From Actinomycetes bacterium (GTDB lineage Bacteria > Actinomycetota > Acidimicrobiia > Acidimicrobiales > Palsa-688): a DNA stretch of 64,000 bases. The first letter of the stretch is position 1; each line of letters starts with the position of its first letter. The notes below the pieces were generated by a model. That model made no database searches, was not told the origin of the DNA, and worked only from the letters and a program-made list of their open reading frames with translations. The DNA lies in NCBI GenBank assembly GCA_021850325.1, contig JAJZMF010000016.1, positions 1 through 64,000 of the forward strand, read 5' to 3'. This document shows, piece by piece, positions 1 to 64,000 of the stretch. Position numbers and translations under genes: made by a program.

Positions 1-547
1 GGACAACTCCGATGGTCCCGGGGTCGGTGCGCACGCTGGGCTGAGGGAAGGGCACCTGCTCGAACACCTGTTGAGCGCTCGGGGGTGGAGGCGCACTGGT
101 TTGTGTAGATGCTGGTGGCGGGCAGAATGCGTGTGCTACCCATGGGATATATGCACCCGTTGTGCTGTTGAAAGGAACTAGGGTGCTCGGTACGCTAGCT
201 CCACGACTCAAATAGTATGACGCGCTCCCAGGCTTGCTCTTTATGAGATGCCCACCATGACATACCTCACCTGCGGCAAGACATGCGTAACAGGGAACTG
301 CGACGAGATAAATGCCAGTTACTGGCCTGCCAACTCCAACGCTCGCCGGCGGAATACTCTTCGCAGGTTGAGTGCGAAGAACCCCTACGCCGATACGCGC
401 GTCTCTCGAGGAGAGCGCGCCACCCCCCCAGCCCTGGCCCTGGCCGGCCTCTGGCAGATCGAGCGAGCTCGTATGCAGCAGCGAGGCAGCTACAAGCAAA
501 ACGACCATCGAGCTGGTCTTTCTACCACTTATAGCGTGCAGCGACAT
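1..547 (-). CDS. secreted protein of the coupling-protein operon (partial, C-terminus outside window)
   Basis: An open frame runs from an ATG at 547 to the window edge without a stop (182 codons visible), so the C-terminus is missing. The start lies one base after the TAG of the upstream gene (TAGcATG), so it belongs to the same operon. The N-terminus looks like a signal peptide: basic residues Arg9 and Lys10, then a hydrophobic core at residues 14-24. After that come a Gly-rich patch near 35-43, four cysteines (86, 89, 96, 142; the first two as CxxC), a Pro-rich spacer at 143-156 and a segment ending PSVRTDPGTIGVV. That ending recalls exported proteins near actinobacterial conjugation-like clusters (family memory, not searched). 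Codon use is much less GC-rich than elsewhere in the window (ATA, AGT, TTG, AAG). Function unknown. Confidence 0.62.
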   Translation of the reverse strand, partial: MSLHAISGRKTSSMVVLLVAASLLHTSSLDLPEAGQGQGWGGGALSSRDARIGVGVLRTQPAKSIPPASVGVGRPVTGIYLVAVPCYACLAAGEVCHGGHLIKSKPGSASYYLSRGASVPSTLVPFNSTTGAYIPWVAHAFCPPPASTQTSAPPPPSAQQVFEQVPFPQPSVRTDPGTIGVV

Positions 548-548
548 G

Positions 549-1550
549 CTAGCGCGCTACCGATCCAAGGCCATGACTTAGCCTCAGAAGATGAATATCA
601 GCGAGCCTCCAGCGACCATCCCGACCCTCTACGAGAACTTCCGAAAAAGCAGCTTTACCGCCACCCGGTGAACGCATGACAGCCACGCCGCGGTGGTTGA
701 GCAGCACTCCAACTCTTTGATTAATAACTACATTGAGCGCAGCTGGGCTGAACATTGGATGGCCTTGAACGGAGCTCGTGATAAGTCGCCGTGGTGGGAG
801 AGTAATACCTAGCCAGTCAATCTCCGTGGGCGATGCGTCTGCGTGGAGATGATGGCTCTGGAGTTGTTCGATTCTTGAAAGCTCCAACTTGTACAACGCA
901 GTGCCCGGTTGCATGTACCGCTTCACGAACGACGGGTTCGGGTGGGACCACACCCAGTCCTGGTAGCGCACGAGGGTGATGAAGGCGGTCATGATGTTGT
1001 CGCTGTAGGCACCGGCCAGCGATGGTGGCTTGCTCTGTGCAGCAGGCCAGTGGGCGGGGTTGCCGTTGTCACCCACCAGCGTGTTCGGCGAGGTAGGTGA
1101 CCAGGGCACCGCAGTCCCAGCGGTCACGGACGGCGCTAGGGGGCTTGTGCCCGTGGCGGCAGGCCCTGCAGCCGTGACGACTGTACGCCCTGCCGTGGTC
1201 GGTGCCGTAGTGCCGGCCACGCGATGAGGGGACGAAACGGCCGTGCGCCTCGCTACGCCAGCCGAGGAGGACGGGGGTGCGGGCACACTGGGACGGGCAC
1301 TCCCGGTCGTGCGCGGGGCCGTGGTGGTACGAGCGGCTACCGGTGGGGCCCCATTGGGCGCTTTGGCACTGCCACTGCCCGCCATAGATGCAAGGACGGC
1401 GGCGACGCCCCCCACGACGACGACGGCGGTCACGCCCGTCAGGGCCCTTGCCCTCCTCCCCCGGGGCCATCGGCCGGTCGGCCACTCCCCCGGCGGTGGT
1501 CCGCCGCTGCCTGCCGGCGGTGCAGAAGGTGCGCCTGGCACCTGGCTCAT
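549..1550 (-). CDS. membrane-anchored protein with Pro/Ala/Thr linker and C-terminal globular domain
   Basis: I chose the ATG at 1550 because AAGGGAGGG lies about 10 bases upstream; the frame stays open to 1673 but that part looks like non-coding DNA. The product is 333 residues. A Pro/Gly-rich cytoplasmic head is followed by a basic patch and one transmembrane segment at about 37-55, then roughly 100 residues rich in Pro, Ala and Thr, typical of a wall-spanning linker. The C-terminal 150 residues look like a folded extracytoplasmic domain (aromatic-rich around YQDWVW, ending in strands such as RWRLADIHLL) and could be an NTF2-like or TcpC-like fold; this is inference. G+C drops sharply in the C-terminal half. 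It follows the DinB-fold gene by 95 bp and precedes the secreted protein by one base. No enzyme motif is visible; a structural part of a secretion or transfer apparatus is the best guess. Confidence 0.7.
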   Translation of the reverse strand: MSQVPGAPSAPPAGSGGPPPGEWPTGRWPRGRRARALTGVTAVVVVGGVAAVLASMAGSGSAKAPNGAPPVAARTTTAPRTTGSARPSVPAPPSSSAGVARRTAVSSPHRVAGTTAPTTAGRTVVTAAGPAATGTSPLAPSVTAGTAVPWSPTSPNTLVGDNGNPAHWPAAQSKPPSLAGAYSDNIMTAFITLVRYQDWVWSHPNPSFVKRYMQPGTALYKLELSRIEQLQSHHLHADASPTEIDWLGITLPPRRLITSSVQGHPMFSPAALNVVINQRVGVLLNHRGVAVMRSPGGGKAAFSEVLVEGRDGRWRLADIHLLRLSHGLGSVAR

Positions 1551-1645
1551 GTGGCTCTGGCCCTCCCTTGGTGACCGCGCATCGCTGCACGGGGCACTGC
1601 AAACGGACAACCCCACTGCGAGCCGGCGCGCCGCGCCGGGTACTG

Positions 1646-2407
1646 CTAGCGCCAGGGCCCGAGGACCGGGCACTCCCTCCCGGCGACCGAAGTCGCCCGC
1701 CCCGCCACCCAGGCGAACACCTGGGCCAGCGGGCCTGTGACCTCCATGGCATCACCACTACCGGCGAGCCAGTGCTGGTCGGCGTCGGTGGCGGTGATGA
1801 CCACCGCCACATCGGGCGGCAGCCTGGCCGGCAGGCCGAGCATGGCGCGGTCCATCTCCTCCAGGACCCAGCCGAACGGCCAGTCCTCCGGCCTGTAGCC
1901 ACAGTCGAGGTCCACGTGGTGGACCTCGACCTCCCTCAGGCGCCCGACCACCAGCCCCGGGCCCAGCTGGACCTCGCCGGCCATGGTGACGGCCCTGGCG
2001 TCCCATATGGCCTCCCCTGCTGCGTCCAGCACATCGGCCAGGCCCCGGCAGGCGGTACGCAGATCTGCCTCGAGCTCGACAGCAGGGCGGCCACGGCCGG
2101 CCTCCACCGCCGCGTCGCGGGCCGCCCTGCCGCCCGGGTACATCTCCACGACCCGGCCCCGGGCAGCCGCTTGGGCGCAACGGGCGATGGCATCGGCGTT
2201 CCTGGCCAGGTGCGTGACCACCATGGCCCGGTCCCAACCCGGCAGGAGGCTGGGGGCAGCCATGGCCACGTCGTCCAGGCTGCTCACAGTCGACAGCAGT
2301 TTGGCCGTGGCGGCAGCAATACGTCCCGCGTAGCTGGCCAGCATGAGCCCAAGCGTAAACCAATCGGGCACCTCCCGGTACCGGCCGGCTCCGGCCCTGC
2401 CGGTCAC
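1646..2407 (-). CDS. DinB-fold / mycothiol-dependent maleylpyruvate isomerase family protein
   Basis: The 253-residue product has the hallmarks of the MDMPI/DinB family: LLPGWDRAMVVTHLARN near residue 55 with the first metal-ligand His (about 66), and a REVEVHHVDLD segment near residue 160 with the Glu and His that complete the metal triad in this family. Members are metal-dependent and use or modify low-molecular-weight thiols; mycothiol is plausible because mshD is in this window. The GTG at 2407 overlaps the stop of the AAA ATPase gene as GTGA, so translation is probably coupled; an ATG at 2344 is a shorter alternative that also keeps the whole domain. Finding such an enzyme inside a coupling-protein operon is unusual. 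The substrate cannot be told from sequence. Confidence 0.8.
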   Translation of the reverse strand: MTGRAGAGRYREVPDWFTLGLMLASYAGRIAAATAKLLSTVSSLDDVAMAAPSLLPGWDRAMVVTHLARNADAIARCAQAAARGRVVEMYPGGRAARDAAVEAGRGRPAVELEADLRTACRGLADVLDAAGEAIWDARAVTMAGEVQLGPGLVVGRLREVEVHHVDLDCGYRPEDWPFGWVLEEMDRAMLGLPARLPPDVAVVITATDADQHWLAGSGDAMEVTGPLAQVFAWVAGRATSVAGRECPVLGPWR

Positions 2408-3489
2408 GGCAACGCGTCCGGGCCCCCGGCCACCGACGGGCCGGCCCGGCCCGGGCCCTGTGCGACCTCCCAGCCCGCCTGCACGTCAGCCCGGGACACC
2501 ACGCAGCGGCGACCGGACGACACCCAGGCATGGAACCCGGCCCTCTGCACCTCCAGAGGTGCCCCCCCGCTGAGCTCGTGCACGAGCTGTGCCGCCTGGT
2601 GCTCAAAACGCACACCGCGCTCGGCGGCGGGGACAGCCAGAGCCTCCTGCACCTCGTCGGCGTCCAAGGGCGCCAGCTCGCTGTGCCACAGCGTCCCCGC
2701 GAAGCTCCCGGCCTCCCGTACCCGCTCGCCCAGTGCCGGGCTCCCCGTCATGAGGAACGAGACCGGCAGGCCCTCACCGGCCAGGCTGTGCGCCAACCAG
2801 CCCAGGGCCTCCGCCTCCCCTGCCGCCAGCGCGTCCAGGTCGTCCAGGACGACGAGCACCCCACGGCCCAACGAACCTGCGAACCTCCCCACCCGGGCCA
2901 GTGCGTCCCGGGCACCCGACCAGGACGTCCGCACGCCATCGCCCACCCCAGGTGGGAGCGGCAGCGGGTGCTCGGGCGTGCCCCCTTCCCAGGCCTCCCG
3001 TTGCCGGGCTGCCGCCGACGCCCGGCAGCGGAGCACCGCCCCGGCGAACGCTGCCCGCTGGTGCGGCCACTGGGTGGCGACCGCCCCCAGGGCGGCCTCG
3101 GCGACCACGCCGAGCACCCTGGCCCTGGGAGCGCACGAGTGGAAGACCACCAGCCAGTCGAGCTGCTGGCGGGCCGTGCGCGAAGCCGTACGGGCCAGGC
3201 TCGTCTTGCCCATGGCAGGCCCGCCCAGGACCAACTGCCGGGAACGGGGGTCGGCCGGCCCCGTCCCCAGGGCCCGGGCAAAGCCGGCGAGCAGGCCCGT
3301 CCCGTCCAGACCCGGCGCCCCCGGACGGTCGACGAAGTGCGGTGGCTCGGCACCCCGGAGAGGTCGGAACGGCGGGCAGCCGTGAGGGCGGCCGACCTCC
3401 GGCAGCTCGTTGCCGTCATCCTGGCCCTCTGTCCTCGAGACCGTCCAATGGGCTGGGCCGGGCCGCTGGGCCAGCCGGGGGGCGCTCAC
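2404..3489 (-). CDS. AAA/ORC1-like ATPase of the coupling-protein operon
   Basis: The protein is 361 residues if started at the GTG at 3489, which overlaps the coupling-protein stop as GTGA and has GAGGAGG just upstream. The frame is open far beyond that point, but the upstream part only shadows the coupling-protein gene. Walker A is GGPAMGKTSL with Lys95; Walker B is VLVVLDDLDAL with Asp216 and Asp217; a sensor-like stretch SFLMTGSPAL follows. The C-terminal part (LSGGAPLEVQRAGF) resembles the lid region of AAA_16 and archaeal ORC1-type ATPases. It probably acts as a partner of the coupling protein or as an NTP-dependent regulator or DNA-binding factor. The family is clear, the role is not. 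Confidence 0.8.
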   Translation of the reverse strand: MSAPRLAQRPGPAHWTVSRTEGQDDGNELPEVGRPHGCPPFRPLRGAEPPHFVDRPGAPGLDGTGLLAGFARALGTGPADPRSRQLVLGGPAMGKTSLARTASRTARQQLDWLVVFHSCAPRARVLGVVAEAALGAVATQWPHQRAAFAGAVLRCRASAAARQREAWEGGTPEHPLPLPPGVGDGVRTSWSGARDALARVGRFAGSLGRGVLVVLDDLDALAAGEAEALGWLAHSLAGEGLPVSFLMTGSPALGERVREAGSFAGTLWHSELAPLDADEVQEALAVPAAERGVRFEHQAAQLVHELSGGAPLEVQRAGFHAWVSSGRRCVVSRADVQAGWEVAQGPGRAGPSVAGGPDALP

Positions 3490-5462
3490 AGCGCCTCCTC
3501 CAGGCCGGCAGCCGCCACGGGCAGTCGCGCCAAGCTGCGGGCATCGTCGTTCGCCCGGCGCAGGGCGCGCTCCTCCTGCTCGACAACGGGCCAGTCGGCT
3601 GCCTCCGACATGAGAGGCATGCGGGCCAAGAGAGGCGGCAACCGGCCCCACAGCACCAGGGCCACGCCGGCGGGCAGGGTCCTCACCTGGTCCGCTCGGA
3701 GCACGGGTTCCACCTCCCAGCTCACGGTGGTTGCGTCGCGGCCCCGGCCCCCACCGCGTTGCAGTGCCACCCTCCTTGCCCGGCGTTGCCCGCACAGACG
3801 TTCCAGCTCGGCCAGGTCGCCAGCCGATGTCAGGCCGCCCAGCACGGCCGTCACCGAGGTGGCGTTGGCCATAGTCTCCGCTCGCTTGTCCCCCCAGCGG
3901 GTGACGGCCTGCGAGAAGGACTGCATGGCGTACACGAGCACCAGGCCCCGCCCTCGGCCGTCCGCCAGGAGCTCGGGCAGCGACGGCAGCGGCGCGATGC
4001 TCGGGACCTCGTCCAGCAACCCGAGCAGCGGCGGGTCGAGACGGCGGGCCGGCATGGCCGCCGCCAGGCGTTCGGCGCGGTCGAACACCTCGTCGGCAAA
4101 AGCGGTTATGAGCGGCGCCACCGCACCGAGACGCGACGCCTTGCCCAGCAGGTAGACGGTGCCGTTGCCCCTGAGCAACCCGTCTATGTCGGTCTCCTCC
4201 CCCGGGTGTGGGCAGCACGAGCCGATCACGCTGCCGTGGCTGAAGCAGGCCAGGGCGCGGCCCACGTAGCGCAGGACGCCCGAGGTCGTCTCGGGCGCAC
4301 CGGTGGTGTGGAGCTCCACCAGGTCCTCCCACCCCGGGGCGGACAGCGACGAGGAGGCGAGCACGTCGGCCGGTGTCGTGTCGTCGGGCCGACGGGACCA
4401 CCCGAGCACCGCACGGATGTCCAGGCCGGCCAGAGCCGCGGCATGCAGGTAAGCCTTGAGCAGGTCCCGGGCAGAGTCGCGGAAGAAGCCCGAGTTCTGG
4501 GTGCCCCCGTCCTCGCCGGCCGCTGCCACCAGCGCCGCCGCTCGGCGCTCGGCCACTTCCGTTCCCTCGCAGCCCGAGACCGGGGACCAGCGCACCGGCG
4601 CCGCGGCCGGGACGAGACCGTCCGGGTCGAGCGCCACCACAGGCCCTACCCGGCCTCTTGCCATGGCGGTCAGCTCGAACAGGTCCGCTTTGGTGGAGGT
4701 CGCCACCGCCGGCCCGGGGTGCTGGCGCAGGATCGGGGCCAGGGCCCGGAAGGTCTTGCCCTCACCCGGAGGGGCCACCAGCCTGAGGGAGGCCTCCCAG
4801 TGGGCCCACAGCCGGGCCCCCGTCCCCTCCAGGCGGCCGAGCGGGTAGCCGACCTCCCTGGCCGCCACGACGTGGCGCGGCCACCGGCTGGCCGGGAGGG
4901 AGGGCCTGGTCTGGGCCGCCCGCCTCCGGGCGGCGGCCACCGATGCCTCGCGGCGCAACTGGGAACTGCTCGCCAACCCGTAGCGGTTCCGCCGGTCGGG
5001 CGGTACACGGTGGCCGAGCCCTCCCGGCCAGGCGGGCCTGGCCCGGCCACCTGCCCGGGGCCACGGCCGGGCCGGCTTTGGTGCCGGGCTGCTCCGGCGC
5101 CGGCGGCGGCCCCAACGGGCCCCCACTGCGGTGGTCAGGGACACCTCCGAGCCCACCAGCGCCCCCAGGCTGGCCCAGTACGCAGCCGGCCCGGCCAGGT
5201 GACGGCGCTCGGCCGGTGGCCACCAGGCCGTGGGGTGCGCCGGGCTCAGCAACGGCCCCAGGGCGGCGCCGAGTGCCCGGTCCCTAGGGGGCCAGGCCCA
5301 ACCCCGCCCGCTGACCAGGCCCGGTAGGGGTGCAGCGAGCAACAGGTCGGCGCAGAGCACGAAGCCCATTGCCAGGCCGACCTCCACCGCCAGGCCGGCA
5401 TGGCCCGAACGAGGCCCCGGGCCGGTGCGCAGCGGTGCCGGGGAGAGGGGGCCGCGGCTCAT
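3486..5462 (-). CDS. VirD4/TraG-type coupling protein (type IV secretion-like DNA translocase ATPase)
   Basis: This 658-residue protein starts at the ATG at 5462, which overlaps the upstream stop as ATGA. The first 130 residues hold hydrophobic, probably membrane-spanning, segments and a very basic stretch. Walker A is APPGEGKTFRAL with Lys236. Walker B is GLLDEVPSIAPLPSLPELL with Asp484-Glu485, followed by the GRGRGLVLVYAMQSFSQ stretch typical of the TraG/TraD 'TraM recognition' region. Such proteins are hexameric ATPases that bring DNA or protein substrates to a type IV secretion channel. No relaxase or VirB4 is visible here, so the rest of any machine would lie to the left of position 1 or elsewhere. 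The next gene (AAA ATPase) overlaps by four bases. Confidence 0.85.
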   Translation of the reverse strand: MSRGPLSPAPLRTGPGPRSGHAGLAVEVGLAMGFVLCADLLLAAPLPGLVSGRGWAWPPRDRALGAALGPLLSPAHPTAWWPPAERRHLAGPAAYWASLGALVGSEVSLTTAVGARWGRRRRRSSPAPKPARPWPRAGGRARPAWPGGLGHRVPPDRRNRYGLASSSQLRREASVAAARRRAAQTRPSLPASRWPRHVVAAREVGYPLGRLEGTGARLWAHWEASLRLVAPPGEGKTFRALAPILRQHPGPAVATSTKADLFELTAMARGRVGPVVALDPDGLVPAAAPVRWSPVSGCEGTEVAERRAAALVAAAGEDGGTQNSGFFRDSARDLLKAYLHAAALAGLDIRAVLGWSRRPDDTTPADVLASSSLSAPGWEDLVELHTTGAPETTSGVLRYVGRALACFSHGSVIGSCCPHPGEETDIDGLLRGNGTVYLLGKASRLGAVAPLITAFADEVFDRAERLAAAMPARRLDPPLLGLLDEVPSIAPLPSLPELLADGRGRGLVLVYAMQSFSQAVTRWGDKRAETMANATSVTAVLGGLTSAGDLAELERLCGQRRARRVALQRGGGRGRDATTVSWEVEPVLRADQVRTLPAGVALVLWGRLPPLLARMPLMSEAADWPVVEQEERALRRANDDARSLARLPVAAAGLEEAL

Positions 5463-6220
5463 GCGGCACCTGAGACCAGGCAGCGCTCGGCCCGGGACAG
5501 GGCATAGTAGACGGCACGCTCGGCCAGGCCATGGCACCGGCCCACCTCGCTCGCCGGCATCCCTTTGACCCGGGCCGCGTAGAGCAGGCTGGCGTCGGCC
5601 CGGGCCAGCCGGCCGACCTGCACCGCCTGCACGAGCACCTGGGCAAGTTGCTCGGCTGCGCTGCGGTCGTCACGCCGGACCGGCGGAGCGGTCGCCACAT
5701 CGAGGGGAGCCGTGCGGGTAAGGTCCCGGTACCTCGCCTGGCGGGCCGTGCGCAGCCGCCGGGCCGCCTCCCGTACCAGTAGCCGGTCGACCGTCTCCCT
5801 GTCCTCACCGGCGTGGCGCTTGATGGCGGCGAAGCACTCGGCCACCAGGTCGGCCGCGGTGTCCTGCGTGCTCTGCCAGTGCTCCTCGAGGCCGTGGCCG
5901 TAGGTGGGCGTGTACACGTTCTCCGCCGACAGCCGGGGCAGCATCGCCTGGAGGAGAGCCCGGGCAGCCAGGGCCGAGCCTGCTTGGCGCAGGAGGGCCG
6001 ACAGTAGCTGTGCCGTCTGGTCCGACGGCCGGTAGCCGCTCCAGCACGCTCCGGCCACCGCCGTCGCCAGGCAGGCGGCCGGCTCCCCGGGGCCCGGGCA
6101 GCCAGGGGGCCGGCGTAGCTCCGGCTCGGCCCGGCACAGGCGCCCGGCCTCGGAGCGGGCACCTTCACTTCGTAGAACCTGTCGCCACTCCTGGTCCAGC
6201 CGGGCCCGGAGGGCTTCCAT
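5459..6220 (-). CDS. sigma-70 region 4-like helix-turn-helix protein, first gene of the coupling-protein operon
   Basis: The product is about 253 residues. I favour the ATG at 6220 because AGGA lies about 11 bases upstream; an in-frame ATG at 6238 would add six residues. The C-terminal 60 residues (ADASLLYAARVKGMPASEV, then GLAERAVYYALSRAE) have the spacing of a sigma-70 region 4 helix-turn-helix, with ASEVGRCHGLAERAVYYALSRA as the likely HTH. The N-terminal part is mostly helical and shows no sigma region 2. Its position at the head of a run of overlapping genes suggests an autoregulator or a DNA-processing adaptor. It is too short and lacks the pieces needed to be called a working sigma factor. 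Confidence 0.65.
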   Translation of the reverse strand: MEALRARLDQEWRQVLRSEGARSEAGRLCRAEPELRRPPGCPGPGEPAACLATAVAGACWSGYRPSDQTAQLLSALLRQAGSALAARALLQAMLPRLSAENVYTPTYGHGLEEHWQSTQDTAADLVAECFAAIKRHAGEDRETVDRLLVREAARRLRTARQARYRDLTRTAPLDVATAPPVRRDDRSAAEQLAQVLVQAVQVGRLARADASLLYAARVKGMPASEVGRCHGLAERAVYYALSRAERCLVSGAA

Positions 6221-6266
6221 CGGGTGACTTGTCCTCATGGGCCACCACGCTGCCCACGGGCTTCCC

Positions 6267-6320
6267 CCGGATCTTCCCCTCCGGCTTCCCCTCGGGGAGC
6301 CGCCCAGGGGGAAGATCCGG
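6267..6320 (-). terminator. stem-loop after trpA
   Basis: A perfect 13-base inverted repeat (6267-6279 with 6308-6320) encloses a second, nested GC-rich stem (about 6282-6302). It lies directly downstream of trpA, in front of the next operon. There is no T-run, as is common in high-GC actinobacteria, so it may end transcription poorly or protect RNA ends. Confidence 0.6.
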
Positions 6321-6335
6321 CGCGCCCGAGAGGCT

Positions 6336-7151
6336 TCAGCCGAGCGAGTCGAGCGCCGCCCGGAGATCGGCCACCCGGGCTGCGATGGCATCGGGGGACG
6401 CCCCGTCCAGCGCCATGCGCATGAGCGCCGACGCCACCACGACCCCGTCCGCCGGGCGGGCGGCGGCCACGGCCTGCTCCGGGGTGGCTATGCCGAAGCC
6501 CATCACGACCGGCTTGTCGGTCAGAGCCTTGAGCCTCCTGGCCAGCACCGACGAACTGGACGCCAGGTCCCGGCGCTCACCCGTCACGCCCATCAGGTTG
6601 ACCCCGTAGACGAAGCCCTGGGAACGCCTGCAGATGGTGGCCAGGCGGTCCTCGGGCGTCACCGGCGCCGCCAGCAGGACGGTCTCGACCCCCTCGGCCG
6701 CGGCATCGGCCTCCCAGGTGGCCGACTCCTCGAGGGGCAGGTCGGGGACGATGGCCCCGCGCACTCCCGCCGTGGCCATCTGGTGGGCGAAACGCCTGGT
6801 GCCGGCACGCAGGACCAGGTTGGCGTAGGTCATGACGACCAGAGGTACTCCCACCTCGAGCGGGCGCAGTTCGGCGGCCACCGAGCTCGGGGTGGTACCT
6901 CGGGCCAGAGCGGTGCTCGAAGCCTCCTGGATGGTCGGCCCGTCCATCATGGGGTCCGAAAAGGGCAGGCCCACCTCTATGGCGTCGGCGCCGGCCGCCG
7001 CCATGGCGAGCAGGATGGTGGTCCAGTCGGCCCGCAGGCCTCCTGTCACGTAGGGGACGAGCAACTTGCGACCGCTGGCAACGACCCTTGCCAGGTGGTC
7101 CCCGAGGGGCACCCCCCGTGGCGCGTCCAGCTGGGCCGGGAGCGCGCTCAC
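6336..7151 (-). CDS. trpA: tryptophan synthase alpha chain
   Basis: TrpA cleaves indole-3-glycerol phosphate to indole and glyceraldehyde 3-phosphate and passes indole to TrpB. The 271-residue product is of normal length and shows the family landmarks: LLVPYVTGG near the N-terminus, [18 protein letters not shown] with the catalytic Glu, a second catalytic acid in the [12 protein letters not shown] loop, and [14 protein letters not shown]. The GTG at 7151 overlaps the trpB stop as GTGA, so trpB and trpA are translationally coupled, which fits their 1:1 complex. It is the last gene of trpC-trpF-trpB-trpA; a strong hairpin follows. Confidence 0.97.
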
Positions 7152-8353
7152 AACCTGTCCCCCAGTAGCTTCATGACCTGCTCCGCGTCCTTGTCGCCCC
7201 GTCCGGACATGGTGACCAGCACCGTTGAGCCGGCGGGCACCTCCCCCTGACGGGCCGCCCGGGCCAGCCAGGCCAGGGCGTGCGCCGGCTCCAGGGCGGG
7301 GATTATGCCCTCGGTCCGGGCCAGGAGCTGCAGGGCATCCAGCACCTCGTCGTCGTCGGCCGAGCTGTAACGGGCCCGGCCCACCTCGGCCAGGTGGGCG
7401 TGCTCGGGCCCGATGCCCGGGTAGTCGAGGCCGGCGGAGATGGACTCCGCCTCCAGCACCTGGCCGAACTCGTCCTGCAGGACGTAGGAACGCATGCCGT
7501 GCAGCACACCCGGCACCCCCCGTGCCCCGAGGGCCGAGCCCCCTGCCGCCTCCACTCCCACCAGTTGGGCCGAGGTGCCCACAAAGCCGGCGAAGGTCCC
7601 GGCCGCATTGCTGCCACCCCCGGCGCACGCCACCACGTAGTCGGGGTCACGGCCCAGGATCTCCAGGCACTGGGCCCGGGCCTCCTCGCCGATGACCCGC
7701 TGGAACTCCCTGACCATCCAGGGGAAGGGGTGAGGGCCCATGACCGAGCCCAGGCAGTAGTGGGTGTGGCCCACGGTCGCCACCCAGTCCCGCAGCGCCT
7801 CGTTCACCGCGTCCTTCAGGGTCCTGCTGCCCGAACGAACGGCGCGGACCTCGGCCCCGAGCAGCCGCATCCGGAACACGTTCAGCTCCTGGCGCTCCAT
7901 GTCCACCTCGCCCATGTAGACGGTGCACTCGAGCCCGAACAGTGCCGCCGCAGTGGCTGTGGCCACGCCGTGCTGGCCCGCCCCGGTCTCGGCCACCAGG
8001 CGCTTCTTGCCCATGCGCAGGGCCAGGAGGCCCTGGCCCACGACGTTGTTGATCTTGTGGCTGCCTGTGTGGTTGAGGTCCTCCCGCTTGAGCAGCACCT
8101 TGACCCCGAGGGCCGAGGACAGGTTCTCGCACACGGTGACCGGGCTGGGACGGCCAGCGTAGTCCCGCAGCACGTCCTCGTAGCGCTTGCGGAAGGCGGG
8201 GTCGGCCCAGGCGGCGCGGAAGTGGGCTTCCAGCTCCTGGCAGGCGGGCACGAGCGACTCGGGGACAAAACGTCCGCCGAAGTTGCCGAAACGGCCCGTG
8301 GCGTCCGGCTCTGTCATCAGGGCCGTCGGCACGGGCACCTCAGCTGCGGTCAT
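7148..8353 (-). CDS. trpB: tryptophan synthase beta chain
   Basis: TrpB is the PLP enzyme that condenses indole with serine to give tryptophan. The 401-residue product matches the family end to end: [15 protein letters not shown] at the start, the PLP lysine in HTGSHKINN, the catalytic Glu region [14 protein letters not shown], the phosphate-binding loop CAGGGSNA, and [12 protein letters not shown]. The ATG at 8353 has GAAAGGAA eight bases upstream. It sits 87 bp after trpF and overlaps trpA by four bases. Confidence 0.98.
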
Positions 8354-8411
8354 GAGTTCCTTTCAGTCCGCTCCGTTTACGGGCCGGCCGGGCCCGGGCG
8401 CCGCGCGCCGG

Positions 8412-8436
8412 GGCCGCCGGGAGGCCACCGGCGGCC
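8412..8436 (-). other. stem-loop between trpF and trpB
   Basis: A perfect 9-base GC-only inverted repeat (8412-8420 with 8428-8436) with a 7-base loop sits in the only real gap (87 bp) of the trp operon. It could be an RNA-processing or stability element, or simply chance in GC-rich DNA. No T-run follows. Confidence 0.35.
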
Positions 8437-8440
8437 GGGC

Positions 8441-9115
8441 TCATTCGTCGTCCGCCCAGTCGTAGGGTGCCCAGCGCGAGGCAACGGCGCCACCCCCTGC
8501 GCCCACGCTGAGAGCCGCCTCGCGGGCCGCCGCCACGAACTCCTTGACCTTCAAGGGGTCCTTGGTCCCCGGCGCCGCCTCCACGCCCGAAGCGACGTCC
8601 ACACCCCAGGGCTTTGCCGCCCTGATGGCCGCTGCCACATTGGCCGGGTTGAGGCCACCGGCCAGGACCAGGCGCTGGCCCTCGGGCAGGTCGCCGGCCA
8701 GCGCCCAGTCGAACACCTTGCCCGACCCCGGGTTGGGGGCGTCCAAGAGGATGGCGTCGGCTCCGTACTCGGCGGCCTGGGGCACCCGGGGGTCGCCCGC
8801 CGGCAAGGCCTTGATCACCATGGGGATGCGCTGGCGGATCCAGCGCGTCTCCGCCGGGGTCTCGGCCCCGTGCAACTGGGCGGCATGCAGGCCGGCCCCG
8901 TAGACCACCTCGACCACGCGCTGGGGTGCGTCGTTGCGGAACACGCCGACCGTCAGCACCTCGTCGCGCGGGAGCCTCTTCACGATGTCGGAGACCCGCT
9001 GCACCGAGACCCGCCGGGGCGAGGGGGCGAAGATGAACCCCACGGCGTTGGCGCCCATGGCGACCGCCAGCAGAGCATCGTCCTCGGAGGTCGTACCGCA
9101 GACCTTGATGAGCAC
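8441..9115 (-). CDS. trpF: phosphoribosylanthranilate isomerase
   Basis: This (beta/alpha)8 enzyme turns phosphoribosylanthranilate into the carboxyphenylaminodeoxyribulose phosphate used by TrpC. The 224-residue product starts MLIKVCGTTSEDDA with the catalytic Cys in KVCG; VGFIFAPSPRRVS, HAAQLHG, AILLDAPNPGSGKVFDW with the catalytic Asp, and VLAGGLNPANV all match the family. A GTG start shares one base with the trpC stop (TAGTG). It lies second in the trp operon. Confidence 0.96.
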   Translation of the reverse strand: MLIKVCGTTSEDDALLAVAMGANAVGFIFAPSPRRVSVQRVSDIVKRLPRDEVLTVGVFRNDAPQRVVEVVYGAGLHAAQLHGAETPAETRWIRQRIPMVIKALPAGDPRVPQAAEYGADAILLDAPNPGSGKVFDWALAGDLPEGQRLVLAGGLNPANVAAAIRAAKPWGVDVASGVEAAPGTKDPLKVKEFVAAAREAALSVGAGGGAVASRWAPYDWADDE

Positions 9116-9909
9116 TATTCGCTCCCGGTGGCCAGGAGGGCGGCCAGAGCAGCCCCGGGATCGGGTGAGCGGACCAGGGCCTCACCGACCAGGACGGCGT
9201 CGAAGCCTGCGCCGGCGAGACGGCGCACGTCACGCGCCGAGGCAATGCCGGACTCGGCAACCCGCACCACGTCGGCTGGCAGGGCCGCCGCCACCCGGAC
9301 GGCCCGGTCCGTGTCCACCTCGAAGGTGGAAAGGTCCCGCTGGTTGACGCCGACGAGGCGGGCACCACAGGCCAGGGCACGCTCGGCCTCGGCCTCGTCG
9401 TGGACCTCCACCAAGGCGTCCAGGCCGAGCTGGGACGCGGTCTCGAACAGCTCCTGCAGTTCGCGCTGCGCCAGTGCGCTCACTATCAGCAGGACGGCGT
9501 CCGCCCCCATGACCCGGGCATCGCACAAGTCGGCGACGCAGACCGTGAAGTCCTTGCGCAGTACGGGGAGGCCCACCGCCCGGCGGGCCTCGCGCAGGTC
9601 GTCGGGGGACCCGCCGAAGAACTCGGTGTCGGTGAGCACCGACAGGCACGCAGCGCCACCCTGTTCGTAGGCCTTGGCCAGCGATGCCGGCACCAGGTCG
9701 GGCGCCAGGGGGCCCTTGGAGGGGCTGCGCCTCTTGACCTCGGCGATGGCGGCCACCCCACCACCGCGCCTTCCCGCACCGAGAGCGGCGCTGAAGCCCC
9801 GGGTCGGCGGGCACGCCTCGGCCTGGCGCAGGAGCCGGGTGATGTCGCGCTCGTCGCGCGCCGCAGTGGCGCGGTGGGCCACCAGGATCCGGTCCAGGTA
9901 CGTCGCCAT
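9115..9909 (-). CDS. trpC: indole-3-glycerol phosphate synthase
   Basis: TrpC closes the indole ring to make indole-3-glycerol phosphate. The 264-residue product carries IAEVKRRSPSKGPL (catalytic Lys and phosphate contact), YEQGGAACLSVLTDTEFFGGS, VLRKDFTV with the second catalytic Lys, LVGVNQRDLSTFEVD and VAESGIASARDVRRL. The ATG at 9909 has a TACGCT hexamer eight bases upstream, so it may be translated from a leaderless message. It is the first gene of trpC-F-B-A; trpE lies 8 kb away and trpD and trpG are not in this window. Confidence 0.97.
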   Translation of the reverse strand: MATYLDRILVAHRATAARDERDITRLLRQAEACPPTRGFSAALGAGRRGGGVAAIAEVKRRSPSKGPLAPDLVPASLAKAYEQGGAACLSVLTDTEFFGGSPDDLREARRAVGLPVLRKDFTVCVADLCDARVMGADAVLLIVSALAQRELQELFETASQLGLDALVEVHDEAEAERALACGARLVGVNQRDLSTFEVDTDRAVRVAAALPADVVRVAESGIASARDVRRLAGAGFDAVLVGEALVRSPDPGAALAALLATGSE

Positions 9910-9917
9910 CCGCCCTC

Positions 9918-9923
9918 AGCGTA
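9918..9923 (-). promoter_or_regulatory. -10-like hexamer of trpC
   Basis: TACGCT on the minus strand, 8 bases before the trpC ATG, fits a -10 box feeding a leaderless or near-leaderless transcript. No -35 was assigned. Confidence 0.45.
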
Positions 9924-10057
9924 GCCGCCACCTGCCGGCGACCTGCCCGGTTTACCCAGGCCACCGGCCCGGGCGGCCGGGCCCAAGGGACCGGTGCGCT
10001 GGCCGGCCCGGAGCAATGGCCAGAGCGGTATGCGCCTGCAGGACGTCGCCGGCGTGG

Positions 10058-10063
10058 CATGCT
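10058..10063 (+). promoter_or_regulatory. -10-like hexamer of the response regulator gene
   Basis: CATGCT lies 7 bases before the ATG at 10071, which itself lacks a usable ribosome-binding site. This placement is why I prefer 10071 to the ATG at 10059, which falls inside the hexamer. Confidence 0.35.
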
Positions 10064-10070
10064 GACAGGG

Positions 10071-10760
10071 ATGGTGGCCGAACAGGGCACGATCGTCGTC
10101 GTCGAGGACGACCCGAACATTGCCGACCTCGTGGACATGTACCTGCGGAGGGAAGGTTTCCGGGTGGTCCAGGCAGGCACGGGCGAGCTGGGCCTGGCCG
10201 CTATAGAGCGCGAACTGCCCCGCCTCGCCATCCTCGACGTCAGCCTGCCCGGCGGCATCGACGGGCTCGAGGTGTGCCGGCGGGTGCGCTCCAACCGCTC
10301 CCTGCCGGTGCTCATGCTCACCGCCCGGGACGGGGAGGTGGACCGGGTGCTGGGACTGGAGATGGGCGCCGACGACTACGTGACCAAGCCCTTCTCCCCG
10401 CGTGAGCTCGTGGCCCGGGTCAAAGCCATCCTGCGCCGGTCCGAGGGGCCGGGGCCGGGCGGGGCGCGCCACGCCGACGTGCTCATCGCGGGCCGGGTCG
10501 AGGTGGACACGGTCCGCCGGGAGGCCAGGGTCGATGGCAGCGTCGTGGCCCTGGCTTCCAAGGAGTTCCAACTGTTGCAGTTCTTCGCCGAACGGCCCGG
10601 CCGGGCCCTCAGCCGCCAGCAGCTCCTGGACGGCGTCTGGGGCCCGGGCTGGTTCGGCGACGACCGCACTGTGGACGCCCACGTGCGCCAGCTCCGCAAG
10701 AAGCTCGGTGACGCCCTGCCCCTCAACACCGTCTGGGGGCTCGGCTATCGACTGGGCTGA
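10071..10760 (+). CDS. OmpR/PhoB-family response regulator
   Basis: The 229-residue product has a receiver domain (acidic pocket in VVVEDDPN, phospho-acceptor Asp56 in AILDVSLPG, conserved Thr in MLTARD, Lys in VTKPFSPREL) and a winged-helix output domain (FQLLQFFAERPGRALSRQQLL, DDRTVDAHVRQLRKKLG). It should bind DNA as a dimer when phosphorylated by the histidine kinase encoded 33 bp downstream. It is divergent from trpC across a 160-bp gap. The signal and targets are unknown; unusually, the receiver Asp is followed by VSLPGGIDG, a slightly longer loop than the usual LxLPxxDG. Confidence 0.93.
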   Translation: MVAEQGTIVVVEDDPNIADLVDMYLRREGFRVVQAGTGELGLAAIERELPRLAILDVSLPGGIDGLEVCRRVRSNRSLPVLMLTARDGEVDRVLGLEMGADDYVTKPFSPRELVARVKAILRRSEGPGPGGARHADVLIAGRVEVDTVRREARVDGSVVALASKEFQLLQFFAERPGRALSRQQLLDGVWGPGWFGDDRTVDAHVRQLRKKLGDALPLNTVWGLGYRLG

Positions 10761-10793
10761 GACCGTGGGCGACGGTCGGGGTATGGAGGTGGC

Positions 10794-12305
10794 GTGCGCC
10801 GACGGGTGAGCCTGACCATGGTGCTCATGGTGGTGGGCGCCCTGGTGTTCACCGGTCTGGTCACGCTGGGCCTCACGGCGCTGGGCAGCGTCCAGCAGGC
10901 GCAGCGCCAGCTCGTGAGCGAGGCCAACGGAGTGGCCAAGGGCATCAACGACGAGCTCGGGGCGGCGCGGGCCCACGATTCGCTGGCGGTACTGCGCAGC
11001 ACCCTCGGGGTGCTCAAGGGCCCACTGCAGCTCCAGGGCGAGGCCATCGTCGCCGTCCGCACCAACGGCACTTTCTACAACCCGCTGGAGCCGGGCCGCG
11101 GACGCGTGCTGCCGAGCGGGCTGCAGGCGGCGCAGATCGAGACGGCGGCGTTCTTCCAAGCCCTGCCCGTGAGCGGCCACCTGGGCCGCCTGGCCTGGGC
11201 GGCCAGGTTGGTGGGCACCCCCGTGCCCGTCGGCCACGGACGCCCCGGGTGCCCGAGCTGCGGCGACGTCAACCTGGTCGTGGTGCTCACCCGCGAGGCC
11301 CCGGCCGGCGTGGGCAGCGCCTGGGCATGGTTCGCCCTGGCTTCCCTGCTCACCGTCGCCATCGCGCTGGTGGCAGCAAACCGGCTTGGCCACCGGATCG
11401 CCCGGCCCCTGCGCCAGACCGAACTGGTCACAGGTCGCATAGCGGCCGGTGACCTGCAGGCACGGGTCGACCTGTCGGCCCGGGACGGCGCCGAGCTGCA
11501 GTCCCTGGCCAACTCGGTCAACCGCATGGCCTCGGAGCTGGCGCGCGCCCAGAGGGCCCAGCGCCAGTTCCTCATGTCCGTCTCCCACGACCTGCGCACC
11601 CCCCTGACCTCGGTACAGGGCTTCGCCGAGGCCCTCTACGACGGCACGGCCGAGGACGTCAGGCACGCATCAGGCGTGATCCTCTCCGAGGCCCGCCGGC
11701 TGGAACGCCTGGTCACCGACCTGCTCGAGCTGGCCAAGCTGGAGGCGGGGGCGTTCCGGCTGGACTGCAGGCCCGTGGACCTGGCCCAGGCGGCCAACGA
11801 CGCCGTCGAAGCCTTCCAGCCCGCAGCCAACCAGCTCGGGCTGTCCCTGGCCATGACGGGGCAGGGCAGCGAGGGGCCGATGTGCCGTGCCGACCCCGAC
11901 CGGCTGGGCCAGGTGGTGGCCAACGTGGTGGAGAACGCCCTCAAGTACGCCAGCTCGCGGGTTTCGGTACGGGTCACGGCGGCCGGCGGGCACCCCAGGC
12001 TCGAGGTGGAGGACGACGGCCCGGGCATCCCACCCGAGGACATCTCCCGGGTCTTCAAGAGGCTCTACCAGTCGAGCGCGGCCGCCTCCCGCAAGCTCGG
12101 GTCCGGCCTGGGCCTGGCCATCGTGGACGAGCTGGTCACGGCGATGGGCGGGCGGGTATGGGCCACCTCCCCCCTGGGCCCGTGGGGCGGCGCCCGGATC
12201 ACGGTGGAGCTGGCCGGGGCGGGGGCTGCCCCCGCGAGCGGGCCCGGAGGACCGGGCCAGGGCTCGCTGGGCGGCCAGCCCACCCCTTCAGCGGTGGGCG
12301 GCTGA
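10794..12305 (+). CDS. membrane sensor histidine kinase
   Basis: The 503-residue kinase starts at a GTG with GGAGGT five bases upstream. A first transmembrane helix (about 8-30), an extracytoplasmic sensor of about 140 residues, a second helix (about 177-197) and a HAMP segment are followed by the H-box SVSHDLRTPLTSV with phospho-accepting His265. The ATPase domain has the N-box DRLGQVVANVVENALKYA, DDGPGI and GSGLGLAIVDEL. The sensor carries a Cys153-x-x-Cys156 pair (GCPSCG) right before the second helix, which could sense redox state or metal. It pairs with the response regulator just upstream and ends 5 bp from the convergent bioB stop. Confidence 0.93.
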   Translation: MRRRVSLTMVLMVVGALVFTGLVTLGLTALGSVQQAQRQLVSEANGVAKGINDELGAARAHDSLAVLRSTLGVLKGPLQLQGEAIVAVRTNGTFYNPLEPGRGRVLPSGLQAAQIETAAFFQALPVSGHLGRLAWAARLVGTPVPVGHGRPGCPSCGDVNLVVVLTREAPAGVGSAWAWFALASLLTVAIALVAANRLGHRIARPLRQTELVTGRIAAGDLQARVDLSARDGAELQSLANSVNRMASELARAQRAQRQFLMSVSHDLRTPLTSVQGFAEALYDGTAEDVRHASGVILSEARRLERLVTDLLELAKLEAGAFRLDCRPVDLAQAANDAVEAFQPAANQLGLSLAMTGQGSEGPMCRADPDRLGQVVANVVENALKYASSRVSVRVTAAGGHPRLEVEDDGPGIPPEDISRVFKRLYQSSAAASRKLGSGLGLAIVDELVTAMGGRVWATSPLGPWGGARITVELAGAGAAPASGPGGPGQGSLGGQPTPSAVGG

Positions 12306-12310
12306 GCTCG

Positions 12311-13477
12311 TCAGGTGTTCGCCGGTAGCACTGTCCCCGGGCCGCGCCGGCGGATGGCGGGCCTGAGCTCAGCCGGTCCATCGGCGGGCGGCAGGGCGCC
12401 GGACCAGCCCTCCAGCACGAAGCCGGCGTCGGCGACCATGTCCAGGTCCACCTGGCTCGGCGCGCCTTCTGAGGTGAGGTAGTCGCCGAGGAAGAGCGAG
12501 TTGGCCACGTGCAGGGCGAGCGGCTGCAAAGAGCGCAGGTGCATCTCCCGCCCGCCCGCCATGCGTACCTCGACGTCGGGGAACACGAAGCGGAACATGG
12601 CCAGCGCCCTCAGGCACCGCTCGGGCGAAAGCTCGGCCATGCCCTCCATCGGCGTGCCGGGGAAAGGCATCAAGAAGTTGACCGGGACGGAGGCAGGCTC
12701 CAGCTCACGCAGGCTGAAGGCCACGTCGACCAGTTGGTCGTCGGTCTCCCCCAGCCCCATGATGACCCCCGAACAGGGTGAGAGCCCGGCCTGTGCCGCC
12801 TCGCGCACGGTGGCCTGGCGGTCCTCGAAGGTATGGGTCGTGCAGATCTCGGCGTAGTTGTCCCCGGCGGTGTTGAGGTTGTGGTTGTAGGCGTCCGCTC
12901 CTGCCTCTTTGAGCCTGTCCGCCTGGCCCGGCCCGAGCAGGCCGAGGCAGACGCAGACCTCGATGTCGGGCAGGTCGGACTTGATGGCCCCCACCGCGCC
13001 CGCCACGCGTTCGATGTCCCTCTCGGTCGGGCCCCGCCCGCTGGCCACGAGGCAGACCCGACTGGCTCCCCGGGCCGCCGCCCGCTGGGCCTCGGCAGCC
13101 ACGGCGTCGGCGGCGAGCCAGTTGTAGGTGAGCACCCCGGTCTGCGAGCCGCGCCGCTGGGAGCAGTAGCCGCAGTCCTCACCGCACAGGCCGCTCTTCA
13201 TGTTGACCAGGTAGTTGAGCTTCACGCGGCGCCCGAAGTAGCGCCGTCGCACCCGCGCGGCGCCGGCCACAACGTCGAGCAGCTCTGCCGGTGCCCACGG
13301 CTCACCGGGCCCTCCCCCCGGCCCTGCCTCGTGCCCCGCCGGGGACCTGAGAACGGCCAGCGCCTCCTGCCTGGTCGGCGCCCGTCGCTGCAGCGCCTTC
13401 TCGGTCAGCTCCTCCAACCACCTGGGAGGGCCGCTGGCGTCCCCGGGCCCGGCCGGCCCGGCTTGCTCGTCCATCAT
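12311..13477 (-). CDS. bioB: biotin synthase
   Basis: BioB is the radical SAM enzyme that inserts sulfur into dethiobiotin. The 388-residue product has the [11 protein letters not shown] cluster-binding motif (CxxxCxxC), [11 protein letters not shown] before it, [39 protein letters not shown] and a late [17 protein letters not shown] stretch. It has about 45 extra N-terminal residues rich in Pro/Gly compared with the usual start. Two ATG codons stand in tandem (13477, 13474), with TAGCGT eight bases upstream. bioD is 1 kb away on the same strand beyond the oppositely oriented galM; bioA and bioF are not here. Confidence 0.96.
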
Positions 13478-13485
13478 GTGCCCCG

Positions 13486-13491
13486 ACGCTA
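13486..13491 (-). promoter_or_regulatory. -10-like hexamer of bioB
   Basis: TAGCGT on the minus strand, 8 bases before the first bioB ATG; no Shine-Dalgarno sequence lies between, pointing to a leaderless message. Confidence 0.45.
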
Positions 13492-13616
13492 GGGCATGGT
13501 CACCTGGGCCGTCGAGCAGCCGGTGGTGCAGCGGCCGGCCCCGGGGGCCGGCACTGCAGGGCTCGGGGCCGAACCGCTACCCTTTCGGGCGTGGACAAGG
13601 GCCTGGGAGAACGTCG

Positions 13617-14534
13617 ATGACACGGACCGGTGAGCTCTACGTGGTACGTGACGGCACACGCGAGGCGGTGGTGACCGAGCTCGGCGCCGGCCTCTTCCGG
13701 GTCAACTGGGACGGCACGGAGCTGCTGAGCTCGGTGGCGGACGACGGCTTCGGTGGCTTCGGTTGCCACGGGCAGATGCTCCTGCCCTGGCCCGGCCGGG
13801 TCGCCGGCGGCCGCTACGAGCACGAAGGCGAGACCTATCAGCTGCCCCTGGACGACCACACCCACGGTGCCGCCATCCACGGCTGGGCCAGGTGGGCAAC
13901 CTGGCGGCTCGTGGACAGCTCCCCCGGCCGGCTCGTCATGGGGTGGCGCATGCTGGCCCAGGACGGCTACCCCTTCTGCTTCGACTTCGAGCAGGCCTAC
14001 GCCTGGACGGCGGGACGGTTCGAGGTCCGGCTCGACGGCGTCAACACCAGCGGGCGGCCGGCGCCCATCGGCTACGGGGCCCACCCGTACTTCAACCTGG
14101 GCGCGTCCAGCGTGGACGAGCTGGAGCTGACCGTCCCGGCCAGCAGCTACGTGCCCGTGGACTCAGCGCTCAACCCGACCGGGCCGCCCCTGCCCGTACA
14201 GGGCACGCCCTACGACTTCCGGCAGGGCACGGTGGTGGGCTCCGCCCGCTTGGACGTGACCCTGGCCGACCTGGAGCGCGACGACGAGGGCATGGTCACC
14301 GTCGGCGTCACCGCACCCTCCACCGGGGTGCGCCTCGGCCTGCACTACCAACGGCCAATCGACTACGTCCAGGTCTACAGCGGCGACACCCTCGTCTTCG
14401 GCCGCCGGGCGGGCCTGGCCGTGGAGCCTTACACCTGCGTGCCCAATGCTTTCAACAACAAGATGGGCCTGGCCCTGGTGCCCCCCGGCGGCACGTTCTC
14501 GGTCCGCTGGGCCATGAGCGTCACCGCCGTCTAG
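13617..14534 (+). CDS. aldose 1-epimerase family protein
   Basis: The 305-residue product is a GalM-like galactose mutarotase fold. The substrate-binding Arg lies in PWPGRVAGGRYEHEG, a catalytic-type His in HTHGAAIHGWAR, a second His in GYGAHPYFNLG, and the catalytic base Glu in GLAVEPYTCVPNAFN. Such enzymes interconvert alpha and beta anomers of sugars; the exact sugar is not clear because related subfamilies act on hexose 6-phosphates. The ATG at 13617 has GGGAGA just upstream, and TACCCT at 13578-13583 could be its -10. Its TAG stop and the bioD TAG stop share the palindrome CTAG. Confidence 0.9.
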   Translation: MTRTGELYVVRDGTREAVVTELGAGLFRVNWDGTELLSSVADDGFGGFGCHGQMLLPWPGRVAGGRYEHEGETYQLPLDDHTHGAAIHGWARWATWRLVDSSPGRLVMGWRMLAQDGYPFCFDFEQAYAWTAGRFEVRLDGVNTSGRPAPIGYGAHPYFNLGASSVDELELTVPASSYVPVDSALNPTGPPLPVQGTPYDFRQGTVVGSARLDVTLADLERDDEGMVTVGVTAPSTGVRLGLHYQRPIDYVQVYSGDTLVFGRRAGLAVEPYTCVPNAFNNKMGLALVPPGGTFSVRWAMSVTAV

Positions 14535-15238
14535 CCCTCCGGGGCCGCACCGCCCGCCACGCCACCCGGGGACGCACCGAGCAGGTGGGCGGCGACGTCG
14601 CTCACCGTGGTGAACGCCTGGGCGCCATGGGCGGCCAGCCAGCGCAGGTTCGCCACCTGCACCGGGTCGGAGCGCTCGAAGCGGTTGAGTAGCACCACGA
14701 AGCGTCCCGTACCGGCCCCGGTGGCCGAGAGGGCACGCCGCGCCAGGCCTATGTCGCCCAGGGCGCCCAGACCGGGGCGGCTCACCAGCAGGACCCCGTC
14801 CGGGCGGAGCGCGGCGACCATGTCGACCCCGTCACCGTCCTCCGCTTGGGGAGAACCCAGGCCGCCCGCCTGCTCGACCAGGCCCACGTCGGTGCCCGGG
14901 GGCCAGGCCAGCTCGTCCACGAGGTCGGCCAACCGCACCGGCGGGCGCCCGAGCGCGGCAGCTGCCATCGGAGGCGCCATGGCTACCTCGTAGCAGCGGC
15001 CGGGCCGGCACACCTGCTCGGGCAGCTCCCCCGTCGCCCGCGCCAGCAGGTCGGCATCGAGCTCGCCTCCTCCGGCGCCCGCTGCCGCAGGGTCGAAGGA
15101 CTGCGCCGGCTTGCGGGCCGCCACCACCAGGCCCCGGGCACGTACCTCGCGCGCCAGGGCGCAGGCCGACCAGGTCTTGCCCACGTCGGTCCCCGTACCC
15201 GCCACCACCCACAACCGGCCCGGGCGGGGCCCGTTCAC
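14531..15238 (-). CDS. bioD: dethiobiotin synthetase
   Basis: BioD makes dethiobiotin from diaminononanoate, CO2 and ATP, one step before BioB. The 235-residue product has the P-loop VVAGTGTDVGKTW, the ARKPAQSF segment with the catalytic Lys, ELDADLLARATG, and VEQAGGLGSPQAEDGDGVDM (the family usually has VEGAGGxxxP, so a Gln stands in the Gly position). The GTG at 15238 overlaps the ygfZ stop as GTGA. It is the last gene of the hisI-trpE-ygfZ-bioD run. The four-base CTAG is shared with the convergent galM stop. Confidence 0.9.
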   Translation of the reverse strand: MNGPRPGRLWVVAGTGTDVGKTWSACALAREVRARGLVVAARKPAQSFDPAAAGAGGGELDADLLARATGELPEQVCRPGRCYEVAMAPPMAAAALGRPPVRLADLVDELAWPPGTDVGLVEQAGGLGSPQAEDGDGVDMVAALRPDGVLLVSRPGLGALGDIGLARRALSATGAGTGRFVVLLNRFERSDPVQVANLRWLAAHGAQAFTTVSDVAAHLLGASPGGVAGGAAPEG

Positions 15239-16212
15239 CCGGGCATCCCGGCCAACCGGCCACAGGGCAGCTCGTGCACCACCGCGAGGGCCACGGCGGC
15301 GCCCTCGACGGAGCCCTGCGGCCCGGCCTCGACCACCTCCACCTCGTCTCCCACCTCGACGGACCGGGCGCAGTAGGCGAGCGCCCACCAGCCCGGCACC
15401 GGGCCCCCGGCCGTGCTCGTCACCCGGCCCACCGGGCGCTCCCCTGCACCGGCCGCCCCAGGCCGGCGCAGGACGGCACCGGAGGGCGCCGGCGCGGAAA
15501 GAGCTAGGCCTCTCAGGTGGCGGGGCACGTGGCCGCCACGGGAGTCGATGCGGGCGACCAGTTCCTGGCCCGTGTAGCAGCCCTTGGTGAAGCTCACGGC
15601 CCGGCCCACCAGGCCCGCCTCGGCAGGCAGGGTGGCCTCGTCCAGCTCGGAGCCGTGGCAGGGGAAGCCGGACAGGACGCGGCCCAGCTCGAAGTCGACA
15701 TCGGCCAGAGGCGCCGTAGCCGCAGGCAGAGGTGCACCGGGGCCGAGGACGTCGTAGCCCCACCAGCCCCCCCAGGCAAAAGGGAGCACCAGGTTGCCAT
15801 CGGCGTCGCTGGCCGCCGGGGCCGTCGGGCCGTCGGGCCGGTCGGGGACCGGTGCGCCCAGGGGCGCCCTGAGGGCGGCCGACCCCCAGTCCAGCTCGGT
15901 GATCTCGGCCCTGGTCCGCAGCTTGAACCGGCCGAGCCTCTCCACGAGGTGGCCAACGGCGACGGCGTCCGTGTCGAGCAGGAGCTCCTCGTCAGCAAGA
16001 CGGGTCACCCGCACCAGGGCGTCCAGCTTGCCCTGGGGCTGGAGGACCAACGACCAGGTGCAGTGGCCCGGCTCCAGGGCGTCGAGGTCCTGGCTCAGCT
16101 GGCCCTGCAGGTAGCGCCCGGCGTCCGGCCCGGCCACCCTCACCACCCGGCGCCGGGTGGGCAGGCCTCCCATCACCACCGGCCCGGCACCCCCGAGCTC
16201 CTCGCCTGGCAT
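15235..16212 (-). CDS. ygfZ: YgfZ/GcvT-family folate-binding protein
   Basis: YgfZ proteins bind tetrahydrofolate and help maintain iron-sulfur enzymes. The 325-residue product has the diagnostic KGCYTGQELVAR motif with its conserved Cys, an N-terminal YLQGQLSQDLDAL region and a barrel-like C-terminus. The ATG at 16212 has GGGAGG eight bases upstream; a GTG at 16218 overlapping the trpE stop as GTGA is also possible. Its place between trpE and bioD fits a helper role for the iron-sulfur enzyme BioB encoded nearby, an inference from context. Confidence 0.92.
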   Translation of the reverse strand: MPGEELGGAGPVVMGGLPTRRRVVRVAGPDAGRYLQGQLSQDLDALEPGHCTWSLVLQPQGKLDALVRVTRLADEELLLDTDAVAVGHLVERLGRFKLRTRAEITELDWGSAALRAPLGAPVPDRPDGPTAPAASDADGNLVLPFAWGGWWGYDVLGPGAPLPAATAPLADVDFELGRVLSGFPCHGSELDEATLPAEAGLVGRAVSFTKGCYTGQELVARIDSRGGHVPRHLRGLALSAPAPSGAVLRRPGAAGAGERPVGRVTSTAGGPVPGWWALAYCARSVEVGDEVEVVEAGPQGSVEGAAVALAVVHELPCGRLAGMPG

Positions 16213-16214
16213 GT

Positions 16215-17765
16215 TCACCGCCTCCCGCGGGCCGCGGCCCGGGCCGCGGCGACCCGACGCGCACCGGGCACGGCCGCCAGCAGGGCCGCCGCCTTGTTGT
16301 TGCACTCGAGGTCCTCGGCGCTGGCCACGCTGTCGGCCACGATACCGGCACCGGCTTGCACGCTGGCCCGCCCACCCGGCCCGATGAGCATGGTCCGGAT
16401 GGCAATGGCGGTGTCGACGTTGCCCGAGAAGTCGATGTAGCCCACGACGCCTGCATAGGGGCCACGGCGTACCGGCTCCAGTTCGTCGATGATCTCCATG
16501 GCCCTCACCTTGGGGGCCCCCGATACCGTCCCGGCAGGCAGGGTGGCCCGGAGCACGTCCACCGGCCCCAGGCCGGGGCGCAGGCGGCCCGACACCTGCG
16601 AGGTCATGTGCATGACGTGGCTGTAGCGCTCCAGGGTCATCAGCTCGTCGACGGTCTCCGAGCCGTACTCGACCACCCGGCCCACGTCGTTGCGCGCCAG
16701 GTCGACCAGCATCACGTGCTCCGCCCGCTCCTTGGGGTGCTCGACCAGTTCAGCCGCCAGCCGGCGGTCGTCGGCCTCGGTGCGGCCCCGGCGGCGGGTG
16801 CCGGCTATGGGGCGCGAGGTGACCAGGCCGTCACGTACCCGCACCATGGGCTCGGGCGAGGAGCCCACTACGGCCAGCCCGGGGTACTGCAACAGGTACA
16901 TGTAGGGGCTCGGGTTGACCTGGCGCAGGGAGCGGTAGAGGTCCAGCGGCTCGGCCTCCAGTTGGAGGTCGAAGCGCTGTGACAGCACCACCTGGAAGAT
17001 GTCCCCGGCCAGGATGTGCTCCCGCGCCACCTCCACGGCCGCGGCGTAGCTCTCGGGCGAGGTGCGCCGTACGGCCTCGGGCAGCTCGTCGTCCCGCTCG
17101 GGGGGCTGGACGACGGGCTCGTCGATGGGCCGGGCACCTTGGGCCGCGAAATCGTCCAGGCGCTCGACGGCGCCGTCGTAGAGACGTCCGAGCTCGGCTT
17201 CGTCGGCCCCCGCAGGGACGGGCACGGCCTCGACCAGGGTGACCCGTTGGCGCCAGGAGTCGTAGGCCGCCACCTGGCCCACGACCGAGACGACGGCAGT
17301 CGGGTAGCCCAGGTCGTCGGGTGGGGCCGCCGGCAGGTGCTCAACTTCGCGCACCACGTCGTAGCCCAGGTAGCCCACCAGGCCCCCGTGCAAGGGCGGC
17401 AGCCCGGGCAGGGACGGTGAGCGGTAGTGCCCGAGGAGGGCCTCGATGGCCTCCAGGACACCGCCCTCGGGGCGCAGGCGGACGGGAAGGTGCCCCTCCA
17501 CCTCCAGCCGGCCCGGGCGCGCCACGACCGTGGCCAGCGGCCGGCGCCCGATGAACGACCAGCGCCCCCAGGTGCCCGCGTGCTCCACCGATTCCAGGAT
17601 GAAGCCGGGCTCGTCCCCCACCAGGCGGGCAAACGCCGCCACGGGGGTGGTGAGGTCGGCCATGAGCTCCCGCCAGACGGGCACGATCGTCCAGGACCTG
17701 GCCAGCTCCACGAACTCCGCCCGGCTCGGGCGGGCCCGCGCCGTGGCCCCCACGTGCTCTCCCAC
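16215..17765 (-). CDS. trpE: anthranilate synthase component I
   Basis: TrpE makes anthranilate from chorismate using ammonia supplied by TrpG. The product is about 516 residues from the GTG at 17765 (another GTG at 17753). The chorismate-binding half is intact: PIAGTRRRGRT, HVMLVDLARNDVG, THE-like YSHVMHMTSQVSG, LPAGTVSGAPKVRAMEIIDELEP and IRTMLIGPGG. The N-terminal half has the feedback-site type LESVEHAGTWGRWSFIG. It follows hisI by 11 bp and precedes ygfZ. The trpG amidotransferase is not in the window, so TrpE must partner with one encoded elsewhere, possibly a PabA-type subunit. Confidence 0.94.
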   Translation of the reverse strand: MGEHVGATARARPSRAEFVELARSWTIVPVWRELMADLTTPVAAFARLVGDEPGFILESVEHAGTWGRWSFIGRRPLATVVARPGRLEVEGHLPVRLRPEGGVLEAIEALLGHYRSPSLPGLPPLHGGLVGYLGYDVVREVEHLPAAPPDDLGYPTAVVSVVGQVAAYDSWRQRVTLVEAVPVPAGADEAELGRLYDGAVERLDDFAAQGARPIDEPVVQPPERDDELPEAVRRTSPESYAAAVEVAREHILAGDIFQVVLSQRFDLQLEAEPLDLYRSLRQVNPSPYMYLLQYPGLAVVGSSPEPMVRVRDGLVTSRPIAGTRRRGRTEADDRRLAAELVEHPKERAEHVMLVDLARNDVGRVVEYGSETVDELMTLERYSHVMHMTSQVSGRLRPGLGPVDVLRATLPAGTVSGAPKVRAMEIIDELEPVRRGPYAGVVGYIDFSGNVDTAIAIRTMLIGPGGRASVQAGAGIVADSVASAEDLECNNKAAALLAAVPGARRVAAARAAARGRR

Positions 17766-17776
17766 GACGCGCCGGC

Positions 17777-18163
17777 TCAGGCGACGGAGCCGCTGGCGGC
17801 CCCTCCGGCCTGGCCGAAGTTGCGGTAGAAGCAGGACTTCGCGCCCGTGTGGCAGGCCCCGGCCCCCTCCTGGTCGACCACGAACAGCAGCGTGTCGCCG
17901 TCGCAGTCGTAGTAGGCGCCACGCACCCACTGGCGCTCTCCCGAGGTGTCCCCCTTGCGCCACCGCTCTCCCCGGCTGCGGGACCAGAACACGGTACGGC
18001 CCGACTCCAGCGTCTCGCGCAGGGTGTCCTCGTTCATCCAGGCCATCATCAGGACCTGGCCCGAGCCGTGCTCCTGGACGATGGCGGGCACGAGCCCGTC
18101 GGAGTTGTACTTGACGGCGGCGTACTGCTCGGGCGTGGCGGGCACCGGGGTGGCTTCGAACAT
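17777..18163 (-). CDS. hisI: phosphoribosyl-AMP cyclohydrolase
   Basis: HisI opens the adenine ring of phosphoribosyl-AMP in histidine synthesis. The 128-residue product has [39 protein letters not shown], the metal-binding [15 protein letters not shown] and [11 protein letters not shown] with zinc-type cysteines. It is a single-domain HisI; no fused HisE domain follows. I chose the ATG at 18163 because TAGCAT lies 7 bases before it; an ATG at 18172 overlaps that hexamer. It sits away from the main his cluster, in front of trpE. Confidence 0.93.
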
Positions 18164-18170
18164 GGCCCCC

Positions 18171-18176
18171 ATGCTA
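18171..18176 (-). promoter_or_regulatory. -10-like hexamer of hisI
   Basis: TAGCAT on the minus strand, 7 bases before the hisI ATG at 18163, without a Shine-Dalgarno sequence in between. Confidence 0.4.
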
Positions 18177-18216
18177 ACGACGCACCCGGTCGGCGCCGGA
18201 CCGGCCGGAGGCGGCC

Positions 18217-18561
18217 TCAGCCCCCGGCCATCGCTCCCACCACGACGTAGGCCAGCTCCCCCCGCGCCACCGCTTCGGGGAGCAGGTCGTCGGGGGAGGC
18301 GTTGGAGAGGTCCTCCTCTCCGACATAGAAGCGGACGAAGGCTCGCCGTCGTCCCGTCCTGCGGTCCCGCAGCGTGCCCACCAGTCCCGGGTGCAGGGCT
18401 TCGAGGGCGTCGAGCACGGTCCTCTGGGTCACGGGGCCCTGCACCAGGAGGCCGACTTCCGCCGGCGCACCGGCGAGCTCGCGCAACTGGGCCGGCAGGT
18501 GCAACCGGACTGGCCGGGCCCCGGCGCTCACGGCCCCCCCGCTCACGGCCCCGGCGCTCAC
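18217..18561 (-). CDS. ThiS/MoaD-family ubiquitin-like protein
   Basis: This 114-residue protein starts with a GTG that overlaps the stop of the BNR-repeat gene as GTGA. After a low-complexity Ala/Gly leader it has a beta-grasp pattern ([43 protein letters not shown]) and ends in Gly-Gly (VGAMAGG), the terminus that ThiS and MoaD proteins use for adenylation and sulfur transfer. No ThiF/MoeB partner is in the window. Fixed pairing with a BNR-repeat protein suggests a shared but unknown job. Other molybdopterin or thiamine cluster genes are absent, so a plain MoaD or ThiS role is not supported. Confidence 0.82.
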
Positions 18562-19679
18562 GCCAGGACCTGCGCCTCCACCGACAGCACCGCCGGCAGG
18601 TCGCGGGCCGCGCAGGCCCAGTTGTCACCGCCGTCGGCCGAGACGTAGACCTGGCCTCCGGTGGTCCCGAAGTAGACACCGCACTCGTCGAGGGTGTCAA
18701 CCGCCATGGCGTCCCGGAGGACGTCGACATAGCAGTGCTCCTGGGGCAGGCCCCGGGTGAGAGGCTCCCATTCCCCGCCCCCCGAACGCGAACGGTAGAC
18801 AGCCAGTCGGCCGTCGGGCGGGTAGTGCTCCGAATCGCTCTTGATGGGCACCACGTAGACCGTCTCGGGCTCGTGGGCGTGGACGCCGATGCAGAAGCCG
18901 AAGTCGCTGGGCAGGTCACCGCTCACCTCGTGCCAGTTCCAGCCGCCGTCATCGCTCCGCATGACGTCCCAGTGCTTCTGCATGTAGATGGTCTCCGGTC
19001 GCGACGGGTGTGCGGCCAGGTGGTGGACGCAGTGGCCGACCTCCGCGTCCGGGTCGGCGAGGACGCCTCCGGAGCTGAGGCCTCTGTTGGCCGCCTTCCA
19101 GGTCCCTCCCGAGTCGTCGCTGCGGAACACACCGGCGGCGGAGATGGCGACCACGAGCCGCTCGGGCTCGAGCGGGCTCAGGAGCACCGTGTGCAGGCAG
19201 AGCCCGCCCGCACCCGGCTGCCACCCCGCTGCCGACGGGTGCGCCCGGAGGCCTGCCACCTCGGACCAGGTCATGCCTCCGTCCCCGGAACGGAACAGGG
19301 CCGCGTCCTGGGCACCCGCCCACACGACGTCGGGGTCGGAGGGTGACGGCTCGATGTGCCACACCCGGGTGAACTCGAAGGGCCGGGGCGTGCCGTCGTA
19401 GAAGAGGTGGTCCGCCGGTCCGCCGTCGGCGTAGTGGAAGTCGTTGCCCACTGCGGCCCAGGTGCGCCCGGCGTCGTCCGAACGCTGCACCACCTGGCCG
19501 AACCACCCGTTGGACTGAGAAGCCCAGATCCGCTCGGGCGCCGCCGGCGAGGCGGCCATGTGGTAGACCTCCCAGCCGGCGAAGAACGGCCCCTGGACCT
19601 GCCAGTTGCGCCGCGCCTCGTCCGAGGTGAGCACAAAACCGCCCTTGCGGGTACCGACCAGCAGCCTCACTCCGCTCAT
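18558..19679 (-). CDS. BNR/WD40-like repeat beta-propeller protein
   Basis: The 373-residue protein contains several BNR-type Asp-box-like repeats ([64 protein letters not shown]), the signature of sialidase- or photosystem-assembly-like propellers. There is no signal peptide, so it is probably cytoplasmic. The ATG at 19679 has GGGAGG eight bases upstream. It overlaps the ThiS/MoaD-like gene by four bases and follows the groES-like gene by about 95 bp. No catalytic sialidase residues can be assigned, so an enzyme name is not justified. Confidence 0.85.
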
Positions 19680-19774
19680 GGAGCGCCTCCCGGCTCGACC
19701 GGCCGCCAGGGCCGCTGCGGGGAGCCTACCCGGGCGGGCAGGCCGGCACCATAGGCAAGCCTAAGACCGGGCTC

Positions 19775-20110
19775 CTACAGGTACAGGCCGGTGCTGTCGG
19801 TCACCCTCTCTGCCGCCACGGCATGGATGTCACGCTCGCGCAGGATGAGGTAGTTGTCGCCCTGGACCTCCACCTCGAAGCGGTCCTCGGGGTTGAACAG
19901 CACCTGGTCGCCGGGCTTGATCGAGCGCACGTGGGGACCGGTGGCCACCACCTCGGCCCAGCTGAGCCGGCGCGGCACCTCCGCGGTGGCCGGGATCAGG
20001 ATCCCGGACTTGGACTTACGCTCGCCCTCCGACCGCGGGACCTGGACCAGCAACCGGTCGGTGAGCATCTGGATCGCCTGCTTGGGCGGCACGGACGGAG
20101 CTGAGGCCAT
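19775..20110 (-). CDS. GroES-like co-chaperonin
   Basis: The 111-residue product matches the GroES fold: LTDRLLVQVPRSEGERKSKSGILIPATA, then the core AEVVATGPHVRSIKPGDQVLFNPEDRFEVEVQGDNYLILRERDIHAV (positions 50-98). It has an extra 15-residue N-terminus and a C-terminal tail after the usual end. The mobile loop ERKSKSGILIPATA is present. There is no groEL next to it; it stands inside the his cluster between hisF and the BNR gene. It may be a second or specialised co-chaperonin. The ATG at 20110 is preceded by TAGCTT seven bases upstream. Confidence 0.85.
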   Translation of the reverse strand: MASAPSVPPKQAIQMLTDRLLVQVPRSEGERKSKSGILIPATAEVPRRLSWAEVVATGPHVRSIKPGDQVLFNPEDRFEVEVQGDNYLILRERDIHAVAAERVTDSTGLYL

Positions 20111-20117
20111 CCCCGGC

Positions 20118-20123
20118 AAGCTA
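20118..20123 (-). promoter_or_regulatory. -10-like hexamer of the groES-like gene
   Basis: TAGCTT on the minus strand, 7 bases before the ATG at 20110 and overlapping the hisF stop codon; it may give the groES-like gene its own transcript. Confidence 0.4.
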
Positions 20124-20906
20124 GCGCGCCGGCGGCCCCACCGGCCGCACAACCACCCCCGCCCTGGCCATGGCCTGCTTGGCCTGGGCCACGCTCACCT
20201 CGCCGAAGTGGAAGATGGAGGCGGCCAGGACGGCGTCGGCGCCTCCGATCACGGCCCCGTCCACCAGGTCGCCGACGCCTCCCACACCCCCGCTCGCCAC
20301 CACCGGTACCGAGGTGGCGTCCACCACCGCCCTGGTCAGCTCCAGGTCGAAACCCTGGCGGGTGCCGTCGCGGTCCATCGAGTTGAGCACCAGTTCCCCC
20401 GCCCCCAGCGCCTCGCACCGGCACGCCCACTCCAGGGCGTCGGTCCCGGTCGGGGTGCGCCCTCCCCGTACGTAGACCTCCCAGCGCGGGCTCGCCGAAC
20501 CGGTGTCCCGGCGCACGTCCATGCCCACCACCGCGCACTGTGACCCGAAGGTGCCCGCTATCTCGGAGACCAGCTCGGGGCGGGCTACCGCGGCCGAGTT
20601 GACGCTCACCTTGTCCGCCCCCAGGCGCAGCAGCTTGCGGGCGTCGTCGAGGGTGCGCACCCCACCTCCCACCGTGAGGGGGATGAACACCTCCTCGGCT
20701 GTGCGGGCCACCACGTCGTACATTGTCCGACGGTCCTGCGCCGAGGCCGTTATGTCGTAGAAGACCAGCTCGTCTGCTCCCTCGAGGTCGTAGCGGGCGG
20801 CCAGCTCCACCGGGTCGCCGGCGTCGCGCAGGCCCGTGAACCTGACGCCCTTCACGACCCGGCCGGCGTCCACGTCCAGGCAGGGGATGACCCGGACCGC
20901 CCTCAC
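20121..20906 (-). CDS. hisF: imidazole glycerol phosphate synthase cyclase subunit
   Basis: HisF uses ammonia from HisH to form imidazole glycerol phosphate and AICAR. The 261-residue product shows [19 protein letters not shown] with the catalytic Asp, [47 protein letters not shown] with the second catalytic Asp, and [13 protein letters not shown]. The GTG at 20906 overlaps the hisA stop as GTGA. The domain order and length are normal. Confidence 0.97.
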
Positions 20907-21643
20907 CCGGGCAACCCCCGGCAGGCCGCCACGGCCTCGGCCACGCCGAAGCGGCCCTCGTAGATGGCCCGGCCGACGATGACGCCCGCCAGCTTGCGGC
21001 CACCGGCACTGAGCCAGGCCAGCTTGCGCACGTCGTCCAGGTGGCCGACCCCGCCCGATGCGATCACCGGCACCTCGGTGGCCTCCAGCAGGGCCCGGTA
21101 GCCGAGCAGGTCCGGGCCGACCATGAGGCCGTCCCGGGAGATGTCGGTGACCACGATGGCCGCCGCCCCGGCGCCCGCCAGCCCCGCCACCACGTCCTCC
21201 AGGCGGCGCCCCGACCTCTCCTCCCAGCCCTTCAGGCGCACCTCGCCCCCGAAGTGGTCCAGGCCGACGGCCACCCGCCCGGGCCACCGGGAGGAGACCT
21301 CGGACACCAGGCCCGGGTCCTGGACCGCCGCCGTGCCCATGACGACCCGGGCTACGCCGGCAGCGAAGAGCTCCTCGGCGTCCGCCAGGGAACGCACCCC
21401 GCCCCCAACCTGGACCGGGAGCCCGACGGCCCGTGCCAGCTCGGCCACCACGGCCCGGTTGTCACCCACGGCCCCTCGCGCCGCGTCGAGGTCGACGACG
21501 TGCAGCCAAGCGGCACCGCCGGCCTCGAAGGCCCTGGCCCGCTGGACGGGGTCGGTGCCGTACACGGTCTCCCGGCCGAAGTCCCCCTGGGCCAGGCGGA
21601 CACAGCGGCCCCCCCTCAGGTCGATAGCCGGGTAGAGGTCCAT
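20903..21643 (-). CDS. hisA: phosphoribosylformimino-5-aminoimidazole carboxamide ribotide isomerase
   Basis: HisA catalyses the Amadori step that gives the HisF/HisH substrate. The 246-residue barrel has [15 protein letters not shown] with the catalytic Asp, [45 protein letters not shown] and [12 protein letters not shown]. In some actinobacteria a HisA homologue (PriA) also does the TrpF step, but here a separate trpF exists, so a single role is likely. It starts two bases after the hisH stop and overlaps hisF. Confidence 0.95.
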
Positions 21644-21645
21644 GA

Positions 21646-22245
21646 CTAGGCGCAGGACCGCACGAAGTTGGCCAGCAGAGCCAGCCCGAGGGCGGACGAC
21701 TTCTCCGGGTGGAACTGTGTGGCCCAGAGAGGGCCCGCCTCGACAGCCGCCGCCACAGTCCCCCCGTAATCGCAGGTGGCCACGGTCTCGGGGCCCACCG
21801 GGGCCCGGTAGGAGTGCACGAAGTAGGCCCAGGCCCCCTCGGAGCAACCGGCAAAGAGCACGCTGCCGGGCCGGGTGACCTCGAGCAGGTTCCACTGCAT
21901 CTGCGGCCTTCGCACGCCCTCGGCCAGCATGCTCACCCGCCCCTCGAACAGGCCCAGGCCGGGCACGCCCGGGGACTCCTCGGACCCCTGGTAGAGCAGC
22001 TGCATGCCCACGCAGATGCCGAGGAAGGGGCGCCCGGAGCCTGCTGCCTGCTCAGCGGCCTCCCACATGCCACTGGCTGCCAGTTCGCTGCTGCAACGCC
22101 CGAAGTTGCCCACGCCCGGCAGTACGACGGCGTCGGCCGCGCCCACCTCGGCCGCGGTGGTCACCAGTCGGGCGTCTGCCCCGGCCCGGCACAATGCCTT
22201 CTCGGCCGACCGCAGGTTGCCGATCCCATAGTCGATGACGGCCAC
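21646..22245 (-). CDS. hisH: imidazole glycerol phosphate synthase glutaminase subunit
   Basis: HisH supplies ammonia to HisF. The 199-residue class I amidotransferase shows IDYGIGNLRSAEKAL, VVLPGVGNFG, the nucleophile Cys in FLGICVGMQLLYQGS, and the His-Glu pair in ATQFHPEKSS. The GTG start at 22245 lies 14 bp after hisB behind a G-rich stretch. The order hisB-hisH-hisA-hisF is the usual actinobacterial one. Confidence 0.97.
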   Translation of the reverse strand: MAVIDYGIGNLRSAEKALCRAGADARLVTTAAEVGAADAVVLPGVGNFGRCSSELAASGMWEAAEQAAGSGRPFLGICVGMQLLYQGSEESPGVPGLGLFEGRVSMLAEGVRRPQMQWNLLEVTRPGSVLFAGCSEGAWAYFVHSYRAPVGPETVATCDYGGTVAAAVEAGPLWATQFHPEKSSALGLALLANFVRSCA

Positions 22246-22259
22246 GAAGGGCCCCCCGC

Positions 22260-22865
22260 TCAGCTGAGTACCCCCTTGGTCGAGGGCACCCCTACCCCCT
22301 CGACCCTCACCGCGTCCCTCAACGCCCGGGCGACGGCCTTGAACGACGCCTCCAGGACATGGTGGGTGTTGCGGCCGCTGCGCTGGCGCACGTGCAGGGT
22401 CAGGCCCGCCGTGGTCACCAGCGCCCGCCAGAACTCCTCCGCCAGTTGCGGCTCGAACCCGGGCGTGCCCAGGGGGTGGGCGTCGCCGACAGCGCCGGTG
22501 AGGACCTCGTAGACGAGGTAGGGCCGGCCCGACAGGTCCACGGCCACCTCGATCAGCGCCTCGTCGAGCGGGACGGCGACCGAGGCGAAGCGCCTCACGC
22601 CCGCCTTGTCGCCCAGGGCCTCGCGCAGCGCCTCACCGAGCACCAGGCCCACGTCCTCCACCGTGTGGTGGGCGTCCACGTCCAGGTCACCCTCCGCCAG
22701 CACCTGCAGGTCGAGGCCTCCGTGCCGGCCCAGCTGGGCCAACATGTGGTCGAAGAAGGGCAGGCCTGTCGCCACCTCCACCTGGCCCGTCCCGTCCAGG
22801 CCCAGGCTCACCCGCACACGGGTCTCCTTGGTGGCCCGCTCCCTGCTCGCCGACCGTGCGCTCAT
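22260..22865 (-). CDS. hisB: imidazoleglycerol-phosphate dehydratase
   Basis: HisB dehydrates imidazole glycerol phosphate. The 201-residue product has FFDHMLAQLGRHGGLDL, the metal-binding DAHHTVEDVG and the second His cluster RNTHHVLEASFKAVARAL. It is the monofunctional form without a phosphatase domain. The ATG at 22865 has GGGAGG about eight bases upstream. A 64-bp gap separates it from hisC. Confidence 0.96.
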   Translation of the reverse strand: MSARSASRERATKETRVRVSLGLDGTGQVEVATGLPFFDHMLAQLGRHGGLDLQVLAEGDLDVDAHHTVEDVGLVLGEALREALGDKAGVRRFASVAVPLDEALIEVAVDLSGRPYLVYEVLTGAVGDAHPLGTPGFEPQLAEEFWRALVTTAGLTLHVRQRSGRNTHHVLEASFKAVARALRDAVRVEGVGVPSTKGVLS

Positions 22866-22929
22866 GCTGGCCTCCCTGCCCTCCTGGACCGGGCGCGGCC
22901 CGGGTGGGCACGCCCCGCCCCGGCCGTCC

Positions 22930-24030
22930 TCATGCCAGGACCTGGGCCAGGGCTGCCAGGAACGTACCATTTTCGCCCGGGGCCCCCACCGTCGTGCGCA
23001 GGTACCCCTCCATGCCGGGCAGGGTCGACATGTCCCGGACCAGCACGGAGCGCTCCACCAGTTCCTGCCAGACCTGGGCCCCCGGCTTGGCCAGAGGCCG
23101 CCAGAGCACGAAGTTGGCGTCCGAGGGCCACACCTCGACCGGCATCCCCCTGAGGGCCTCCACCAGCCGCTCGCGCTCGGCCACGATGGCCGCAACGTGC
23201 TCCTCCATCTGGGACGAGAAGCGCAGGGCCAGGCGTCCCGCCGCCTGCTTGAGGCTGTCGAGGTGGTACGGGAGGGCTACCCTCTCCATGACCTGGACCA
23301 CGGCGGGCGGGCCGACCATGTAGCCCAGGCGAAGCCCGGCCATGGCCCAGGTCTTGGAGTAGGTGCGCACCACGACCAGGGGCAACGCATCGCTCAGCAC
23401 TTCCAGGGCCGACCACGGGGCGAACTGCCCGTAGGCCTCGTCCACCACCACCAGGGCCCCCTCCGCCGCATCCAGGACAGCCTGCACGGTGGCCCGGCTC
23501 TCGCTCAGGCCCGTCGGGTTGTTGGGCGAGCACAGGAACACGATCGACGGCGACTCCCGCCGCACGGCCTCGGCCGCCTCTCGGGGGCCGAGCCGGAACC
23601 CCTCGTCCCGGCGTACCCGTACCACCTCGGTGCCGGTGAGGTGGGCGATGTGGGCGTGCAGGGCATAGGTGGGCTCGAACATGAGGGCCCGGCGCCCCGG
23701 GCCCCCGTAGCCCAGGCACAGGCACTGCAGCACTTCGTTGGACCCGTTGGCCGCGAAGACGCTCTCCATGGGCACGCCGTGGAGCTCCCCCAGGGCCAGG
23801 CGCAGTGCCCGGGCCGACCGGTCCGGGTAGCGGTTGAACGACATGTCGGAGGCCTCCGCCATGAGCGCCTCCAACCACTCCCGGGGGGGCGGGTAGGGCG
23901 ACTCGTTCGTGTTCAACCGGACCGCCACCGGCACCTGGGCCGAGTGGTAGCCCTCCTGCAGGCCGAGGTCCGGGCGCGGCGTGGGCCAGGCGCCCGCCCC
24001 GGCACCGACCTCGGGCGGCCGCGAGCTCAC
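22930..24030 (-). CDS. hisC: histidinol-phosphate aminotransferase
   Basis: This PLP aminotransferase makes histidinol phosphate. The 366-residue product has RLNTNESPYPPP, FNRYPDRSARALR, AANGSNEVLQ, FLCSPNNPTGLS, VVVDEAYGQFAP, and the PLP lysine in RTYSKTWAMAGLRLGY. The GTG at 24030 overlaps the hisD stop as GTGA. It is class I aminotransferase fold type I, of normal length. Confidence 0.95.
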   Translation of the reverse strand: MSSRPPEVGAGAGAWPTPRPDLGLQEGYHSAQVPVAVRLNTNESPYPPPREWLEALMAEASDMSFNRYPDRSARALRLALGELHGVPMESVFAANGSNEVLQCLCLGYGGPGRRALMFEPTYALHAHIAHLTGTEVVRVRRDEGFRLGPREAAEAVRRESPSIVFLCSPNNPTGLSESRATVQAVLDAAEGALVVVDEAYGQFAPWSALEVLSDALPLVVVRTYSKTWAMAGLRLGYMVGPPAVVQVMERVALPYHLDSLKQAAGRLALRFSSQMEEHVAAIVAERERLVEALRGMPVEVWPSDANFVLWRPLAKPGAQVWQELVERSVLVRDMSTLPGMEGYLRTTVGAPGENGTFLAALAQVLA

Positions 24031-25352
24031 CGGGGCGTCCCCGGAGTGCCTTCGGCCCTGATCAGGACCGAGCCTGCGTGGGCCGCCAGGCCCTCCGCCT
24101 CGGCGATGGCAGCCACGTGGGGGGCCACCCGTTGCAGCGCCGCACGGTCCAGGCTGACCACGTGGACCCGTTTGAGGAAGTCCGCGGTGCCGAGCGCGCT
24201 GGAGAAGCGGGCGCTGCGGGCCGTGGGCAGCACGTGGCTGGGGCCCGCCAGGTAGTCGCCCACGCTGGCCGGCGCCCAGGGCCCGCAGAAGACGGCACCC
24301 GCCGAGCGGACCATGGCCACCTGTGCCTCGGGATCCGCGGTCATGAGCTCGAGGTGCTCGGGTGCCACCACGTTGCACACTGCCATCGCCTGTGCGGGGC
24401 CGTCCACCACCACCGACCACCCTCCCTGCTCGAGGGTGGCTGTCACCTCCGCCCGCCGGGGCGAAGCGGCCACAAAGCGCTCGACTGCCAGCTCCACCGC
24501 CTCGGCCACGTCCTCGGACCAGCACACCAGCCAGGCCAGCCCGTCCGGGCCGTGCTCGGCCTGGACCACCAGGTCGAGGGCCGCGTAATCGGCCGGTGCG
24601 CTGCCGTCCGCCACGACCACGACCTCGGACGGCCCGGCAAAGGCCGCAGGCACCCCCACCAGGCCCTCCTCCGCCACCAGGCGCTGTGCGGTGGCGACGT
24701 AGAGGTTGCCCGGGCCCACGATGACGTCCACCGGGGCGACGGTCTCGGTCCCATAGGCCATGGCCGCGATGGCCTGCGCCCCGCCCACGGCGTAGACCTC
24801 GTCCACCTCGGCGATGGCCGCAGCGGCCAGGACGGCCGCCGGGGCCCTGCCGTCGGGCCCGGGGGGCGAGCACACCACCACCTCGTCCACGCCGGCCACC
24901 CGGGCGGGTACGGCCGTCATCACCACGGTCGACGCCAGGGGCGCCCGCCCTCCGGGCACGTAACAACCCGCCCGGGAGACCGGCACCGGTACCTCGCGGG
25001 TGACCACACCATCGGCCCCGATGTGCTCGAACCCTCGGTGGGCGTCACGCTCCGCCTGGTAGAAGCCCTTGACGGCGCGTGCCGCCTCCTCCAGCGCCCG
25101 GCGCAGCGCGGGCGGGACCGCCTCCAGGGCGGCCCTCACGTCCTCCGGCGGGACCCGCAAGGAGGCCGGGGTGACCCGGTCGAAGCGCTGGGTGAGCTCT
25201 GCCACGGCAGCATCGCCGCCCACCTTCACCTGGGCCAGCACCTCCCGCACCGTTTGCACGGGCCCCTCGCCGGCCAACCTGGGCGCTGGTAGAAGGCGGC
25301 GCAGGTCTCCTCTCACCCCGCGCAGGTCCAAACGTGTGAGCAGCCGTGCCAT
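24027..25352 (-). CDS. hisD: histidinol dehydrogenase
   Basis: HisD performs the last two oxidations to histidine with NAD and zinc. The 441-residue product contains the signature CYVPGGRAPLASTVVMTAVPA, GGAQAIAAMAYGTE, VGPGNLYVATAQRLV, FAGPSEVVVVAD, DLVVQAEHGPDGLAWLV and the late DYLAGPSHVLPTARSARFSS. I start it at the ATG at 25352, which has TAGCAT seven bases upstream; the open frame continues 23 codons further without family support. It is the first gene of the his run; hisG and hisE are not in the window. Confidence 0.96.
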   Translation of the reverse strand: MARLLTRLDLRGVRGDLRRLLPAPRLAGEGPVQTVREVLAQVKVGGDAAVAELTQRFDRVTPASLRVPPEDVRAALEAVPPALRRALEEAARAVKGFYQAERDAHRGFEHIGADGVVTREVPVPVSRAGCYVPGGRAPLASTVVMTAVPARVAGVDEVVVCSPPGPDGRAPAAVLAAAAIAEVDEVYAVGGAQAIAAMAYGTETVAPVDVIVGPGNLYVATAQRLVAEEGLVGVPAAFAGPSEVVVVADGSAPADYAALDLVVQAEHGPDGLAWLVCWSEDVAEAVELAVERFVAASPRRAEVTATLEQGGWSVVVDGPAQAMAVCNVVAPEHLELMTADPEAQVAMVRSAGAVFCGPWAPASVGDYLAGPSHVLPTARSARFSSALGTADFLKRVHVVSLDRAALQRVAPHVAAIAEAEGLAAHAGSVLIRAEGTPGTPR

Positions 25353-25359
25353 GGCCAAG

Positions 25360-25365
25360 ATGCTA
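25360..25365 (-). promoter_or_regulatory. -10-like hexamer of hisD and the his run
   Basis: TAGCAT on the minus strand, 7 bases before the hisD ATG, with no ribosome-binding site between them. Confidence 0.45.
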
Positions 25366-25409
25366 GCCAGGCCGCCGGAGAGACCATCCCGATCGCGCAG
25401 GCGCTCTGG

Positions 25410-25415
25410 CATGCT
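25410..25415 (+). promoter_or_regulatory. -10-like hexamer of the small gene at 25424
   Basis: CATGCT, 8 bases before the ATG at 25424. It is the same layout as at the other leaderless-type starts, which supports the small gene being expressed. Confidence 0.3.
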
Positions 25416-25423
25416 GGCCAACC

Positions 25424-25609
25424 ATGTCTGCCGCTGCGGAGCTCGCCGCCGTCTCGAGCACCCTCGACGAGCTCACCCGCCGGGTGGGGCGGATCCTTAC
25501 CGAGCTCACCTCCTCCGAGGAGGACCGCTACGGCACTGACCTGCGGGAGGTGGAGAGGACGCTCGGAGTGGCCAACCGGCGCCTGGCGCGCATGGTCTCC
25601 TCGCGCTGA
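25424..25609 (+). CDS. small helical protein, function unknown
   Basis: A 61-residue open frame with a balanced, amphipathic composition (LDELTRRVGRILTELTSSEED, then LREVERTLGVANRRLARMV) that predicts two helices, possibly a short coiled coil. It lies alone between the divergent hisD and the convergent nth, with its own -10-like hexamer. There are no Cys residues, no signal peptide and no membrane segment. I do not recognise a named family. The coding-like third-base bias and the hexamer are the reasons for keeping it. Confidence 0.55.
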   Translation: MSAAAELAAVSSTLDELTRRVGRILTELTSSEEDRYGTDLREVERTLGVANRRLARMVSSR

Positions 25610-25658
25610 CCAAGGCACGTGCTCGGGGGCCCCACCCGGGGCCGGCGAGCGCCTTGCC

Positions 25659-26408
25659 TCAAGCCTTGGCGCGGCCCCCGCCGGCCGCCCGGCGCGGACG
25701 GAGGGGCACGGCGGCGGAGGGGCAGAAATCGGCCAGCACGCACTCGGTACAGCGGGGCCGGCGGGCAGCGCACACCCGTCGCCCGTGCAGGATGAGGCGG
25801 AGGCTGAGGGCGCCCCACTGCGCGGGCGGTAGCTCCCGGCACAGGTCAGACTCCACCTGCACGGGGTCCTCGCTGAGCGTCAGGCCCAGCCGCCGGCTGA
25901 GCCGCCCCACATGGGTGTCCACCGGCAGCCCGGGGGCCCCGAAGGCCACGCTCAGCACGACGTTGGCCGTCTTGCGCCCCACCCCGGGCAGGGTTACGAG
26001 GTCCTCCATGCTGGCAGGAGGCCGGCCCCCGAAGCGTTCGACCACGGCCGCGGCCAGAGCCACGAGGTTGCGCGCCTTGACCCGGAAGAAGCCCGTCGGG
26101 CGCACGATCTCCTCCACCTTGCCCGGGTCGGCGACCGCCAGGTCCGCCGGTGTGGGGTAGGCGGCAAAGAGCCCGGGCGTCACCGAGTTCACCCTCTGGT
26201 CGGTCGTCTGAGCCGACAGCACCGTGGCCACGAGCAGTTGCCAGGGGTCGGCAAAGCTGAGCTCGCACAGCTCCCGGGCCGTCCCGGGGTACTCGCCGGC
26301 CAGGCGTTGGGAGGCCAGCCTGGCCCGGCCGCCCGCGCTCCGGGGACGTGGCCCCTTGCGGGGGCCCGCGGGCGGCTCAGGGGCTACTTGGCCCGAAGGT
26401 CGGCTCAC
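25659..26408 (-). CDS. nth: endonuclease III (DNA glycosylase/AP lyase)
   Basis: Nth removes oxidised pyrimidines and nicks abasic sites. The product is about 249 residues from the GTG at 26408. It shows LLVATVLSAQTTDQRVN, the helix-hairpin-helix with catalytic Lys in LPGVGRKTANVVL, the catalytic Asp in PVDTHVGRLSRRLGL and the 4Fe-4S ligands in CAARRPRCTECVLADFC (C-x6-C-x2-C-x5-C). A basic, Pro-rich N-terminal stretch of about 25 residues precedes the domain. It lies 17 bp after the MMPL gene on the same strand. Confidence 0.93.
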   Translation of the reverse strand: MSRPSGQVAPEPPAGPRKGPRPRSAGGRARLASQRLAGEYPGTARELCELSFADPWQLLVATVLSAQTTDQRVNSVTPGLFAAYPTPADLAVADPGKVEEIVRPTGFFRVKARNLVALAAAVVERFGGRPPASMEDLVTLPGVGRKTANVVLSVAFGAPGLPVDTHVGRLSRRLGLTLSEDPVQVESDLCRELPPAQWGALSLRLILHGRRVCAARRPRCTECVLADFCPSAAVPLRPRRAAGGGRAKA

Positions 26409-26425
26409 CGGCACGACCTGCCACC

Positions 26426-28543
26426 CTACCCGGCCCCGCGCCGGCCCTCCGTCGGGTGCGCCCCGTCTGTGACCGCCAGGCGGCTCGGCCACCACACCCG
26501 CTTCCCGATGTCGGCCACCAGGGCCGGCACGAGCACGGAGCGCACGACGAGGGTGTCGAGCAGCACCCCGAAGGCCACGATGAAGCCGACCTCGACCAGT
26601 GCCACGAGGGGCAGGACCGTGAGGGCGGCGAAGGTGGCCGCCAGCACCACGCCCGCCGAGGTGATGACACCTCCGGTAACCCGGACGCCGATGGCCGTGC
26701 CCTCCCGGGTGCCGTGCACCAGGGCCTCCTCCCGTACCCGGCTGACCAGGAAGATGTTGTAGTCCACACCCAGGGCCACGAGGAAGATGAACGCCAGGAG
26801 GGGCACCGTCTGGTCCACGCCGGCGAACCCGAAGGCGTGGAACGCCAGGGCGCTCACCCCCAGGGCAGCCCCGAACGAGAGCACGACGGTGAGGGCCAGG
26901 AGCACCGGGGCCAGCAGGGCCCGCAGCAGCACCGCGAGCACGGCCAGGACGACGAGCAGGACCAGGGGCATGACCACGTAGCGGTCAGCGGAGGCGGCGT
27001 TGTTGGTGTCGAGGGTGGTGGCGATGTTCCCGCCCACCAGGGCCCTGGCCCCGGGTACCGCTGCCAACCGGTCCCTCATGGCCCCTACCGCCTGGTAGCT
27101 GGCCGAGCTCCCAGGGACAGAGGAGAGCACGGCCAGCACCTCTACCTGTCCCTGTGCCGTCGCCACCGGGAACGCCCGGCTCACTCCGGGCACCGAACGC
27201 ACCGCTGCCAGGACGGGCGCGGTCTTGGCCGCCTGGGCCAGCACGATGACCGGCTCCCCGCCACCGGCCGGGAAGTGCCTGGCGTACAGCGCCTGCCCGG
27301 TGACCGAGCCCGGGGTGTTGACGAACGCCTGGCCCTGCTGCAGCCCGAGCTTGAGGCCGAACAACCCCGTCACCAGTACGAGCAGGGCCAGAGCGGTGCC
27401 GGCCCAGATAGGGCGGGGACGGCGCGAGATGCGGTCAGCGGTCCGGGCCCAGAAGCCGTCGCGCCCCTCCTGTGCGCCCTGGTAGGCAGGGGTGCGGGGC
27501 CAGAACAGGCGCCGCCCCCCCACGACCAGCAGCGCGGGCAGGAAGCTGAGCTGGGCCAGGAGCGCCGAGGCGATGCCCACGGCCCCGATCGGCCCCAGGC
27601 CGCTCTCGGAGTTGAGGCGGGCCACCATGAGGCAGAGCAGGCCCAGCACCACGGTGGACGCCGAGGCCAGCACCACGGGGGAGGCCCGGTGCAGCGCCGC
27701 CCGCATGGCGTCGTGGTGGTCCCGGTGCCGGCGCAGCTCCTCCCGGTAGCGGGCAGTCAACAGCAAGGCGTAGTCGGTGCCCGCCCCGAAGACCAGCACG
27801 GTGAGTATGCCCCCGGTCTGCCCGCTCACAACGACCCCGGCGTGCCGCGCCAACTGGTAGACGGCCCAGTTGGACAGCCCCACTGCCCCCACCACGCTCA
27901 ACAGGGGGACCAGCCAGAGCACGGGGCTGCGGTAGATGACCAGCAGCAGTACCACCACCACCAGGCCAGTGACCAGCAGGAGCAGGCTGTCCACCCCGTT
28001 GAAGGCACCCACCGTGTCGGACAGGAAGCCCGCCGCACCCGTCACGTAGCCCTTGAAGCCGGGCACCCCGGCCACCTCCCTGCTCACGGTGCGCAGGTCG
28101 TTGCTCAGCTTCGTGGCGTCCGGCTGGCGCATGTCGAAGGCGTACGAGACGGCCTTGCCGTCGCGTGAGAGGACCAGGCCCTGAGGCACGAAGTCGGGCA
28201 CGAGCCGGGCCGCCTGCGCCCTCTGACGGGCAGCGAGCGCCATGTCGGCCTGGGTGACCCGGCCCTGGTCGGCGGCGTAGACCACCACGCCGGGCACCTG
28301 CTGGCCCCCGGGGAAGTGCAGCAGCGCCGTGTTGACCTTGGTGGACTGGGCGCTGGCCGGCAGGTAGGCGACAGCGTCGTTCTTCTCCACCTGGGGCAGC
28401 TTGCCTGCGAACGGTCCCGTGAACGCGGTCACCGCCAGCCACAGGACGAAGAACGCCCACTTGGCCCGCCGCCCGGCGGGCAGGGCCAGCAAGCGCTTCC
28501 AAACGGGGGCCGGGGCATCGGCCAGACGGGGTGTTCCTGCCAT
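26426..28543 (-). CDS. MMPL/RND-family transporter
   Basis: The 705-residue protein has the RND layout: one N-terminal helix, a large external loop, five or more helices (around LLLLVTGLVVVVLLLVIYRSP, then GILTVLVFGAGTDYALLLTARYREEL), a central break, and a repeat of the pattern (PLLAFIFLVALGVDYNIFLVSRVREE). The two GxGTDYALL / ALGVDYNIF motifs carry the proton-relay Asp-Tyr typical of MMPL proteins. These export lipids or drugs by proton antiport. The ATG at 28543 has GGAGGG upstream. A MarR gene is divergent, suggesting substrate-induced expression and a drug or lipid efflux role. Confidence 0.9.
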   Translation of the reverse strand: MAGTPRLADAPAPVWKRLLALPAGRRAKWAFFVLWLAVTAFTGPFAGKLPQVEKNDAVAYLPASAQSTKVNTALLHFPGGQQVPGVVVYAADQGRVTQADMALAARQRAQAARLVPDFVPQGLVLSRDGKAVSYAFDMRQPDATKLSNDLRTVSREVAGVPGFKGYVTGAAGFLSDTVGAFNGVDSLLLLVTGLVVVVLLLVIYRSPVLWLVPLLSVVGAVGLSNWAVYQLARHAGVVVSGQTGGILTVLVFGAGTDYALLLTARYREELRRHRDHHDAMRAALHRASPVVLASASTVVLGLLCLMVARLNSESGLGPIGAVGIASALLAQLSFLPALLVVGGRRLFWPRTPAYQGAQEGRDGFWARTADRISRRPRPIWAGTALALLVLVTGLFGLKLGLQQGQAFVNTPGSVTGQALYARHFPAGGGEPVIVLAQAAKTAPVLAAVRSVPGVSRAFPVATAQGQVEVLAVLSSVPGSSASYQAVGAMRDRLAAVPGARALVGGNIATTLDTNNAASADRYVVMPLVLLVVLAVLAVLLRALLAPVLLALTVVLSFGAALGVSALAFHAFGFAGVDQTVPLLAFIFLVALGVDYNIFLVSRVREEALVHGTREGTAIGVRVTGGVITSAGVVLAATFAALTVLPLVALVEVGFIVAFGVLLDTLVVRSVLVPALVADIGKRVWWPSRLAVTDGAHPTEGRRGAG

Positions 28544-28620
28544 CGTGCTCCCTCCGGGTAGTGGGCCGGTCACGGCGCCTCGCAGGCAGCCCGGCCACCT
28601 GGGCCGGGGCAGACCTACTC

Positions 28621-28650
28621 GATCACCGAGTATCTTTATAGTCGAGATAA
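28621..28650. promoter_or_regulatory. divergent promoter and possible MarR operator, MMPL/marR
   Basis: This is the AT-richest spot in the 205-bp gap between the divergent genes. It holds TATCT...AGATA (28631-28649), a -10-like TATAGT reading right (28637-28642) and GATACT reading left (28629-28634), so one repressor bound here could silence both genes. CTCG-CGAG (about 28618-28630) forms a second small inverted repeat. Confidence 0.4.
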
Positions 28651-28748
28651 CACCGTTGCACGTCCCGTTCCCCGGCGAGCCCTCCGGGGCCGCTCTGCCG
28701 AGGGCAGGCGCAGGCGTGCCAGAATGCGGCGAGGAGGACGCGACGCCG

Positions 28749-29222
28749 TTGCCCACCGGACCATTACGCGCCGAGATAGTAGACCTCCTGCGCAGCTACA
28801 GCGTGGAGAGCTACCGCCTGGCCGAGGTCTTCGCCGAAGCCCATGGGGTCCACCACACCGACCTGCGGGCACTGGTGGCGGTGCTGCACGCCGAGCGCTC
28901 CGGCGAGCCCCTCACGCCCGGCGAGCTGGCAGCGGCCATAGGCCTCAGTTCCGGGGCCACGACGGCGCTGATCGACCGGCTGGAGCGGACGGGCCACCTG
29001 CGCCGGGCCAGGGACGACCCCGACCGTCGACGGGTCCGGCTCCACTACGACCCGGCCGGCCTGGCGCTGGCCCAGGCCTTCTTCGGCCCCCTGGGGGAAC
29101 AGAGCGACCGGGTGATGGACGCTTTCACGGCCGACGAACTGGAGGCGGTCGCCCGGTTCCTGCGGGCCATGAAGCAGACCGTGGCCCTGCACCGGGAACA
29201 GCTCGGCCGCCACGAGCCCTGA
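28749..29222 (+). CDS. MarR-family transcriptional regulator (divergent to MMPL transporter)
   Basis: The 157-residue product has the winged helix in LTPGELAAAIGLSSGATTALIDRLERTGHLRRARDDPDRR (positions about 57-96), with the DPDRRRVRL wing, flanked by dimerisation helices. I chose the TTG at 28749 behind GAGGAGG; a GTG at 28716 would add 11 residues. Being divergent to the exporter is the classic layout for a local repressor released by a ligand. It is followed about 95 bp later by mshD on the same strand, probably from a separate promoter. Confidence 0.85.
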   Translation: MPTGPLRAEIVDLLRSYSVESYRLAEVFAEAHGVHHTDLRALVAVLHAERSGEPLTPGELAAAIGLSSGATTALIDRLERTGHLRRARDDPDRRRVRLHYDPAGLALAQAFFGPLGEQSDRVMDAFTADELEAVARFLRAMKQTVALHREQLGRHEP

Positions 29223-29304
29223 GGACCACCAGCACCGAGGAGGCGCCCACCGGGCGGCCCGTGGGCCCCGCACGGCCTGCCTGGCCGGCGGCCGGGATGG
29301 ACCA

Positions 29305-29312
29305 TATAGCTT
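29305..29312 (+). promoter_or_regulatory. -10-like element of mshD
   Basis: TATAGCTT, holding two overlapping hexamers, lies 6-8 bases before the mshD GTG; no Shine-Dalgarno sequence is seen. Confidence 0.45.
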
Positions 29313-29318
29313 CGTTAC

Positions 29319-30302
29319 GTGCCCGACATCGAGGTCAAGTACCAGCTGGACCGCAGCGAGCTGGCCTCGTTGAACCGACTGCTCAGCGCGGTGAGCGAAG
29401 CGGACGACCACCCGGCCCTGGACGAGCACGCCTGGCTCGACCTCGTCCAGGGGGGACGGGCCGGCTTCGCCGGCCTGGTGGCCCGGGGTGCCGGAGAGGC
29501 GGAGGCCGTCGGCTACGCCCAGCTCAGCCGGGAAGCGCCGCCGACCGGGCAGGGGGCCGGCAGCTGGGCCCTGGAGCTCGTCGTCGACCCGGGCCACCGG
29601 GGCCCGGGCAGCACCGTGACCGCGGACCTGCTCGGCCGGGCGCTCCAACTGGTCGCCGCAGAAGGGGGCGGGCACCTGCACCTGTGGGTGAGCAAGCCGT
29701 CGCCCTCCCACGACCGCCTGGCGGCGGCGGCCGGGCTCTCGCCCGGTCGCGCTCTCTACCAGATGCGCCTGGCCCTGCCCGCCGAGGAGCGTTCCGAGCT
29801 CCCGGTACGGCCCTTTGTGGTGGGCCAGGACGAGCAGGCCTGGTTGGAGGTGAACAACCGGGCCTTCGCCTGGCACCCCGAGCAGGGAGGGTGGTCCCTG
29901 GCCACCCTGCAGGCACGCGAGGCGCAGCCCTGGTTCGACCCGTCGGGCTTCCTGTTGCACGAGCACGGAGGGCGCCTGGCCGGCTTCTGCTGGACCAAGC
30001 TGCACCGTCACGGCCCGGAGGACGTGGGGAGCGGCGACGTGGGCGAGAGCGGCGACGTGGGCGAGATCTACGTCGTCGCCGTTGACCCCGACTTCACCGG
30101 GCGGGGCCTGGGCCGCCGGCTCGTCCTGGCCGGGCTGGAGCACATGGCCGCCCAGGGCCTGCCCGAGGCCATGCTGTACGTCGACGCCACCAACCGGCGA
30201 GCAGTGAAGATGTACGTCGACCTGGGGTTCGTGGTGAACCACATAGACCGCGCCTACACGGGTGACATAGCGGCAGCCGGGCCCGGTCGTACCACCTCGT
30301 AG
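29319..30302 (+). CDS. mshD: mycothiol synthase
   Basis: MshD acetylates Cys-GlcN-inositol in the last step of mycothiol synthesis. The 327-residue product is a tandem GNAT protein: the first, degenerate domain covers residues about 1-150 (ALELVVDPGHRGPGSTVTADLL), the second, active one about 155-320. The latter has NNRAFAWHPEQGGWSLATLQAREAQPWFDPSGFLL, characteristic of MshD, and the acetyl-CoA loop VVAVDPDFTGRGLGRRLVLAGL. A short acidic insert with GSGDVGESGDVGE repeats sits before the last strand. The start is GTG. This gene is the best evidence that the host makes mycothiol. Confidence 0.92.
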   Translation: MPDIEVKYQLDRSELASLNRLLSAVSEADDHPALDEHAWLDLVQGGRAGFAGLVARGAGEAEAVGYAQLSREAPPTGQGAGSWALELVVDPGHRGPGSTVTADLLGRALQLVAAEGGGHLHLWVSKPSPSHDRLAAAAGLSPGRALYQMRLALPAEERSELPVRPFVVGQDEQAWLEVNNRAFAWHPEQGGWSLATLQAREAQPWFDPSGFLLHEHGGRLAGFCWTKLHRHGPEDVGSGDVGESGDVGEIYVVAVDPDFTGRGLGRRLVLAGLEHMAAQGLPEAMLYVDATNRRAVKMYVDLGFVVNHIDRAYTGDIAAAGPGRTTS

Positions 30303-30330
30303 ACGTCCTGCCCCGAGCCGGGCAGGCTCA

Positions 30331-30360
30331 GCCCGGGCGGCCCGTCGGGGCCACCCGGGC
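30331..30360. terminator. stem-loop between convergent mshD and the sulfoquinovose synthase-like gene
   Basis: A GC-rich stem of about 13 pairs with one mismatch (30331-30343 with 30347-30360) and a 3-base loop, 28 bp after mshD and 15 bp after the opposite gene. It may serve both genes. No T-run. Confidence 0.5.
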
Positions 30361-30374
30361 ATGGTCGTCCTCGG

Positions 30375-31682
30375 TCAGGCCTGAGGCTGGCCCACGGGGC
30401 TGGCGCCGCCGTTGGCGCTGGGGGAGCCGGTCGAGCGGGCGACCTGCTTGGTGCCCTGGGCCGAGGCACCGGCCCCGTCCTGGTCGGGGGACACCTGCAG
30501 GTCGGGAGCGACCTCCATGCCCTTGCGCCACACCGAGCGGGCCACGATCTTGGAGGTGTCGACCCGGTGCCGGTACTGGTCGGCGATGAGGCGCACCTCC
30601 TCCAGGAGCCCCTCCGACAGCGTCGTGGGGTTGAGGCCGAGGGCGAGGAACCTGTCGTTGCGCACCACGAGGTCGTTCTCGGCCGCCTCCTGGCGCGGGT
30701 TGGGCAGGTGCACCACCTGCGCACCGGTCAGCCCGGAGACCAGCTCGGCCAGGTCGATGACCTTGTGCACCTCGGTGGTCTGGTTGAACACCGAGACCCG
30801 GTCGCCGGCGGCGGGAGGGTTGTCGATGGCGATCTCGATGCAGCGCACCGTGTCCCGGATGTGGATGAAGGCCCGGGTCTGGCCACCTGAGCCGTGCACG
30901 GTGAGAGGGTGGCCGATGGCGGCCTGCATCAGGAACCGGTTGAGGACCGTGCCGTAGTCCCCGTCGTAGTCGAAGCGGTTGATGAGCCGCTCGTCCATGG
31001 CCGTCTGCTCGGTCTGGGTGCCCCAGACGATGCCCTGGTGGAGGTCGGTGATGCGCACCCCGTCGTTCTTGGCGTAGAAGGCGAAGAGGAGCTGGTCCAG
31101 GGTCTTGGTCATGTGGTACACCGAGCCGGGGTTGGCCGGGTGGAGGATCTCGCGCACCAGCTCACCGTCGGGCGTGGGCACCTTGACGGCCAGGTAACCC
31201 TCGGGGATGGGGGCCGAGCCCGACCAGCCGTACCCGTAGACGCCCATGGTGCCCAGGTGGACAACGGCGGCGTCCACGCCCGCGTCGACCAGGGCGCACA
31301 GCAGGTTGTGGGTGCCCCGGACGTTGTTGTCCACGGTGTAACGCTTTGCCCTGGGCGAGCGCATCGAGTACGGCGCAGCACGCTGCTCGGCAAAATGGAC
31401 TATCGCATCCGGCTGGAACTCCTCCAGGATGCTGACCAGGCGGCTGTACTGCAGGGCCAGGTCCAGGTTGACGAAGCCGATCTCTTTGCCCGATACCGAC
31501 TTCCAAGCCCGTAACCGCTCACCGATCGGCCTCACCGGGGTGAGGGACTCCACCTCCAGCTCGATGTCGATGGAACGGCGCGAAAGGTTGTCCACGATGA
31601 GTATGTCGTGGCCCTTCGCGGAGAGGTGCAGCGACGTCGGCCAACCACAAAAGCCGTCGCCGCCCAGGATCATTATTTTCAC
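30375..31682 (-). CDS. UDP-sulfoquinovose synthase-like SDR protein
   Basis: The 435-residue protein matches the SQD1 branch of extended NAD-dependent epimerases: the dinucleotide motif MILGGDGFCGWPTSLHLS, DNLSRRSIDIELE, VHFAEQRAAPYSM, YTVDNNVRGTHNLL, GTMGVYGYG, the YxxxK pair in SVYHMTKTLDQLLF, and FDYDGDYGTVLNRFL. SQD1 makes UDP-sulfoquinovose from UDP-glucose and sulfite for sulfolipid or related glycans. A disordered Ser/Gly/Ala-rich tail of about 50 residues follows the domain. The GTG at 31682 gives the natural MKIMILGG start and has TAACCT eight bases upstream. No sulfolipid glycosyltransferase is adjacent. Confidence 0.85.
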   Translation of the reverse strand: MKIMILGGDGFCGWPTSLHLSAKGHDILIVDNLSRRSIDIELEVESLTPVRPIGERLRAWKSVSGKEIGFVNLDLALQYSRLVSILEEFQPDAIVHFAEQRAAPYSMRSPRAKRYTVDNNVRGTHNLLCALVDAGVDAAVVHLGTMGVYGYGWSGSAPIPEGYLAVKVPTPDGELVREILHPANPGSVYHMTKTLDQLLFAFYAKNDGVRITDLHQGIVWGTQTEQTAMDERLINRFDYDGDYGTVLNRFLMQAAIGHPLTVHGSGGQTRAFIHIRDTVRCIEIAIDNPPAAGDRVSVFNQTTEVHKVIDLAELVSGLTGAQVVHLPNPRQEAAENDLVVRNDRFLALGLNPTTLSEGLLEEVRLIADQYRHRVDTSKIVARSVWRKGMEVAPDLQVSPDQDGAGASAQGTKQVARSTGSPSANGGASPVGQPQA

Positions 31683-31690
31683 AGGTGCCA

Positions 31691-31696
31691 AGGTTA
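31691..31696 (-). promoter_or_regulatory. -10-like hexamer of the sulfoquinovose synthase-like gene
   Basis: TAACCT on the minus strand, 8 bases before the GTG at 31682. Confidence 0.45.
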
Positions 31697-31756
31697 GCCC
31701 CAGTGCGCACCGCGCTCCGGCATGACGCCCGGTGCCGGGGGCGCTCCGCTCCCCGT

Positions 31757-31762
31757 TAGCCT
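31757..31762 (+). promoter_or_regulatory. -10-like hexamer of rlmN
   Basis: TAGCCT, 8 bases before the rlmN GTG at 31771; no Shine-Dalgarno sequence between them. Confidence 0.4.
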
Positions 31763-31770
31763 GTGCCGTT

Positions 31771-32844
31771 GTGGCTTCACCCTACGAGCTGGCGCACGAC
31801 GAGCTGGCTGAGCTGCTCGAAGGTGAGCCCCGCTACCGCGTCGCCCAGGTCTGGCGCGCCCTGTGGGAACGGGGTGCCCGGCCGGAGGAGATGACCGAGC
31901 TGCCGCGCTCGCTCCGGGAGGTCCTGGGTGACCTGCTCCGGCCCGCCCTGGCCGAGCAGGCCCGCTCGGCGGCAGCCGACGGCCAGACCGTTAAGTGGCT
32001 GTTCTCCCTGCACGACGGCGCCCAGCTGGAGACCGTGCTCATGCTCTACCCCGACCGGGCCACGGTCTGCGTGTCGAGCCAGGCGGGCTGCGCCATGGGC
32101 TGCAGCTTCTGTGCCACGGGCCAGGCGGGCTTCCGCCGGCAACTGAGCACGGCCGAGATGGTGGAGCAGGTCGTGGTCGCCCGGCGGGCGGCTCTTCCCC
32201 GCCGGTTGCGCAACGTGGTCTTCATGGGGATGGGCGAGCCCCTGGCCAACTACGACCGGGTGTGGGCCGCCGTGCGCCACCTGCACGACGACATGGGGCT
32301 GTCGGCCCGCCACCTGACCCTGTCCACGGTGGGCGTCGTGCCCGGCATCAGGCGGCTGGCCGCCGAGGACCTGCCCGTGAACCTGGCCGTGTCACTGCAC
32401 GCGGCGAGGGACGAGCTGCGCGACAGGGTGGTACCCCTCAACCGCCGCTACCCGTTGTCGGTGCTCATGGGGGCATGCGCCGAGTACGTGGCCGCCAAGA
32501 ACAGGCGGCTCTCGTTCGAGTGGGCCATGATCGACGGCGTCAACGACACGGCCCGGGACGCAGACGAGCTGGCCGAGCTGGCCCTCCCCCTGGGCGCCCA
32601 CGTCAACCTGATCCCCCTCAACCCGACCTCCGGGTACTCCGGCCGGGGCACCCCCGGGCCGGCCCTGAAGGAGTTCTGGGCGCTCCTGGCTGCCCGTGGG
32701 GTGAACGCCACGGTACGGGCCAACCGGGGGACCGACATAGACGCCGCATGCGGCCAGCTGGCGGCCCGTTCCGGCGCCTCCTCCCGGACAGGGGCCCCCA
32801 CCAGCCGGGCGGTGGCCGTCCGGGCGCCCCGGGTGCCACACTGA
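31771..32844 (+). CDS. rlmN: dual-specificity 23S rRNA/tRNA adenine C2-methyltransferase
   Basis: RlmN is a radical SAM enzyme that methylates A2503 of 23S rRNA and A37 of some tRNAs. The 357-residue product carries the cluster motif CAMGCSFCATGQAGF (CxxxCxxC), VVFMGMGEPLANYD, LSTVGVVPGIRRL, NLAVSLHA and IPLNPTSG, and the C-terminal methyl-carrying Cys in DIDAACGQLA. About 25 extra residues follow that Cys. The GTG at 31771 is preceded by TAGCCT. A small membrane protein gene starts 5 bp after its stop. Confidence 0.95.
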   Translation: MASPYELAHDELAELLEGEPRYRVAQVWRALWERGARPEEMTELPRSLREVLGDLLRPALAEQARSAAADGQTVKWLFSLHDGAQLETVLMLYPDRATVCVSSQAGCAMGCSFCATGQAGFRRQLSTAEMVEQVVVARRAALPRRLRNVVFMGMGEPLANYDRVWAAVRHLHDDMGLSARHLTLSTVGVVPGIRRLAAEDLPVNLAVSLHAARDELRDRVVPLNRRYPLSVLMGACAEYVAAKNRRLSFEWAMIDGVNDTARDADELAELALPLGAHVNLIPLNPTSGYSGRGTPGPALKEFWALLAARGVNATVRANRGTDIDAACGQLAARSGASSRTGAPTSRAVAVRAPRVPH

Positions 32845-32849
32845 GTACA

Positions 32850-33317
32850 GTGGCCAATACGAAGTGGCTGGACCGCAGCCAACCTCAGACGCTGTACAGC
32901 GGGACCGTCCTCCTCTACTTCAACGCCTTCTGGTGGCTCCTCGACCTGATGACGCTGAACGGCACCTACCTGGGCGTCCTGGGTTCCGCCGTCCTCAGCC
33001 CCGTCATGGCCCTGGGGGCGCTCTTCGCCGGCCTGGCCATCGCCAACGAGCGCCGTGAGGGCTACTGGGGCGGTGTAGCCATCGCCGTGGTCAACCTGCT
33101 GGCCCTGGTCGTGCTCTTCGTCGACGTCCACGGCCAGTCGTTCAGCGTGATCATCAACCTGGTCTTCGGGGTCGCCCTGCTGGCACTTCTCCTTCACCCC
33201 ATGAGCCGCAACTACCAGCGCATCTGGTTCCGTACCAACGCCAAGGTGGCCAAAGCACTGCGCTCGGCCCGCGTCCGTCAGGGCCGCAACCGCAGAGGCT
33301 GGCCCCAGGGCCACTGA
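32850..33317 (+). CDS. four-helix integral membrane protein, function unknown
   Basis: The 155-residue product has four predicted membrane helices (about 20-38, 48-67, 75-93, 103-120) and a basic C-terminal tail (RSARVRQGRNRRGW). The GTG at 32850 is 5 bp after rlmN, so it is probably co-transcribed with it. A short polar N-terminus (ANTKWLDRSQPQ) precedes the first helix, so no cleaved signal is expected. I recognise no enzyme or transporter motif. It ends 60 bp from the convergent ftsY. Confidence 0.75.
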   Translation: MANTKWLDRSQPQTLYSGTVLLYFNAFWWLLDLMTLNGTYLGVLGSAVLSPVMALGALFAGLAIANERREGYWGGVAIAVVNLLALVVLFVDVHGQSFSVIINLVFGVALLALLLHPMSRNYQRIWFRTNAKVAKALRSARVRQGRNRRGWPQGH

Positions 33318-33377
33318 ACCTGCGCACCGGCCCTGCGCGCACCGCCGTCCGGCCACCGGGCCGGGGCCGACGGGCGC

Positions 33378-34643
33378 TCAGTCGCCCTCGGCGGGCAACA
33401 GGGCCTCGACGAACTCCTTGGGGTCGAACACCACCAGGTCCTCGGGCCCCTCGCCCAGGCCGACCAGCTTGAGCGGTATGCCCAGCTCACTGGTTATGGC
33501 GACGGCGATGCCGCCCTTGGCCGTACCGTCGAGCTTGGTCAGCACGACACCGGTCACACCCACCGCCTCGGTGAACTGACGGGCTTGTACCAGGCCGTTC
33601 TGGCCCGTGGTGGCGTCCAGCACGAGCAGGACCTCGGTCACGGCACCGGGCGGGCGGTCCGCCACCCGCCTCACCTTCTTGAGCTCCTCCATCAGGTTGA
33701 CCTTGGTGTGCAGCCGGCCGGCCGTATCGGCCAGTACCAGGGTCGTACCCCGGGCGGCTGCATGCTGGACGGCGTCGAAGACCACGGCACCCGGGTCACC
33801 ACCCTCGTTGCCGCGTACGAACCCCGCCCCGGCCCGCTCCGACCACAGCTTGAGCTGGTCTGCCGCAGCAGCCCTGAAGGTGTCACCGGCCGCCATGACC
33901 ACGTCGGCGCCGGCGGACACCTCCCGCATGGCGACCTTGCCGATGGTCGTGGTCTTGCCCACGCCGTTCACCCCGACGAACAGCCAGACCGTCGTCCGCC
34001 CGTCCTCGGCCCGGTGCAGCTCCCGGTCCCCCTCCAACCGGCGCACGAGGGACTCCCGCAGTGCGGCGACGAGCTGAGCAGGCTCCGAAAAGCCCTCCTC
34101 CCTGGCCCGTTGGCGCAGCTCGGCCAGCAGGGCCTCAGTCGTGGCGACACCGACATCAGCCAGGACGAGCGCCTCCTCGAGCTCGTCCCAAGCCTCCTGG
34201 TCGAGCTTGGAACGACCCCGTAGCCCGGCCAGGCTGCCCGAGAGCATGGCCCGGGCCTTGCCCAGGCGGTCCCGGAACCGGGGGCGCTCCACCAGCATGG
34301 GGGCTGCCTCGGCAACAGGCGCCACATCGGGGGCCTCGTGGGCCTCCGGGGCCTCCGGTGCCTCGGCGACGGGCCCGGGCGGCACCTCCCGGGGGGGACG
34401 CGGCGGCTGGGCGGGCGCAGCCCGTGGCGGCCGGGTGACCGCTCCCTGCTGGCGCCCCGGTCCCGGGGACGGGCCGGCGACGGTAGGACCGGTGGCCGGT
34501 CCCCTCCTCAGCTCCCGGGCAGGCGGAGCTGCCTCCGGCCGGGCCCTGCGCCCCCGGCGCCGGGGGCCCACCAACAGGGCCCCGCCTCCGACCACCACGA
34601 CCAGGGCGACCACGGCCAGCACGATTATCAGGGCGGTCAACAT
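33378..34643 (-). CDS. ftsY: signal recognition particle receptor FtsY
   Basis: FtsY docks the SRP-ribosome complex at the membrane. The 421-residue product has an N-terminal membrane helix (LIIVLAVVALVVVVGGGALL), an acidic/Pro-rich A region, the four-helix N domain and the SRP GTPase G domain: GVNGVGKTTTIGKVA, DTFRAAAADQLK, DTAGRLHTKVNLMEEL, TKLDGTAKGG and GEGPEDLVVFDPKEFV. The true transmembrane anchor is the usual actinobacterial arrangement. The ATG at 34643 has TAGTCT nine bases upstream. It follows smc by 87 bp. Confidence 0.96.
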   Translation of the reverse strand: MLTALIIVLAVVALVVVVGGGALLVGPRRRGRRARPEAAPPARELRRGPATGPTVAGPSPGPGRQQGAVTRPPRAAPAQPPRPPREVPPGPVAEAPEAPEAHEAPDVAPVAEAAPMLVERPRFRDRLGKARAMLSGSLAGLRGRSKLDQEAWDELEEALVLADVGVATTEALLAELRQRAREEGFSEPAQLVAALRESLVRRLEGDRELHRAEDGRTTVWLFVGVNGVGKTTTIGKVAMREVSAGADVVMAAGDTFRAAAADQLKLWSERAGAGFVRGNEGGDPGAVVFDAVQHAAARGTTLVLADTAGRLHTKVNLMEELKKVRRVADRPPGAVTEVLLVLDATTGQNGLVQARQFTEAVGVTGVVLTKLDGTAKGGIAVAITSELGIPLKLVGLGEGPEDLVVFDPKEFVEALLPAEGD

Positions 34644-34652
34644 AACCGGTCG

Positions 34653-34658
34653 AGACTA
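34653..34658 (-). promoter_or_regulatory. -10-like hexamer of ftsY
   Basis: TAGTCT on the minus strand, 9 bases before the ftsY ATG, with no Shine-Dalgarno sequence. Confidence 0.4.
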
Positions 34659-34730
34659 CCGGCCCCACAGCCAGGCCAGTGGCCCACAACCCCCGGCGGC
34701 CCGGCCCGCCGCCCCGCACCGGTACCTGCT

Positions 34731-37700
34731 TCAGCCCCGCTGGCCGGCGGGAGCGTCCTCCACCTTCTGGCTCACCACCACCGATGAGCCTCCGGGCGGC
34801 ATGCTGACCCCGTAGAGACAGTCGGCTGCCTCCATGGTGCGCTTCTGGTGGCTGACGATGAGCAGCTGCGCTTCGGCCCGGAACTCGTTCACCAGGTCGA
34901 GGAAGCGGTGCAGGTTCACGTCGTCCAGGGCCGACTCGACCTCGTCCATCATGTAGAAGGGGGACGGCCGGCTGCGGAACACGGCGAAGAGGAAAGCCAG
35001 GGCGACCAGGCTGCGCTCGCCTCCCGAGAGCAGGGAGAGGCGCCGGACGTTCTTGCCCACCGGCCGGACCTCGACCTCCACGCCCGACTCCAGGATGTTG
35101 GCGCTGTCGGTCAGCGAGAGCGACCCCTGGCCACCGGGGAAGAGGGTGGCCACGAGGCCTGAGAAGTTGGCCGCGACATCGTCGTAGGCCGACTTGAAGA
35201 CGCTGATGATCTCGGCGTCCACAGCCCGTATGACCTTGGCGAGCTCGCGCCGGGCACTGGTCACGTCGGCCAACTGGGCCTCGAGGAACTTGTGGCGCTC
35301 GGCCAGTTCGGCGTGCTCCTCCAGGGCCAGGGGGTTCACAGGCCCCATGAGGCGCAGTTCGCGCTCCAGGTCGCGCGCCCGGCTGTTGGGGGTCACCCCC
35401 TCCGCCAGCTCCGGGCACTCGGCGCCCTCCAGCTCCTCGGGTGAGCACTCCAGGTCCCGCTGCACCGTCTCCGAGAGCGCCTCCAGACGGCCCTGGAGCT
35501 GGGCCTGCTCCAGCTCCGCCTTGGCCGTCTGCTCATTGGCCCCGGCCAGGGCCCGCTCGGCGGCCGCCAGCTCCCTGCGCCGGGTATCGAGGAGCTCCGT
35601 AGCCTCCCTCAGCTGCTCGGTCTGGTAGCGGCGCTGCTCCCGGAGGCGGTCCAACGCCCCTGCCAGGAGCTCCGTACGCCCGACGGTCCAGGTCTCGAGA
35701 CGGGCCACGGCCACGGCCACCGCGTCCAGCTCGGCCCGGCGCAGGGCTGCCTGTTCCCGCTGGGCGAGGTGGCCGTGCAGGCGGCGCTCGACCTCCTGGA
35801 GCCGCGAGACCAGCAGCGCCCGGCGCTCTTCGACGCCGGTCGCCCTGACCTCGAGGTCGCGGCGCAGCACGGCCACGGCCGACGCCCGCTCGGCCAGGCG
35901 GTTACGGGCCGCCCTCTCCTCGGCCGCTCGACGCGCCTGCTCCTCACGCTCGGCCTGGGCCCGCCGGCGCTGCTCCTCGCGCTCGGCCTCCAAGCGCCGG
36001 CGCTGCTCCTCGCGCTCGGCCGCAGCGCGCCTGCGCTCCTGCTCGGCCGCCTGGTCGAGCTCGGGGAGCAGGGCGGTCAGCTCGGTCCGCCTCGCCTGTT
36101 CGGTCTGCAGCCGTCGCCCCAGGTCGGCCCGCTGCGAGGACAACGACGCCAGCTCGGCCTCGACCTCACCCAGGTCTCCGACCGCCCTGTCGCGGGCGGC
36201 GGCCGACGAGCTCTCCAGGGCCCGGTTCTCGGCCAGACGGCGACGGGAGGCCTCGTGGGCCGACCGGGCCAGCTCGAGGGCGGAACGGGCCTGCTGCTGG
36301 GCGCTCGCGGCCTGGGCGGCCCCGGCCCGGGCGGCCACCAGAGCGCTCCTGGCCTCCTCCAGGGCGGCGCCGGTGGCCCCCGTCCCGTGTGCCCCGGTGG
36401 CCCATATCCCTCCGGCGCAGCGGTCACCGGCCTGCGTGACCACCACAAGCTCGGGCCGGGCGAGCGCCAGGTCCAGAGCCGCCGTCCAGTCCCCCTCCAC
36501 GACGACGGCCCGCTCCAGCAGCCGGTCCAACAGCGCAGGCACCGCCGGCTGGGCAGAACGGGCCCCTGGCCGCAACCAGCGCGCCCCGGCAGGCAGAGAG
36601 GGACCGGCCGGCGGCCGCCACTCCGCGTGCCCATCCCCCCCGGTCGGCTGGCCCCCGGACGGCTGGCCCCCGGACGGCTGGCCCCCGGACAGGGCGATGA
36701 CAGCACCGGTGGCCCCCTGGCTCGCCAGGTGGCCGAGGGCCGAGCGGGCCGAGGCCTCGCTGTCCATGAGCACAGCCGAGAGCGCCTCACCGGCAGCCGC
36801 CTCGAACGCCGCCCCCAGGCCCTCGTCCAGCTCCACCAGCTCGACCAGCGCACCCACCAGCCCCGGGAGGCCGGCGAGGCGCCTGGCACCCGCCCGGGCC
36901 CGGGCCTCGTCCAGCGCCTGAGCCAGCGCCTCGGCACGAGCCGACCACCGGTTCTGCTCGGCATCGGCGTCCCGGCGGGCCTGCTCCGCCTGTGCCGCCT
37001 GCTCCTGGGCCTGCGCGAGCACAGCCGCGGCAGACCGGGCCGCCTCGTCCAGGCCCGGCGCCTCCCCTGCGGCGCCCGCCAGGGCTGCCTCCGCCCCCTC
37101 CAGCTCGGAGCGCAGACGGTGCAGGCGCCCCTCCAACTGTCCCGACCGGGCCTCGAGCCGGCCCGCCTCCGCCTGGGCCTGCTCCACCGAGCGTCCCAGG
37201 GCACTGAGCTCCGCCCGCACCTCGGTCGCCCGCTGGGCGGGGGGCGTACCGGTGGGCTCCTCGGCCCCGGGGCCGGCGACCGGCTCCGGCCCGCGCGTCG
37301 CGACCAAGCCCTCCACCGCGCCGGCAACCGCCCCCGCCTCCTGCCTCGGGGACGCCTCAGCCTCGGCCTGCAGCCTCTCCAGCAGGGCTTGGACCGCCTC
37401 GGACTCCCGGGCCAGGTCGGCCTCCGCCTCGACCAGCTCGGCTTCCCGGGGCAGGAGGCCGAGCGCCTCCTGGTCGGTGGCCTCCAGCTGGGCCGCCAGC
37501 GAGGCAGCCTCCGCCTCCAGGCTCGAGACCAGGTCGCCGTCCAGGTTGGCGGCGCGCTCCCTCTCGGCCCGCCGGGCCCTCTCCTTCAGCAGCGCGACCG
37601 TGCCCGCCGCCCGGGCCCGCAGCCCCTCGGCAGCCGACACCAGCTCGGCCACGTCGGCCACCTCGGCCGCCGAGCGGGCGTCGGCGAGCGAGCGCTCGGC

Positions 37701-38513
37701 GGTCGCCACCGCCTCCTGGCCGGCCACAAGAGCCTCCAGCGCCGCCTCCGTCTCGGCCCCCAGGCGGGCCCGCAGCTCCCCTGTGGCGCGGAGCCTGCCC
37801 TGCAGGCCCGCCAGCTCCCGCCCGTACAGGTACCGGCGAAGGGCAGCCAGCTCCTGGACCACACCGGCATGCCGGCGGGCGGCCTCGGCCTGGCGCTCCA
37901 GTGGGCGCAGTTGGCGGCGCACCTCCTTCAGCAGGTCCTGTGCCCGCAACAGGTCGGCCTCGGTCGCCTCCAGGCGCCGCTCGGCCCGCTCCTTGCGACG
38001 GCGGTGCTTGGAGATCCCCGCTGCCTCCTCGATCACCGCCCGCCGCTCCTCGGGACGGGCCGAGAGGATGGAGTCGAGCTGGGACTGGGAGATGATGGTG
38101 TGCTGCTGACGGCCGACCCCGGTATCGCTCAACAGCTCCTGCAGGTCGAGCAACCGGCAGGGGGCACCGTTGATCGAGTACTCGGACTCACCGCTGCGCC
38201 ACAGCACCCTCGTCAGGCGGACCTCGGAGAACTCGATGGGCAGGAGGCCCGCCGAATTGTCGATGGTGAGGGACACCTCGGCACGGCCCAGCCCGGTGCG
38301 CTTGGCCGTGCCGGCGAAGATGACGTCCTCCATCTTCGCCCCTCGCAGGGCGCGCGCGCCCTGGGCACCGAGCACCCAGGCGACAGCATCGACGATGTTT
38401 GACTTGCCCGAGCCGTTGGGCCCCACCACCACGGTCACGCCCGGTTCGAACTCCAGGGTGGCCGCTTCGGCGAAGGACTTGAAGCCCTTGAGCGAGAGCG
38501 ACTTCAGGAACAC
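34731..38513 (-). CDS. smc: chromosome segregation protein SMC
   Basis: SMC forms the condensin ATPase that organises the chromosome with ScpA and ScpB. The 1260-residue product has the head motif VVVGPNGSGKSNIVDAV with Lys37, long coiled coils rich in Ala, Glu and Arg, a hinge around residues 520-690 and the C-terminal head with signature LSLLSGGERSLVALAFLFAVF and Walker B PFYMMDEVESALDD. Within the hinge a three-copy SGGQP repeat and a Pro/Gly-rich insert appear. The GTG at 38513 has TAACTT nine bases upstream. The coiled-coil part holds an REEQRRR / LEAE repeat around 36000. Confidence 0.97.
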   Translation of the reverse strand: MFLKSLSLKGFKSFAEAATLEFEPGVTVVVGPNGSGKSNIVDAVAWVLGAQGARALRGAKMEDVIFAGTAKRTGLGRAEVSLTIDNSAGLLPIEFSEVRLTRVLWRSGESEYSINGAPCRLLDLQELLSDTGVGRQQHTIISQSQLDSILSARPEERRAVIEEAAGISKHRRRKERAERRLEATEADLLRAQDLLKEVRRQLRPLERQAEAARRHAGVVQELAALRRYLYGRELAGLQGRLRATGELRARLGAETEAALEALVAGQEAVATAERSLADARSAAEVADVAELVSAAEGLRARAAGTVALLKERARRAERERAANLDGDLVSSLEAEAASLAAQLEATDQEALGLLPREAELVEAEADLARESEAVQALLERLQAEAEASPRQEAGAVAGAVEGLVATRGPEPVAGPGAEEPTGTPPAQRATEVRAELSALGRSVEQAQAEAGRLEARSGQLEGRLHRLRSELEGAEAALAGAAGEAPGLDEAARSAAAVLAQAQEQAAQAEQARRDADAEQNRWSARAEALAQALDEARARAGARRLAGLPGLVGALVELVELDEGLGAAFEAAAGEALSAVLMDSEASARSALGHLASQGATGAVIALSGGQPSGGQPSGGQPTGGDGHAEWRPPAGPSLPAGARWLRPGARSAQPAVPALLDRLLERAVVVEGDWTAALDLALARPELVVVTQAGDRCAGGIWATGAHGTGATGAALEEARSALVAARAGAAQAASAQQQARSALELARSAHEASRRRLAENRALESSSAAARDRAVGDLGEVEAELASLSSQRADLGRRLQTEQARRTELTALLPELDQAAEQERRRAAAEREEQRRRLEAEREEQRRRAQAEREEQARRAAEERAARNRLAERASAVAVLRRDLEVRATGVEERRALLVSRLQEVERRLHGHLAQREQAALRRAELDAVAVAVARLETWTVGRTELLAGALDRLREQRRYQTEQLREATELLDTRRRELAAAERALAGANEQTAKAELEQAQLQGRLEALSETVQRDLECSPEELEGAECPELAEGVTPNSRARDLERELRLMGPVNPLALEEHAELAERHKFLEAQLADVTSARRELAKVIRAVDAEIISVFKSAYDDVAANFSGLVATLFPGGQGSLSLTDSANILESGVEVEVRPVGKNVRRLSLLSGGERSLVALAFLFAVFRSRPSPFYMMDEVESALDDVNLHRFLDLVNEFRAEAQLLIVSHQKRTMEAADCLYGVSMPPGGSSVVVSQKVEDAPAGQRG
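36646..36690. repeat. three-copy 15-bp tandem repeat inside the smc hinge
   Basis: The unit ggctggcccccggac is repeated three times without change at 36646-36660, 36661-36675 and 36676-36690. It encodes SGGQP repeats on the smc strand, in frame, so copy number could vary without breaking the gene. Confidence 0.9.
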
Positions 38514-38522
38514 GTTCCGCCA

Positions 38523-38528
38523 AAGTTA
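38523..38528 (-). promoter_or_regulatory. -10-like hexamer of smc
   Basis: TAACTT on the minus strand, 9 bases before the smc GTG. Confidence 0.45.
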
Positions 38529-38598
38529 GCGGCCGGGACCGTCACTGCGGCGTTGCCGGGGCCTCGCCCACAGCCCGGTTGCGCGCCGGTACGCTGGC

Positions 38599-39207
38599 TC
38601 AAACCTGGCTGGCCTGGGCCGCAGGCGACACCCAGGGGTACTCGAGGCCCTCAGCCACCAGGTCCGCCAGGCTCGGCCCGAAGAAGCGCTGCACGAGCCA
38701 CAGAGCCAGGTCGAGCCCGCTCGTCACCCCACCGCTGGTCACCAACTGGCCCTCGTCCACCACTCGCTGGGGCACCACGGTGGCGCCCAGAGCAGCCAAG
38801 TCCGCCCGGGCATCCCGATGGGTGGTGGCCCGTCGGGCCCCGATCACCCCGGCATGCGCCAGGAGCAGGGCACCCGTGCAGACGCCGGCCATCACCGAAC
38901 CCGATGCTGCCGCCTCAGCCAGCAGAGCCAGCCAGTGGCCCCGGTTGACCTCCGCCCAGGCCCCGTTGTCCGCCCGGGCCACCCAACCCCCGCCCGGTAC
39001 CACCACCACGTCGGCCCGGCCGGGCACGAAGGCCCCATCGGGGTGCAGCTCGAGGCCGAAGGCGCCGGTCACCTCCTCGTCGGGCAGGCGTGAGCACAAG
39101 CGGGCCCCAAGGTCCGCTCCCAGGGCGCCGGCCCGGCGGAGGACCTCCAGCGGCCCGACGACGTCGAGCTCGTCAACCCCGTCGTAGACGATCAGGTCGA
39201 ACAACAC
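38599..39207 (-). CDS. DJ-1/PfpI-family protein
   Basis: The 202-residue product has the DJ-1/PfpI fold: FDLIVYDGVDELDVVGPLEVL at the N-terminus, VVVVPGGGW, the nucleophile elbow AGVCTGALLLAHAG with a conserved Cys, and the THRDARADL and VTSGGVTSGLDLAL stretches seen in the isonitrile hydratase-like and AraC-associated subgroup. Members range from glyoxalases and proteases to isonitrile hydratases, so the substrate is open. The GTG at 39207 has TAGCTT eight bases upstream, overlapping a GAGGG. It stands between mutM and smc. Confidence 0.85.
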   Translation of the reverse strand: MLFDLIVYDGVDELDVVGPLEVLRRAGALGADLGARLCSRLPDEEVTGAFGLELHPDGAFVPGRADVVVVPGGGWVARADNGAWAEVNRGHWLALLAEAAASGSVMAGVCTGALLLAHAGVIGARRATTHRDARADLAALGATVVPQRVVDEGQLVTSGGVTSGLDLALWLVQRFFGPSLADLVAEGLEYPWVSPAAQASQV

Positions 39208-39215
39208 GCGCCCTC

Positions 39216-39221
39216 AAGCTA
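39216..39221 (-). promoter_or_regulatory. -10-like hexamer of the DJ-1/PfpI gene
   Basis: TAGCTT on the minus strand, 8 bases before the GTG at 39207. Confidence 0.35.
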
Positions 39222-39257
39222 CCAGTCGCCAGGGGCGCCGGGCCCACTGCCGGGCCG

Positions 39258-40070
39258 TCAGCGCTGGCAACGGGGGCAGAAGTAGCTGCTGCGGGCCCCG
39301 AGGCGCACCCGGGCCACCGGACGGGCACAGGACCGGCAGGGCAGGCCCTCACGCCCGTAGACGGCGTGCTGGAGCTGAAAGGAGCCGGGTTGGCCGAACA
39401 GGTCGCAGTACTGGCCGTCACCGAGCGTCGAGCCCCCCGCCTCGATCGCCCTGGCCAGCACATCGGTGGTACCCGCCACAAGCCGCGCCACCGCCGGCCT
39501 GCTCAGCGAGCCGGCAGGACGGTCGGGGCGCACGCGGGCGGCGAAGCAGATCTCGTCGGCGTAGATGTTGCCCACCCCTGCCACCACGCGCTGGTCGGTG
39601 AGCAGGGCTTTGAGAGGTGCCCGACGGCCGTCCAGGGCCCGGGCCAGGTGGCCAGCGCTCAGGCGGAGGGCGTCGGGCCCGAGATGGCCCAGCCCCTCGG
39701 GCCTGGCCTCGTCGAGCAGGAACAGCTCCCCGAAGGTGCGGGGGTCGACGAAGTGGACCTCGCCCGCCCCGTCGAAGGCCATCACGGCGTGGGTGTGGGG
39801 GCGCCGTTGCGCCCCACGCTGCTCGGCCCGGAGCTGGCCGCTCATGCGAAGGTGCACCACCAGGTCCCGGCCGCCCGACCAGCGCAGGAAGAGGAACTTG
39901 CCTACGCGGTCGGTGCCTTCGAGCACCCTGCCCTCGAGCTGGCGGAGCAACCCGGGCGGGTGCCGCCGTACCGTACGGTGCCCCTCCAGCACCAGGCCCA
40001 GGAGCGGCCGCCCCAGGTAGAGCTGGTGCAGTCCCCGGCGGACCGTCTCGACCTCGGGCAGCTCAGGCAC
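39258..40070 (-). CDS. mutM: formamidopyrimidine-DNA glycosylase
   Basis: MutM removes 8-oxoguanine and formamidopyrimidines. The 270-residue product begins MPELPEVETVRRGL with the catalytic Pro2-Glu3, followed by GRVGKFLFLRW-type DRVGKFLFLRWSGG with the conserved Lys, LRMSGQLR, VAGVGNIYADEICF, and a C-terminal zinc finger CRSC-x16-CPRCQR (two CxxC). The GTG at 40070 overlaps the rnc stop by eight bases. The rnc-mutM pairing beside smc is standard for actinobacteria. Confidence 0.97.
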   Translation of the reverse strand: MPELPEVETVRRGLHQLYLGRPLLGLVLEGHRTVRRHPPGLLRQLEGRVLEGTDRVGKFLFLRWSGGRDLVVHLRMSGQLRAEQRGAQRRPHTHAVMAFDGAGEVHFVDPRTFGELFLLDEARPEGLGHLGPDALRLSAGHLARALDGRRAPLKALLTDQRVVAGVGNIYADEICFAARVRPDRPAGSLSRPAVARLVAGTTDVLARAIEAGGSTLGDGQYCDLFGQPGSFQLQHAVYGREGLPCRSCARPVARVRLGARSSYFCPRCQR

Positions 40071-40833
40071 CCGGGGCCTCCGCGCCCCCTGTCACCACGG
40101 CCTCGTCCGAAGCGCCCTCCAGCACGGCCCAGGCGTTGCGGGCGGCCTCCTGCTCTGCCTGCTTCTTGGAACGGCCCTCTCCCCTGCCCAGGGCCAGGCC
40201 CCCGACGAAGACCTCGGCCTCGAAGACCTTGGCGTGGTCCGGGCCGCGGTCCTTTATGCGGTAGAGCGGGAGCTCGTCCTGTCTCTGGGCGCACAGCTCC
40301 TGAAGCCTGGTCTTGTAGTCGTCCTCCCCCGGGCCCCGGGCCGAGTCCGCCAAGCGCTCCCCCAGCAGGTCGAGGACGACCCGGCTGGCCGCGGCGTAAC
40401 CGGCGTCCAGGTAGATGGCACCGATGAGGGCCTCCATGGCATCGGCCAGGATGGACGGTTTTGACCGCCCGCCCGATGAGTCCTCGCCCTTGCCCAGCAG
40501 GAGGCTCCGGCCCAGGCCGATCGCGCGGGCCGTGCCGGCCAGGGCCACGGAGTTGACGACCGCTGCCCGGGCTTTGGCCAGTTCCCCTTCCGGCAGGCCC
40601 GGGTAGGTGCGGTACAGGTAATCGGTGACCACCAGGCCCAGCACCGCATCGCCCAGGAACTCCAGACGCTCGTTGGGCTCGTGCCCCGGGTGCTCCGCGC
40701 ACCAGGACCGGTGGGCGAGCGCCTGCATGAACAGGGCACGGTCCGCCACCTGCCACCCCAACCGCTCGGTCAGGACGGCACGGTCGGAGGACGCCTGGTC
40801 CTCGGCCAGCTGGGGGTCTAGCGGCACCGCCAC
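40063..40833 (-). CDS. rnc: ribonuclease III
   Basis: RNase III cuts double-stranded RNA in rRNA maturation and mRNA decay. The 256-residue product has the signature NERLEFLGDAVLGLVV, the second metal site ILADAMEALIGAIYLDAG, and a C-terminal double-stranded RNA-binding domain (DYKTRLQELCAQRQDELPLY, then GEGRSKKQAEQEAARNAW). The GTG at 40833 starts one base after the acpP stop. Overlap with mutM suggests coupled translation. Confidence 0.96.
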   Translation of the reverse strand: MAVPLDPQLAEDQASSDRAVLTERLGWQVADRALFMQALAHRSWCAEHPGHEPNERLEFLGDAVLGLVVTDYLYRTYPGLPEGELAKARAAVVNSVALAGTARAIGLGRSLLLGKGEDSSGGRSKPSILADAMEALIGAIYLDAGYAAASRVVLDLLGERLADSARGPGEDDYKTRLQELCAQRQDELPLYRIKDRGPDHAKVFEAEVFVGGLALGRGEGRSKKQAEQEAARNAWAVLEGASDEAVVTGGAEAPGA

Positions 40834-40834
40834 C

Positions 40835-41128
40835 TCAAGAGGCGGCCCCCACCCTGTCCATCACGTAGTCGACGGCGTCCCTCACCGTCTTCAGGTCCTC
40901 GAGGTCCTCGTCGTCGATGCGGAAGCCCTCGTAACGCCCACCGAGGTCCTTCTCCAGGGACTCCACGAGCTCGATCAAGGCGAGCGAGTCGGCCCCGAGG
41001 TCACCGAACGAAGCACCCTCGGCGATACGGTCCGGTGCCACCTCCAAGATGTCGGCCAGGGAACCCCGCACCATGTCGAAGACCTGCTGGCGGCTCAGGC
41101 CACCCTGTTGGGCACCAGCTTCGGGCAT
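40835..41128 (-). CDS. acpP: acyl carrier protein
   Basis: The product is 97 residues with the phosphopantetheine site GADSLALIELVESLEKD at Ser48, an acidic composition and the usual helix pattern. It sits between plsX and rnc, as in many bacteria, and should carry acyl chains for fatty acid and phospholipid synthesis. I use the ATG at 41128 because TAGTTT lies six bases upstream; a GTG at 41134 would overlap that element's spacer. It has a longer N-terminus (about ten residues) than E. coli AcpP. Confidence 0.93.
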   Translation of the reverse strand: MPEAGAQQGGLSRQQVFDMVRGSLADILEVAPDRIAEGASFGDLGADSLALIELVESLEKDLGGRYEGFRIDDEDLEDLKTVRDAVDYVMDRVGAAS

Positions 41129-41134
41129 GGCCAC

Positions 41135-41140
41135 AAACTA
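41135..41140 (-). promoter_or_regulatory. -10-like hexamer of acpP
   Basis: TAGTTT on the minus strand, 6 bases before the acpP ATG at 41128. It decides between that ATG and the GTG at 41134. Confidence 0.4.
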
Positions 41141-41218
41141 GCACCACCGGTACAAAACCGATCGCGCCGGCCCGGCGGGCAGTGCCGCTCGGGCGAGGTG
41201 CGGGCCCACCGCCCGCTC

Positions 41219-42250
41219 TCAGCGGTGGGCGACCTGCGCCTGGGTCGAGCCGATAGCCGCCTCCACCCTCGCCACGAGGCCGTCACGCACGGCATGGTGG
41301 GCCACCCGCACGGCGTTGACCATGGCCCTGGGACCTGATGAGCCGTGGCTGATCACGCACACTCCGTTGACGCCGAGCAGCACGGCCCCACCGTAGGTGT
41401 CGGGGTCCAGCTCGTGCGCCAAGGGGCTGAGCGCAGGAAGGACGGCCTTGGCTGCCTCCTTGACCTCCTCGCTGCCCGTCAGGGCGCTGAGGACACCGCC
41501 CACCACCGCCTTGACCCCGCCCTCCAGCGTCTTCAGCACCACGTTGCCGGTGAAGCCGTCGGTCACCACCACGTCGACGTGGTCCGTCATCACGTCGCGG
41601 CCCTCCACGTTGCCCACGAAGTTGACCTCCGGGCCGCCCGCTCCCGCAGCCAACAGGGCGTGGGCCTCCTTGACCAGGCTGTTGCCTTTGGTCGGCTCTT
41701 CGCCTATCGACAGGAGGCCGACCCGCGGCTCGGCGATGCCGAAGCGCTCGGAAGCCAGGACCTGGCCCATCTGCGCGAACTGCACGAGCATCTGGGGGGT
41801 GCAGTCCACGTTGGCCCCCGAGTCCAGGAGCACGGTCGGGGTGGAGCCGGGCACGGGGATCACGGTGGCGATGGCCGGTCGGGCCACGCCGCTCAGGCGG
41901 CCCATGCGCAGCAAGGCGCTGGCCATTGCGGCACCGGTGTTGCCGGCGCTCACCATGGCGCAGGCGCGGCCCTCGCGCACAGCCTCGGCACAGCGCACGA
42001 GCGACGAGTCGCGTTTGACCCTCACGGCACGACCGGGGTCCTCGTCCATGCCCACCACCTCGGTGGTGAACTCGACCGTCACCCCGGGCACATCGCTGAA
42101 GCGCGACAGGTAGGAGCGCTCGCCGAAGAGCAGGACCGGCACACCCAGTTCGCTCGCCGCCTGACAGGCACCCTCGACGATGGCGTCCGGGGCCTTGTCC
42201 CCGCCCATGGCGTCGACTGCCACAGGCAACGCGTCGGCTGGTGCGGTCAT
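41219..42250 (-). CDS. plsX: phosphate acyltransferase PlsX
   Basis: PlsX makes acyl-phosphate from acyl-ACP at the start of phospholipid synthesis. The 343-residue product has VAVDAMGGDKAP, MVSAGNTGAAMASALLRMG, LLDSGANVDCTPQMLVQFAQMG, LLSIGEEPTKGN, NFVGNVEGRD and VVVTDGFTGNVVLKTLEG, all family hallmarks. The ATG at 42250 lies 22 bp after rpmF. The rpmF-plsX-acpP order links membrane lipid supply with the cluster. Confidence 0.96.
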   Translation of the reverse strand: MTAPADALPVAVDAMGGDKAPDAIVEGACQAASELGVPVLLFGERSYLSRFSDVPGVTVEFTTEVVGMDEDPGRAVRVKRDSSLVRCAEAVREGRACAMVSAGNTGAAMASALLRMGRLSGVARPAIATVIPVPGSTPTVLLDSGANVDCTPQMLVQFAQMGQVLASERFGIAEPRVGLLSIGEEPTKGNSLVKEAHALLAAGAGGPEVNFVGNVEGRDVMTDHVDVVVTDGFTGNVVLKTLEGGVKAVVGGVLSALTGSEEVKEAAKAVLPALSPLAHELDPDTYGGAVLLGVNGVCVISHGSSGPRAMVNAVRVAHHAVRDGLVARVEAAIGSTQAQVAHR

Positions 42251-42272
42251 CTCGATGGGTGCAACGCCCGCT

Positions 42273-42452
42273 CTAGGCGACTTCGACTGCCTGCCGGCCC
42301 TTGTACCAGCCACAGTTGGTGCACACCGTGTGGGGCACCTTCGCCTGACGGCACTGCGGGCACACGCTACGGGCGGGCATGGTCAGCTTCCAGGCGCTCG
42401 CCCGGCGGCTGCGCGACTTCGACTTGGACGTCTTCTTCTTGGGTACGGCCAC
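42273..42452 (-). CDS. rpmF: 50S ribosomal protein L32
   Basis: A 59-residue frame reading AVPKKKTSKSKSRSRRA at the start, then WKLTMPARSVCPQC and HTVCTNCGWYKGRQ. The two CxxC pairs make this the zinc-binding form of L32. The GTG at 42452 has TAGGAT nine bases upstream. It stands between the DUF177 gene and plsX, its usual place. The Lys/Arg-rich N-terminus binds rRNA. Confidence 0.95.
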   Translation of the reverse strand: MAVPKKKTSKSKSRSRRASAWKLTMPARSVCPQCRQAKVPHTVCTNCGWYKGRQAVEVA

Positions 42453-42461
42453 GGGGACGAG

Positions 42462-42467
42462 ATCCTA
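42462..42467 (-). promoter_or_regulatory. -10-like hexamer of rpmF
   Basis: TAGGAT on the minus strand, 9 bases before the rpmF GTG. Confidence 0.4.
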
Positions 42468-42558
42468 CACCCCATCGCCACCCTGGCCACGCAGTTGGCC
42501 GGGACCTGGGCGCCCCGGCCCACCCGGGGCGGTGCCACGTGGCCGCCCGCCCGGTCGT

Positions 42559-43134
42559 TCAGGCCCTCGCGTCCCCGGCCTCACCGGTACCGGCGGGCTC
42601 CTCGGTGCCCACGAGCTCGCCCCTCAGCACCTCCAGCCCCGCCCAGCGGGGGTCCAGGTCGGTCTCCTGGCACCCGCAGTCGCCCACATTGCGGTCGGCG
42701 CCGCAGTGGGGGCAGATGCCGGCACAGCCCGGGCGGCACAGGGGCATCAGCGGCAGCGCCGAGAACAGGGCGTCGAGCACCAGCTCCCGCAGGTTGAGCT
42801 GCTCCTCGCTCATGGGGTAGGTGCCCTCCTCGTCACCGCCCCCCCTGCGGAAGAGCTCTCGCACCGGCACCACCAGCTCGCCGTCCACGCTGGCCAGGCA
42901 ACGTCGGCACTCCCCCTCCCAGGGCGAGCGCACCGTCCCCACCACCGAGGCACCGCCGTCGAACGCCTCCAGGTCCACCTCCGCCACGGCCTCGGCACCG
43001 GCCGGCACCCGGCTGTCCACGTCGGCCACCAGCGCCTCCAGCAGGGTGCCCCGTCGCAGCACGTGGCGGGCGCCCCTGTGATCTCGCAGGTCGCCCAGAA
43101 GGACGTCGAAGGGGTCCTTGACCACGCTCCTCAT
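42559..43134 (-). CDS. DUF177 / YceD-family protein
   Basis: The product is about 191 residues from the ATG at 43134; a TTG at 43167 overlapping the DivIVA-like stop would add eleven residues. It shows the family pattern: a beta-rich N-terminal half, SPWEGECRRCLASVDGEL with CxxC, and a C-terminal cluster LCRPGCAGICPHCGADRNVGDCGC that probably binds zinc. DUF177 proteins sit upstream of rpmF across bacteria and have been tied to 23S rRNA metabolism. Genomic place here is exactly that. Confidence 0.9.
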   Translation of the reverse strand: MRSVVKDPFDVLLGDLRDHRGARHVLRRGTLLEALVADVDSRVPAGAEAVAEVDLEAFDGGASVVGTVRSPWEGECRRCLASVDGELVVPVRELFRRGGGDEEGTYPMSEEQLNLRELVLDALFSALPLMPLCRPGCAGICPHCGADRNVGDCGCQETDLDPRWAGLEVLRGELVGTEEPAGTGEAGDARA

Positions 43135-43163
43135 TGTGGCCCGGGCGGGCGTCCTCTGCCCGC

Positions 43164-43817
43164 TCAACCCAGGGAGTCCTGGTCGAAGAACGCCTCCTCG
43201 GCCGTCCCGGCCGCCTCGGACGGGGCCGCTCCGGTCGCCCCGGGGCCGGGGCGGGCCGACCCGGGGCCGCCCGGTCGCTGCTCATCGAAGAGCTCGGCCC
43301 GGGTGTCGCCCTCCTCCCGGCCGAGTCCGACGGAGAGCTTCTGGCGCCCCGAGGCAACAGTCCGCAGCGTCCGCTCGAGCACTATCTCGAACTGGGCCAG
43401 CTTCTGGTCGGCATAGTCCTCCGCCTCCAGGCGCAGCCGGCGTGCCTCCTCCCTGGCTGCCTCTGTCGTCCGCCGGGCCTGCAGCTGGGCCTCCTTCAGG
43501 ATCTCGGTCCGCTGCACGAGGCGTTGGGCCTCCGAGCGCGCCGCCTCCACCAGCTCCTCGGCCTGGCGCTCGGTGGCCGCCAGGTAGTCCTCCCGCTCCT
43601 TCAGCATCCAGCGGGCCTGGCGCAGCTCGTCGGGCAGACGCTCGATGGCCTCATGGAGGAGCTCCAGGACCTCGTCCTTGTTGTCCAGCTTGACCGATGA
43701 CGACAAGGGCAGGGCGCGCGCGCCGCCGATGATCCCGGCCACCCGGGCCAGGAGCGCCTCGGTGGTGGGCACGGGGCCTGCGGCCCCGGGGAAAGGATGG
43801 TCGGCCGGGTCGCTCAC
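43164..43817 (-). CDS. DivIVA-like coiled-coil protein
   Basis: The 217-residue product has a long helical middle (ERQAEELVEAARSEAQRLVQ, then EILKEAQLQARRTTEAAREEARRLRLEAEDYADQKLAQFE; residues about 50-160) flanked by Pro/Gly-rich ends. It matches the small DivIVA/ATP synthase F0 B-like protein found between coaD and DUF177 in actinobacteria (the Rv2927c type in mycobacteria). It may have a cell-division or membrane-curvature role, but that has not been shown for this subgroup. The GTG overlaps the coaD stop as GTGA. Confidence 0.85.
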   Translation of the reverse strand: MSDPADHPFPGAAGPVPTTEALLARVAGIIGGARALPLSSSVKLDNKDEVLELLHEAIERLPDELRQARWMLKEREDYLAATERQAEELVEAARSEAQRLVQRTEILKEAQLQARRTTEAAREEARRLRLEAEDYADQKLAQFEIVLERTLRTVASGRQKLSVGLGREEGDTRAELFDEQRPGGPGSARPGPGATGAAPSEAAGTAEEAFFDQDSLG

Positions 43818-44305
43818 AGAAGGAACTTCTCCTTGACCACGGCGTAGACGGCCTCGGGGACCATCGCCCCCACCCGGTCGGCACCACCGTAGTTGAGCAG
43901 GTCACGCAACCAGCGCGAGGCGATGAACGAGTAGCCGGACGAGCACGGCACGAATATCGTCTCCAGCCCGGAGACAGCCTTGTTGACCTGGGCCTGCTGC
44001 AGCTCGGACTCGGCGTCGGAAGCGACTCTCAAGCCCTTCACGATGACGTCCGCCCCCAGGCGGGCGGCCAGGTCGACCACGAGCATGGGCCCCGCCTGGT
44101 CGCTCACCTCGACATTGGAAAGGTGGGCGACAGCTGCCATGATCATCGAGCGGCGCTCGTCAAGGCTGAACAGTGCCGGTGCCTTCTGCGGGTTGCGCAC
44201 GGGAGCGATCACGATGCGCTCGAACAGCCGGCTGGCCGTTTCCACGATCTCCAGGTGGCCGTTGTGGAAAGGGTCGAAGGAACCCGGGAAGAGCGCCGTC
44301 CTCAC
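43814..44305 (-). CDS. coaD: phosphopantetheine adenylyltransferase
   Basis: CoaD makes dephospho-CoA from 4'-phosphopantetheine and ATP. The 163-residue product starts MRTALFPGSFDPFHNGHLEI with the T/HxGH nucleotidyltransferase motif (HNGH), and contains RNPQKAPALFSLDERRSM, DVIVKGLRVASDAESELQQAQVN and VPCSSGYSFIASRWLRDLLNYGG. The GTG at 44305 overlaps the rsmD stop as GTGA. rsmD-coaD is a common pair. Confidence 0.97.
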   Translation of the reverse strand: MRTALFPGSFDPFHNGHLEIVETASRLFERIVIAPVRNPQKAPALFSLDERRSMIMAAVAHLSNVEVSDQAGPMLVVDLAARLGADVIVKGLRVASDAESELQQAQVNKAVSGLETIFVPCSSGYSFIASRWLRDLLNYGGADRVGAMVPEAVYAVVKEKFLL

Positions 44306-44874
44306 CTGCCACCCCTTTCACCAGAACACCGGGCCAGGGTTATGAGGGTAGTTCCGTAGCGCTTCACCTTCACGGCCTCCCACGAGGCGGGCAGCTCGAG
44401 CTCCTCCCCGGTCTCGATGAGGACCGCCGGTGCCGCAGGGCCGAGGGCCTCGAGCAGGGCCGGCCAGGAGCGCCAGGCATAGGGCGGGTCGGCGAGCACC
44501 AACGAGGGCAGCCGTCCGCCCGCGCCGGGCGCCGGCCCCTCCTCCAGGCCGTGGGCCCACTTGAGCACCTCGGCGCACACAACGTCGGCCTCCCGGTCCC
44601 CGTAGCCCAGCTTGGCCAGGTTGGCCCGTACAGCCGTGATAGCGGTGCGGGCGCTGTCGACGAAGGTCACGTGGGCTGCCCCGCGCGAGAGCGCTTCGAT
44701 GCCCATGGCCCCGCTCCCGGCGAACAGGTCCCACACCGTCGCCCCCTCGAGCAGGCCCTGGCTCTCCAGAACGGAGAACGCCGCCTCCCGCACCCTGTCC
44801 GAGGTGGGACGGGTGGCTGAGCCGGGGGGCGCCACCAGGCGGCGCCCCCCCTTCTCGCCCGCGATCACCCGCAC
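44302..44874 (-). CDS. rsmD: 16S rRNA guanine-N2 methyltransferase RsmD
   Basis: RsmD methylates G966 of 16S rRNA. The 190-residue product has MRVIAGEKGGRRLVAPPG, RPTSDRVREAAFSVL, the SAM-binding VWDLFAGSGAMGIEALSRGA and the catalytic LADPPYAWRSW. Start is GTG, 15 bp after the recG stop. It overlaps coaD by four bases. Confidence 0.95.
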   Translation of the reverse strand: MRVIAGEKGGRRLVAPPGSATRPTSDRVREAAFSVLESQGLLEGATVWDLFAGSGAMGIEALSRGAAHVTFVDSARTAITAVRANLAKLGYGDREADVVCAEVLKWAHGLEEGPAPGAGGRLPSLVLADPPYAWRSWPALLEALGPAAPAVLIETGEELELPASWEAVKVKRYGTTLITLARCSGERGGR

Positions 44875-44889
44875 CCGGGGCCTCGCAGG

Positions 44890-47085
44890 TCAGTTCTTGA
44901 ACAGGTACTCACGGTCCTCGTCGTCCACCAGTGCGCGTAGTTCGCGGGCCAGGCCCGGGTGCCCGGAGAGGTCCGGGTCGGCCCGTACGATCTCGGTGGC
45001 CACATCGCGGGCCAGCACAACGTACCTGCGGTGACGGCGCAGAGAGGCCAGCTTGAGGTCGTTCACGCCCTTCTGCCTGGTGCCGAGGATCGTGCCCTCC
45101 CCCCGCAGGTCGAGGTCGACCTCGGCCAGCTCGAACCCGTCGGTGGTCCTCTCCATGGCGGCCAGGCGCTGTTGCCCCTCGGGGGTGGCCGCGTCCCCGA
45201 GCAGGTAGCACCAGGACTGGTCGGCGCCCCGGCCGACCCTCCCCCGCAGCTGGTGGAGCTGCGCGATGCCGAAGCGGTCGGCGTCCTCGACGACCATGAC
45301 CGTGGCATTGGGCACGTCGACACCGACCTCGATCACGGTGGTGGCCACCAGGACGTCGGTGCGGCCGGACCGGAACGCCCCCATGACCTCCTCCTTGTCG
45401 CGGGGAGCCATCTGGCCGTGGAGCAGGCCCAGGCTCAACCCGGCCAACGGTCCCTCGGCCAACCTCTCGTACTCCTCGGTGGCCGATGTGGCCTGGATCT
45501 TGTCGGAGCCCTCGACCAGCGGGCACACCACGTAGGCCTGGTGGCCTGCCTGTACCTCGCGCCTGACCGTGCCCCAGGCCGCCTCCACGTCGGCCGGCTC
45601 CCGCGCCCACAGCGTCCGCACCGGGGTGCGCCCCGGGGGCAGCTCGTCCAGGACGGTGGTGTCCAGGTCGCCGTAGACGGTCATGGCGGCCGTGCGTGGT
45701 ATCGGCGTGGCGGTCATCACCAGCACGTCAGGGGCCTTCTCGCCCGTCTTGTCCCGCAGGGCGGCACGCTGCTCGACGCCGAAGCGGTGCTGCTCGTCGA
45801 TCACGACGGCGCCCAGCCGGGCGAAGCGCACCGCCTCGGTGAGCAGGGCGTGCGTCCCCACCACCAGGTCCACCTGGCCCTCTGCCAGGCCGGCCAGCAG
45901 CCGCGCCCGTTCGGCACCGGCGGTCCGGTTGGTGAGCAGCTCGACCCTGAGGCCCCGCTCACCGAACAGCGAACCGTCGTCGGCCACCGAGAGCGGGCCC
46001 AGCATGGCCGACAACGACATGTGGTGCTGCTCGGCCAGTACCTCGGTGGGCGCCATCAGGGCCCCCTGGTGGCCGCCGGCGACCGCAGTCAGCAGGCACC
46101 ACAGGGCGACCAGGGTCTTGCCCGCCCCCACGTCGCCCTGCAGGAGGCGGTGCATGGGCACGGGCCGGGCCATGTCCGCCTCGATCTCCCCTATGGCCCG
46201 AACCTGGGCCCCGGTGAGGGGGAAGGGCAACCCGTCCCGGAAACGGGCCAGCAGCGGCGAGCCCACGACGTGCGCGATCCCCTGTCGGGCCGTCTCCAGC
46301 GCCCGCTTGCGCATGACGAGCACGAGCTGGAGGCGGAGCAGCTCGTCGAAACCGAGCCGGCGACGGGCGGCGTTCTTGGCCGCCACCGACTCAGGCTGGT
46401 GCACCTGGCAGAGCGACCACCAGCGTCCGGGGAAGTCGTGGGCCTCCAGGGCGGCCGCCGGGACCGGGTCCTCCAGCACCCCGGCGTAGCCCAGTGCCTC
46501 GGCCACACAGGAGGCGATCTCCATCGAGGTTATGCCCGCCTTCTCGGACTGGGGGTAGATGGGCACCACACGGCCCTCCCACTCCCCCTCCACCACCTCG
46601 ACCGACGGGTTGGCCATCTGGCGGCGTCCCCGGAACGTCGCCACCTTCCCCGAGACGGCCACCTCCATGCCCTCGTGGAGCTGCTGCGCCCTCCAGGGCT
46701 GGTTGAAGAAGGACAGGCTCAAATAGCCGTGGCCGTCCCACACGTCGGCCGTGACCACCGCCCTGCCCCCCCGTCTGGGCTGCAGCCTCTGGACCCGGCG
46801 CACGGTCGCCAGCACGGTGGCCTCGTCGCCCTCTGCCAGGTCCGAGATCGGCACCTGGGTGGTGCGGTCCAGGTAGCGCCGCGGGTAGTGGGTCACCAGG
46901 TCCACCAGGTCCTCGATCCCCATCTCGGCCAGGGCGTCGGCCCGCGTGCGCGCCGGCCCGGCGCCCTTCGCCCCGTCCCGTCCCGCCCCGTCCCGCCTGT
47001 TCGGCCCGGCAACCGAGCGGACCGGGCGCCTAGCCGACTTCAGCACGTCCACAGGTACCCCGACCAGGTCCGCCAGGGTCGTCAA
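44890..47085 (-). CDS. recG: ATP-dependent DNA helicase RecG
   Basis: RecG remodels stalled forks and Holliday junctions. The product is about 731 residues from a TTG at 47085, seven bases after the fakA stop. An OB-fold wedge domain (ISDLAEGDEATVLATVRRVQRLQPRRGGRAVVTADVWDG; about residues 85-125) precedes the helicase core: LLQGDVGAGKTLVALW, VIDEQHRFGVEQR (DEQH box), MTATPIPRT, and VATTVIEVGVDVPNATVMVVEDADRFGIAQLHQLRGRVGRG. A low-complexity RDGAGRDGAKGA insert lies near residue 36. No ATG precedes the domain, hence the TTG choice. Confidence 0.94.
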   Translation of the reverse strand: MTTLADLVGVPVDVLKSARRPVRSVAGPNRRDGAGRDGAKGAGPARTRADALAEMGIEDLVDLVTHYPRRYLDRTTQVPISDLAEGDEATVLATVRRVQRLQPRRGGRAVVTADVWDGHGYLSLSFFNQPWRAQQLHEGMEVAVSGKVATFRGRRQMANPSVEVVEGEWEGRVVPIYPQSEKAGITSMEIASCVAEALGYAGVLEDPVPAAALEAHDFPGRWWSLCQVHQPESVAAKNAARRRLGFDELLRLQLVLVMRKRALETARQGIAHVVGSPLLARFRDGLPFPLTGAQVRAIGEIEADMARPVPMHRLLQGDVGAGKTLVALWCLLTAVAGGHQGALMAPTEVLAEQHHMSLSAMLGPLSVADDGSLFGERGLRVELLTNRTAGAERARLLAGLAEGQVDLVVGTHALLTEAVRFARLGAVVIDEQHRFGVEQRAALRDKTGEKAPDVLVMTATPIPRTAAMTVYGDLDTTVLDELPPGRTPVRTLWAREPADVEAAWGTVRREVQAGHQAYVVCPLVEGSDKIQATSATEEYERLAEGPLAGLSLGLLHGQMAPRDKEEVMGAFRSGRTDVLVATTVIEVGVDVPNATVMVVEDADRFGIAQLHQLRGRVGRGADQSWCYLLGDAATPEGQQRLAAMERTTDGFELAEVDLDLRGEGTILGTRQKGVNDLKLASLRRHRRYVVLARDVATEIVRADPDLSGHPGLARELRALVDDEDREYLFKN

Positions 47086-47092
47086 AGGCGCG

Positions 47093-48841
47093 TCACTCGA
47101 TGCTGAAGAGGTACGGGTACAGCGGTTGGCCCCCGTGGTGCACCTCCGACGAGATACCCGGCCAGTTCTCCGAGAGCCACTCGGCGATACGGCGGGTGTC
47201 CGCGGCACGGGCCCCCTCGCCTTCGATGATGGTCACTATCTCGTGGTCCCGGTCCCCCGGCAGCAGCCCGGCAAGGAGGCCCACGGCGGCATCAGCCGCG
47301 CTGGAGGGGGCAGGGGCGACGTAGCGGATGCCGTCCCGGCCGATGCCGAGCCAGTCGCCGGCGCGTGCCGGCCCGGCATCGGTCTGGGCATCGCGCGAGG
47401 CCTGGGCCACCTCCCCGGCCACCACATGGGCAGCCGCGGCCACCATGTTGTCGGCGTTGGTGTCCACATCCGCTTCGGGGTCGTAGGCCAACAGGGCGGC
47501 GAAGCCCTCGGGGATGCCGGGGGTGGGCACGACGCGGACCTTCTTGGCGGTGTGGGCCGCCGCCTGTTCGGCCACAGCGACGACGTTTGGGTTGTTGGGC
47601 AGCACCACCACCTGTTCCGCCGGCGAGGCTTCGATGGCGGCCAGCAGCTCGGCCGTGGAGGGGTTGGCCGACTGGCCCCCGGCGACCACCTGGCGCGCCC
47701 CCAGGGAGCGGAAGATCCGCTTCACCCCCTCGCCCGCGCACACCGCGACCGCGGCGCAGGTCACCGGCTCAGGGGGCGGCTCGTCCACCATGGTGGCGGG
47801 TCCCGCCTCGCGCACCCAGCGCTCCTCCTCCACCTGCTCCGCGAGGTCGGTCACCCGGATCTGGCGGGGCCGCCCGATCTCGATGGCAGCCTCGATGGCG
47901 GCGCCGATGTCGTCGGTGTGGATATGGCAGTTGTACAGCCCCTCGCCGCCCACGATGACCACCGAGCCGCCACAGTCGTCCCAGACCTCGCGGAACGCAG
48001 GCACTGCCTCGTCCGGCGCCTCCAGGAAGAACATGACCTCGTAACGCAGGTCCGCAACCCCTCCCGTCACCGAGGCCAGGCCGGCGCCCCGGGACAAGGC
48101 CTGCTCGTCCGCACCCGGCCCGGCCGTCCCCGGGTCCGTGACCCGGGGAGCCAGCGGTGCTCCCTCGGGGGCAGGCGGCGCCTCCACCGGCCGTCCGGTG
48201 ACCACGAGCAGGAAGCTGTCGAAGAGCAGGAGCAGGCCTGCTCCCCCGGCGTCCACCACGCCCGCCGCCTTCAGCACCGGGAGCAGCTCGGGCGTACGGG
48301 CCAGTGCCAGTGCGGCCGACTCCCGGGCCGAGCCCAGTACCAGGGCCAGGTCAGCGCCTGGGCCGCCGTTGCCGCCACGGGCCAGGGCGCCGTCTGCCCC
48401 CTCGGCAGCCGCCCGGGCCACGGTGAGGATGGTGCCCTCGACCGGGTTGCTCACTGCGGCGTAAGCCGAGGCGCTGGCCCGGGAGAAGGCTTCACCGACC
48501 TCGGCCGGGCCGAGCGGAGCACCGTGGGCACCGGCGTCGGTGAAGGCCGAGGCCATGCCCCGCAGCACCTGGGAGAGGATGACCCCGGAATTGCCCCGGG
48601 CGCCCATCAGCGAGCCGTGGCTCAGGCACTTGGCCAGGGTGGCCAGCGAGGGGGCGGCACCCGCCCGGTCGAGCTCGTCCACCACCGCGTCCAGAGTGAG
48701 CGCCATGTTGGTGCCGGTGTCGCCGTCGGGCACCGGGTAGACGTTCAGACGGTTGAGCGACGCCCTGTGCTCGGCCAGAGCGTCGCGGTACGTACGCACC
48801 ACGCGCCCGAGGTCCTCGGTCGAGATCGCATCTAGTGGCAT
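47093..48841 (-). CDS. fakA: fatty acid kinase-like DAK2/DegV-domain protein
   Basis: The 582-residue protein has an N-terminal DAK2 kinase domain (LNVYPVPDGDTGTNM with the Mg-binding Asp, GSLMGARGNSGVILSQ, VDAGGAGLLLL; about residues 10-215), a middle domain and a C-terminal FakA-type domain (about 290-582). FakA phosphorylates fatty acids bound to FakB proteins so they can enter phospholipid synthesis. No fakB (DegV) gene is in the window. The ATG at 48841 is preceded by a roughly 50-base possible leader with GAGGAG about 18 bases upstream. It is the first gene before recG. Confidence 0.88.
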   Translation of the reverse strand: MPLDAISTEDLGRVVRTYRDALAEHRASLNRLNVYPVPDGDTGTNMALTLDAVVDELDRAGAAPSLATLAKCLSHGSLMGARGNSGVILSQVLRGMASAFTDAGAHGAPLGPAEVGEAFSRASASAYAAVSNPVEGTILTVARAAAEGADGALARGGNGGPGADLALVLGSARESAALALARTPELLPVLKAAGVVDAGGAGLLLLFDSFLLVVTGRPVEAPPAPEGAPLAPRVTDPGTAGPGADEQALSRGAGLASVTGGVADLRYEVMFFLEAPDEAVPAFREVWDDCGGSVVIVGGEGLYNCHIHTDDIGAAIEAAIEIGRPRQIRVTDLAEQVEEERWVREAGPATMVDEPPPEPVTCAAVAVCAGEGVKRIFRSLGARQVVAGGQSANPSTAELLAAIEASPAEQVVVLPNNPNVVAVAEQAAAHTAKKVRVVPTPGIPEGFAALLAYDPEADVDTNADNMVAAAAHVVAGEVAQASRDAQTDAGPARAGDWLGIGRDGIRYVAPAPSSAADAAVGLLAGLLPGDRDHEIVTIIEGEGARAADTRRIAEWLSENWPGISSEVHHGGQPLYPYLFSIE

Positions 48842-48955
48842 AGCGGTTGTTGGAGCACTCCTCGGGACGTCGGAGCACCGGCCCCTGCCACGTCAGGGTA
48901 CTATCCGGAACGGGCGGACGACATCGCCGGGTGATGGCGCGCTCCGCTGACCTGC

Positions 48956-48961
48956 TATCCT
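48956..48961 (+). promoter_or_regulatory. -10-like hexamer of rpmB
   Basis: TATCCT, 9 bases before the rpmB ATG, with no ribosome-binding site between. Confidence 0.45.
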
Positions 48962-48970
48962 GGCAGCCCT

Positions 48971-49165
48971 ATGGCAGGCGTCTGTGAAGTTTGCGGCCGG
49001 CACCCGTCGGTCGGCATGAGCATCAGCCACTCCCACCGCCGGACCAAGCGCCGTTGGTACCCCAACATCCAGCGGGTGCGCGCCGTGGTCGGTGGTCGTG
49101 CCCAGCGCCTCAACGTCTGCACCTCGTGCATCAGGGCGGGCAAGGTGGTCAAGGCCGCCCGCTGA
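48971..49165 (+). CDS. rpmB: 50S ribosomal protein L28
   Basis: The 64-residue product reads AGVCEVCGRHPSVGMSISHSHRRTKRRWYPNIQRVRA (residues 2-38), then LNVCTSCIRAGKVVKAAR, a standard L28. The two CxxC pairs make it the zinc-binding form, as for L32 in this window. It is divergent from fakA. A very strong hairpin lies about 150 bp downstream. Confidence 0.97.
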   Translation: MAGVCEVCGRHPSVGMSISHSHRRTKRRWYPNIQRVRAVVGGRAQRLNVCTSCIRAGKVVKAAR

Positions 49166-49317
49166 GCGGGCAGGCCGAGGCGGCCCACGGGGGCGGGCCC
49201 CTGCGCTCCCACGGGGCGAGCGCCGCAACGACCTCCTACGCGTCTGCCGGTTACGCGTGCGCCGGGCCGGGGCACCGGTCCACGTGTTCATGCGCGCTGC
49301 CTCAGCTTGTCGCCTGG

Positions 49318-49370
49318 GCTCGCCGGCCGACCGTGAGCCGGGATGGAACGGCTACGGTCGGCCGGCGAGC
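49318..49370. terminator. long stem-loop between convergent rpmB and the GAF-HTH gene
   Basis: Two perfect 17-base arms (49318-49334 and 49354-49370) enclose a second 5-base stem (49336-49340 with 49349-49353), one unpaired base on the left and an 8-base loop. The remaining 49166-49420 shows no gene. The position between convergent genes suggests a bidirectional terminator, without T-runs. Confidence 0.6.
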
Positions 49371-49420
49371 GTTCTCGGGCCTGTCCCTTTACCCGGCCGG
49401 CGCGGCCCGGGTGCCCCGCT

Positions 49421-50278
49421 CTAGACCCCCGAGGGGGAGCGGCGCAGGGAGTTGGCCTCCAGCAGTGACATCACGTCCTCGCTCCGGAAGCGCAGGTGGC
49501 CGCCCACCGTGCGCAGGCAGGCCAGCTTGCCCGAGGCGGCCCAGTTGATGACGGTGCGCTCGGTCACGTCGAACAGGGCAGCCACCTCGTGGCTACGCAG
49601 CAGGGAGTGGCCGTCGGTGGCCTGCTTGGTGCTCGGCGCCGGGTCCACCGGGGCATGGGAGCCGGCCAGAGGGTCGGTGGCGCGGTGGGCGCTGAGCGCC
49701 CCGCTGATCAGCCGGCCCACCGCCACCATGGCGGCACGCTCCCGGCGGGACAGCTCCCTCGGCTCGACATCGAGCACGGCGAAGATAGCGGTCACCTCCC
49801 CTGACGGGCCGAGGAGCGGGACGCCGAGCAGCCACCGGATGCCCAAGCTGGAATGAGCCAGGCGGCTGTGAGCCAGGGCAGGGTTGCTGCCCGGGTCGGT
49901 CACCTCGACCGGCTCCCGACGCCCGGCGATGATGGAGAAGAGCCCCGGGTCCTCCAGTGCTTCGCGTTCGGCTCCGAAGGCCAGGGTGCTCCACCCGTCG
50001 CCGCGTACCACGGTCAGCAGCGCCAAGGGGCAGCGCGCCGCGGTGGAGCCAACCAGGAGCAGGTCGGCGAAAGCCTGCCCGGCCTGGGCCGCTGCTCCCG
50101 CCTCATCCCGCCGGCCCGTGGGGCGGGTTGCCGCCTCGGGGTGTACGCCCAGGTTGACGACTCCCGGGGCCAGAGGCCGTCGGGCGCCGCCTGCCACCCC
50201 GGGCCTCGGTGCTTCTCTGTCGGTGCCTCGCATCACCTGCGAGCCCGCCTGCAACACAGTTGGCGTTGCTTCGCGCAC
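49421..50278 (-). CDS. GAF-domain protein with C-terminal MerR/BldC-type helix-turn-helix
   Basis: The 285-residue product joins a GAF-like domain (about residues 60-200: CPLALLTVVRGDGWSTLAFG, LGVPLLGPSGEVTAIFAVLD) to a C-terminal HTH_17/BldC-like domain (LRSHEVAALFDVTERTVINWAASGKLACLRTVGGHLRFRSEDV; residues about 228-270). It may read a small molecule and bind DNA like BldC or excisionase-type proteins. The GTG at 50278 has AAGGAGGAG about ten bases upstream, one of the strongest ribosome sites in the window. The sequence 50279-50505 upstream holds an inverted repeat that could be its control site. Confidence 0.82.
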   Translation of the reverse strand: MREATPTVLQAGSQVMRGTDREAPRPGVAGGARRPLAPGVVNLGVHPEAATRPTGRRDEAGAAAQAGQAFADLLLVGSTAARCPLALLTVVRGDGWSTLAFGAEREALEDPGLFSIIAGRREPVEVTDPGSNPALAHSRLAHSSLGIRWLLGVPLLGPSGEVTAIFAVLDVEPRELSRRERAAMVAVGRLISGALSAHRATDPLAGSHAPVDPAPSTKQATDGHSLLRSHEVAALFDVTERTVINWAASGKLACLRTVGGHLRFRSEDVMSLLEANSLRRSPSGV

Positions 50279-50358
50279 GTGCCGGTCTCCTCCTTGTTCC
50301 CGGGCTGCCCCGAAGAATGCTCACACCAAACGTCGGAAGCTGTGCTGGGCCTCTTGAG

Positions 50359-50388
50359 GTAACGACGGAGAAACCGGAAGTACGTTAC
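50359..50388. promoter_or_regulatory. inverted repeat upstream of the GAF-HTH gene
   Basis: GTAACG (50359-50364) and CGTTAC (50383-50388) form a spaced inverted repeat about 80-110 bp before the GTG at 50278, inside a 227-bp gene-free gap. It could be an operator for autoregulation. Confidence 0.3.
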
Positions 50389-50505
50389 CCCCCCTCCGCA
50401 CGCCGTTCTCAAACCCCTGTCCCCACCTGCAGCGGCCTGACGAACACCTAGCGCGTCCACGTCCCACCAGGCGCGACGCGAGGGGGGACGGCCCGGCCGA
50501 CCAGC

Positions 50506-51477
50506 TCAGCCCAACCGGTGCTGCCACCCCTCGGACGCCACGGGAGCCCCCCGCAGGAGCCGGCCGCGCGTTGCCTCCACGCACCGCCCGAGCCGGTGGG
50601 GAGAGGGTAGCCCGGCTTCGCTGAAGCCGGTACCGGGCCGCGCCTGCTCGGGGGCTGTGAACACGAGCACGTAGTCGTCCCCGCCCTCCAGGGCCTCCTC
50701 CATGGTCGCCCCGGCGGCCACCGGCACCTCGTCGAGGTGGTAACCGACACCCGAGGCGTCCGCTATGTGGCCCAGGTCGGCGACCAGGCCGTCGGACACG
50801 TCCACCATGGCAGTGGCGCCGGTCGCGCGGGCCGCCGCCCCCTCGGCCACACCCGGACGGGGCCGGGCGTGGGCCAGGGCCAGGGCGCTGGCGACCGGGA
50901 GCGTCCCCGAGCGCAGGCCACGCAGCCCGGCGGCAGCGGCACCGAAGGCACCGGTCGCCCAGATGACGTCCCCCGGCCGGGCCCCGCTGCGCAGGACCGG
51001 GGCCCCCTCGCACCAGCCGGTGACGGCCACGCTGACCATCGCCTGGGCGCCGCCGCTCAGGTCGCCGCCCACCACGGGACAGCCCAGCTCCTCCGAGGCC
51101 TCGAGGAGCCCGGCGTAGAGCTCTTCCAGGCCGGCAACACCGAGGCCGACCACGCTCACCACGGCGTGCAGAGGGGTGCCGCCCATGGCGGCGATGTCGC
51201 TCACGTTCACCGCCAGGGCCTTCCAGCCCAGGTCGGCCAGTGAGGTCAGGGACAGGTCGGCGTCGAGCCCGGCGACCAGGGCGTCGGCTGCCAGCAGCAG
51301 GTGGGCGCCGGCCTGCCCGGGCACCCGCAGGACCGCGGCGTCGTCCCCCAGCCAGACCTCCCCCGGAGGTGGGGCCGGTAGCAACCGCGCCAGGAGGGCG
51401 ATGGCGTCGGCCTCGTCGCCCCCGCCGGCCCGGTGCGGGACGGCGGGCCCCGGGGGGTCAGGGAGCCTGGTCGCCAC
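50506..51477 (-). CDS. thiL: thiamine-monophosphate kinase
   Basis: ThiL makes thiamine diphosphate. The 323-residue product of the PurM/HypE fold has WLGDDAAVLRVPG, AADALVAGLDADLSLTSLADLGWKALAVNVSDIAAMGG (the Mg-ATP region), VVGGDLSGGAQAMVSVAVTG, VDVSDGLVADLGHIA and EGGDDYVLVFTAPE. The GTG at 51477 overlaps the end of the MarR gene by 20 bp. The N-terminal 20 residues are poorly conserved, so a later start is possible. Confidence 0.92.
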   Translation of the reverse strand: MATRLPDPPGPAVPHRAGGGDEADAIALLARLLPAPPPGEVWLGDDAAVLRVPGQAGAHLLLAADALVAGLDADLSLTSLADLGWKALAVNVSDIAAMGGTPLHAVVSVVGLGVAGLEELYAGLLEASEELGCPVVGGDLSGGAQAMVSVAVTGWCEGAPVLRSGARPGDVIWATGAFGAAAAGLRGLRSGTLPVASALALAHARPRPGVAEGAAARATGATAMVDVSDGLVADLGHIADASGVGYHLDEVPVAAGATMEEALEGGDDYVLVFTAPEQARPGTGFSEAGLPSPHRLGRCVEATRGRLLRGAPVASEGWQHRLG

Positions 51478-52054
51478 GCCTCTGCCTGGAGGAGGCCTCC
51501 TCGGTCAGGACCTGTCCCTCCAGGGACACCAGCAGCACCCGCAGGTCGGCGTTGAGGCGCTCCTGCGTGGCAGGGTCAAGCGTCCCGAACACCGCCTGCT
51601 CGGCCTGTGTCTTCAGGGTGAGCAGCTGGTCGGCCCGGTCGAGCCCCTCCGCAGTGAGGCTGACGAGCACATGGCGGCGGTCGCTCGGGTCGATATCCCG
51701 CCGCACCCAGCCCCGCTCCTCCAAGCGGGCGACCCGGTTGGTGATGGCCCCCGAGGTCACCTGCGACTCCTTCAGCAGTTCGCCGGCGCTCAGGCAGTGG
51801 TCCGCCTCCCGGCGCAGCGCCATGAGCACCTCGAGCTCCCACACCTCGAGCTCGCTACGGGCCAGCTCGCGCCGCAGGGCGTTCTCCAGGTGGTGGGCTG
51901 CCCGGCGCAGTCGCATGGCGAGCGCCTTGACCCTCATGTCCAGCTGCGGGTTCTCCCCCGCCCAGAACTCGACCAACGCATCGACCTGGTCCCGGGGCCG
52001 GGCCGGCGCCTGGGGCGGCGGTGCCCCTCCGCCCGCGGAGGATGAGTTTTCCAC
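51458..52054 (-). CDS. MarR-family transcriptional regulator (divergent to MFS exporter)
   Basis: The product is 198 residues from the GTG at 52054; the open frame continues upstream through the operator, which is not coding. It carries the winged helix (LSAGELLKESQVTSGAITNRVARLEERGWVRRDIDPSDRRHVLVSLT; about residues 87-133) with the DPSDRR wing and flanking dimerisation helices. It is divergent to an MFS transporter with a palindrome between them, the normal layout for a repressor of that exporter. thiL overlaps its 3' end. Confidence 0.87.
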   Translation of the reverse strand: MENSSSAGGGAPPPQAPARPRDQVDALVEFWAGENPQLDMRVKALAMRLRRAAHHLENALRRELARSELEVWELEVLMALRREADHCLSAGELLKESQVTSGAITNRVARLEERGWVRRDIDPSDRRHVLVSLTAEGLDRADQLLTLKTQAEQAVFGTLDPATQERLNADLRVLLVSLEGQVLTEEASSRQRRGDQAP

Positions 52055-52107
52055 AGCCGGCCACAGTAGCGCGACTTTCGCGCCGGGAACTCGCAATGTT
52101 GTGTATC

Positions 52108-52126
52108 TTGACACTAAGTGTTTCAA
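52108..52126. promoter_or_regulatory. MarR-type operator between marR and the MFS exporter
   Basis: A 19-base near-palindrome ttgacactaagtgtttcaa with core ACACTAAGTGT (52111-52121). It overlaps a -10-like TATCTT (52104-52109) and the expected start of the MFS transcript, so a bound repressor would block it. Confidence 0.6.
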
Positions 52127-52143
52127 CGCTGAGAGGAGAACGC

Positions 52144-53652
52144 TTGAGCACCCTGGTCACAACAACCACTTCAGCCGGCGCCCGGCGGGCGCCGAGCCGT
52201 TCGGCCGTCCTGCTCGTCTGCTGCCTTGCCCAGCTCATGGTGGTCCTGGACGTCTCCGTGGTCATGGTGGCACTACCCCAGGCCCGCCACGACCTGCACA
52301 TGTCCGCCTCGGCGCAGCAGTGGGTGGTGAACGCCTACACGCTGACCTTCGCCGGGTTCCTCATGCTCGGAGGCAGGGCAGCCGACCTGTGGGGCCGCAA
52401 GCGCGTGTTCCTGCTCGGGCTCGGCGCCTTCACGCTCTTCAGCCTCCTGGGAGGCCTGGCCACCAGCGCCAGCTGGCTCGTGCTGGCCCGTGCCGCCCAG
52501 GGCCTCGGCGGTGCCATCCTGGCCCCGGCCACGCTCAGCCTCCTCACCACCACCTTCCCCCAGCCCGAGGAACGCCGTCGGGCCCTCGGTGCCTGGTCGG
52601 CCACCGCGGCCAGCGGGGCGGCGGTCGGCGTCCTGGCAGGCGGGATCCTCACCCAGGCCCTCGACTGGCGCTGGGTGCTGTTCATCAACGTCCCTATCGG
52701 AGCCGGCCTCATAGCCCTGACGGCGCTCCGGGTGCACGAGCAGCCTGCGGCCCGTTCGGCGAGCTCGCTCGACGTGCCCGGGGCGCTGACGGTGACCGCC
52801 GGGCTGGCCCTGGCCGTTTACGGGATAGTCAACGCCGGCGACAGCTCCTGGGCCGCGGCGGGCACCATCGTGCCCCTGGTGGCAGGTGCCCTGCTCCTGG
52901 TCGGCTTCGCCCTGGTGGAGAAGTACTGGGCCGCACAGCCCCTGGTGCCACTTGCAGTCTTCAGGCTGCGCTCGGTCTCGGCCTCCAACTCGGTGGCCGT
53001 CTTCATCGGGGCTGCCGTGTTCGGGCTGTACTTCTTCTTGTCTCTCTACCTCCAGCAGGTCAACGGTTACAGTGCCCTCGAGGGGGGCCTGGCCTACCTT
53101 CCTGCCGGGCTGGCCACCCTGCTCGCCGCCCTGACGGGGTCCAGGTTGGTGGCGGTGATAGGCGTGCGCCGCCAGTTGCTGGTCGGCCCCCTCCTCGCCG
53201 CCGGGGGTCTGGGCTGGCTGGCCACGCTCCAGCCGGGAATGGGCTACTGGGCCCACGTGTTCGGCCCCCTGGTACTGGCAGGCATCGGGTTCGGCCTGTC
53301 GTTCGTGCCCATGACCATGGCTGCCACCACCGGGATGCCCCGCGAACAGGCGGGCCTGGCGGCAGGCCTGATCAACACCACCCGCCAGGTGGGCGGCGCA
53401 CTGGGCCTGGCCGCCATGTCGACCGTGGTGGCCGACATGGCCGGTGGCTCGGCCCACCGGGCGCCGGCCCAGGTCGCCACGGCGCTCACCAACGGCTACG
53501 ACGCCGCGTTCCTCCTCTGCTGCGCCGCCCTGGTGGCAGCGGCTGTGGCCGCTCGGCTGCTCCCCCATCAGGGCCGGGCACGCACCTCCGAGCCGGGCGA
53601 GGTCGACCTGAGGGCGGGCAGGGCCGAGGCGCTCGTAGGGGCCGGTCACTAG
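52144..53652 (+). CDS. MFS drug exporter (DHA2/EmrB-QacA type)
   Basis: The 502-residue protein has about 14 predicted membrane helices and the DHA2 motifs: LMVVLDVSVVMVALPQARHDL (motif D1 region), RAADLWGRKRVFLLGLGAF (motif A), RAAQGLGGAILAPATLSLLTTTF (motif C/B region) and ATAASGAAVGVLAGGILTQALDWRWVLFINVPIG. Such transporters export drugs by proton exchange. The TTG at 52144 has GAGGAG five bases upstream. Control by the divergent MarR gene is likely. Substrates cannot be read from sequence. Confidence 0.92.
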   Translation: MSTLVTTTTSAGARRAPSRSAVLLVCCLAQLMVVLDVSVVMVALPQARHDLHMSASAQQWVVNAYTLTFAGFLMLGGRAADLWGRKRVFLLGLGAFTLFSLLGGLATSASWLVLARAAQGLGGAILAPATLSLLTTTFPQPEERRRALGAWSATAASGAAVGVLAGGILTQALDWRWVLFINVPIGAGLIALTALRVHEQPAARSASSLDVPGALTVTAGLALAVYGIVNAGDSSWAAAGTIVPLVAGALLLVGFALVEKYWAAQPLVPLAVFRLRSVSASNSVAVFIGAAVFGLYFFLSLYLQQVNGYSALEGGLAYLPAGLATLLAALTGSRLVAVIGVRRQLLVGPLLAAGGLGWLATLQPGMGYWAHVFGPLVLAGIGFGLSFVPMTMAATTGMPREQAGLAAGLINTTRQVGGALGLAAMSTVVADMAGGSAHRAPAQVATALTNGYDAAFLLCCAALVAAAVAARLLPHQGRARTSEPGEVDLRAGRAEALVGAGH

Positions 53653-53668
53653 CGCTGCCCTGTCGGGA

Positions 53669-53704
53669 GCAGGGGTGGGGCTGCCGGCGCGGCCCCGCCC
53701 CTGC
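53669..53704. terminator. stem-loop between convergent MFS and PH/SHOCT genes
   Basis: A 13-pair GC stem with one G/T-type mismatch (53669-53681 with 53692-53704) fills the 56-bp gap between the two convergent stops. No T-run. Confidence 0.5.
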
Positions 53705-53708
53705 CGGC

Positions 53709-54368
53709 TCAGAGGCGGGACAGCAGCTCGGCCTTCTTGGAGGCGAACTCGCGGCGGCTGATGACACCGCGTCGGCGCAGCTCGTCCAGCTGGGCCAGCT
53801 GCTCGGTGACGCCGGACGGCCCACCCGCGCCTGCCTGCTGGTGCGCCTCCGGCGCCGGCCAGCCGGTCGGTGGCCCCCAGGCCATGCCCCGCCCGCCCAC
53901 CCGGTCCGCCACGAGGCCGGCAATGGCGTCGTGGGCCTGCAGGGGCCGGGGCACGCAGGCCAGCACCTCGGGGCTGTCCCTCCCTGCCGTTTGGAGCAGG
54001 ACGTCACCGGCGCCGGTCAGGCGGTCGAGCAGGCTCCGGCTGTAGGAGATATCGGTCACCCTGTCGAGGAGGACCTCCCGGCCCGTACGCCGCAGCGCCC
54101 CCTGGCGCACGACGACCCGGGCCGTGGTCACCACGAACGAGGTGGTGGCCCAGCGCACCCAGCGGCCGGCCAGCCAGAGCAGGCAGACCACCAGGAGGGC
54201 AGCAACGGCCAGCTCCGCCAAGCGGGGCACACCCTCGATGAGAGCGGCGATCGAACCGCCCGACGCAGCAGCCACGGCCACCGCCGGCCGGGCGAGGAAC
54301 CGCCAGTGGGGACGGACGTCCACTACGACCTCCTCGCCGGGCGCCAGTAGCCGGGTAGGGAAGCTCAC
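53709..54368 (-). CDS. membrane protein with bacterial PH-like (DUF304) and SHOCT domains
   Basis: The 219-residue product starts with LLAPGEEVVVDVRPHWRFLARP, typical of the bacterial PH2 family, then two membrane helices (about 30-48 and 52-68), a PH-like strand region (TSFVVTTARVVVRQGALRRTGREVLLDRVTDIS; about 75-110) and a C-terminal SHOCT helix pair (TEQLAQLDELRRRGVISRREFASKKAELL). Function is unknown; SHOCT domains are short oligomerisation elements. The GTG is 12 bp after ddl, in the same run as murF. Confidence 0.85.
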   Translation of the reverse strand: MSFPTRLLAPGEEVVVDVRPHWRFLARPAVAVAAASGGSIAALIEGVPRLAELAVAALLVVCLLWLAGRWVRWATTSFVVTTARVVVRQGALRRTGREVLLDRVTDISYSRSLLDRLTGAGDVLLQTAGRDSPEVLACVPRPLQAHDAIAGLVADRVGGRGMAWGPPTGWPAPEAHQQAGAGGPSGVTEQLAQLDELRRRGVISRREFASKKAELLSRL

Positions 54369-54380
54369 CGGCTCCCGCCC

Positions 54381-55547
54381 CTAGCCCAGCTTGCTGGCGA
54401 TGGTGGCGGCCGAACGCAGGGCCGAACCGTCGGCACCTGTCGAGCCCCACACGGCGCTCGGGCGCTTGAGCGCCTCGTCGACCATGTCGGCCAGGAGGGC
54501 CGGGAACTCGACCGCCGCCTCACCGGTCCAGAGGTACTTGGACAGCGAGCCCGGGACCGTATTGACCTCGTTCACCCACCACTGCCCTTCGTCGGCCGAG
54601 ACCAGGAAGTCGATCCTCCACACGCCGCGTGCGCCGACCAGCCCGGCCACCGCCCGCGCCGCCCCGGCCAGCTGGTCACGCAACCCCGGCGCCAACCGGG
54701 CCGGCAGCTCGCGTGGTGCGCTGACCATGCCCTCGCCACCCAGGTACTTGTCGGAGTAGGAGAGGATCTCGCCCGTGCCCGCAGAGCGCAGGGCACGTTC
54801 GAACAGCGACAGCTCCAGGGCGGGGTGCGAGCGTACGGCCACGTTGACGTCGTGGGCACCTGTCACGTAGGGCTCGACCACCAGGCCCCGGGCGGTATGG
54901 GGGCCGCCCATCCGCAGGTAACGGACCACGTCCGCCCAGTGCTCGATGACCTCGATGCCGATCGAGGAGCCACCGAAACGGGGCTTGACGATATAAGGGC
55001 CGGCGTACCCCTCCCAGGAGGGCGGGACCGCCTCGTCCCCGACCGCACTGCGGGGAAGGGTGGGCAGGCCGGCGCCGGCCACGACCGCACCGAAGGCCAG
55101 CTTGTCCATGCCCAGAGCGGCGGAGGCTGCCGTCGGCCCCGTGTAGGGGACCCCCGCCAGGTCCAGTGCTCCCTGCAGGGTGCCGTCCTCGCCCGGGCCC
55201 CCGTGGCAACAGTTGACCACGGCGTCCAGCTCGAGCCTGCGCTCCCTGCCCCCTCCGAGCACCCCTCCCTTGGGCGGGGTGAAGAAGCCCCCTCCGGGCT
55301 GGGCCACGAGCCTGAGCTCACGCGCCCCCCTGGGAACGCCCTCCAGGAACGCCGAGGCCTCCAGTGCCGGGTCGACACCGTAGAAGCCGCCGGTCTTGGC
55401 CCAGTAGAGGGCCTCGACCGTGCCCACGTCCCGGCCCGCCGTCGCCAGGGCCCGGGCCGCCTGCAGGCCCGTGAGGATGCTCACGTCGTGCTCGGGCGAG
55501 GGGCCCCCGAAGACCACTCCCACTGTCCGTGTACCTACTGGGCTCAC
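54381..55547 (-). CDS. ddl: D-alanine--D-alanine ligase
   Basis: Ddl joins two D-alanines for peptidoglycan. The 388-residue product has VGVVFGGPSPEHDVSILTG, NCCHGGPGEDGTLQGALDLAGVPYTGP, the ATP-grasp PYIVKPRFGGSSIGIEVI, LVVEPYVTGAHDVNVAV and WRIDFLVSADEGQWWVNEVNTVPGSLSKYLW with the Mg ligands. The GTG at 55547 lies 5 bp after the murF stop. The two adjacent genes catalyse consecutive steps: Ddl makes the D-Ala-D-Ala that MurF adds. Confidence 0.93.
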   Translation of the reverse strand: MSPVGTRTVGVVFGGPSPEHDVSILTGLQAARALATAGRDVGTVEALYWAKTGGFYGVDPALEASAFLEGVPRGARELRLVAQPGGGFFTPPKGGVLGGGRERRLELDAVVNCCHGGPGEDGTLQGALDLAGVPYTGPTAASAALGMDKLAFGAVVAGAGLPTLPRSAVGDEAVPPSWEGYAGPYIVKPRFGGSSIGIEVIEHWADVVRYLRMGGPHTARGLVVEPYVTGAHDVNVAVRSHPALELSLFERALRSAGTGEILSYSDKYLGGEGMVSAPRELPARLAPGLRDQLAGAARAVAGLVGARGVWRIDFLVSADEGQWWVNEVNTVPGSLSKYLWTGEAAVEFPALLADMVDEALKRPSAVWGSTGADGSALRSAATIASKLG

Positions 55548-55551
55548 GCGC

Positions 55552-57135
55552 TCAAGGGTAGTGGTCGGGCAGGTCGTTCTCGTACAGCACGGCATCGCCC
55601 GGCCCCAGGTGGGCCTTCACCCACGCCACCGCAGCCTGGCGGTCGGCCACCCGGCGCACGGCCAGGCCCGCCTGGCGCGCACCGGCCTCCAGGGCACGGG
55701 CGTTGGTCCGGCCCACCACCACCAGTTCCGTGGCCACCTGGCCCGCCCTGGCCGCGAACTCGCGGTTCGCCTCCTCCTGGGCCGGCCCCAGTTCGACCAT
55801 GCCCGGCGTCACGACCACCTTGCGCCCCCCCGGCGCACCGAGCTGGCCGAGCATGGCCAGAGCGCCGGCCGCCCCGGCGGGGTTCGAGTTGTACGTGTCG
55901 TCGACGACGTCGGCCCCGCCCGCCCCACGCTGGGGCACCCGCCGGTGCGGAGGCACGGGCAGGGTGGCCAACCGGGCACCGACTGCCTCGGGCGGCACGC
56001 CGAGGGCGAACGCCACCGCCAGGGCGCAGGCGACATTGCCCGGCTCCACCTCCGGCCCGGCCCCCACGACCAGGTCGAGGCCGGCCCCGGCGCGGGGCAC
56101 CACCACCCTCAGCAGGTCACCCTGGCGCCGGACCGACACATCGGCCCCACCAGCCGATGCCGAGCACCTCCAGACGGTCCTACCCTCCGCTTCCGCCCGG
56201 TCGGCAAGGCGGGCCAGGAGGGGGTGGTCGACGTTCAGCACCGCCACCGGTGCCCGCTCCAGGATCTCCGCCTTGGCGTCGGCGATGCGCTCCAGCGTGC
56301 GCATCCTCTCCAGGTGGACCGGGCCTATCGCAGTTATTACCGCCACCTCAGGCGGGGCCCAGGCGCACATGGCCGCTATCTCGCCCGGCCCGTAGGTCCC
56401 CATCTCGGCCACGAAGACCTGCGTGCCCGGCACGAGGTGCTCGTTCACAGCCCGGGACAGCCCGGCCGTGTTGTTGAAGCTGGCCGGGGTGGCGACCACC
56501 GAGAACTGCCCGGAGAGCAGGTGGGCCACGTAGCCCTTGGTGGTCGTCTTGCCGTAGGAGCCGGTGATGGCGACGATGCGGGGCGCACTGGCCCGCAGGT
56601 GCTGGGCGGCCTTGCGCACGAACTGGCCCAGGGACCTCGCTTCGAGCGGACGGGCAGCCCACATGGCCAGGTCCCCCGTGGCCGGTGCGGCCAGGGCCAG
56701 TAGGGCACAGGCGGTGGCGGCACCGTGCAGTGCTGCTCCCGCCGAGCCGGCCAGTGCCCACGTCGCCAGGGCAGCCGTCGCCAGTGCCACCCCCTGTACC
56801 ACGCCCAGGAGAACGGCGAGCCGGCGCAGCCGGGAGGTCCAGGCCAGCCTGGAGGTGCGGCCCCGCAGGGACAGGCCCAGCGGCCCCGCCGCTCCTGCCA
56901 GCGCGCCGGCAAGCCCGGCCAGGGCCACCCGGGCCGAGACCAGGGCACCGGCCAGGCCCACCACGGCCAGTGCCCGGTTGGCCGCGCTGGAGCCCCACCA
57001 GCGCCAGGCGAACACCGATGCCGCACCGGGCAGGTAGTGCTCGCGCTGGGCGACCCTCAGCCAGCGCAGGTCGGCGAGGACGACGGCAAGGGCGCACAGG
57101 GCCAGGACGGCGCCGTCCGCCGCCGCCGAGCTCAC
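55552..57135 (-). CDS. membrane-fused MurF-like ligase
   Basis: The 527-residue protein begins with about 160 residues holding four or so membrane helices (AVLALCALAVVLADL, then segments near 50-70, 110-130 and 135-155), followed by a Mur ligase: ATP loop IVAITGSYGKTTTKGYV, TPASFNNTAGLSRAVNEHL, VAEMGTYGPGEIA, IGPVHLERM with the conserved His, LNVDHPLL, and DDTYNSNPAGAAGALAML. The central and C-terminal domains resemble MurF, which adds D-Ala-D-Ala to UDP-MurNAc-tripeptide. The membrane head is not part of normal MurF (about 450 residues). A GTGA overlap joins it to the hydrolase gene upstream, and ddl follows. Confidence 0.86.
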   Translation of the reverse strand: MSSAAADGAVLALCALAVVLADLRWLRVAQREHYLPGAASVFAWRWWGSSAANRALAVVGLAGALVSARVALAGLAGALAGAAGPLGLSLRGRTSRLAWTSRLRRLAVLLGVVQGVALATAALATWALAGSAGAALHGAATACALLALAAPATGDLAMWAARPLEARSLGQFVRKAAQHLRASAPRIVAITGSYGKTTTKGYVAHLLSGQFSVVATPASFNNTAGLSRAVNEHLVPGTQVFVAEMGTYGPGEIAAMCAWAPPEVAVITAIGPVHLERMRTLERIADAKAEILERAPVAVLNVDHPLLARLADRAEAEGRTVWRCSASAGGADVSVRRQGDLLRVVVPRAGAGLDLVVGAGPEVEPGNVACALAVAFALGVPPEAVGARLATLPVPPHRRVPQRGAGGADVVDDTYNSNPAGAAGALAMLGQLGAPGGRKVVVTPGMVELGPAQEEANREFAARAGQVATELVVVGRTNARALEAGARQAGLAVRRVADRQAAVAWVKAHLGPGDAVLYENDLPDHYP

Positions 57136-57971
57136 TGACGGGCTGCGGGCCGGGCCGCCGTCCCGCCGGGGCGGCCACCCTCGTGCAGGCCGGCCGGGCC
57201 GGCCCCGGCCAAGGCTCTTGCCAGGGCCTCCCGGAGGGCAGCATGCAGGCCGGCCCCCAGCACGTGGCGCGCCCCGGGCACCACGACGAGCTCGCTCACG
57301 CTTGCGCCCGCCGCAGCCAGGGCGGCCTTGGTGCCCTCCAGCGATGCCACCGTGTCAGCCTCGCCCCACACCAGGGCGAGCCTCCCGCCGTTGGCCGTCC
57401 AGGGTGCCAGGACCGGCCCGTAGGCGGCCCCGGCCGTCTCACCGACCGCCTTGACCAGGACCGCCCGCATCATCGGGGTGGCCTGCCGGTAGTCCTCGGA
57501 ACCGTAACGCCTCCGGACGGCCTCCATCCGGTGCTCGGGTAGCACGCCGAGGTGGTGCAGCGACCGGGCCAACCGGAACGCGGTGGCGGGCCGGGCAGGG
57601 CCCTGCCCCGGGAAGGGGGCGAAGGGTGCCCCGGTCAGCACCAGGGCAGCAACCCGTCCGGGGTGGGATGCTGCCAGGTGGGCCGCCACCCGGGCACCGA
57701 AGCTGTGGCCCAGCACCACGACCGGCCCAACCGCCATGTCGTCCAGCACCGGCGCCACGAACGCCGCGTACCCGGCGCTGTCCCAGGCCTGTGGCGGCTC
57801 GGGCGCCAGGCCGAAGCCGGGCAGGTCGACTGCCAGGGCGTCGAGGCCGTCGAGCACCGGGGCGAAGTCGTCGTGTGCCCTCTGCCAGCCGTGCAGCGCC
57901 AGTACGCGGGCCGGGCCGTGGCCGTGGCGCACCCCCCAGAGACGACCGTCGGCAAAGGAGCTGAGCGCCAT
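57132..57971 (-). CDS. alpha/beta hydrolase
   Basis: The 279-residue product has the alpha/beta hydrolase core: oxyanion strand VLALHGWQRAHDDF, nucleophile elbow VVLGHSFGARVAAHLA with Ser in GHSFG, acid in VWGEADTVASLEG and His in VPGARHVLG. No signal peptide. It is the first gene of the hydrolase-murF-ddl-PH/SHOCT run; the ATG at 57971 has TAACCT ten bases upstream. Sitting before two peptidoglycan genes suggests a cell-envelope substrate, but this is inference from context only. Confidence 0.87.
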   Translation of the reverse strand: MALSSFADGRLWGVRHGHGPARVLALHGWQRAHDDFAPVLDGLDALAVDLPGFGLAPEPPQAWDSAGYAAFVAPVLDDMAVGPVVVLGHSFGARVAAHLAASHPGRVAALVLTGAPFAPFPGQGPARPATAFRLARSLHHLGVLPEHRMEAVRRRYGSEDYRQATPMMRAVLVKAVGETAGAAYGPVLAPWTANGGRLALVWGEADTVASLEGTKAALAAAGASVSELVVVPGARHVLGAGLHAALREALARALAGAGPAGLHEGGRPGGTAARPAARQ

Positions 57972-57981
57972 GAGCGCAGTC

Positions 57982-57987
57982 AGGTTA
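57982..57987 (-). promoter_or_regulatory. -10-like hexamer of the alpha/beta hydrolase gene
   Basis: TAACCT on the minus strand, 10 bases before the ATG at 57971, in the 116-bp gap to the divergent helicase gene. Confidence 0.4.
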
Positions 57988-58075
57988 CCGGGACGCCGGG
58001 GACGGCTTCAAACATCACCCGTGCCCGGTCGGCCCCCGGGGCGCCCGGTGGGCCGTTGCCGTCACAGGGCCCGGC

Positions 58076-58081
58076 TAACCT
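58076..58081 (+). promoter_or_regulatory. -10-like hexamer of uvrD2
   Basis: TAACCT, 6 bases before the ATG at 58088 (spacer AATTAC), with no Shine-Dalgarno sequence. Confidence 0.45.
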
Positions 58082-58087
58082 AATTAC

Positions 58088-59992
58088 ATGGCTGTCACTC
58101 GTAGCTCCACGGGGGCCCCGGGGCACGAGCTGCTGGACGGCCTGACGGCCAGCCAGGCCCGGGCAGTGACCACACCGGCCCACACCGTGTGCGTGATGGC
58201 CGCCGCCGGCGCCGGCAAGACGCGGGTGCTCACGCGCCGGGTGGCGTACCGCGTGGCCCAGCAGACAGCCGGCTCCCGGCACGTGCTCGCCATCACCTTC
58301 ACCCGCAAGGCGGCCGAGGAGCTCCGCCAACGCCTGGGCCAGGCGGAGCTGGGCGAGGGGGACCTGGGCCGCGAGGTGACGGCGGGGACGTTCCACTCCC
58401 TCGCCCTGTCCCAGCTCCGCCGTTGGTGGGCGGACCGGCGCACCCCTGAGCCCGCCGTCATCCAGAGCAAGGCCAGGCTGGTGGGCGAGCTCGCCGCCGG
58501 CCGCCCGGGCCTGGAGGGCGTGCCCCTGGCCGAGCTTTCGGGTGCCCTCGAATGGGCTGCCGCCCGCCTCGTGGCTGCGGAGGACCTGGAGCAGGCTGCA
58601 ACGCTCGCCGGTCGCCAGTTGCCGGCACCCGCAGAGGCGCTCACCTCGCTCATGACCCGTTACACCGACGAGAAGCGCCGGCGGCGCGTGGTGGACTTCG
58701 ACGACCTGCTGCGCCTGTACGTACAGGCCCTGCGGGAGGACGCCCGCTTCGGGGCTGCACAGCGCTGGCGCTGGCGCCACCTGTTCGTGGACGAGGTCCA
58801 GGACGTGAACCCGCTCCAGTGCCAGGTGCTCACAACGCTTCTCGGCGACAACGACGACCTGTTCGTGGTGGGTGACCCCAACCAGGCCATATACGGGTGG
58901 AACGGCGCCGACCCGGGCTTCCTCACCTCCGTCCCCGATCGTTGGCCGGGCACGGAGGTGGTGCACCTGGACGACAACCACCGTTCCAGCCCCCAGGTGG
59001 TGGCCCTGGCTGCCGCGGTCCTGGGCCGGCCGGGAGCGGCCGTCCGCTCCAGTCAGCCGGACGGGCCCCTGCCCGAGCTGCGCAGCTTCCCCGATGAGGA
59101 GCGGGAGGCGGCGACCATCGCCGGCGAGGTCGTGCGCGCCCACCTGCAGGGACTGGACTGGGGGGCAATGGCCGTGCTGGCCCGGACCAATGTCCAGCTC
59201 ACAGGCATTGCAGAGGCACTGGCCCGGGCCGGGGCGCCCACCCGCTTGCTCGGCCCCGACCGGGACGCGGCCGGGACCGGCCAGGCCGACGGCCCCGGCG
59301 AAGGCCCGGCCCGGGTGACCAGCTACGACCGACCGGGGGCAGCAGAGGACGCAGTCGCTCTGGGCAGCTTCCACCGGGCCAAGGGCCTGCAATGGCCGGC
59401 GGTGTGGCTGGCCGGCCTCGAGTCCGGGCTGGTGCCCATTGCCTATGCCGAGGACCAGGTTTCCCTGGCCGAGGAGCGCCGCCTGCTCTACGTGGCCCTG
59501 ACCAGGGCGGAGCGCGAGCTGCACTGCTCGTGGGCCCGTGAGCGGCGCACCGCCTCGGGGGCACGGCTGCGACGAGGCCCCAGCCCATGGCTGGCCGCCG
59601 TGGCCGCGCACTTCGCCGGCTCGGCCGGTGCATTGGCAGAGGGCCCCGACGGGACCGGGCCCGGCCTGGTGGACTTCTTCGCCTCGGCTCGGCGCCGGCT
59701 GGCCGGCAGCCGGGCGGCCCGGGGCGAGGCGCCCGCCGACGGCCAGACCGAAGCCCTGGCCCGGAGACTGGACGAGTGGCGCCGCAGGCTGGCCAGGGCT
59801 TCGGGAGTGCCCGCTCATGTGCTGCTGCACGACGCCACCGTCCAGCTCCTGGCCGAACGGCGGCCCCGTACCCTCGAGGAGCTTGCGGTGGTGCCCGGCC
59901 TGGGCCCGGTCAAGGTCGCCCGCTTCGGTCCGGCCCTGCTCGAGGTGGTCGAGGGGGCACTGGCAGACCTGGGCATGGCCGCAGGGGCCTGA
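58088..59992 (+). CDS. UvrD2-type DNA helicase with C-terminal HRDC domain
   Basis: This 634-residue superfamily 1A helicase shows all motifs: AAAGAGKTRVLTRRVAY (I), ITFTRKAAEELRQRL (Ia), GTFHSLAL (Ib), DFDDLL, LFVDEVQDVNPLQ (II), VGDPNQAIYGWNGAD (III), LDDNHRSSPQVV (IV), FHRAKGLQWPAVWLAGLESG (V) and LAEERRLLYVALTRAERELHCSWA (VI). A C-terminal HRDC-like domain (SGVPAHVLLHDATVQLLAE, then EELAVVPGLGPVKVARFG) marks the mycobacterial UvrD2 group. A four-cysteine motif present in some UvrD2 proteins is absent. It works in DNA repair or recombination. Confidence 0.93.
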   Translation: MAVTRSSTGAPGHELLDGLTASQARAVTTPAHTVCVMAAAGAGKTRVLTRRVAYRVAQQTAGSRHVLAITFTRKAAEELRQRLGQAELGEGDLGREVTAGTFHSLALSQLRRWWADRRTPEPAVIQSKARLVGELAAGRPGLEGVPLAELSGALEWAAARLVAAEDLEQAATLAGRQLPAPAEALTSLMTRYTDEKRRRRVVDFDDLLRLYVQALREDARFGAAQRWRWRHLFVDEVQDVNPLQCQVLTTLLGDNDDLFVVGDPNQAIYGWNGADPGFLTSVPDRWPGTEVVHLDDNHRSSPQVVALAAAVLGRPGAAVRSSQPDGPLPELRSFPDEEREAATIAGEVVRAHLQGLDWGAMAVLARTNVQLTGIAEALARAGAPTRLLGPDRDAAGTGQADGPGEGPARVTSYDRPGAAEDAVALGSFHRAKGLQWPAVWLAGLESGLVPIAYAEDQVSLAEERRLLYVALTRAERELHCSWARERRTASGARLRRGPSPWLAAVAAHFAGSAGALAEGPDGTGPGLVDFFASARRRLAGSRAARGEAPADGQTEALARRLDEWRRRLARASGVPAHVLLHDATVQLLAERRPRTLEELAVVPGLGPVKVARFGPALLEVVEGALADLGMAAGA

Positions 59993-60124
59993 GGCCATCC
60001 TGCCGCCGGTCCCGGGCCGGACCGGGGGCCCACCACGGTGCGTGGCTGCGGAGCCGGACATGTGGGCAGCTCCCGGAAGGCCCGCCGGCCCGGTGAGGGT
60101 CTGGACGCGCCCAGCGTGAGGCGG

Positions 60125-60130
60125 TAAGCT
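60125..60130 (+). promoter_or_regulatory. -10-like hexamer of the gene at 60140
   Basis: TAAGCT, 9 bases before the ATG at 60140. It lies at the end of a 147-bp gap after uvrD2 that holds no other visible feature. Confidence 0.4.
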
Positions 60131-60139
60131 CTCGGGCAT

Positions 60140-60607
60140 ATGTCCGAGTGGTACTCCATCGAGGTGTTCGACGGCGCCATGTCGGCCGCGCGCTGGGCGG
60201 ACGCGCACGGTGACCCCTTGTTGGAGTCGGCCCTCCTGACGGGGGCAAAGGACTGGTCCTGGCACCACCACAGCTGGGGCGTGGTGCTCGAGCTCGAGTT
60301 CGCCGACGCCCGTACCTGGGAGGCCTGGCGGGCCCAACCGAGCGTGCAGGCCGCGCTGGACGCCGTCCCCGACCCGGTCAGCGGCCTCATCGTCTACCGG
60401 GGGCGTGGAGGCACCAGCGGCTCTCCCACGCCTCGCCGGCCCCGGCCCCTGCTCGGCAGCGGGGCAGCCGCCCTGCCTCTGCCCTGGGAATGGGAGGACG
60501 AAGCCCGCTGGTCCCTGCCCAGCCCGGCCAAGCCCTGGGGCCTACCACTGCCGGGCGGCCCGGCACTGGCCCGGCCCCTGCTGCGTTCGCGTCCTACCCT
60601 GTCCTGA
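60140..60607 (+). CDS. hypothetical protein with a compact N-terminal domain and Pro-rich tail
   Basis: The first 90 residues look folded (SEWYSIEVFDGAMSAARWADA, GAKDWSWHHHSWGVVLELEF, TWEAWRAQPSVQAALDAVPD), a strand-helix pattern that could be a ferredoxin-like or Dabb-type fold; this is a guess. A WSWHHHSW patch concentrates His and Trp and could bind a metal or aromatic ligand. The last 65 residues are rich in Pro, Arg and Gly and look disordered. It stands alone, convergent with xth. No family is recognised. Confidence 0.6.
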   Translation: MSEWYSIEVFDGAMSAARWADAHGDPLLESALLTGAKDWSWHHHSWGVVLELEFADARTWEAWRAQPSVQAALDAVPDPVSGLIVYRGRGGTSGSPTPRRPRPLLGSGAAALPLPWEWEDEARWSLPSPAKPWGLPLPGGPALARPLLRSRPTLS

Positions 60608-60637
60608 GGCTCGGGCCGGGCTCGTCCTGAGCCGGCA

Positions 60638-61411
60638 CTAGTCCTCCAGGTCGATGAAGACCGGTGCGTGGTCCGAGGGGGACTTGCCCTTGCGGGCATT
60701 GCGGTCAACCAGAGCCCAGCGCAGCCGCGCCGCCAGAGGCCGGCTGACGAGCAGGAGGTCGATCCTCATGCCCCGGTGCTCATGGAAGTCCCCGGCCCGG
60801 TAGTCCCAGTAGGTGTAGAGGCCGGCCGGGCCCCAGAGAGAGCGGAAGGCGTCGACCAGGCCCCAGTCCTCGAGCTCGGCCAGTGCGTCCCGCTCCTCCG
60901 CCGTCACATGGGTGGAGCCCACGAAAGCGGCCGGGTCCCACACGTCACGGTCGTCGGGGGCGATGTTGAAGTCGCCGCACACCGCTACCGGCGACGAAGG
61001 TGCGGCCAGGGCCTCCAGGTGGGCGCGCAGGCGGCGCAGCCAGGCCAGCTTGTACAGGTAGTGGTCCGAGCCGACACTGCGCCCGTTGGGGACGTAGACG
61101 CTGGAGACCAGGGTGCCCCCGCAGCGGGCCGTGATGATGCGCGCCCCCTGGTCCGGCCCGCCCCCATCGGCAAAGCCGGTCACGACGTCGTCCAGGCCGC
61201 GCCTGGAGAGCAGGGCCACCCCGTTCCACTGGCCCTCGCCATGGTGGGCCGGCTCGTAGCCCAGGGCCTGGAAGGCCATGTAGGGGAAGGCGGCGTCGGA
61301 GAGCTTGGTCTCCTGGAGGCAGAGCACGTCCGGGCGGGCGTACTCCAGCCATTCGGGCACCCGGTCCATGCGGGCCTTCAGGGAGTTGACGTTCCAGGTG
61401 GCGATGCGCAC
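60638..61411 (-). CDS. xth: exodeoxyribonuclease III
   Basis: This AP endonuclease and 3' exonuclease nicks DNA at abasic sites. The 257-residue product starts MRIATWNVNSLKARMDRV, with LCLQETKLSD holding the metal-binding Glu, VYVPNGRSVGSDHYLYKLAWL, VCGDFNIAPDDRDVWDP with the Asp-Asn pair, and KGKSPSDHAPVFIDL with the catalytic Asp-His. The GTG at 61411 has GAGAGG upstream and lies 8 bp after the PIG-L stop. It complements nth and mutM in the base-excision repair set of this window. Confidence 0.94.
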   Translation of the reverse strand: MRIATWNVNSLKARMDRVPEWLEYARPDVLCLQETKLSDAAFPYMAFQALGYEPAHHGEGQWNGVALLSRRGLDDVVTGFADGGGPDQGARIITARCGGTLVSSVYVPNGRSVGSDHYLYKLAWLRRLRAHLEALAAPSSPVAVCGDFNIAPDDRDVWDPAAFVGSTHVTAEERDALAELEDWGLVDAFRSLWGPAGLYTYWDYRAGDFHEHRGMRIDLLLVSRPLAARLRWALVDRNARKGKSPSDHAPVFIDLED

Positions 61412-61419
61412 GGGGCCTC

Positions 61420-62181
61420 TCAGGCCGAACCGGACGCCGGCATCCCGACGACCTGGAACAGTTCGGCCAGGCGCCCCTCCTCCAGGCCCGCTGCCCGGGC
61501 GCCGCCCTCCGCCCACGCACGCAGGCGCTCCTCCAGGTCGGCCTCGTGGGCCACCTGGCTGTCGTGGCAGCGCAGCGCCCGCACCTTGGCATCGAAGGTC
61601 CCTGTGATGTCCACGGCCCGGTTGGGCTGGGGCGAGGCCATGAGCCAGAGCTCCTTGACCGCCCAGGGCTCCAGCCCCTCCTCCAGCAGGGCGGGGTGGG
61701 CGAAGGGGTTGCGGGCGTCAGGGTAGGCGGCGCAGACCGCAGCCTCACCGGCCGCCCGGTGGTCGGGATGGCTGGCACCGATGCGGTCCCAGTTGTGGTC
61801 CGGAGACTGGCAGACCATGCGGTCAGGCCGGAAGCGGCGCACCACGCGGCTCACGTCCCGACGCAGGTCGATGGACGGGCTCAGCTGGCCGTCGGCGTAA
61901 CCGAGGAAGGTGATGTCCTGCACACCGAGCTCACGGGCGGCAGCGGTCTGCTCCTCCCGGCGCAGCCGGCCCATGGCGTCCCGGGCCATCGAGCGGTCCG
62001 AGCCGCCGGCCTGGCCGTCGGTGGCTATGCAGTAGGCGACCTCGATGCCCGCTTTGACCCATCCGGCCACGGAGCCACCGGCTCCGAAGTCGACGTCGTC
62101 AGGGTGGGCGGTGACGACCAGCAGCCGGCTCACTCCGGAGTGGTCGTCCAAGGACAGGGCACTGGGCAGGGCTTCTGGCAC
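61420..62181 (-). CDS. PIG-L family deacetylase
   Basis: The 253-residue product has the zinc-binding VVTAHPDDVDFGAGGS and HPDHRAAGEAAVCAAYPDARNPF segments and the ATDGQAGGSDRSMARDAMGRLRREEQTAAARELGV loop of PIG-L/LmbE deacetylases. Relatives include MshB and Mca of the mycothiol pathway, and other sugar or peptide deacetylases. At 253 residues it is shorter than typical MshB, so a precise name is not justified. The GTG at 62181 has TAGAGT six bases upstream. It is followed by xth. Confidence 0.88.
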   Translation of the reverse strand: MPEALPSALSLDDHSGVSRLLVVTAHPDDVDFGAGGSVAGWVKAGIEVAYCIATDGQAGGSDRSMARDAMGRLRREEQTAAARELGVQDITFLGYADGQLSPSIDLRRDVSRVVRRFRPDRMVCQSPDHNWDRIGASHPDHRAAGEAAVCAAYPDARNPFAHPALLEEGLEPWAVKELWLMASPQPNRAVDITGTFDAKVRALRCHDSQVAHEADLEERLRAWAEGGARAAGLEEGRLAELFQVVGMPASGSA

Positions 62182-62187
62182 CCGGCA

Positions 62188-62193
62188 ACTCTA
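62188..62193 (-). promoter_or_regulatory. -10-like hexamer of the PIG-L gene
   Basis: TAGAGT on the minus strand, 6 bases before the GTG at 62181. The rest of 62194-62452 shows no gene; an AT-rich spot lies at about 62390-62406. Confidence 0.4.
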
Positions 62194-62452
62194 CCGGCCG
62201 ACAGAGCACACGAACAGCTCGTGATCAGGGAGAAGTCCCAGGGCCCCGGCTCCTGGCGGCCCTGCGGGGGGTGGGCCAGCACGCCCCTGGCCCACAACCC
62301 CGGCAGCCGGGGCACCCAGGTCGGGGCCCGACGGTAAGCGGCCCCCCGGCAGCCAAGGGCCCCACGTGTGGGGACTGGCGCCGCCCGCTTGTGACAAATG
62401 TTATAGCGCGCCCCGCTCCGGGGGCAAAGCCGCCCCCACCCCGGACGCGCCA

Positions 62453-62493
62453 CGGCCCCGGCGCCCCCCCATGAGGAGGGGCGGCCGGGGCCG
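62453..62493 (-). terminator. stem-loop after korB
   Basis: Near-perfect GC-rich arms (62453-62467 with 62478-62493, one unpaired base) just 22 bp downstream of the korB stop. No T-run. Confidence 0.5.
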
Positions 62494-62514
62494 CAGCGCC
62501 GGGCCGGCGTGGCC

Positions 62515-63537
62515 CTAGGCGACAGTCCAGGTCGTGCCCGAACGCAGCAGGGCTCCCAGGTCGCCCGGTCCCTTGCGGGCCGAGGCGGCAACCAACTGGT
62601 CCTGGACCTGCGACCCGTAGTCCGGGCGCTCCACGGACCGGAAGACCCCGATCGGGGTCGGCATGTGCGGGCCGGAAGAGAGCCGGGACAGGGCGAAGGC
62701 CAGGCTGGGGTCTGGGCGGGACTCGTCGTGGACGAGCAGGGCCTCCTCGCCCACCTCGGCCACGTCGACCACGACGGCGCTGCCGTAACGGTCGATGACG
62801 ACCCCCTTGTCGTTCGAGGCCCCGAAACGCACCGGCTTGCCGTGCTCGAGCGGGACGAGCATCGAAGGGCGGTTGTCCTTGGAGGTGATGGCCTCGAAGG
62901 CGCCGTCGTTGAACACGTTGCAGTTCTGGTAGACCTCGACAAAGGACGCGCCCCGGTGCTCGTAGGCCCGGCGCAGGGTGTCCATCATGTGCTTGCGGTC
63001 CATGTCGTGGGTGCGGGCGACGAAGCTCGCTTCGGCCCCCAGCGCCAGGGAGAGCGGGTTGTAGGGCTGGTCGACCGACCCGAAGGGGGTCGACTTGGTC
63101 ACCTTGCCCGTCTCCGAGGTGGGAGAGTACTGGCCCTTGGTGAGCCCGTAGATCTGGTTGTTGAAGAGGACGATGGTCAGGTTGACGTTACGGCGCAGGG
63201 CGTGCAGCAGGTGGTTGCCCCCGATGGAGAGGGCGTCGCCGTCCCCGGTGATGACCCACACGTGCAGGTCGGGCCGGGCCGTCGCCAGCCCGGTCGCCAG
63301 CGCCGGCGCCCGGCCGTGTATGGAGTGCACGCCGTAGGTGTTCATGTAGTAGGGGAAGCGGCTGGAGCAGCCGATCCCCGACACGAACACGGTGTCCTCC
63401 CGCTTGGCCCCGAGCTCGGGCATGAGGAGCTGGACCGCGGTCAGGATCGAGTAGTCACCGCAGCCCGGGCACCAGCGCACCTCCTGGTCGCTGGCCCAGT
63501 CCTTGCGGGTGGTGGCGGGGACCGCCAGATCTGTCAC
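62515..63537 (-). CDS. korB: 2-oxoacid:ferredoxin oxidoreductase beta subunit
   Basis: The beta subunit binds thiamine diphosphate and an iron-sulfur cluster. The 340-residue product shows VRWCPGCGDYSILTAV (cluster Cys pair), GIGCSSRFPYYMNTYGVHSIHGRAPALATGLATA, the TPP motif VITGDGDALSIGGNHLLHALRRN-type GDGDALSIGGNH, and NNQIYGLTKGQYSPTS. The GTG at 63537 overlaps the korA stop as GTGA and has AAGGAGG about five bases upstream. It probably oxidises 2-oxoglutarate or pyruvate to the acyl-CoA with reduced ferredoxin. Confidence 0.94.
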   Translation of the reverse strand: MTDLAVPATTRKDWASDQEVRWCPGCGDYSILTAVQLLMPELGAKREDTVFVSGIGCSSRFPYYMNTYGVHSIHGRAPALATGLATARPDLHVWVITGDGDALSIGGNHLLHALRRNVNLTIVLFNNQIYGLTKGQYSPTSETGKVTKSTPFGSVDQPYNPLSLALGAEASFVARTHDMDRKHMMDTLRRAYEHRGASFVEVYQNCNVFNDGAFEAITSKDNRPSMLVPLEHGKPVRFGASNDKGVVIDRYGSAVVVDVAEVGEEALLVHDESRPDPSLAFALSRLSSGPHMPTPIGVFRSVERPDYGSQVQDQLVAASARKGPGDLGALLRSGTTWTVA

Positions 63538-64000
63538 ATTCCCTCCTTGCCGGCCGACCGGCCGTTGCCCTGGTGGGCAGCCAGGTCCTCCAGCGCCGAC
63601 TCGATCGCCTGCTGGACCTCGAAACGCCTGAACGGCAAGCCGTTCACCTTGTTGAGCCCCCGGGCGTCCACCAGGAACTCGGCTCGGACCAGTTTGGACA
63701 GCTGGCCCAGGTTGACCTCCGGCACGAGCACCCGACGGTAGGCGCTCAGCACCTCGCCCAGGTTGGCCGGGAAGGGGTTGAGGTGCCGCAGGTGGGCGTG
63801 CGCCACCTTGCGGCCACCCGAACGCACGGCGTGGACGGCCGCCTGTACCGCTCCGTAGGTCGAGCCCCACGCCAGCACGAGCAGCTCGGCACCCCCCGGG
63901 CCGTCAGGGTCGTCGACCTCCACCGCCGGTATGTCACCTGCGATCCCTGCCACCTTCTTGGCCCGCAGGCGCACCATCAGCTCATGGTTGGCCGGGTCGT
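63534..64000 (-). CDS. korA: 2-oxoacid:ferredoxin oxidoreductase alpha subunit (partial, N-terminus outside window)
   Basis: Only the C-terminal 155 or so residues are visible; the frame is open through the right edge. PANHELMVRLRAKKVAGIAGDIP, the transketolase C-domain stretch LLVLAWGSTYGAVQAAVHAV, VAHAHLRHLNPFPANLGEVLSAYRRVLVPEVNLGQLSKLVRAEFLVDA and LNKVNGLPFRRFEV are typical of KorA-type alpha subunits. It overlaps korB by four bases, fitting an alpha-beta complex. Confidence 0.93.
   Translation of the reverse strand, partial: DPANHELMVRLRAKKVAGIAGDIPAVEVDDPDGPGGAELLVLAWGSTYGAVQAAVHAVRSGGRKVAHAHLRHLNPFPANLGEVLSAYRRVLVPEVNLGQLSKLVRAEFLVDARGLNKVNGLPFRRFEVQQAIESALEDLAAHQGNGRSAGKEGM

Follow-up and report, generated by a model that had tools for sequence, protein, structure and literature searches.

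Analysis of the window, meaning the whole stretch of 64,000 nucleotides (the first 64 kb of contig C38 in a 3.18-Mb genome of 49 contigs), points to a three-gene module at its left end, encoding an HTH protein, a VirD4/TraG-type coupling ATPase and an AAA+ ATPase, as part of a domesticated, dispersed, conjugation-derived DNA transporter that would work together with a Tad pilus (probability about 0.4). The anatomy and descent of the module are well supported, whereas its function is what we infer. The module belongs to a run of six genes, all present on the − strand directly downstream of trpC-trpF-trpB-trpA, in agreement with the single direction described for them in an earlier sequence-only reading. 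The features of this region are listed below in the order of their coordinates.

1..547, − strand: secreted PKD-domain protein (PF00801), N-terminal 182 of 308 aa; the gene ends at C22:507
549..1550, − strand: single-pass linker protein with a Pro/Ala/Thr linker and an external NTF2-like domain; homologues in Tad clusters
1646..2344 (or 2407), − strand: DinB-fold mycothiol-dependent enzyme (MDMPI; PF11716, TIGR03083), probably a passenger
2404..3489, − strand: AAA+ ATPase, ORC/Cdc6/clamp-loader-like, 361 aa (PF13191; model and fold match)
3486..5462, − strand: VirD4/TraG-type coupling ATPase, 658 aa (PF12696, PF02534; TrwB match in the PDB)
5459..6220, − strand: HTH protein, 253 aa, C-terminally sigma-70-region-4-like, probable regulator
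6221..6338, − strand: strong hairpin in the stretch that separates trpA from the HTH gene (MFE −69.9 kcal/mol, z −3.4)
6336..9909, − strand: trpA, trpB, trpF and trpC, the fixed chromosomal anchor upstream, in an order kept in relatives

The HTH/ATPase and ATPase/AAA+ junctions are 4-base overlaps, a single base separates the linker gene from that of the secreted protein, and the DinB/linker gap measures 95 bases. Four of the five junctions had been read as tight from the sequence; three of them are, and the fourth (AAA+/DinB) becomes an overlap if DinB is taken to begin at GTG 2407, but not with ATG 2344, the start that relatives conserve, which leaves a gap of 59 bases. The hairpin at 6221–6338 is a possible boundary between the trp operon and the module, and it might itself be a terminator or attenuator of that operon. 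The sixth gene runs over the edge of the window and continues on contig C22 to a stop at base 507; C22 and the first bases of the window have a 127-base assembly overlap in common, the joined gene encodes 308 aa, and the join is borne out by the order of genes in relatives. Past the PKD gene, C22 carries an ArsR-type regulator, a phosphoesterase, an ABC transporter, a two-component system and polA, these names being read from the sequences without a family search.

Neither the window nor the 40 kb to the left of its edge contains VirB4, PrgI, VirB6 or a relaxase, so the remark that no relaxase was in view stands. The DNA to the left, which had been suggested as the place to look for the missing parts of a machine, holds housekeeping genes, and such parts sit at other loci of the genome. 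Of the two settings considered for the cluster, a chromosomal locus was correct, and the end of an integrated element is rejected, as housekeeping genes lie on both sides, also beyond position 1, in the same order in relatives. The cluster was to be regarded as a chance or decayed remnant if its neighbours were only housekeeping genes and related genomes lacked the linkage; this does not apply, because the locus is chromosomal and is kept in related genomes. A phage origin was rejected for lack of a match in PHROG, and an anti-phage defence system for lack of a match of five proteins to the PADLOC models.

Among the 32 genomes of the family (the gene caller used was home-made), 11 besides that of the window encode close relatives of the ATPase (57–75% identity), and 10 of these 11 have the ATPase gene with the HTH and/or AAA+ gene at the trp locus, which makes 11 genomes including the window's own. 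In one of them (G005), a short contig leaves only the AAA+ and DinB genes and the downstream side visible. Wherever contigs are long enough, C22-type genes follow the module in relatives. The four genera with the trp-linked module form one clade in a trpA+trpB tree, with 100% support, and the other family members read have different genes after trpA. The HTH protein, with orthologues at 47–63% in 10 trp loci, has only a weak Pfam match to sigma-70 region 4 (E 0.007, below the cut-off) and is presumably a regulator. Orthologues of the AAA+ protein (39–50%) retain GKT and DD; it matches Pfam AAA_16 (PF13191, 6e-10), and its predicted model, of moderate quality (pLDDT 69), resembles ORC/Cdc6 and clamp loaders by fold match, in keeping with the ORC1-like label given to it before. 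Values of dN/dS, which are simple pairwise estimates with high dS in distant pairs, amount to 0.08–0.21 for the ATPase, 0.15–0.32 for the AAA+ protein and 0.13–0.30 for the HTH protein, and indicate at the sequence level that the module is under clear purifying selection. Judged by gene order, this three-gene core, which 11 genomes share in identical arrangement at the trp locus, is far beyond chance, and the trees and synteny show a module inherited vertically and fixed after trpA in the four-genus clade. The DinB gene (Pfam MDMPI_N, 2.5e-21) is limited, at the trp locus, to g1, g5 and part of g9 and was not found there in G015 and G022; it is probably a passenger. The notion of a single six-gene system thus does not hold: HTH-ATPase-AAA+ alone is the conserved module, DinB is missing from the spot in the two genomes just named, and the surface genes are Tad/Flp components that stand here in one genus only.

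As first proposed, the ATPase is a genuine coupling protein of the VirD4/TraG type, and according to Pfam, its TrwB match and its tree it descends from conjugative elements. It scores above both curated cut-offs (T4SS-DNA_transf, 2e-14, 53.6 vs 20.1 bits; TraG-D_C, 1e-20, 74.1 vs 22 bits), and TrwB is its best match among the solved structures in the PDB. Walker A (PPGEGKT) and Walker B (LLDE) are invariant in 10 ATPase sequences, and the first Walker A glycine is changed to Ala in the trp group. The tree places the trp-linked group with T4SS-linked coupling proteins, apart from a second, solitary group of VirD4-like proteins that is family-wide. The member of the latter group in this genome (C42 of G000, L036:1988–3547) is devoid of N-terminal membrane segments and has relatives in most family genomes, one of which, in G016 (C55, L162:5919–10488), comes after an HTH gene and an intact TrwC relaxase.

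More distant relatives of the trp-linked ATPase (35–39%) are found beside VirB4, PrgI and VirB6 genes in apparent conjugative elements. In the twelfth genome with a close relative, Acidiferrimicrobium sp. IK (G002), the HTH and ATPase genes are not at trp but belong to a block of ~30 kb together with a Tad pilus cluster, NlpC/P60, VirB6-like, PrgI-like and VirB4 genes, a helicase-methylase and a primase. By sequence comparison, this ATPase is the nearest outside relative of the trp-linked one, and the HTH protein adjoining it is 36% identical to that of the window. No integrase was seen in the ~30-kb block, and for this reason its mobility is an assumption. Between G002 and the clade, identities are 60–68% for the ATPase and 54–61% for TadA, an equal distance that is as expected if both travelled together. 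The tree, the TrwB match and the element-linked relatives therefore show that a conjugative coupling gene pair was fixed after trpA once, with the AAA+ gene added. A conjugative-type locus on a contig of G016 (C26 of that genome, L090:9254–18353) includes TraG-like and VirB4-like genes, as well as its own AAA_16 ATPase, which is 31% identical to the AAA+ protein of the window and is a possible source of this partner.

The last two products of the run had been taken for surface parts, and this proved correct, both being proteins of the Tad cluster. The linker protein has no Pfam match, and the secreted one matches PKD (1e-5). The external NTF2-like domain of the former (model pLDDT 84) is closest to PARC6 (Z 12.0) and reaches Z 8.1 with the VirB8 domain of PrgL, from which no claim of VirB8 identity is made, as many unrelated NTF2-like folds score at least as high as PrgL. 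The Tad cluster in relatives has the order tadV-rcpC-tadZ-tadA-tadB-tadC-flp-tadE-tadE-tadG-linker-PKD-GNAT-like-BTAD; in the clusters of g5 the linker gene was not found and PKD remains. In the genus of the window, the cluster is otherwise complete, the slot between tadG and the GNAT-like gene is empty, and linker and PKD genes are located in the ATPase operon, as in no other genus (in G013 and G014 the linker gene alone is visible there, at the contig end). Of the Tad set, only these two surface genes are in the window operon, with TadA, TadB, TadC and the Flp pilin elsewhere, on C31. The G+C content of the linker and PKD genes (1–1550) is 0.56–0.65 across much of both genes, compared with 0.73 for the genome, and their homologues inside the Tad clusters of relatives are low in G+C as well. 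The end of the Tad cluster (L106:2512–5634 on C31 of G000) encodes a 1040-aa protein with N-terminal membrane segments and a C-terminal BTAD domain, which is kept in the Tad clusters of relatives.

The 12 of the 32 family genomes that have the ATPase are exactly those with TadA of the same type, the remaining 20 lacking it, and this co-occurrence counts as two acquisitions because of the trpA+trpB tree. Across 298 genomes of the order, one further family has this TadA type, with linker and PKD genes in place. Mobile Tad plasmids were rejected, as neither TadA (E 1e-40) nor the linker protein has a match in the plasmid collection.

One T4SS locus was found in the 0.85 Mb of the genome read (C26, L187:8776–18118), between flagellar/sigma-factor genes and murT. 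It consists of genes for VirB2-like, VirB6-like and PrgI-like proteins, a discoidin-domain protein and VirB4, with no coupling protein among them. Adjoining it on the other strand is a homologue of TrwC relaxase (Pfam 9e-40) which, compared with the intact homologue of G016, is devoid of the first tyrosine pair and of the helicase Walker A, with an open frame whose start was checked in all frames; an assembly error may account for the missing parts, and the homologue has no match in the plasmid collection. In this genome, the only one in which the locus is known, C26 thus presents chromosomal homologues of VirB2, VirB6 and VirB4 and lacks a competent relaxase, as in Ced/Ted-like systems. These genes and the missing coupling protein, together with the grouping of the ATPase with T4SS-linked coupling proteins, are what an ATPase serving as the coupling protein of a dispersed C26 T4SS would predict, one exporting proteins or a protein-DNA complex, with a Tad link that is regulatory or historical only. 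We regard this as unlikely, given that the genome has the second VirD4-like gene on C42, of the kind that follows an intact TrwC relaxase in G016, that the membrane anchor was lost in several lineages, and that this leaves the presence of Tad genes in the operon without explanation.

That anchor varies considerably. Two N-terminal hydrophobic segments, the first strong and the second weaker, are present in the ATPase of the window, as are two in G013 and G006; there is none in G015, G016, G017 and G007, and at most one in G022 and G023. In g9, the start codon of the ATPase gene still overlaps the HTH stop, and the anchor was therefore removed cleanly. VirD4-type proteins usually need their N-terminal membrane domain for transfer, although a subfamily without it exists (PMC7434980). 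The four sequences with no hydrophobic N-terminus, the DNA-type AAA+ partner and the solitary locus would all suit a cytosolic DNA motor that works in the manner of HerA/FtsK in repair, recombination or segregation and needs no channel. Since g1 and G006 retain the anchor, the ATPase is strictly confined to Tad-bearing genomes, and surface genes are part of the operon, a motor of that kind appears distinctly improbable.

From the co-occurrence and the operon shared with Tad surface genes, one could also suppose that the ATPases are accessories of the Tad pilus, assisting its assembly or retraction and not acting on DNA. There is little to recommend this, as the Tad cluster on C31 is complete with its own TadA, TadB, TadC, TadZ and TadV, and the same Tad type is present in G152, where a named scan confined to two peptide patterns found no close relative of the ATPase. 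Least likely of all is a remnant of an integrated element drifting without function, for which the conjugative-type ancestry and the missing neighbours speak, but which is at odds with the low dN/dS, the invariance of the Walker motifs and the persistence of the three-gene order across four genera.

According to the preferred reading, that of a domesticated transporter, the HTH protein, the VirD4-type ATPase and the AAA+ protein would be the coupling and motor module of a conjugation machine captured by the host chromosome. The AAA+ protein would load the ATPase onto DNA, the ATPase would move DNA across the cell membrane for a DNA-transfer machine owned by the host, and the Tad pilus, together with the NTF2-like and PKD proteins, may be the surface arm. 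Since the relaxase appears to have lost its function, the machine would more probably serve to take up or exchange chromosomal DNA than to export an element. In favour of such a transporter are the trp-anchored synteny in 11 genomes with 100% clade support, the ATPase dN/dS of 0.08–0.21 with invariant Walker A and B, the G002 relative sharing a block with Tad, VirB4, VirB6 and PrgI, the presence of ATPase and Tad cluster in the same 12 of 32 genomes with linker and PKD filling the tadG-GNAT slot in relatives, the position of the ATPase in its tree, the DNA-type AAA+ fold, and the C26 T4SS with no coupling protein and a degenerate relaxase homologue. Precedents are Ced/Ted (PMC9905601) and Flp-pilus-dependent transformation (PMC4322843). 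Against it, there are two acquisitions only, and joint inheritance from one ancestral element could explain the co-occurrence; the Tad cluster already encodes an ATPase of its own, and G152 has the Tad type with no close ATPase relative in the two-pattern scan; the anchor that VirD4-type proteins usually need (PMC7434980) was lost in several lineages; the C26 T4SS, seen in one genome, may pair with the VirD4-like C42 gene instead; and neither ComEC nor ComEA was found by a motif scan of 0.85 of 3.18 Mb. We can speculate, more tentatively, that a dismantled conjugative system gave rise to a bacterial counterpart of archaeal Ced/Ted owned by the host, with the motor at trp, the T4SS channel at the flagellar/murT locus, Tad as the surface arm and the relaxase disarmed.

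With the VirD4/TraG/TrwB coupling proteins (PF02534, PF12696; TrwB of R388) the ATPase has in common the sequence family, Walker A/B and the TraG-D_C region, as well as, in the window copy, two N-terminal hydrophobic segments; unlike them, it is fixed in the chromosome with no VirB4 or relaxase nearby, has an AAA+ operon partner and lost its anchor in some lineages. Actinobacterial conjugative elements and plasmids encode homologous coupling proteins with a 'TraM recognition domain' (35–43%, e.g., L048 and L052), and an HTH partner is found in G002 (L047), but VirB4, PrgI and VirB6 are close by in those elements and absent from the window locus. Nor does the locus fall under the definition of an integrative conjugative element, in which relaxase, VirB4 and coupling protein are clustered (PMC3158045), as VirB4 and the degenerate relaxase homologue lie on another contig. 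In archaeal Ced/Ted, conjugation machinery was domesticated for the transfer of host DNA (PMC9905601), and the conjugation-derived, chromosomal VirB2/VirB6/VirB4-like set with no competent relaxase recognised is common to both; in contrast to Ced/Ted, the present case is bacterial, is spread over several loci, combines a VirD4-type ATPase with a Tad pilus, and is only a candidate for DNA import. Natural transformation of Micrococcus luteus, likewise an actinobacterium with a complete Tad cluster, depends on its Flp/Tad pilus, with ComEC and ComEA serving DNA uptake (PMC4322843), whereas in the present case the link is to a coupling ATPase, and the 0.85 Mb covered showed neither ComEC nor ComEA. 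Among the papers searched, none joined a Tad pilus, a conjugative element and a coupling protein.

The fixed motor genes and their exclusive association with one Tad/Flp pilus type suggest a bacterial DNA-transfer machine built from tamed conjugation parts. The gene list is short and testable, and the family includes a cultured genus, Acidiferrimicrobium. If the reading is true, orphan VirD4-type ATPases, annotated as debris of elements, would be explained, and a bacterial case tied to Tad would add to transformation and conjugation a further way of exchanging DNA.
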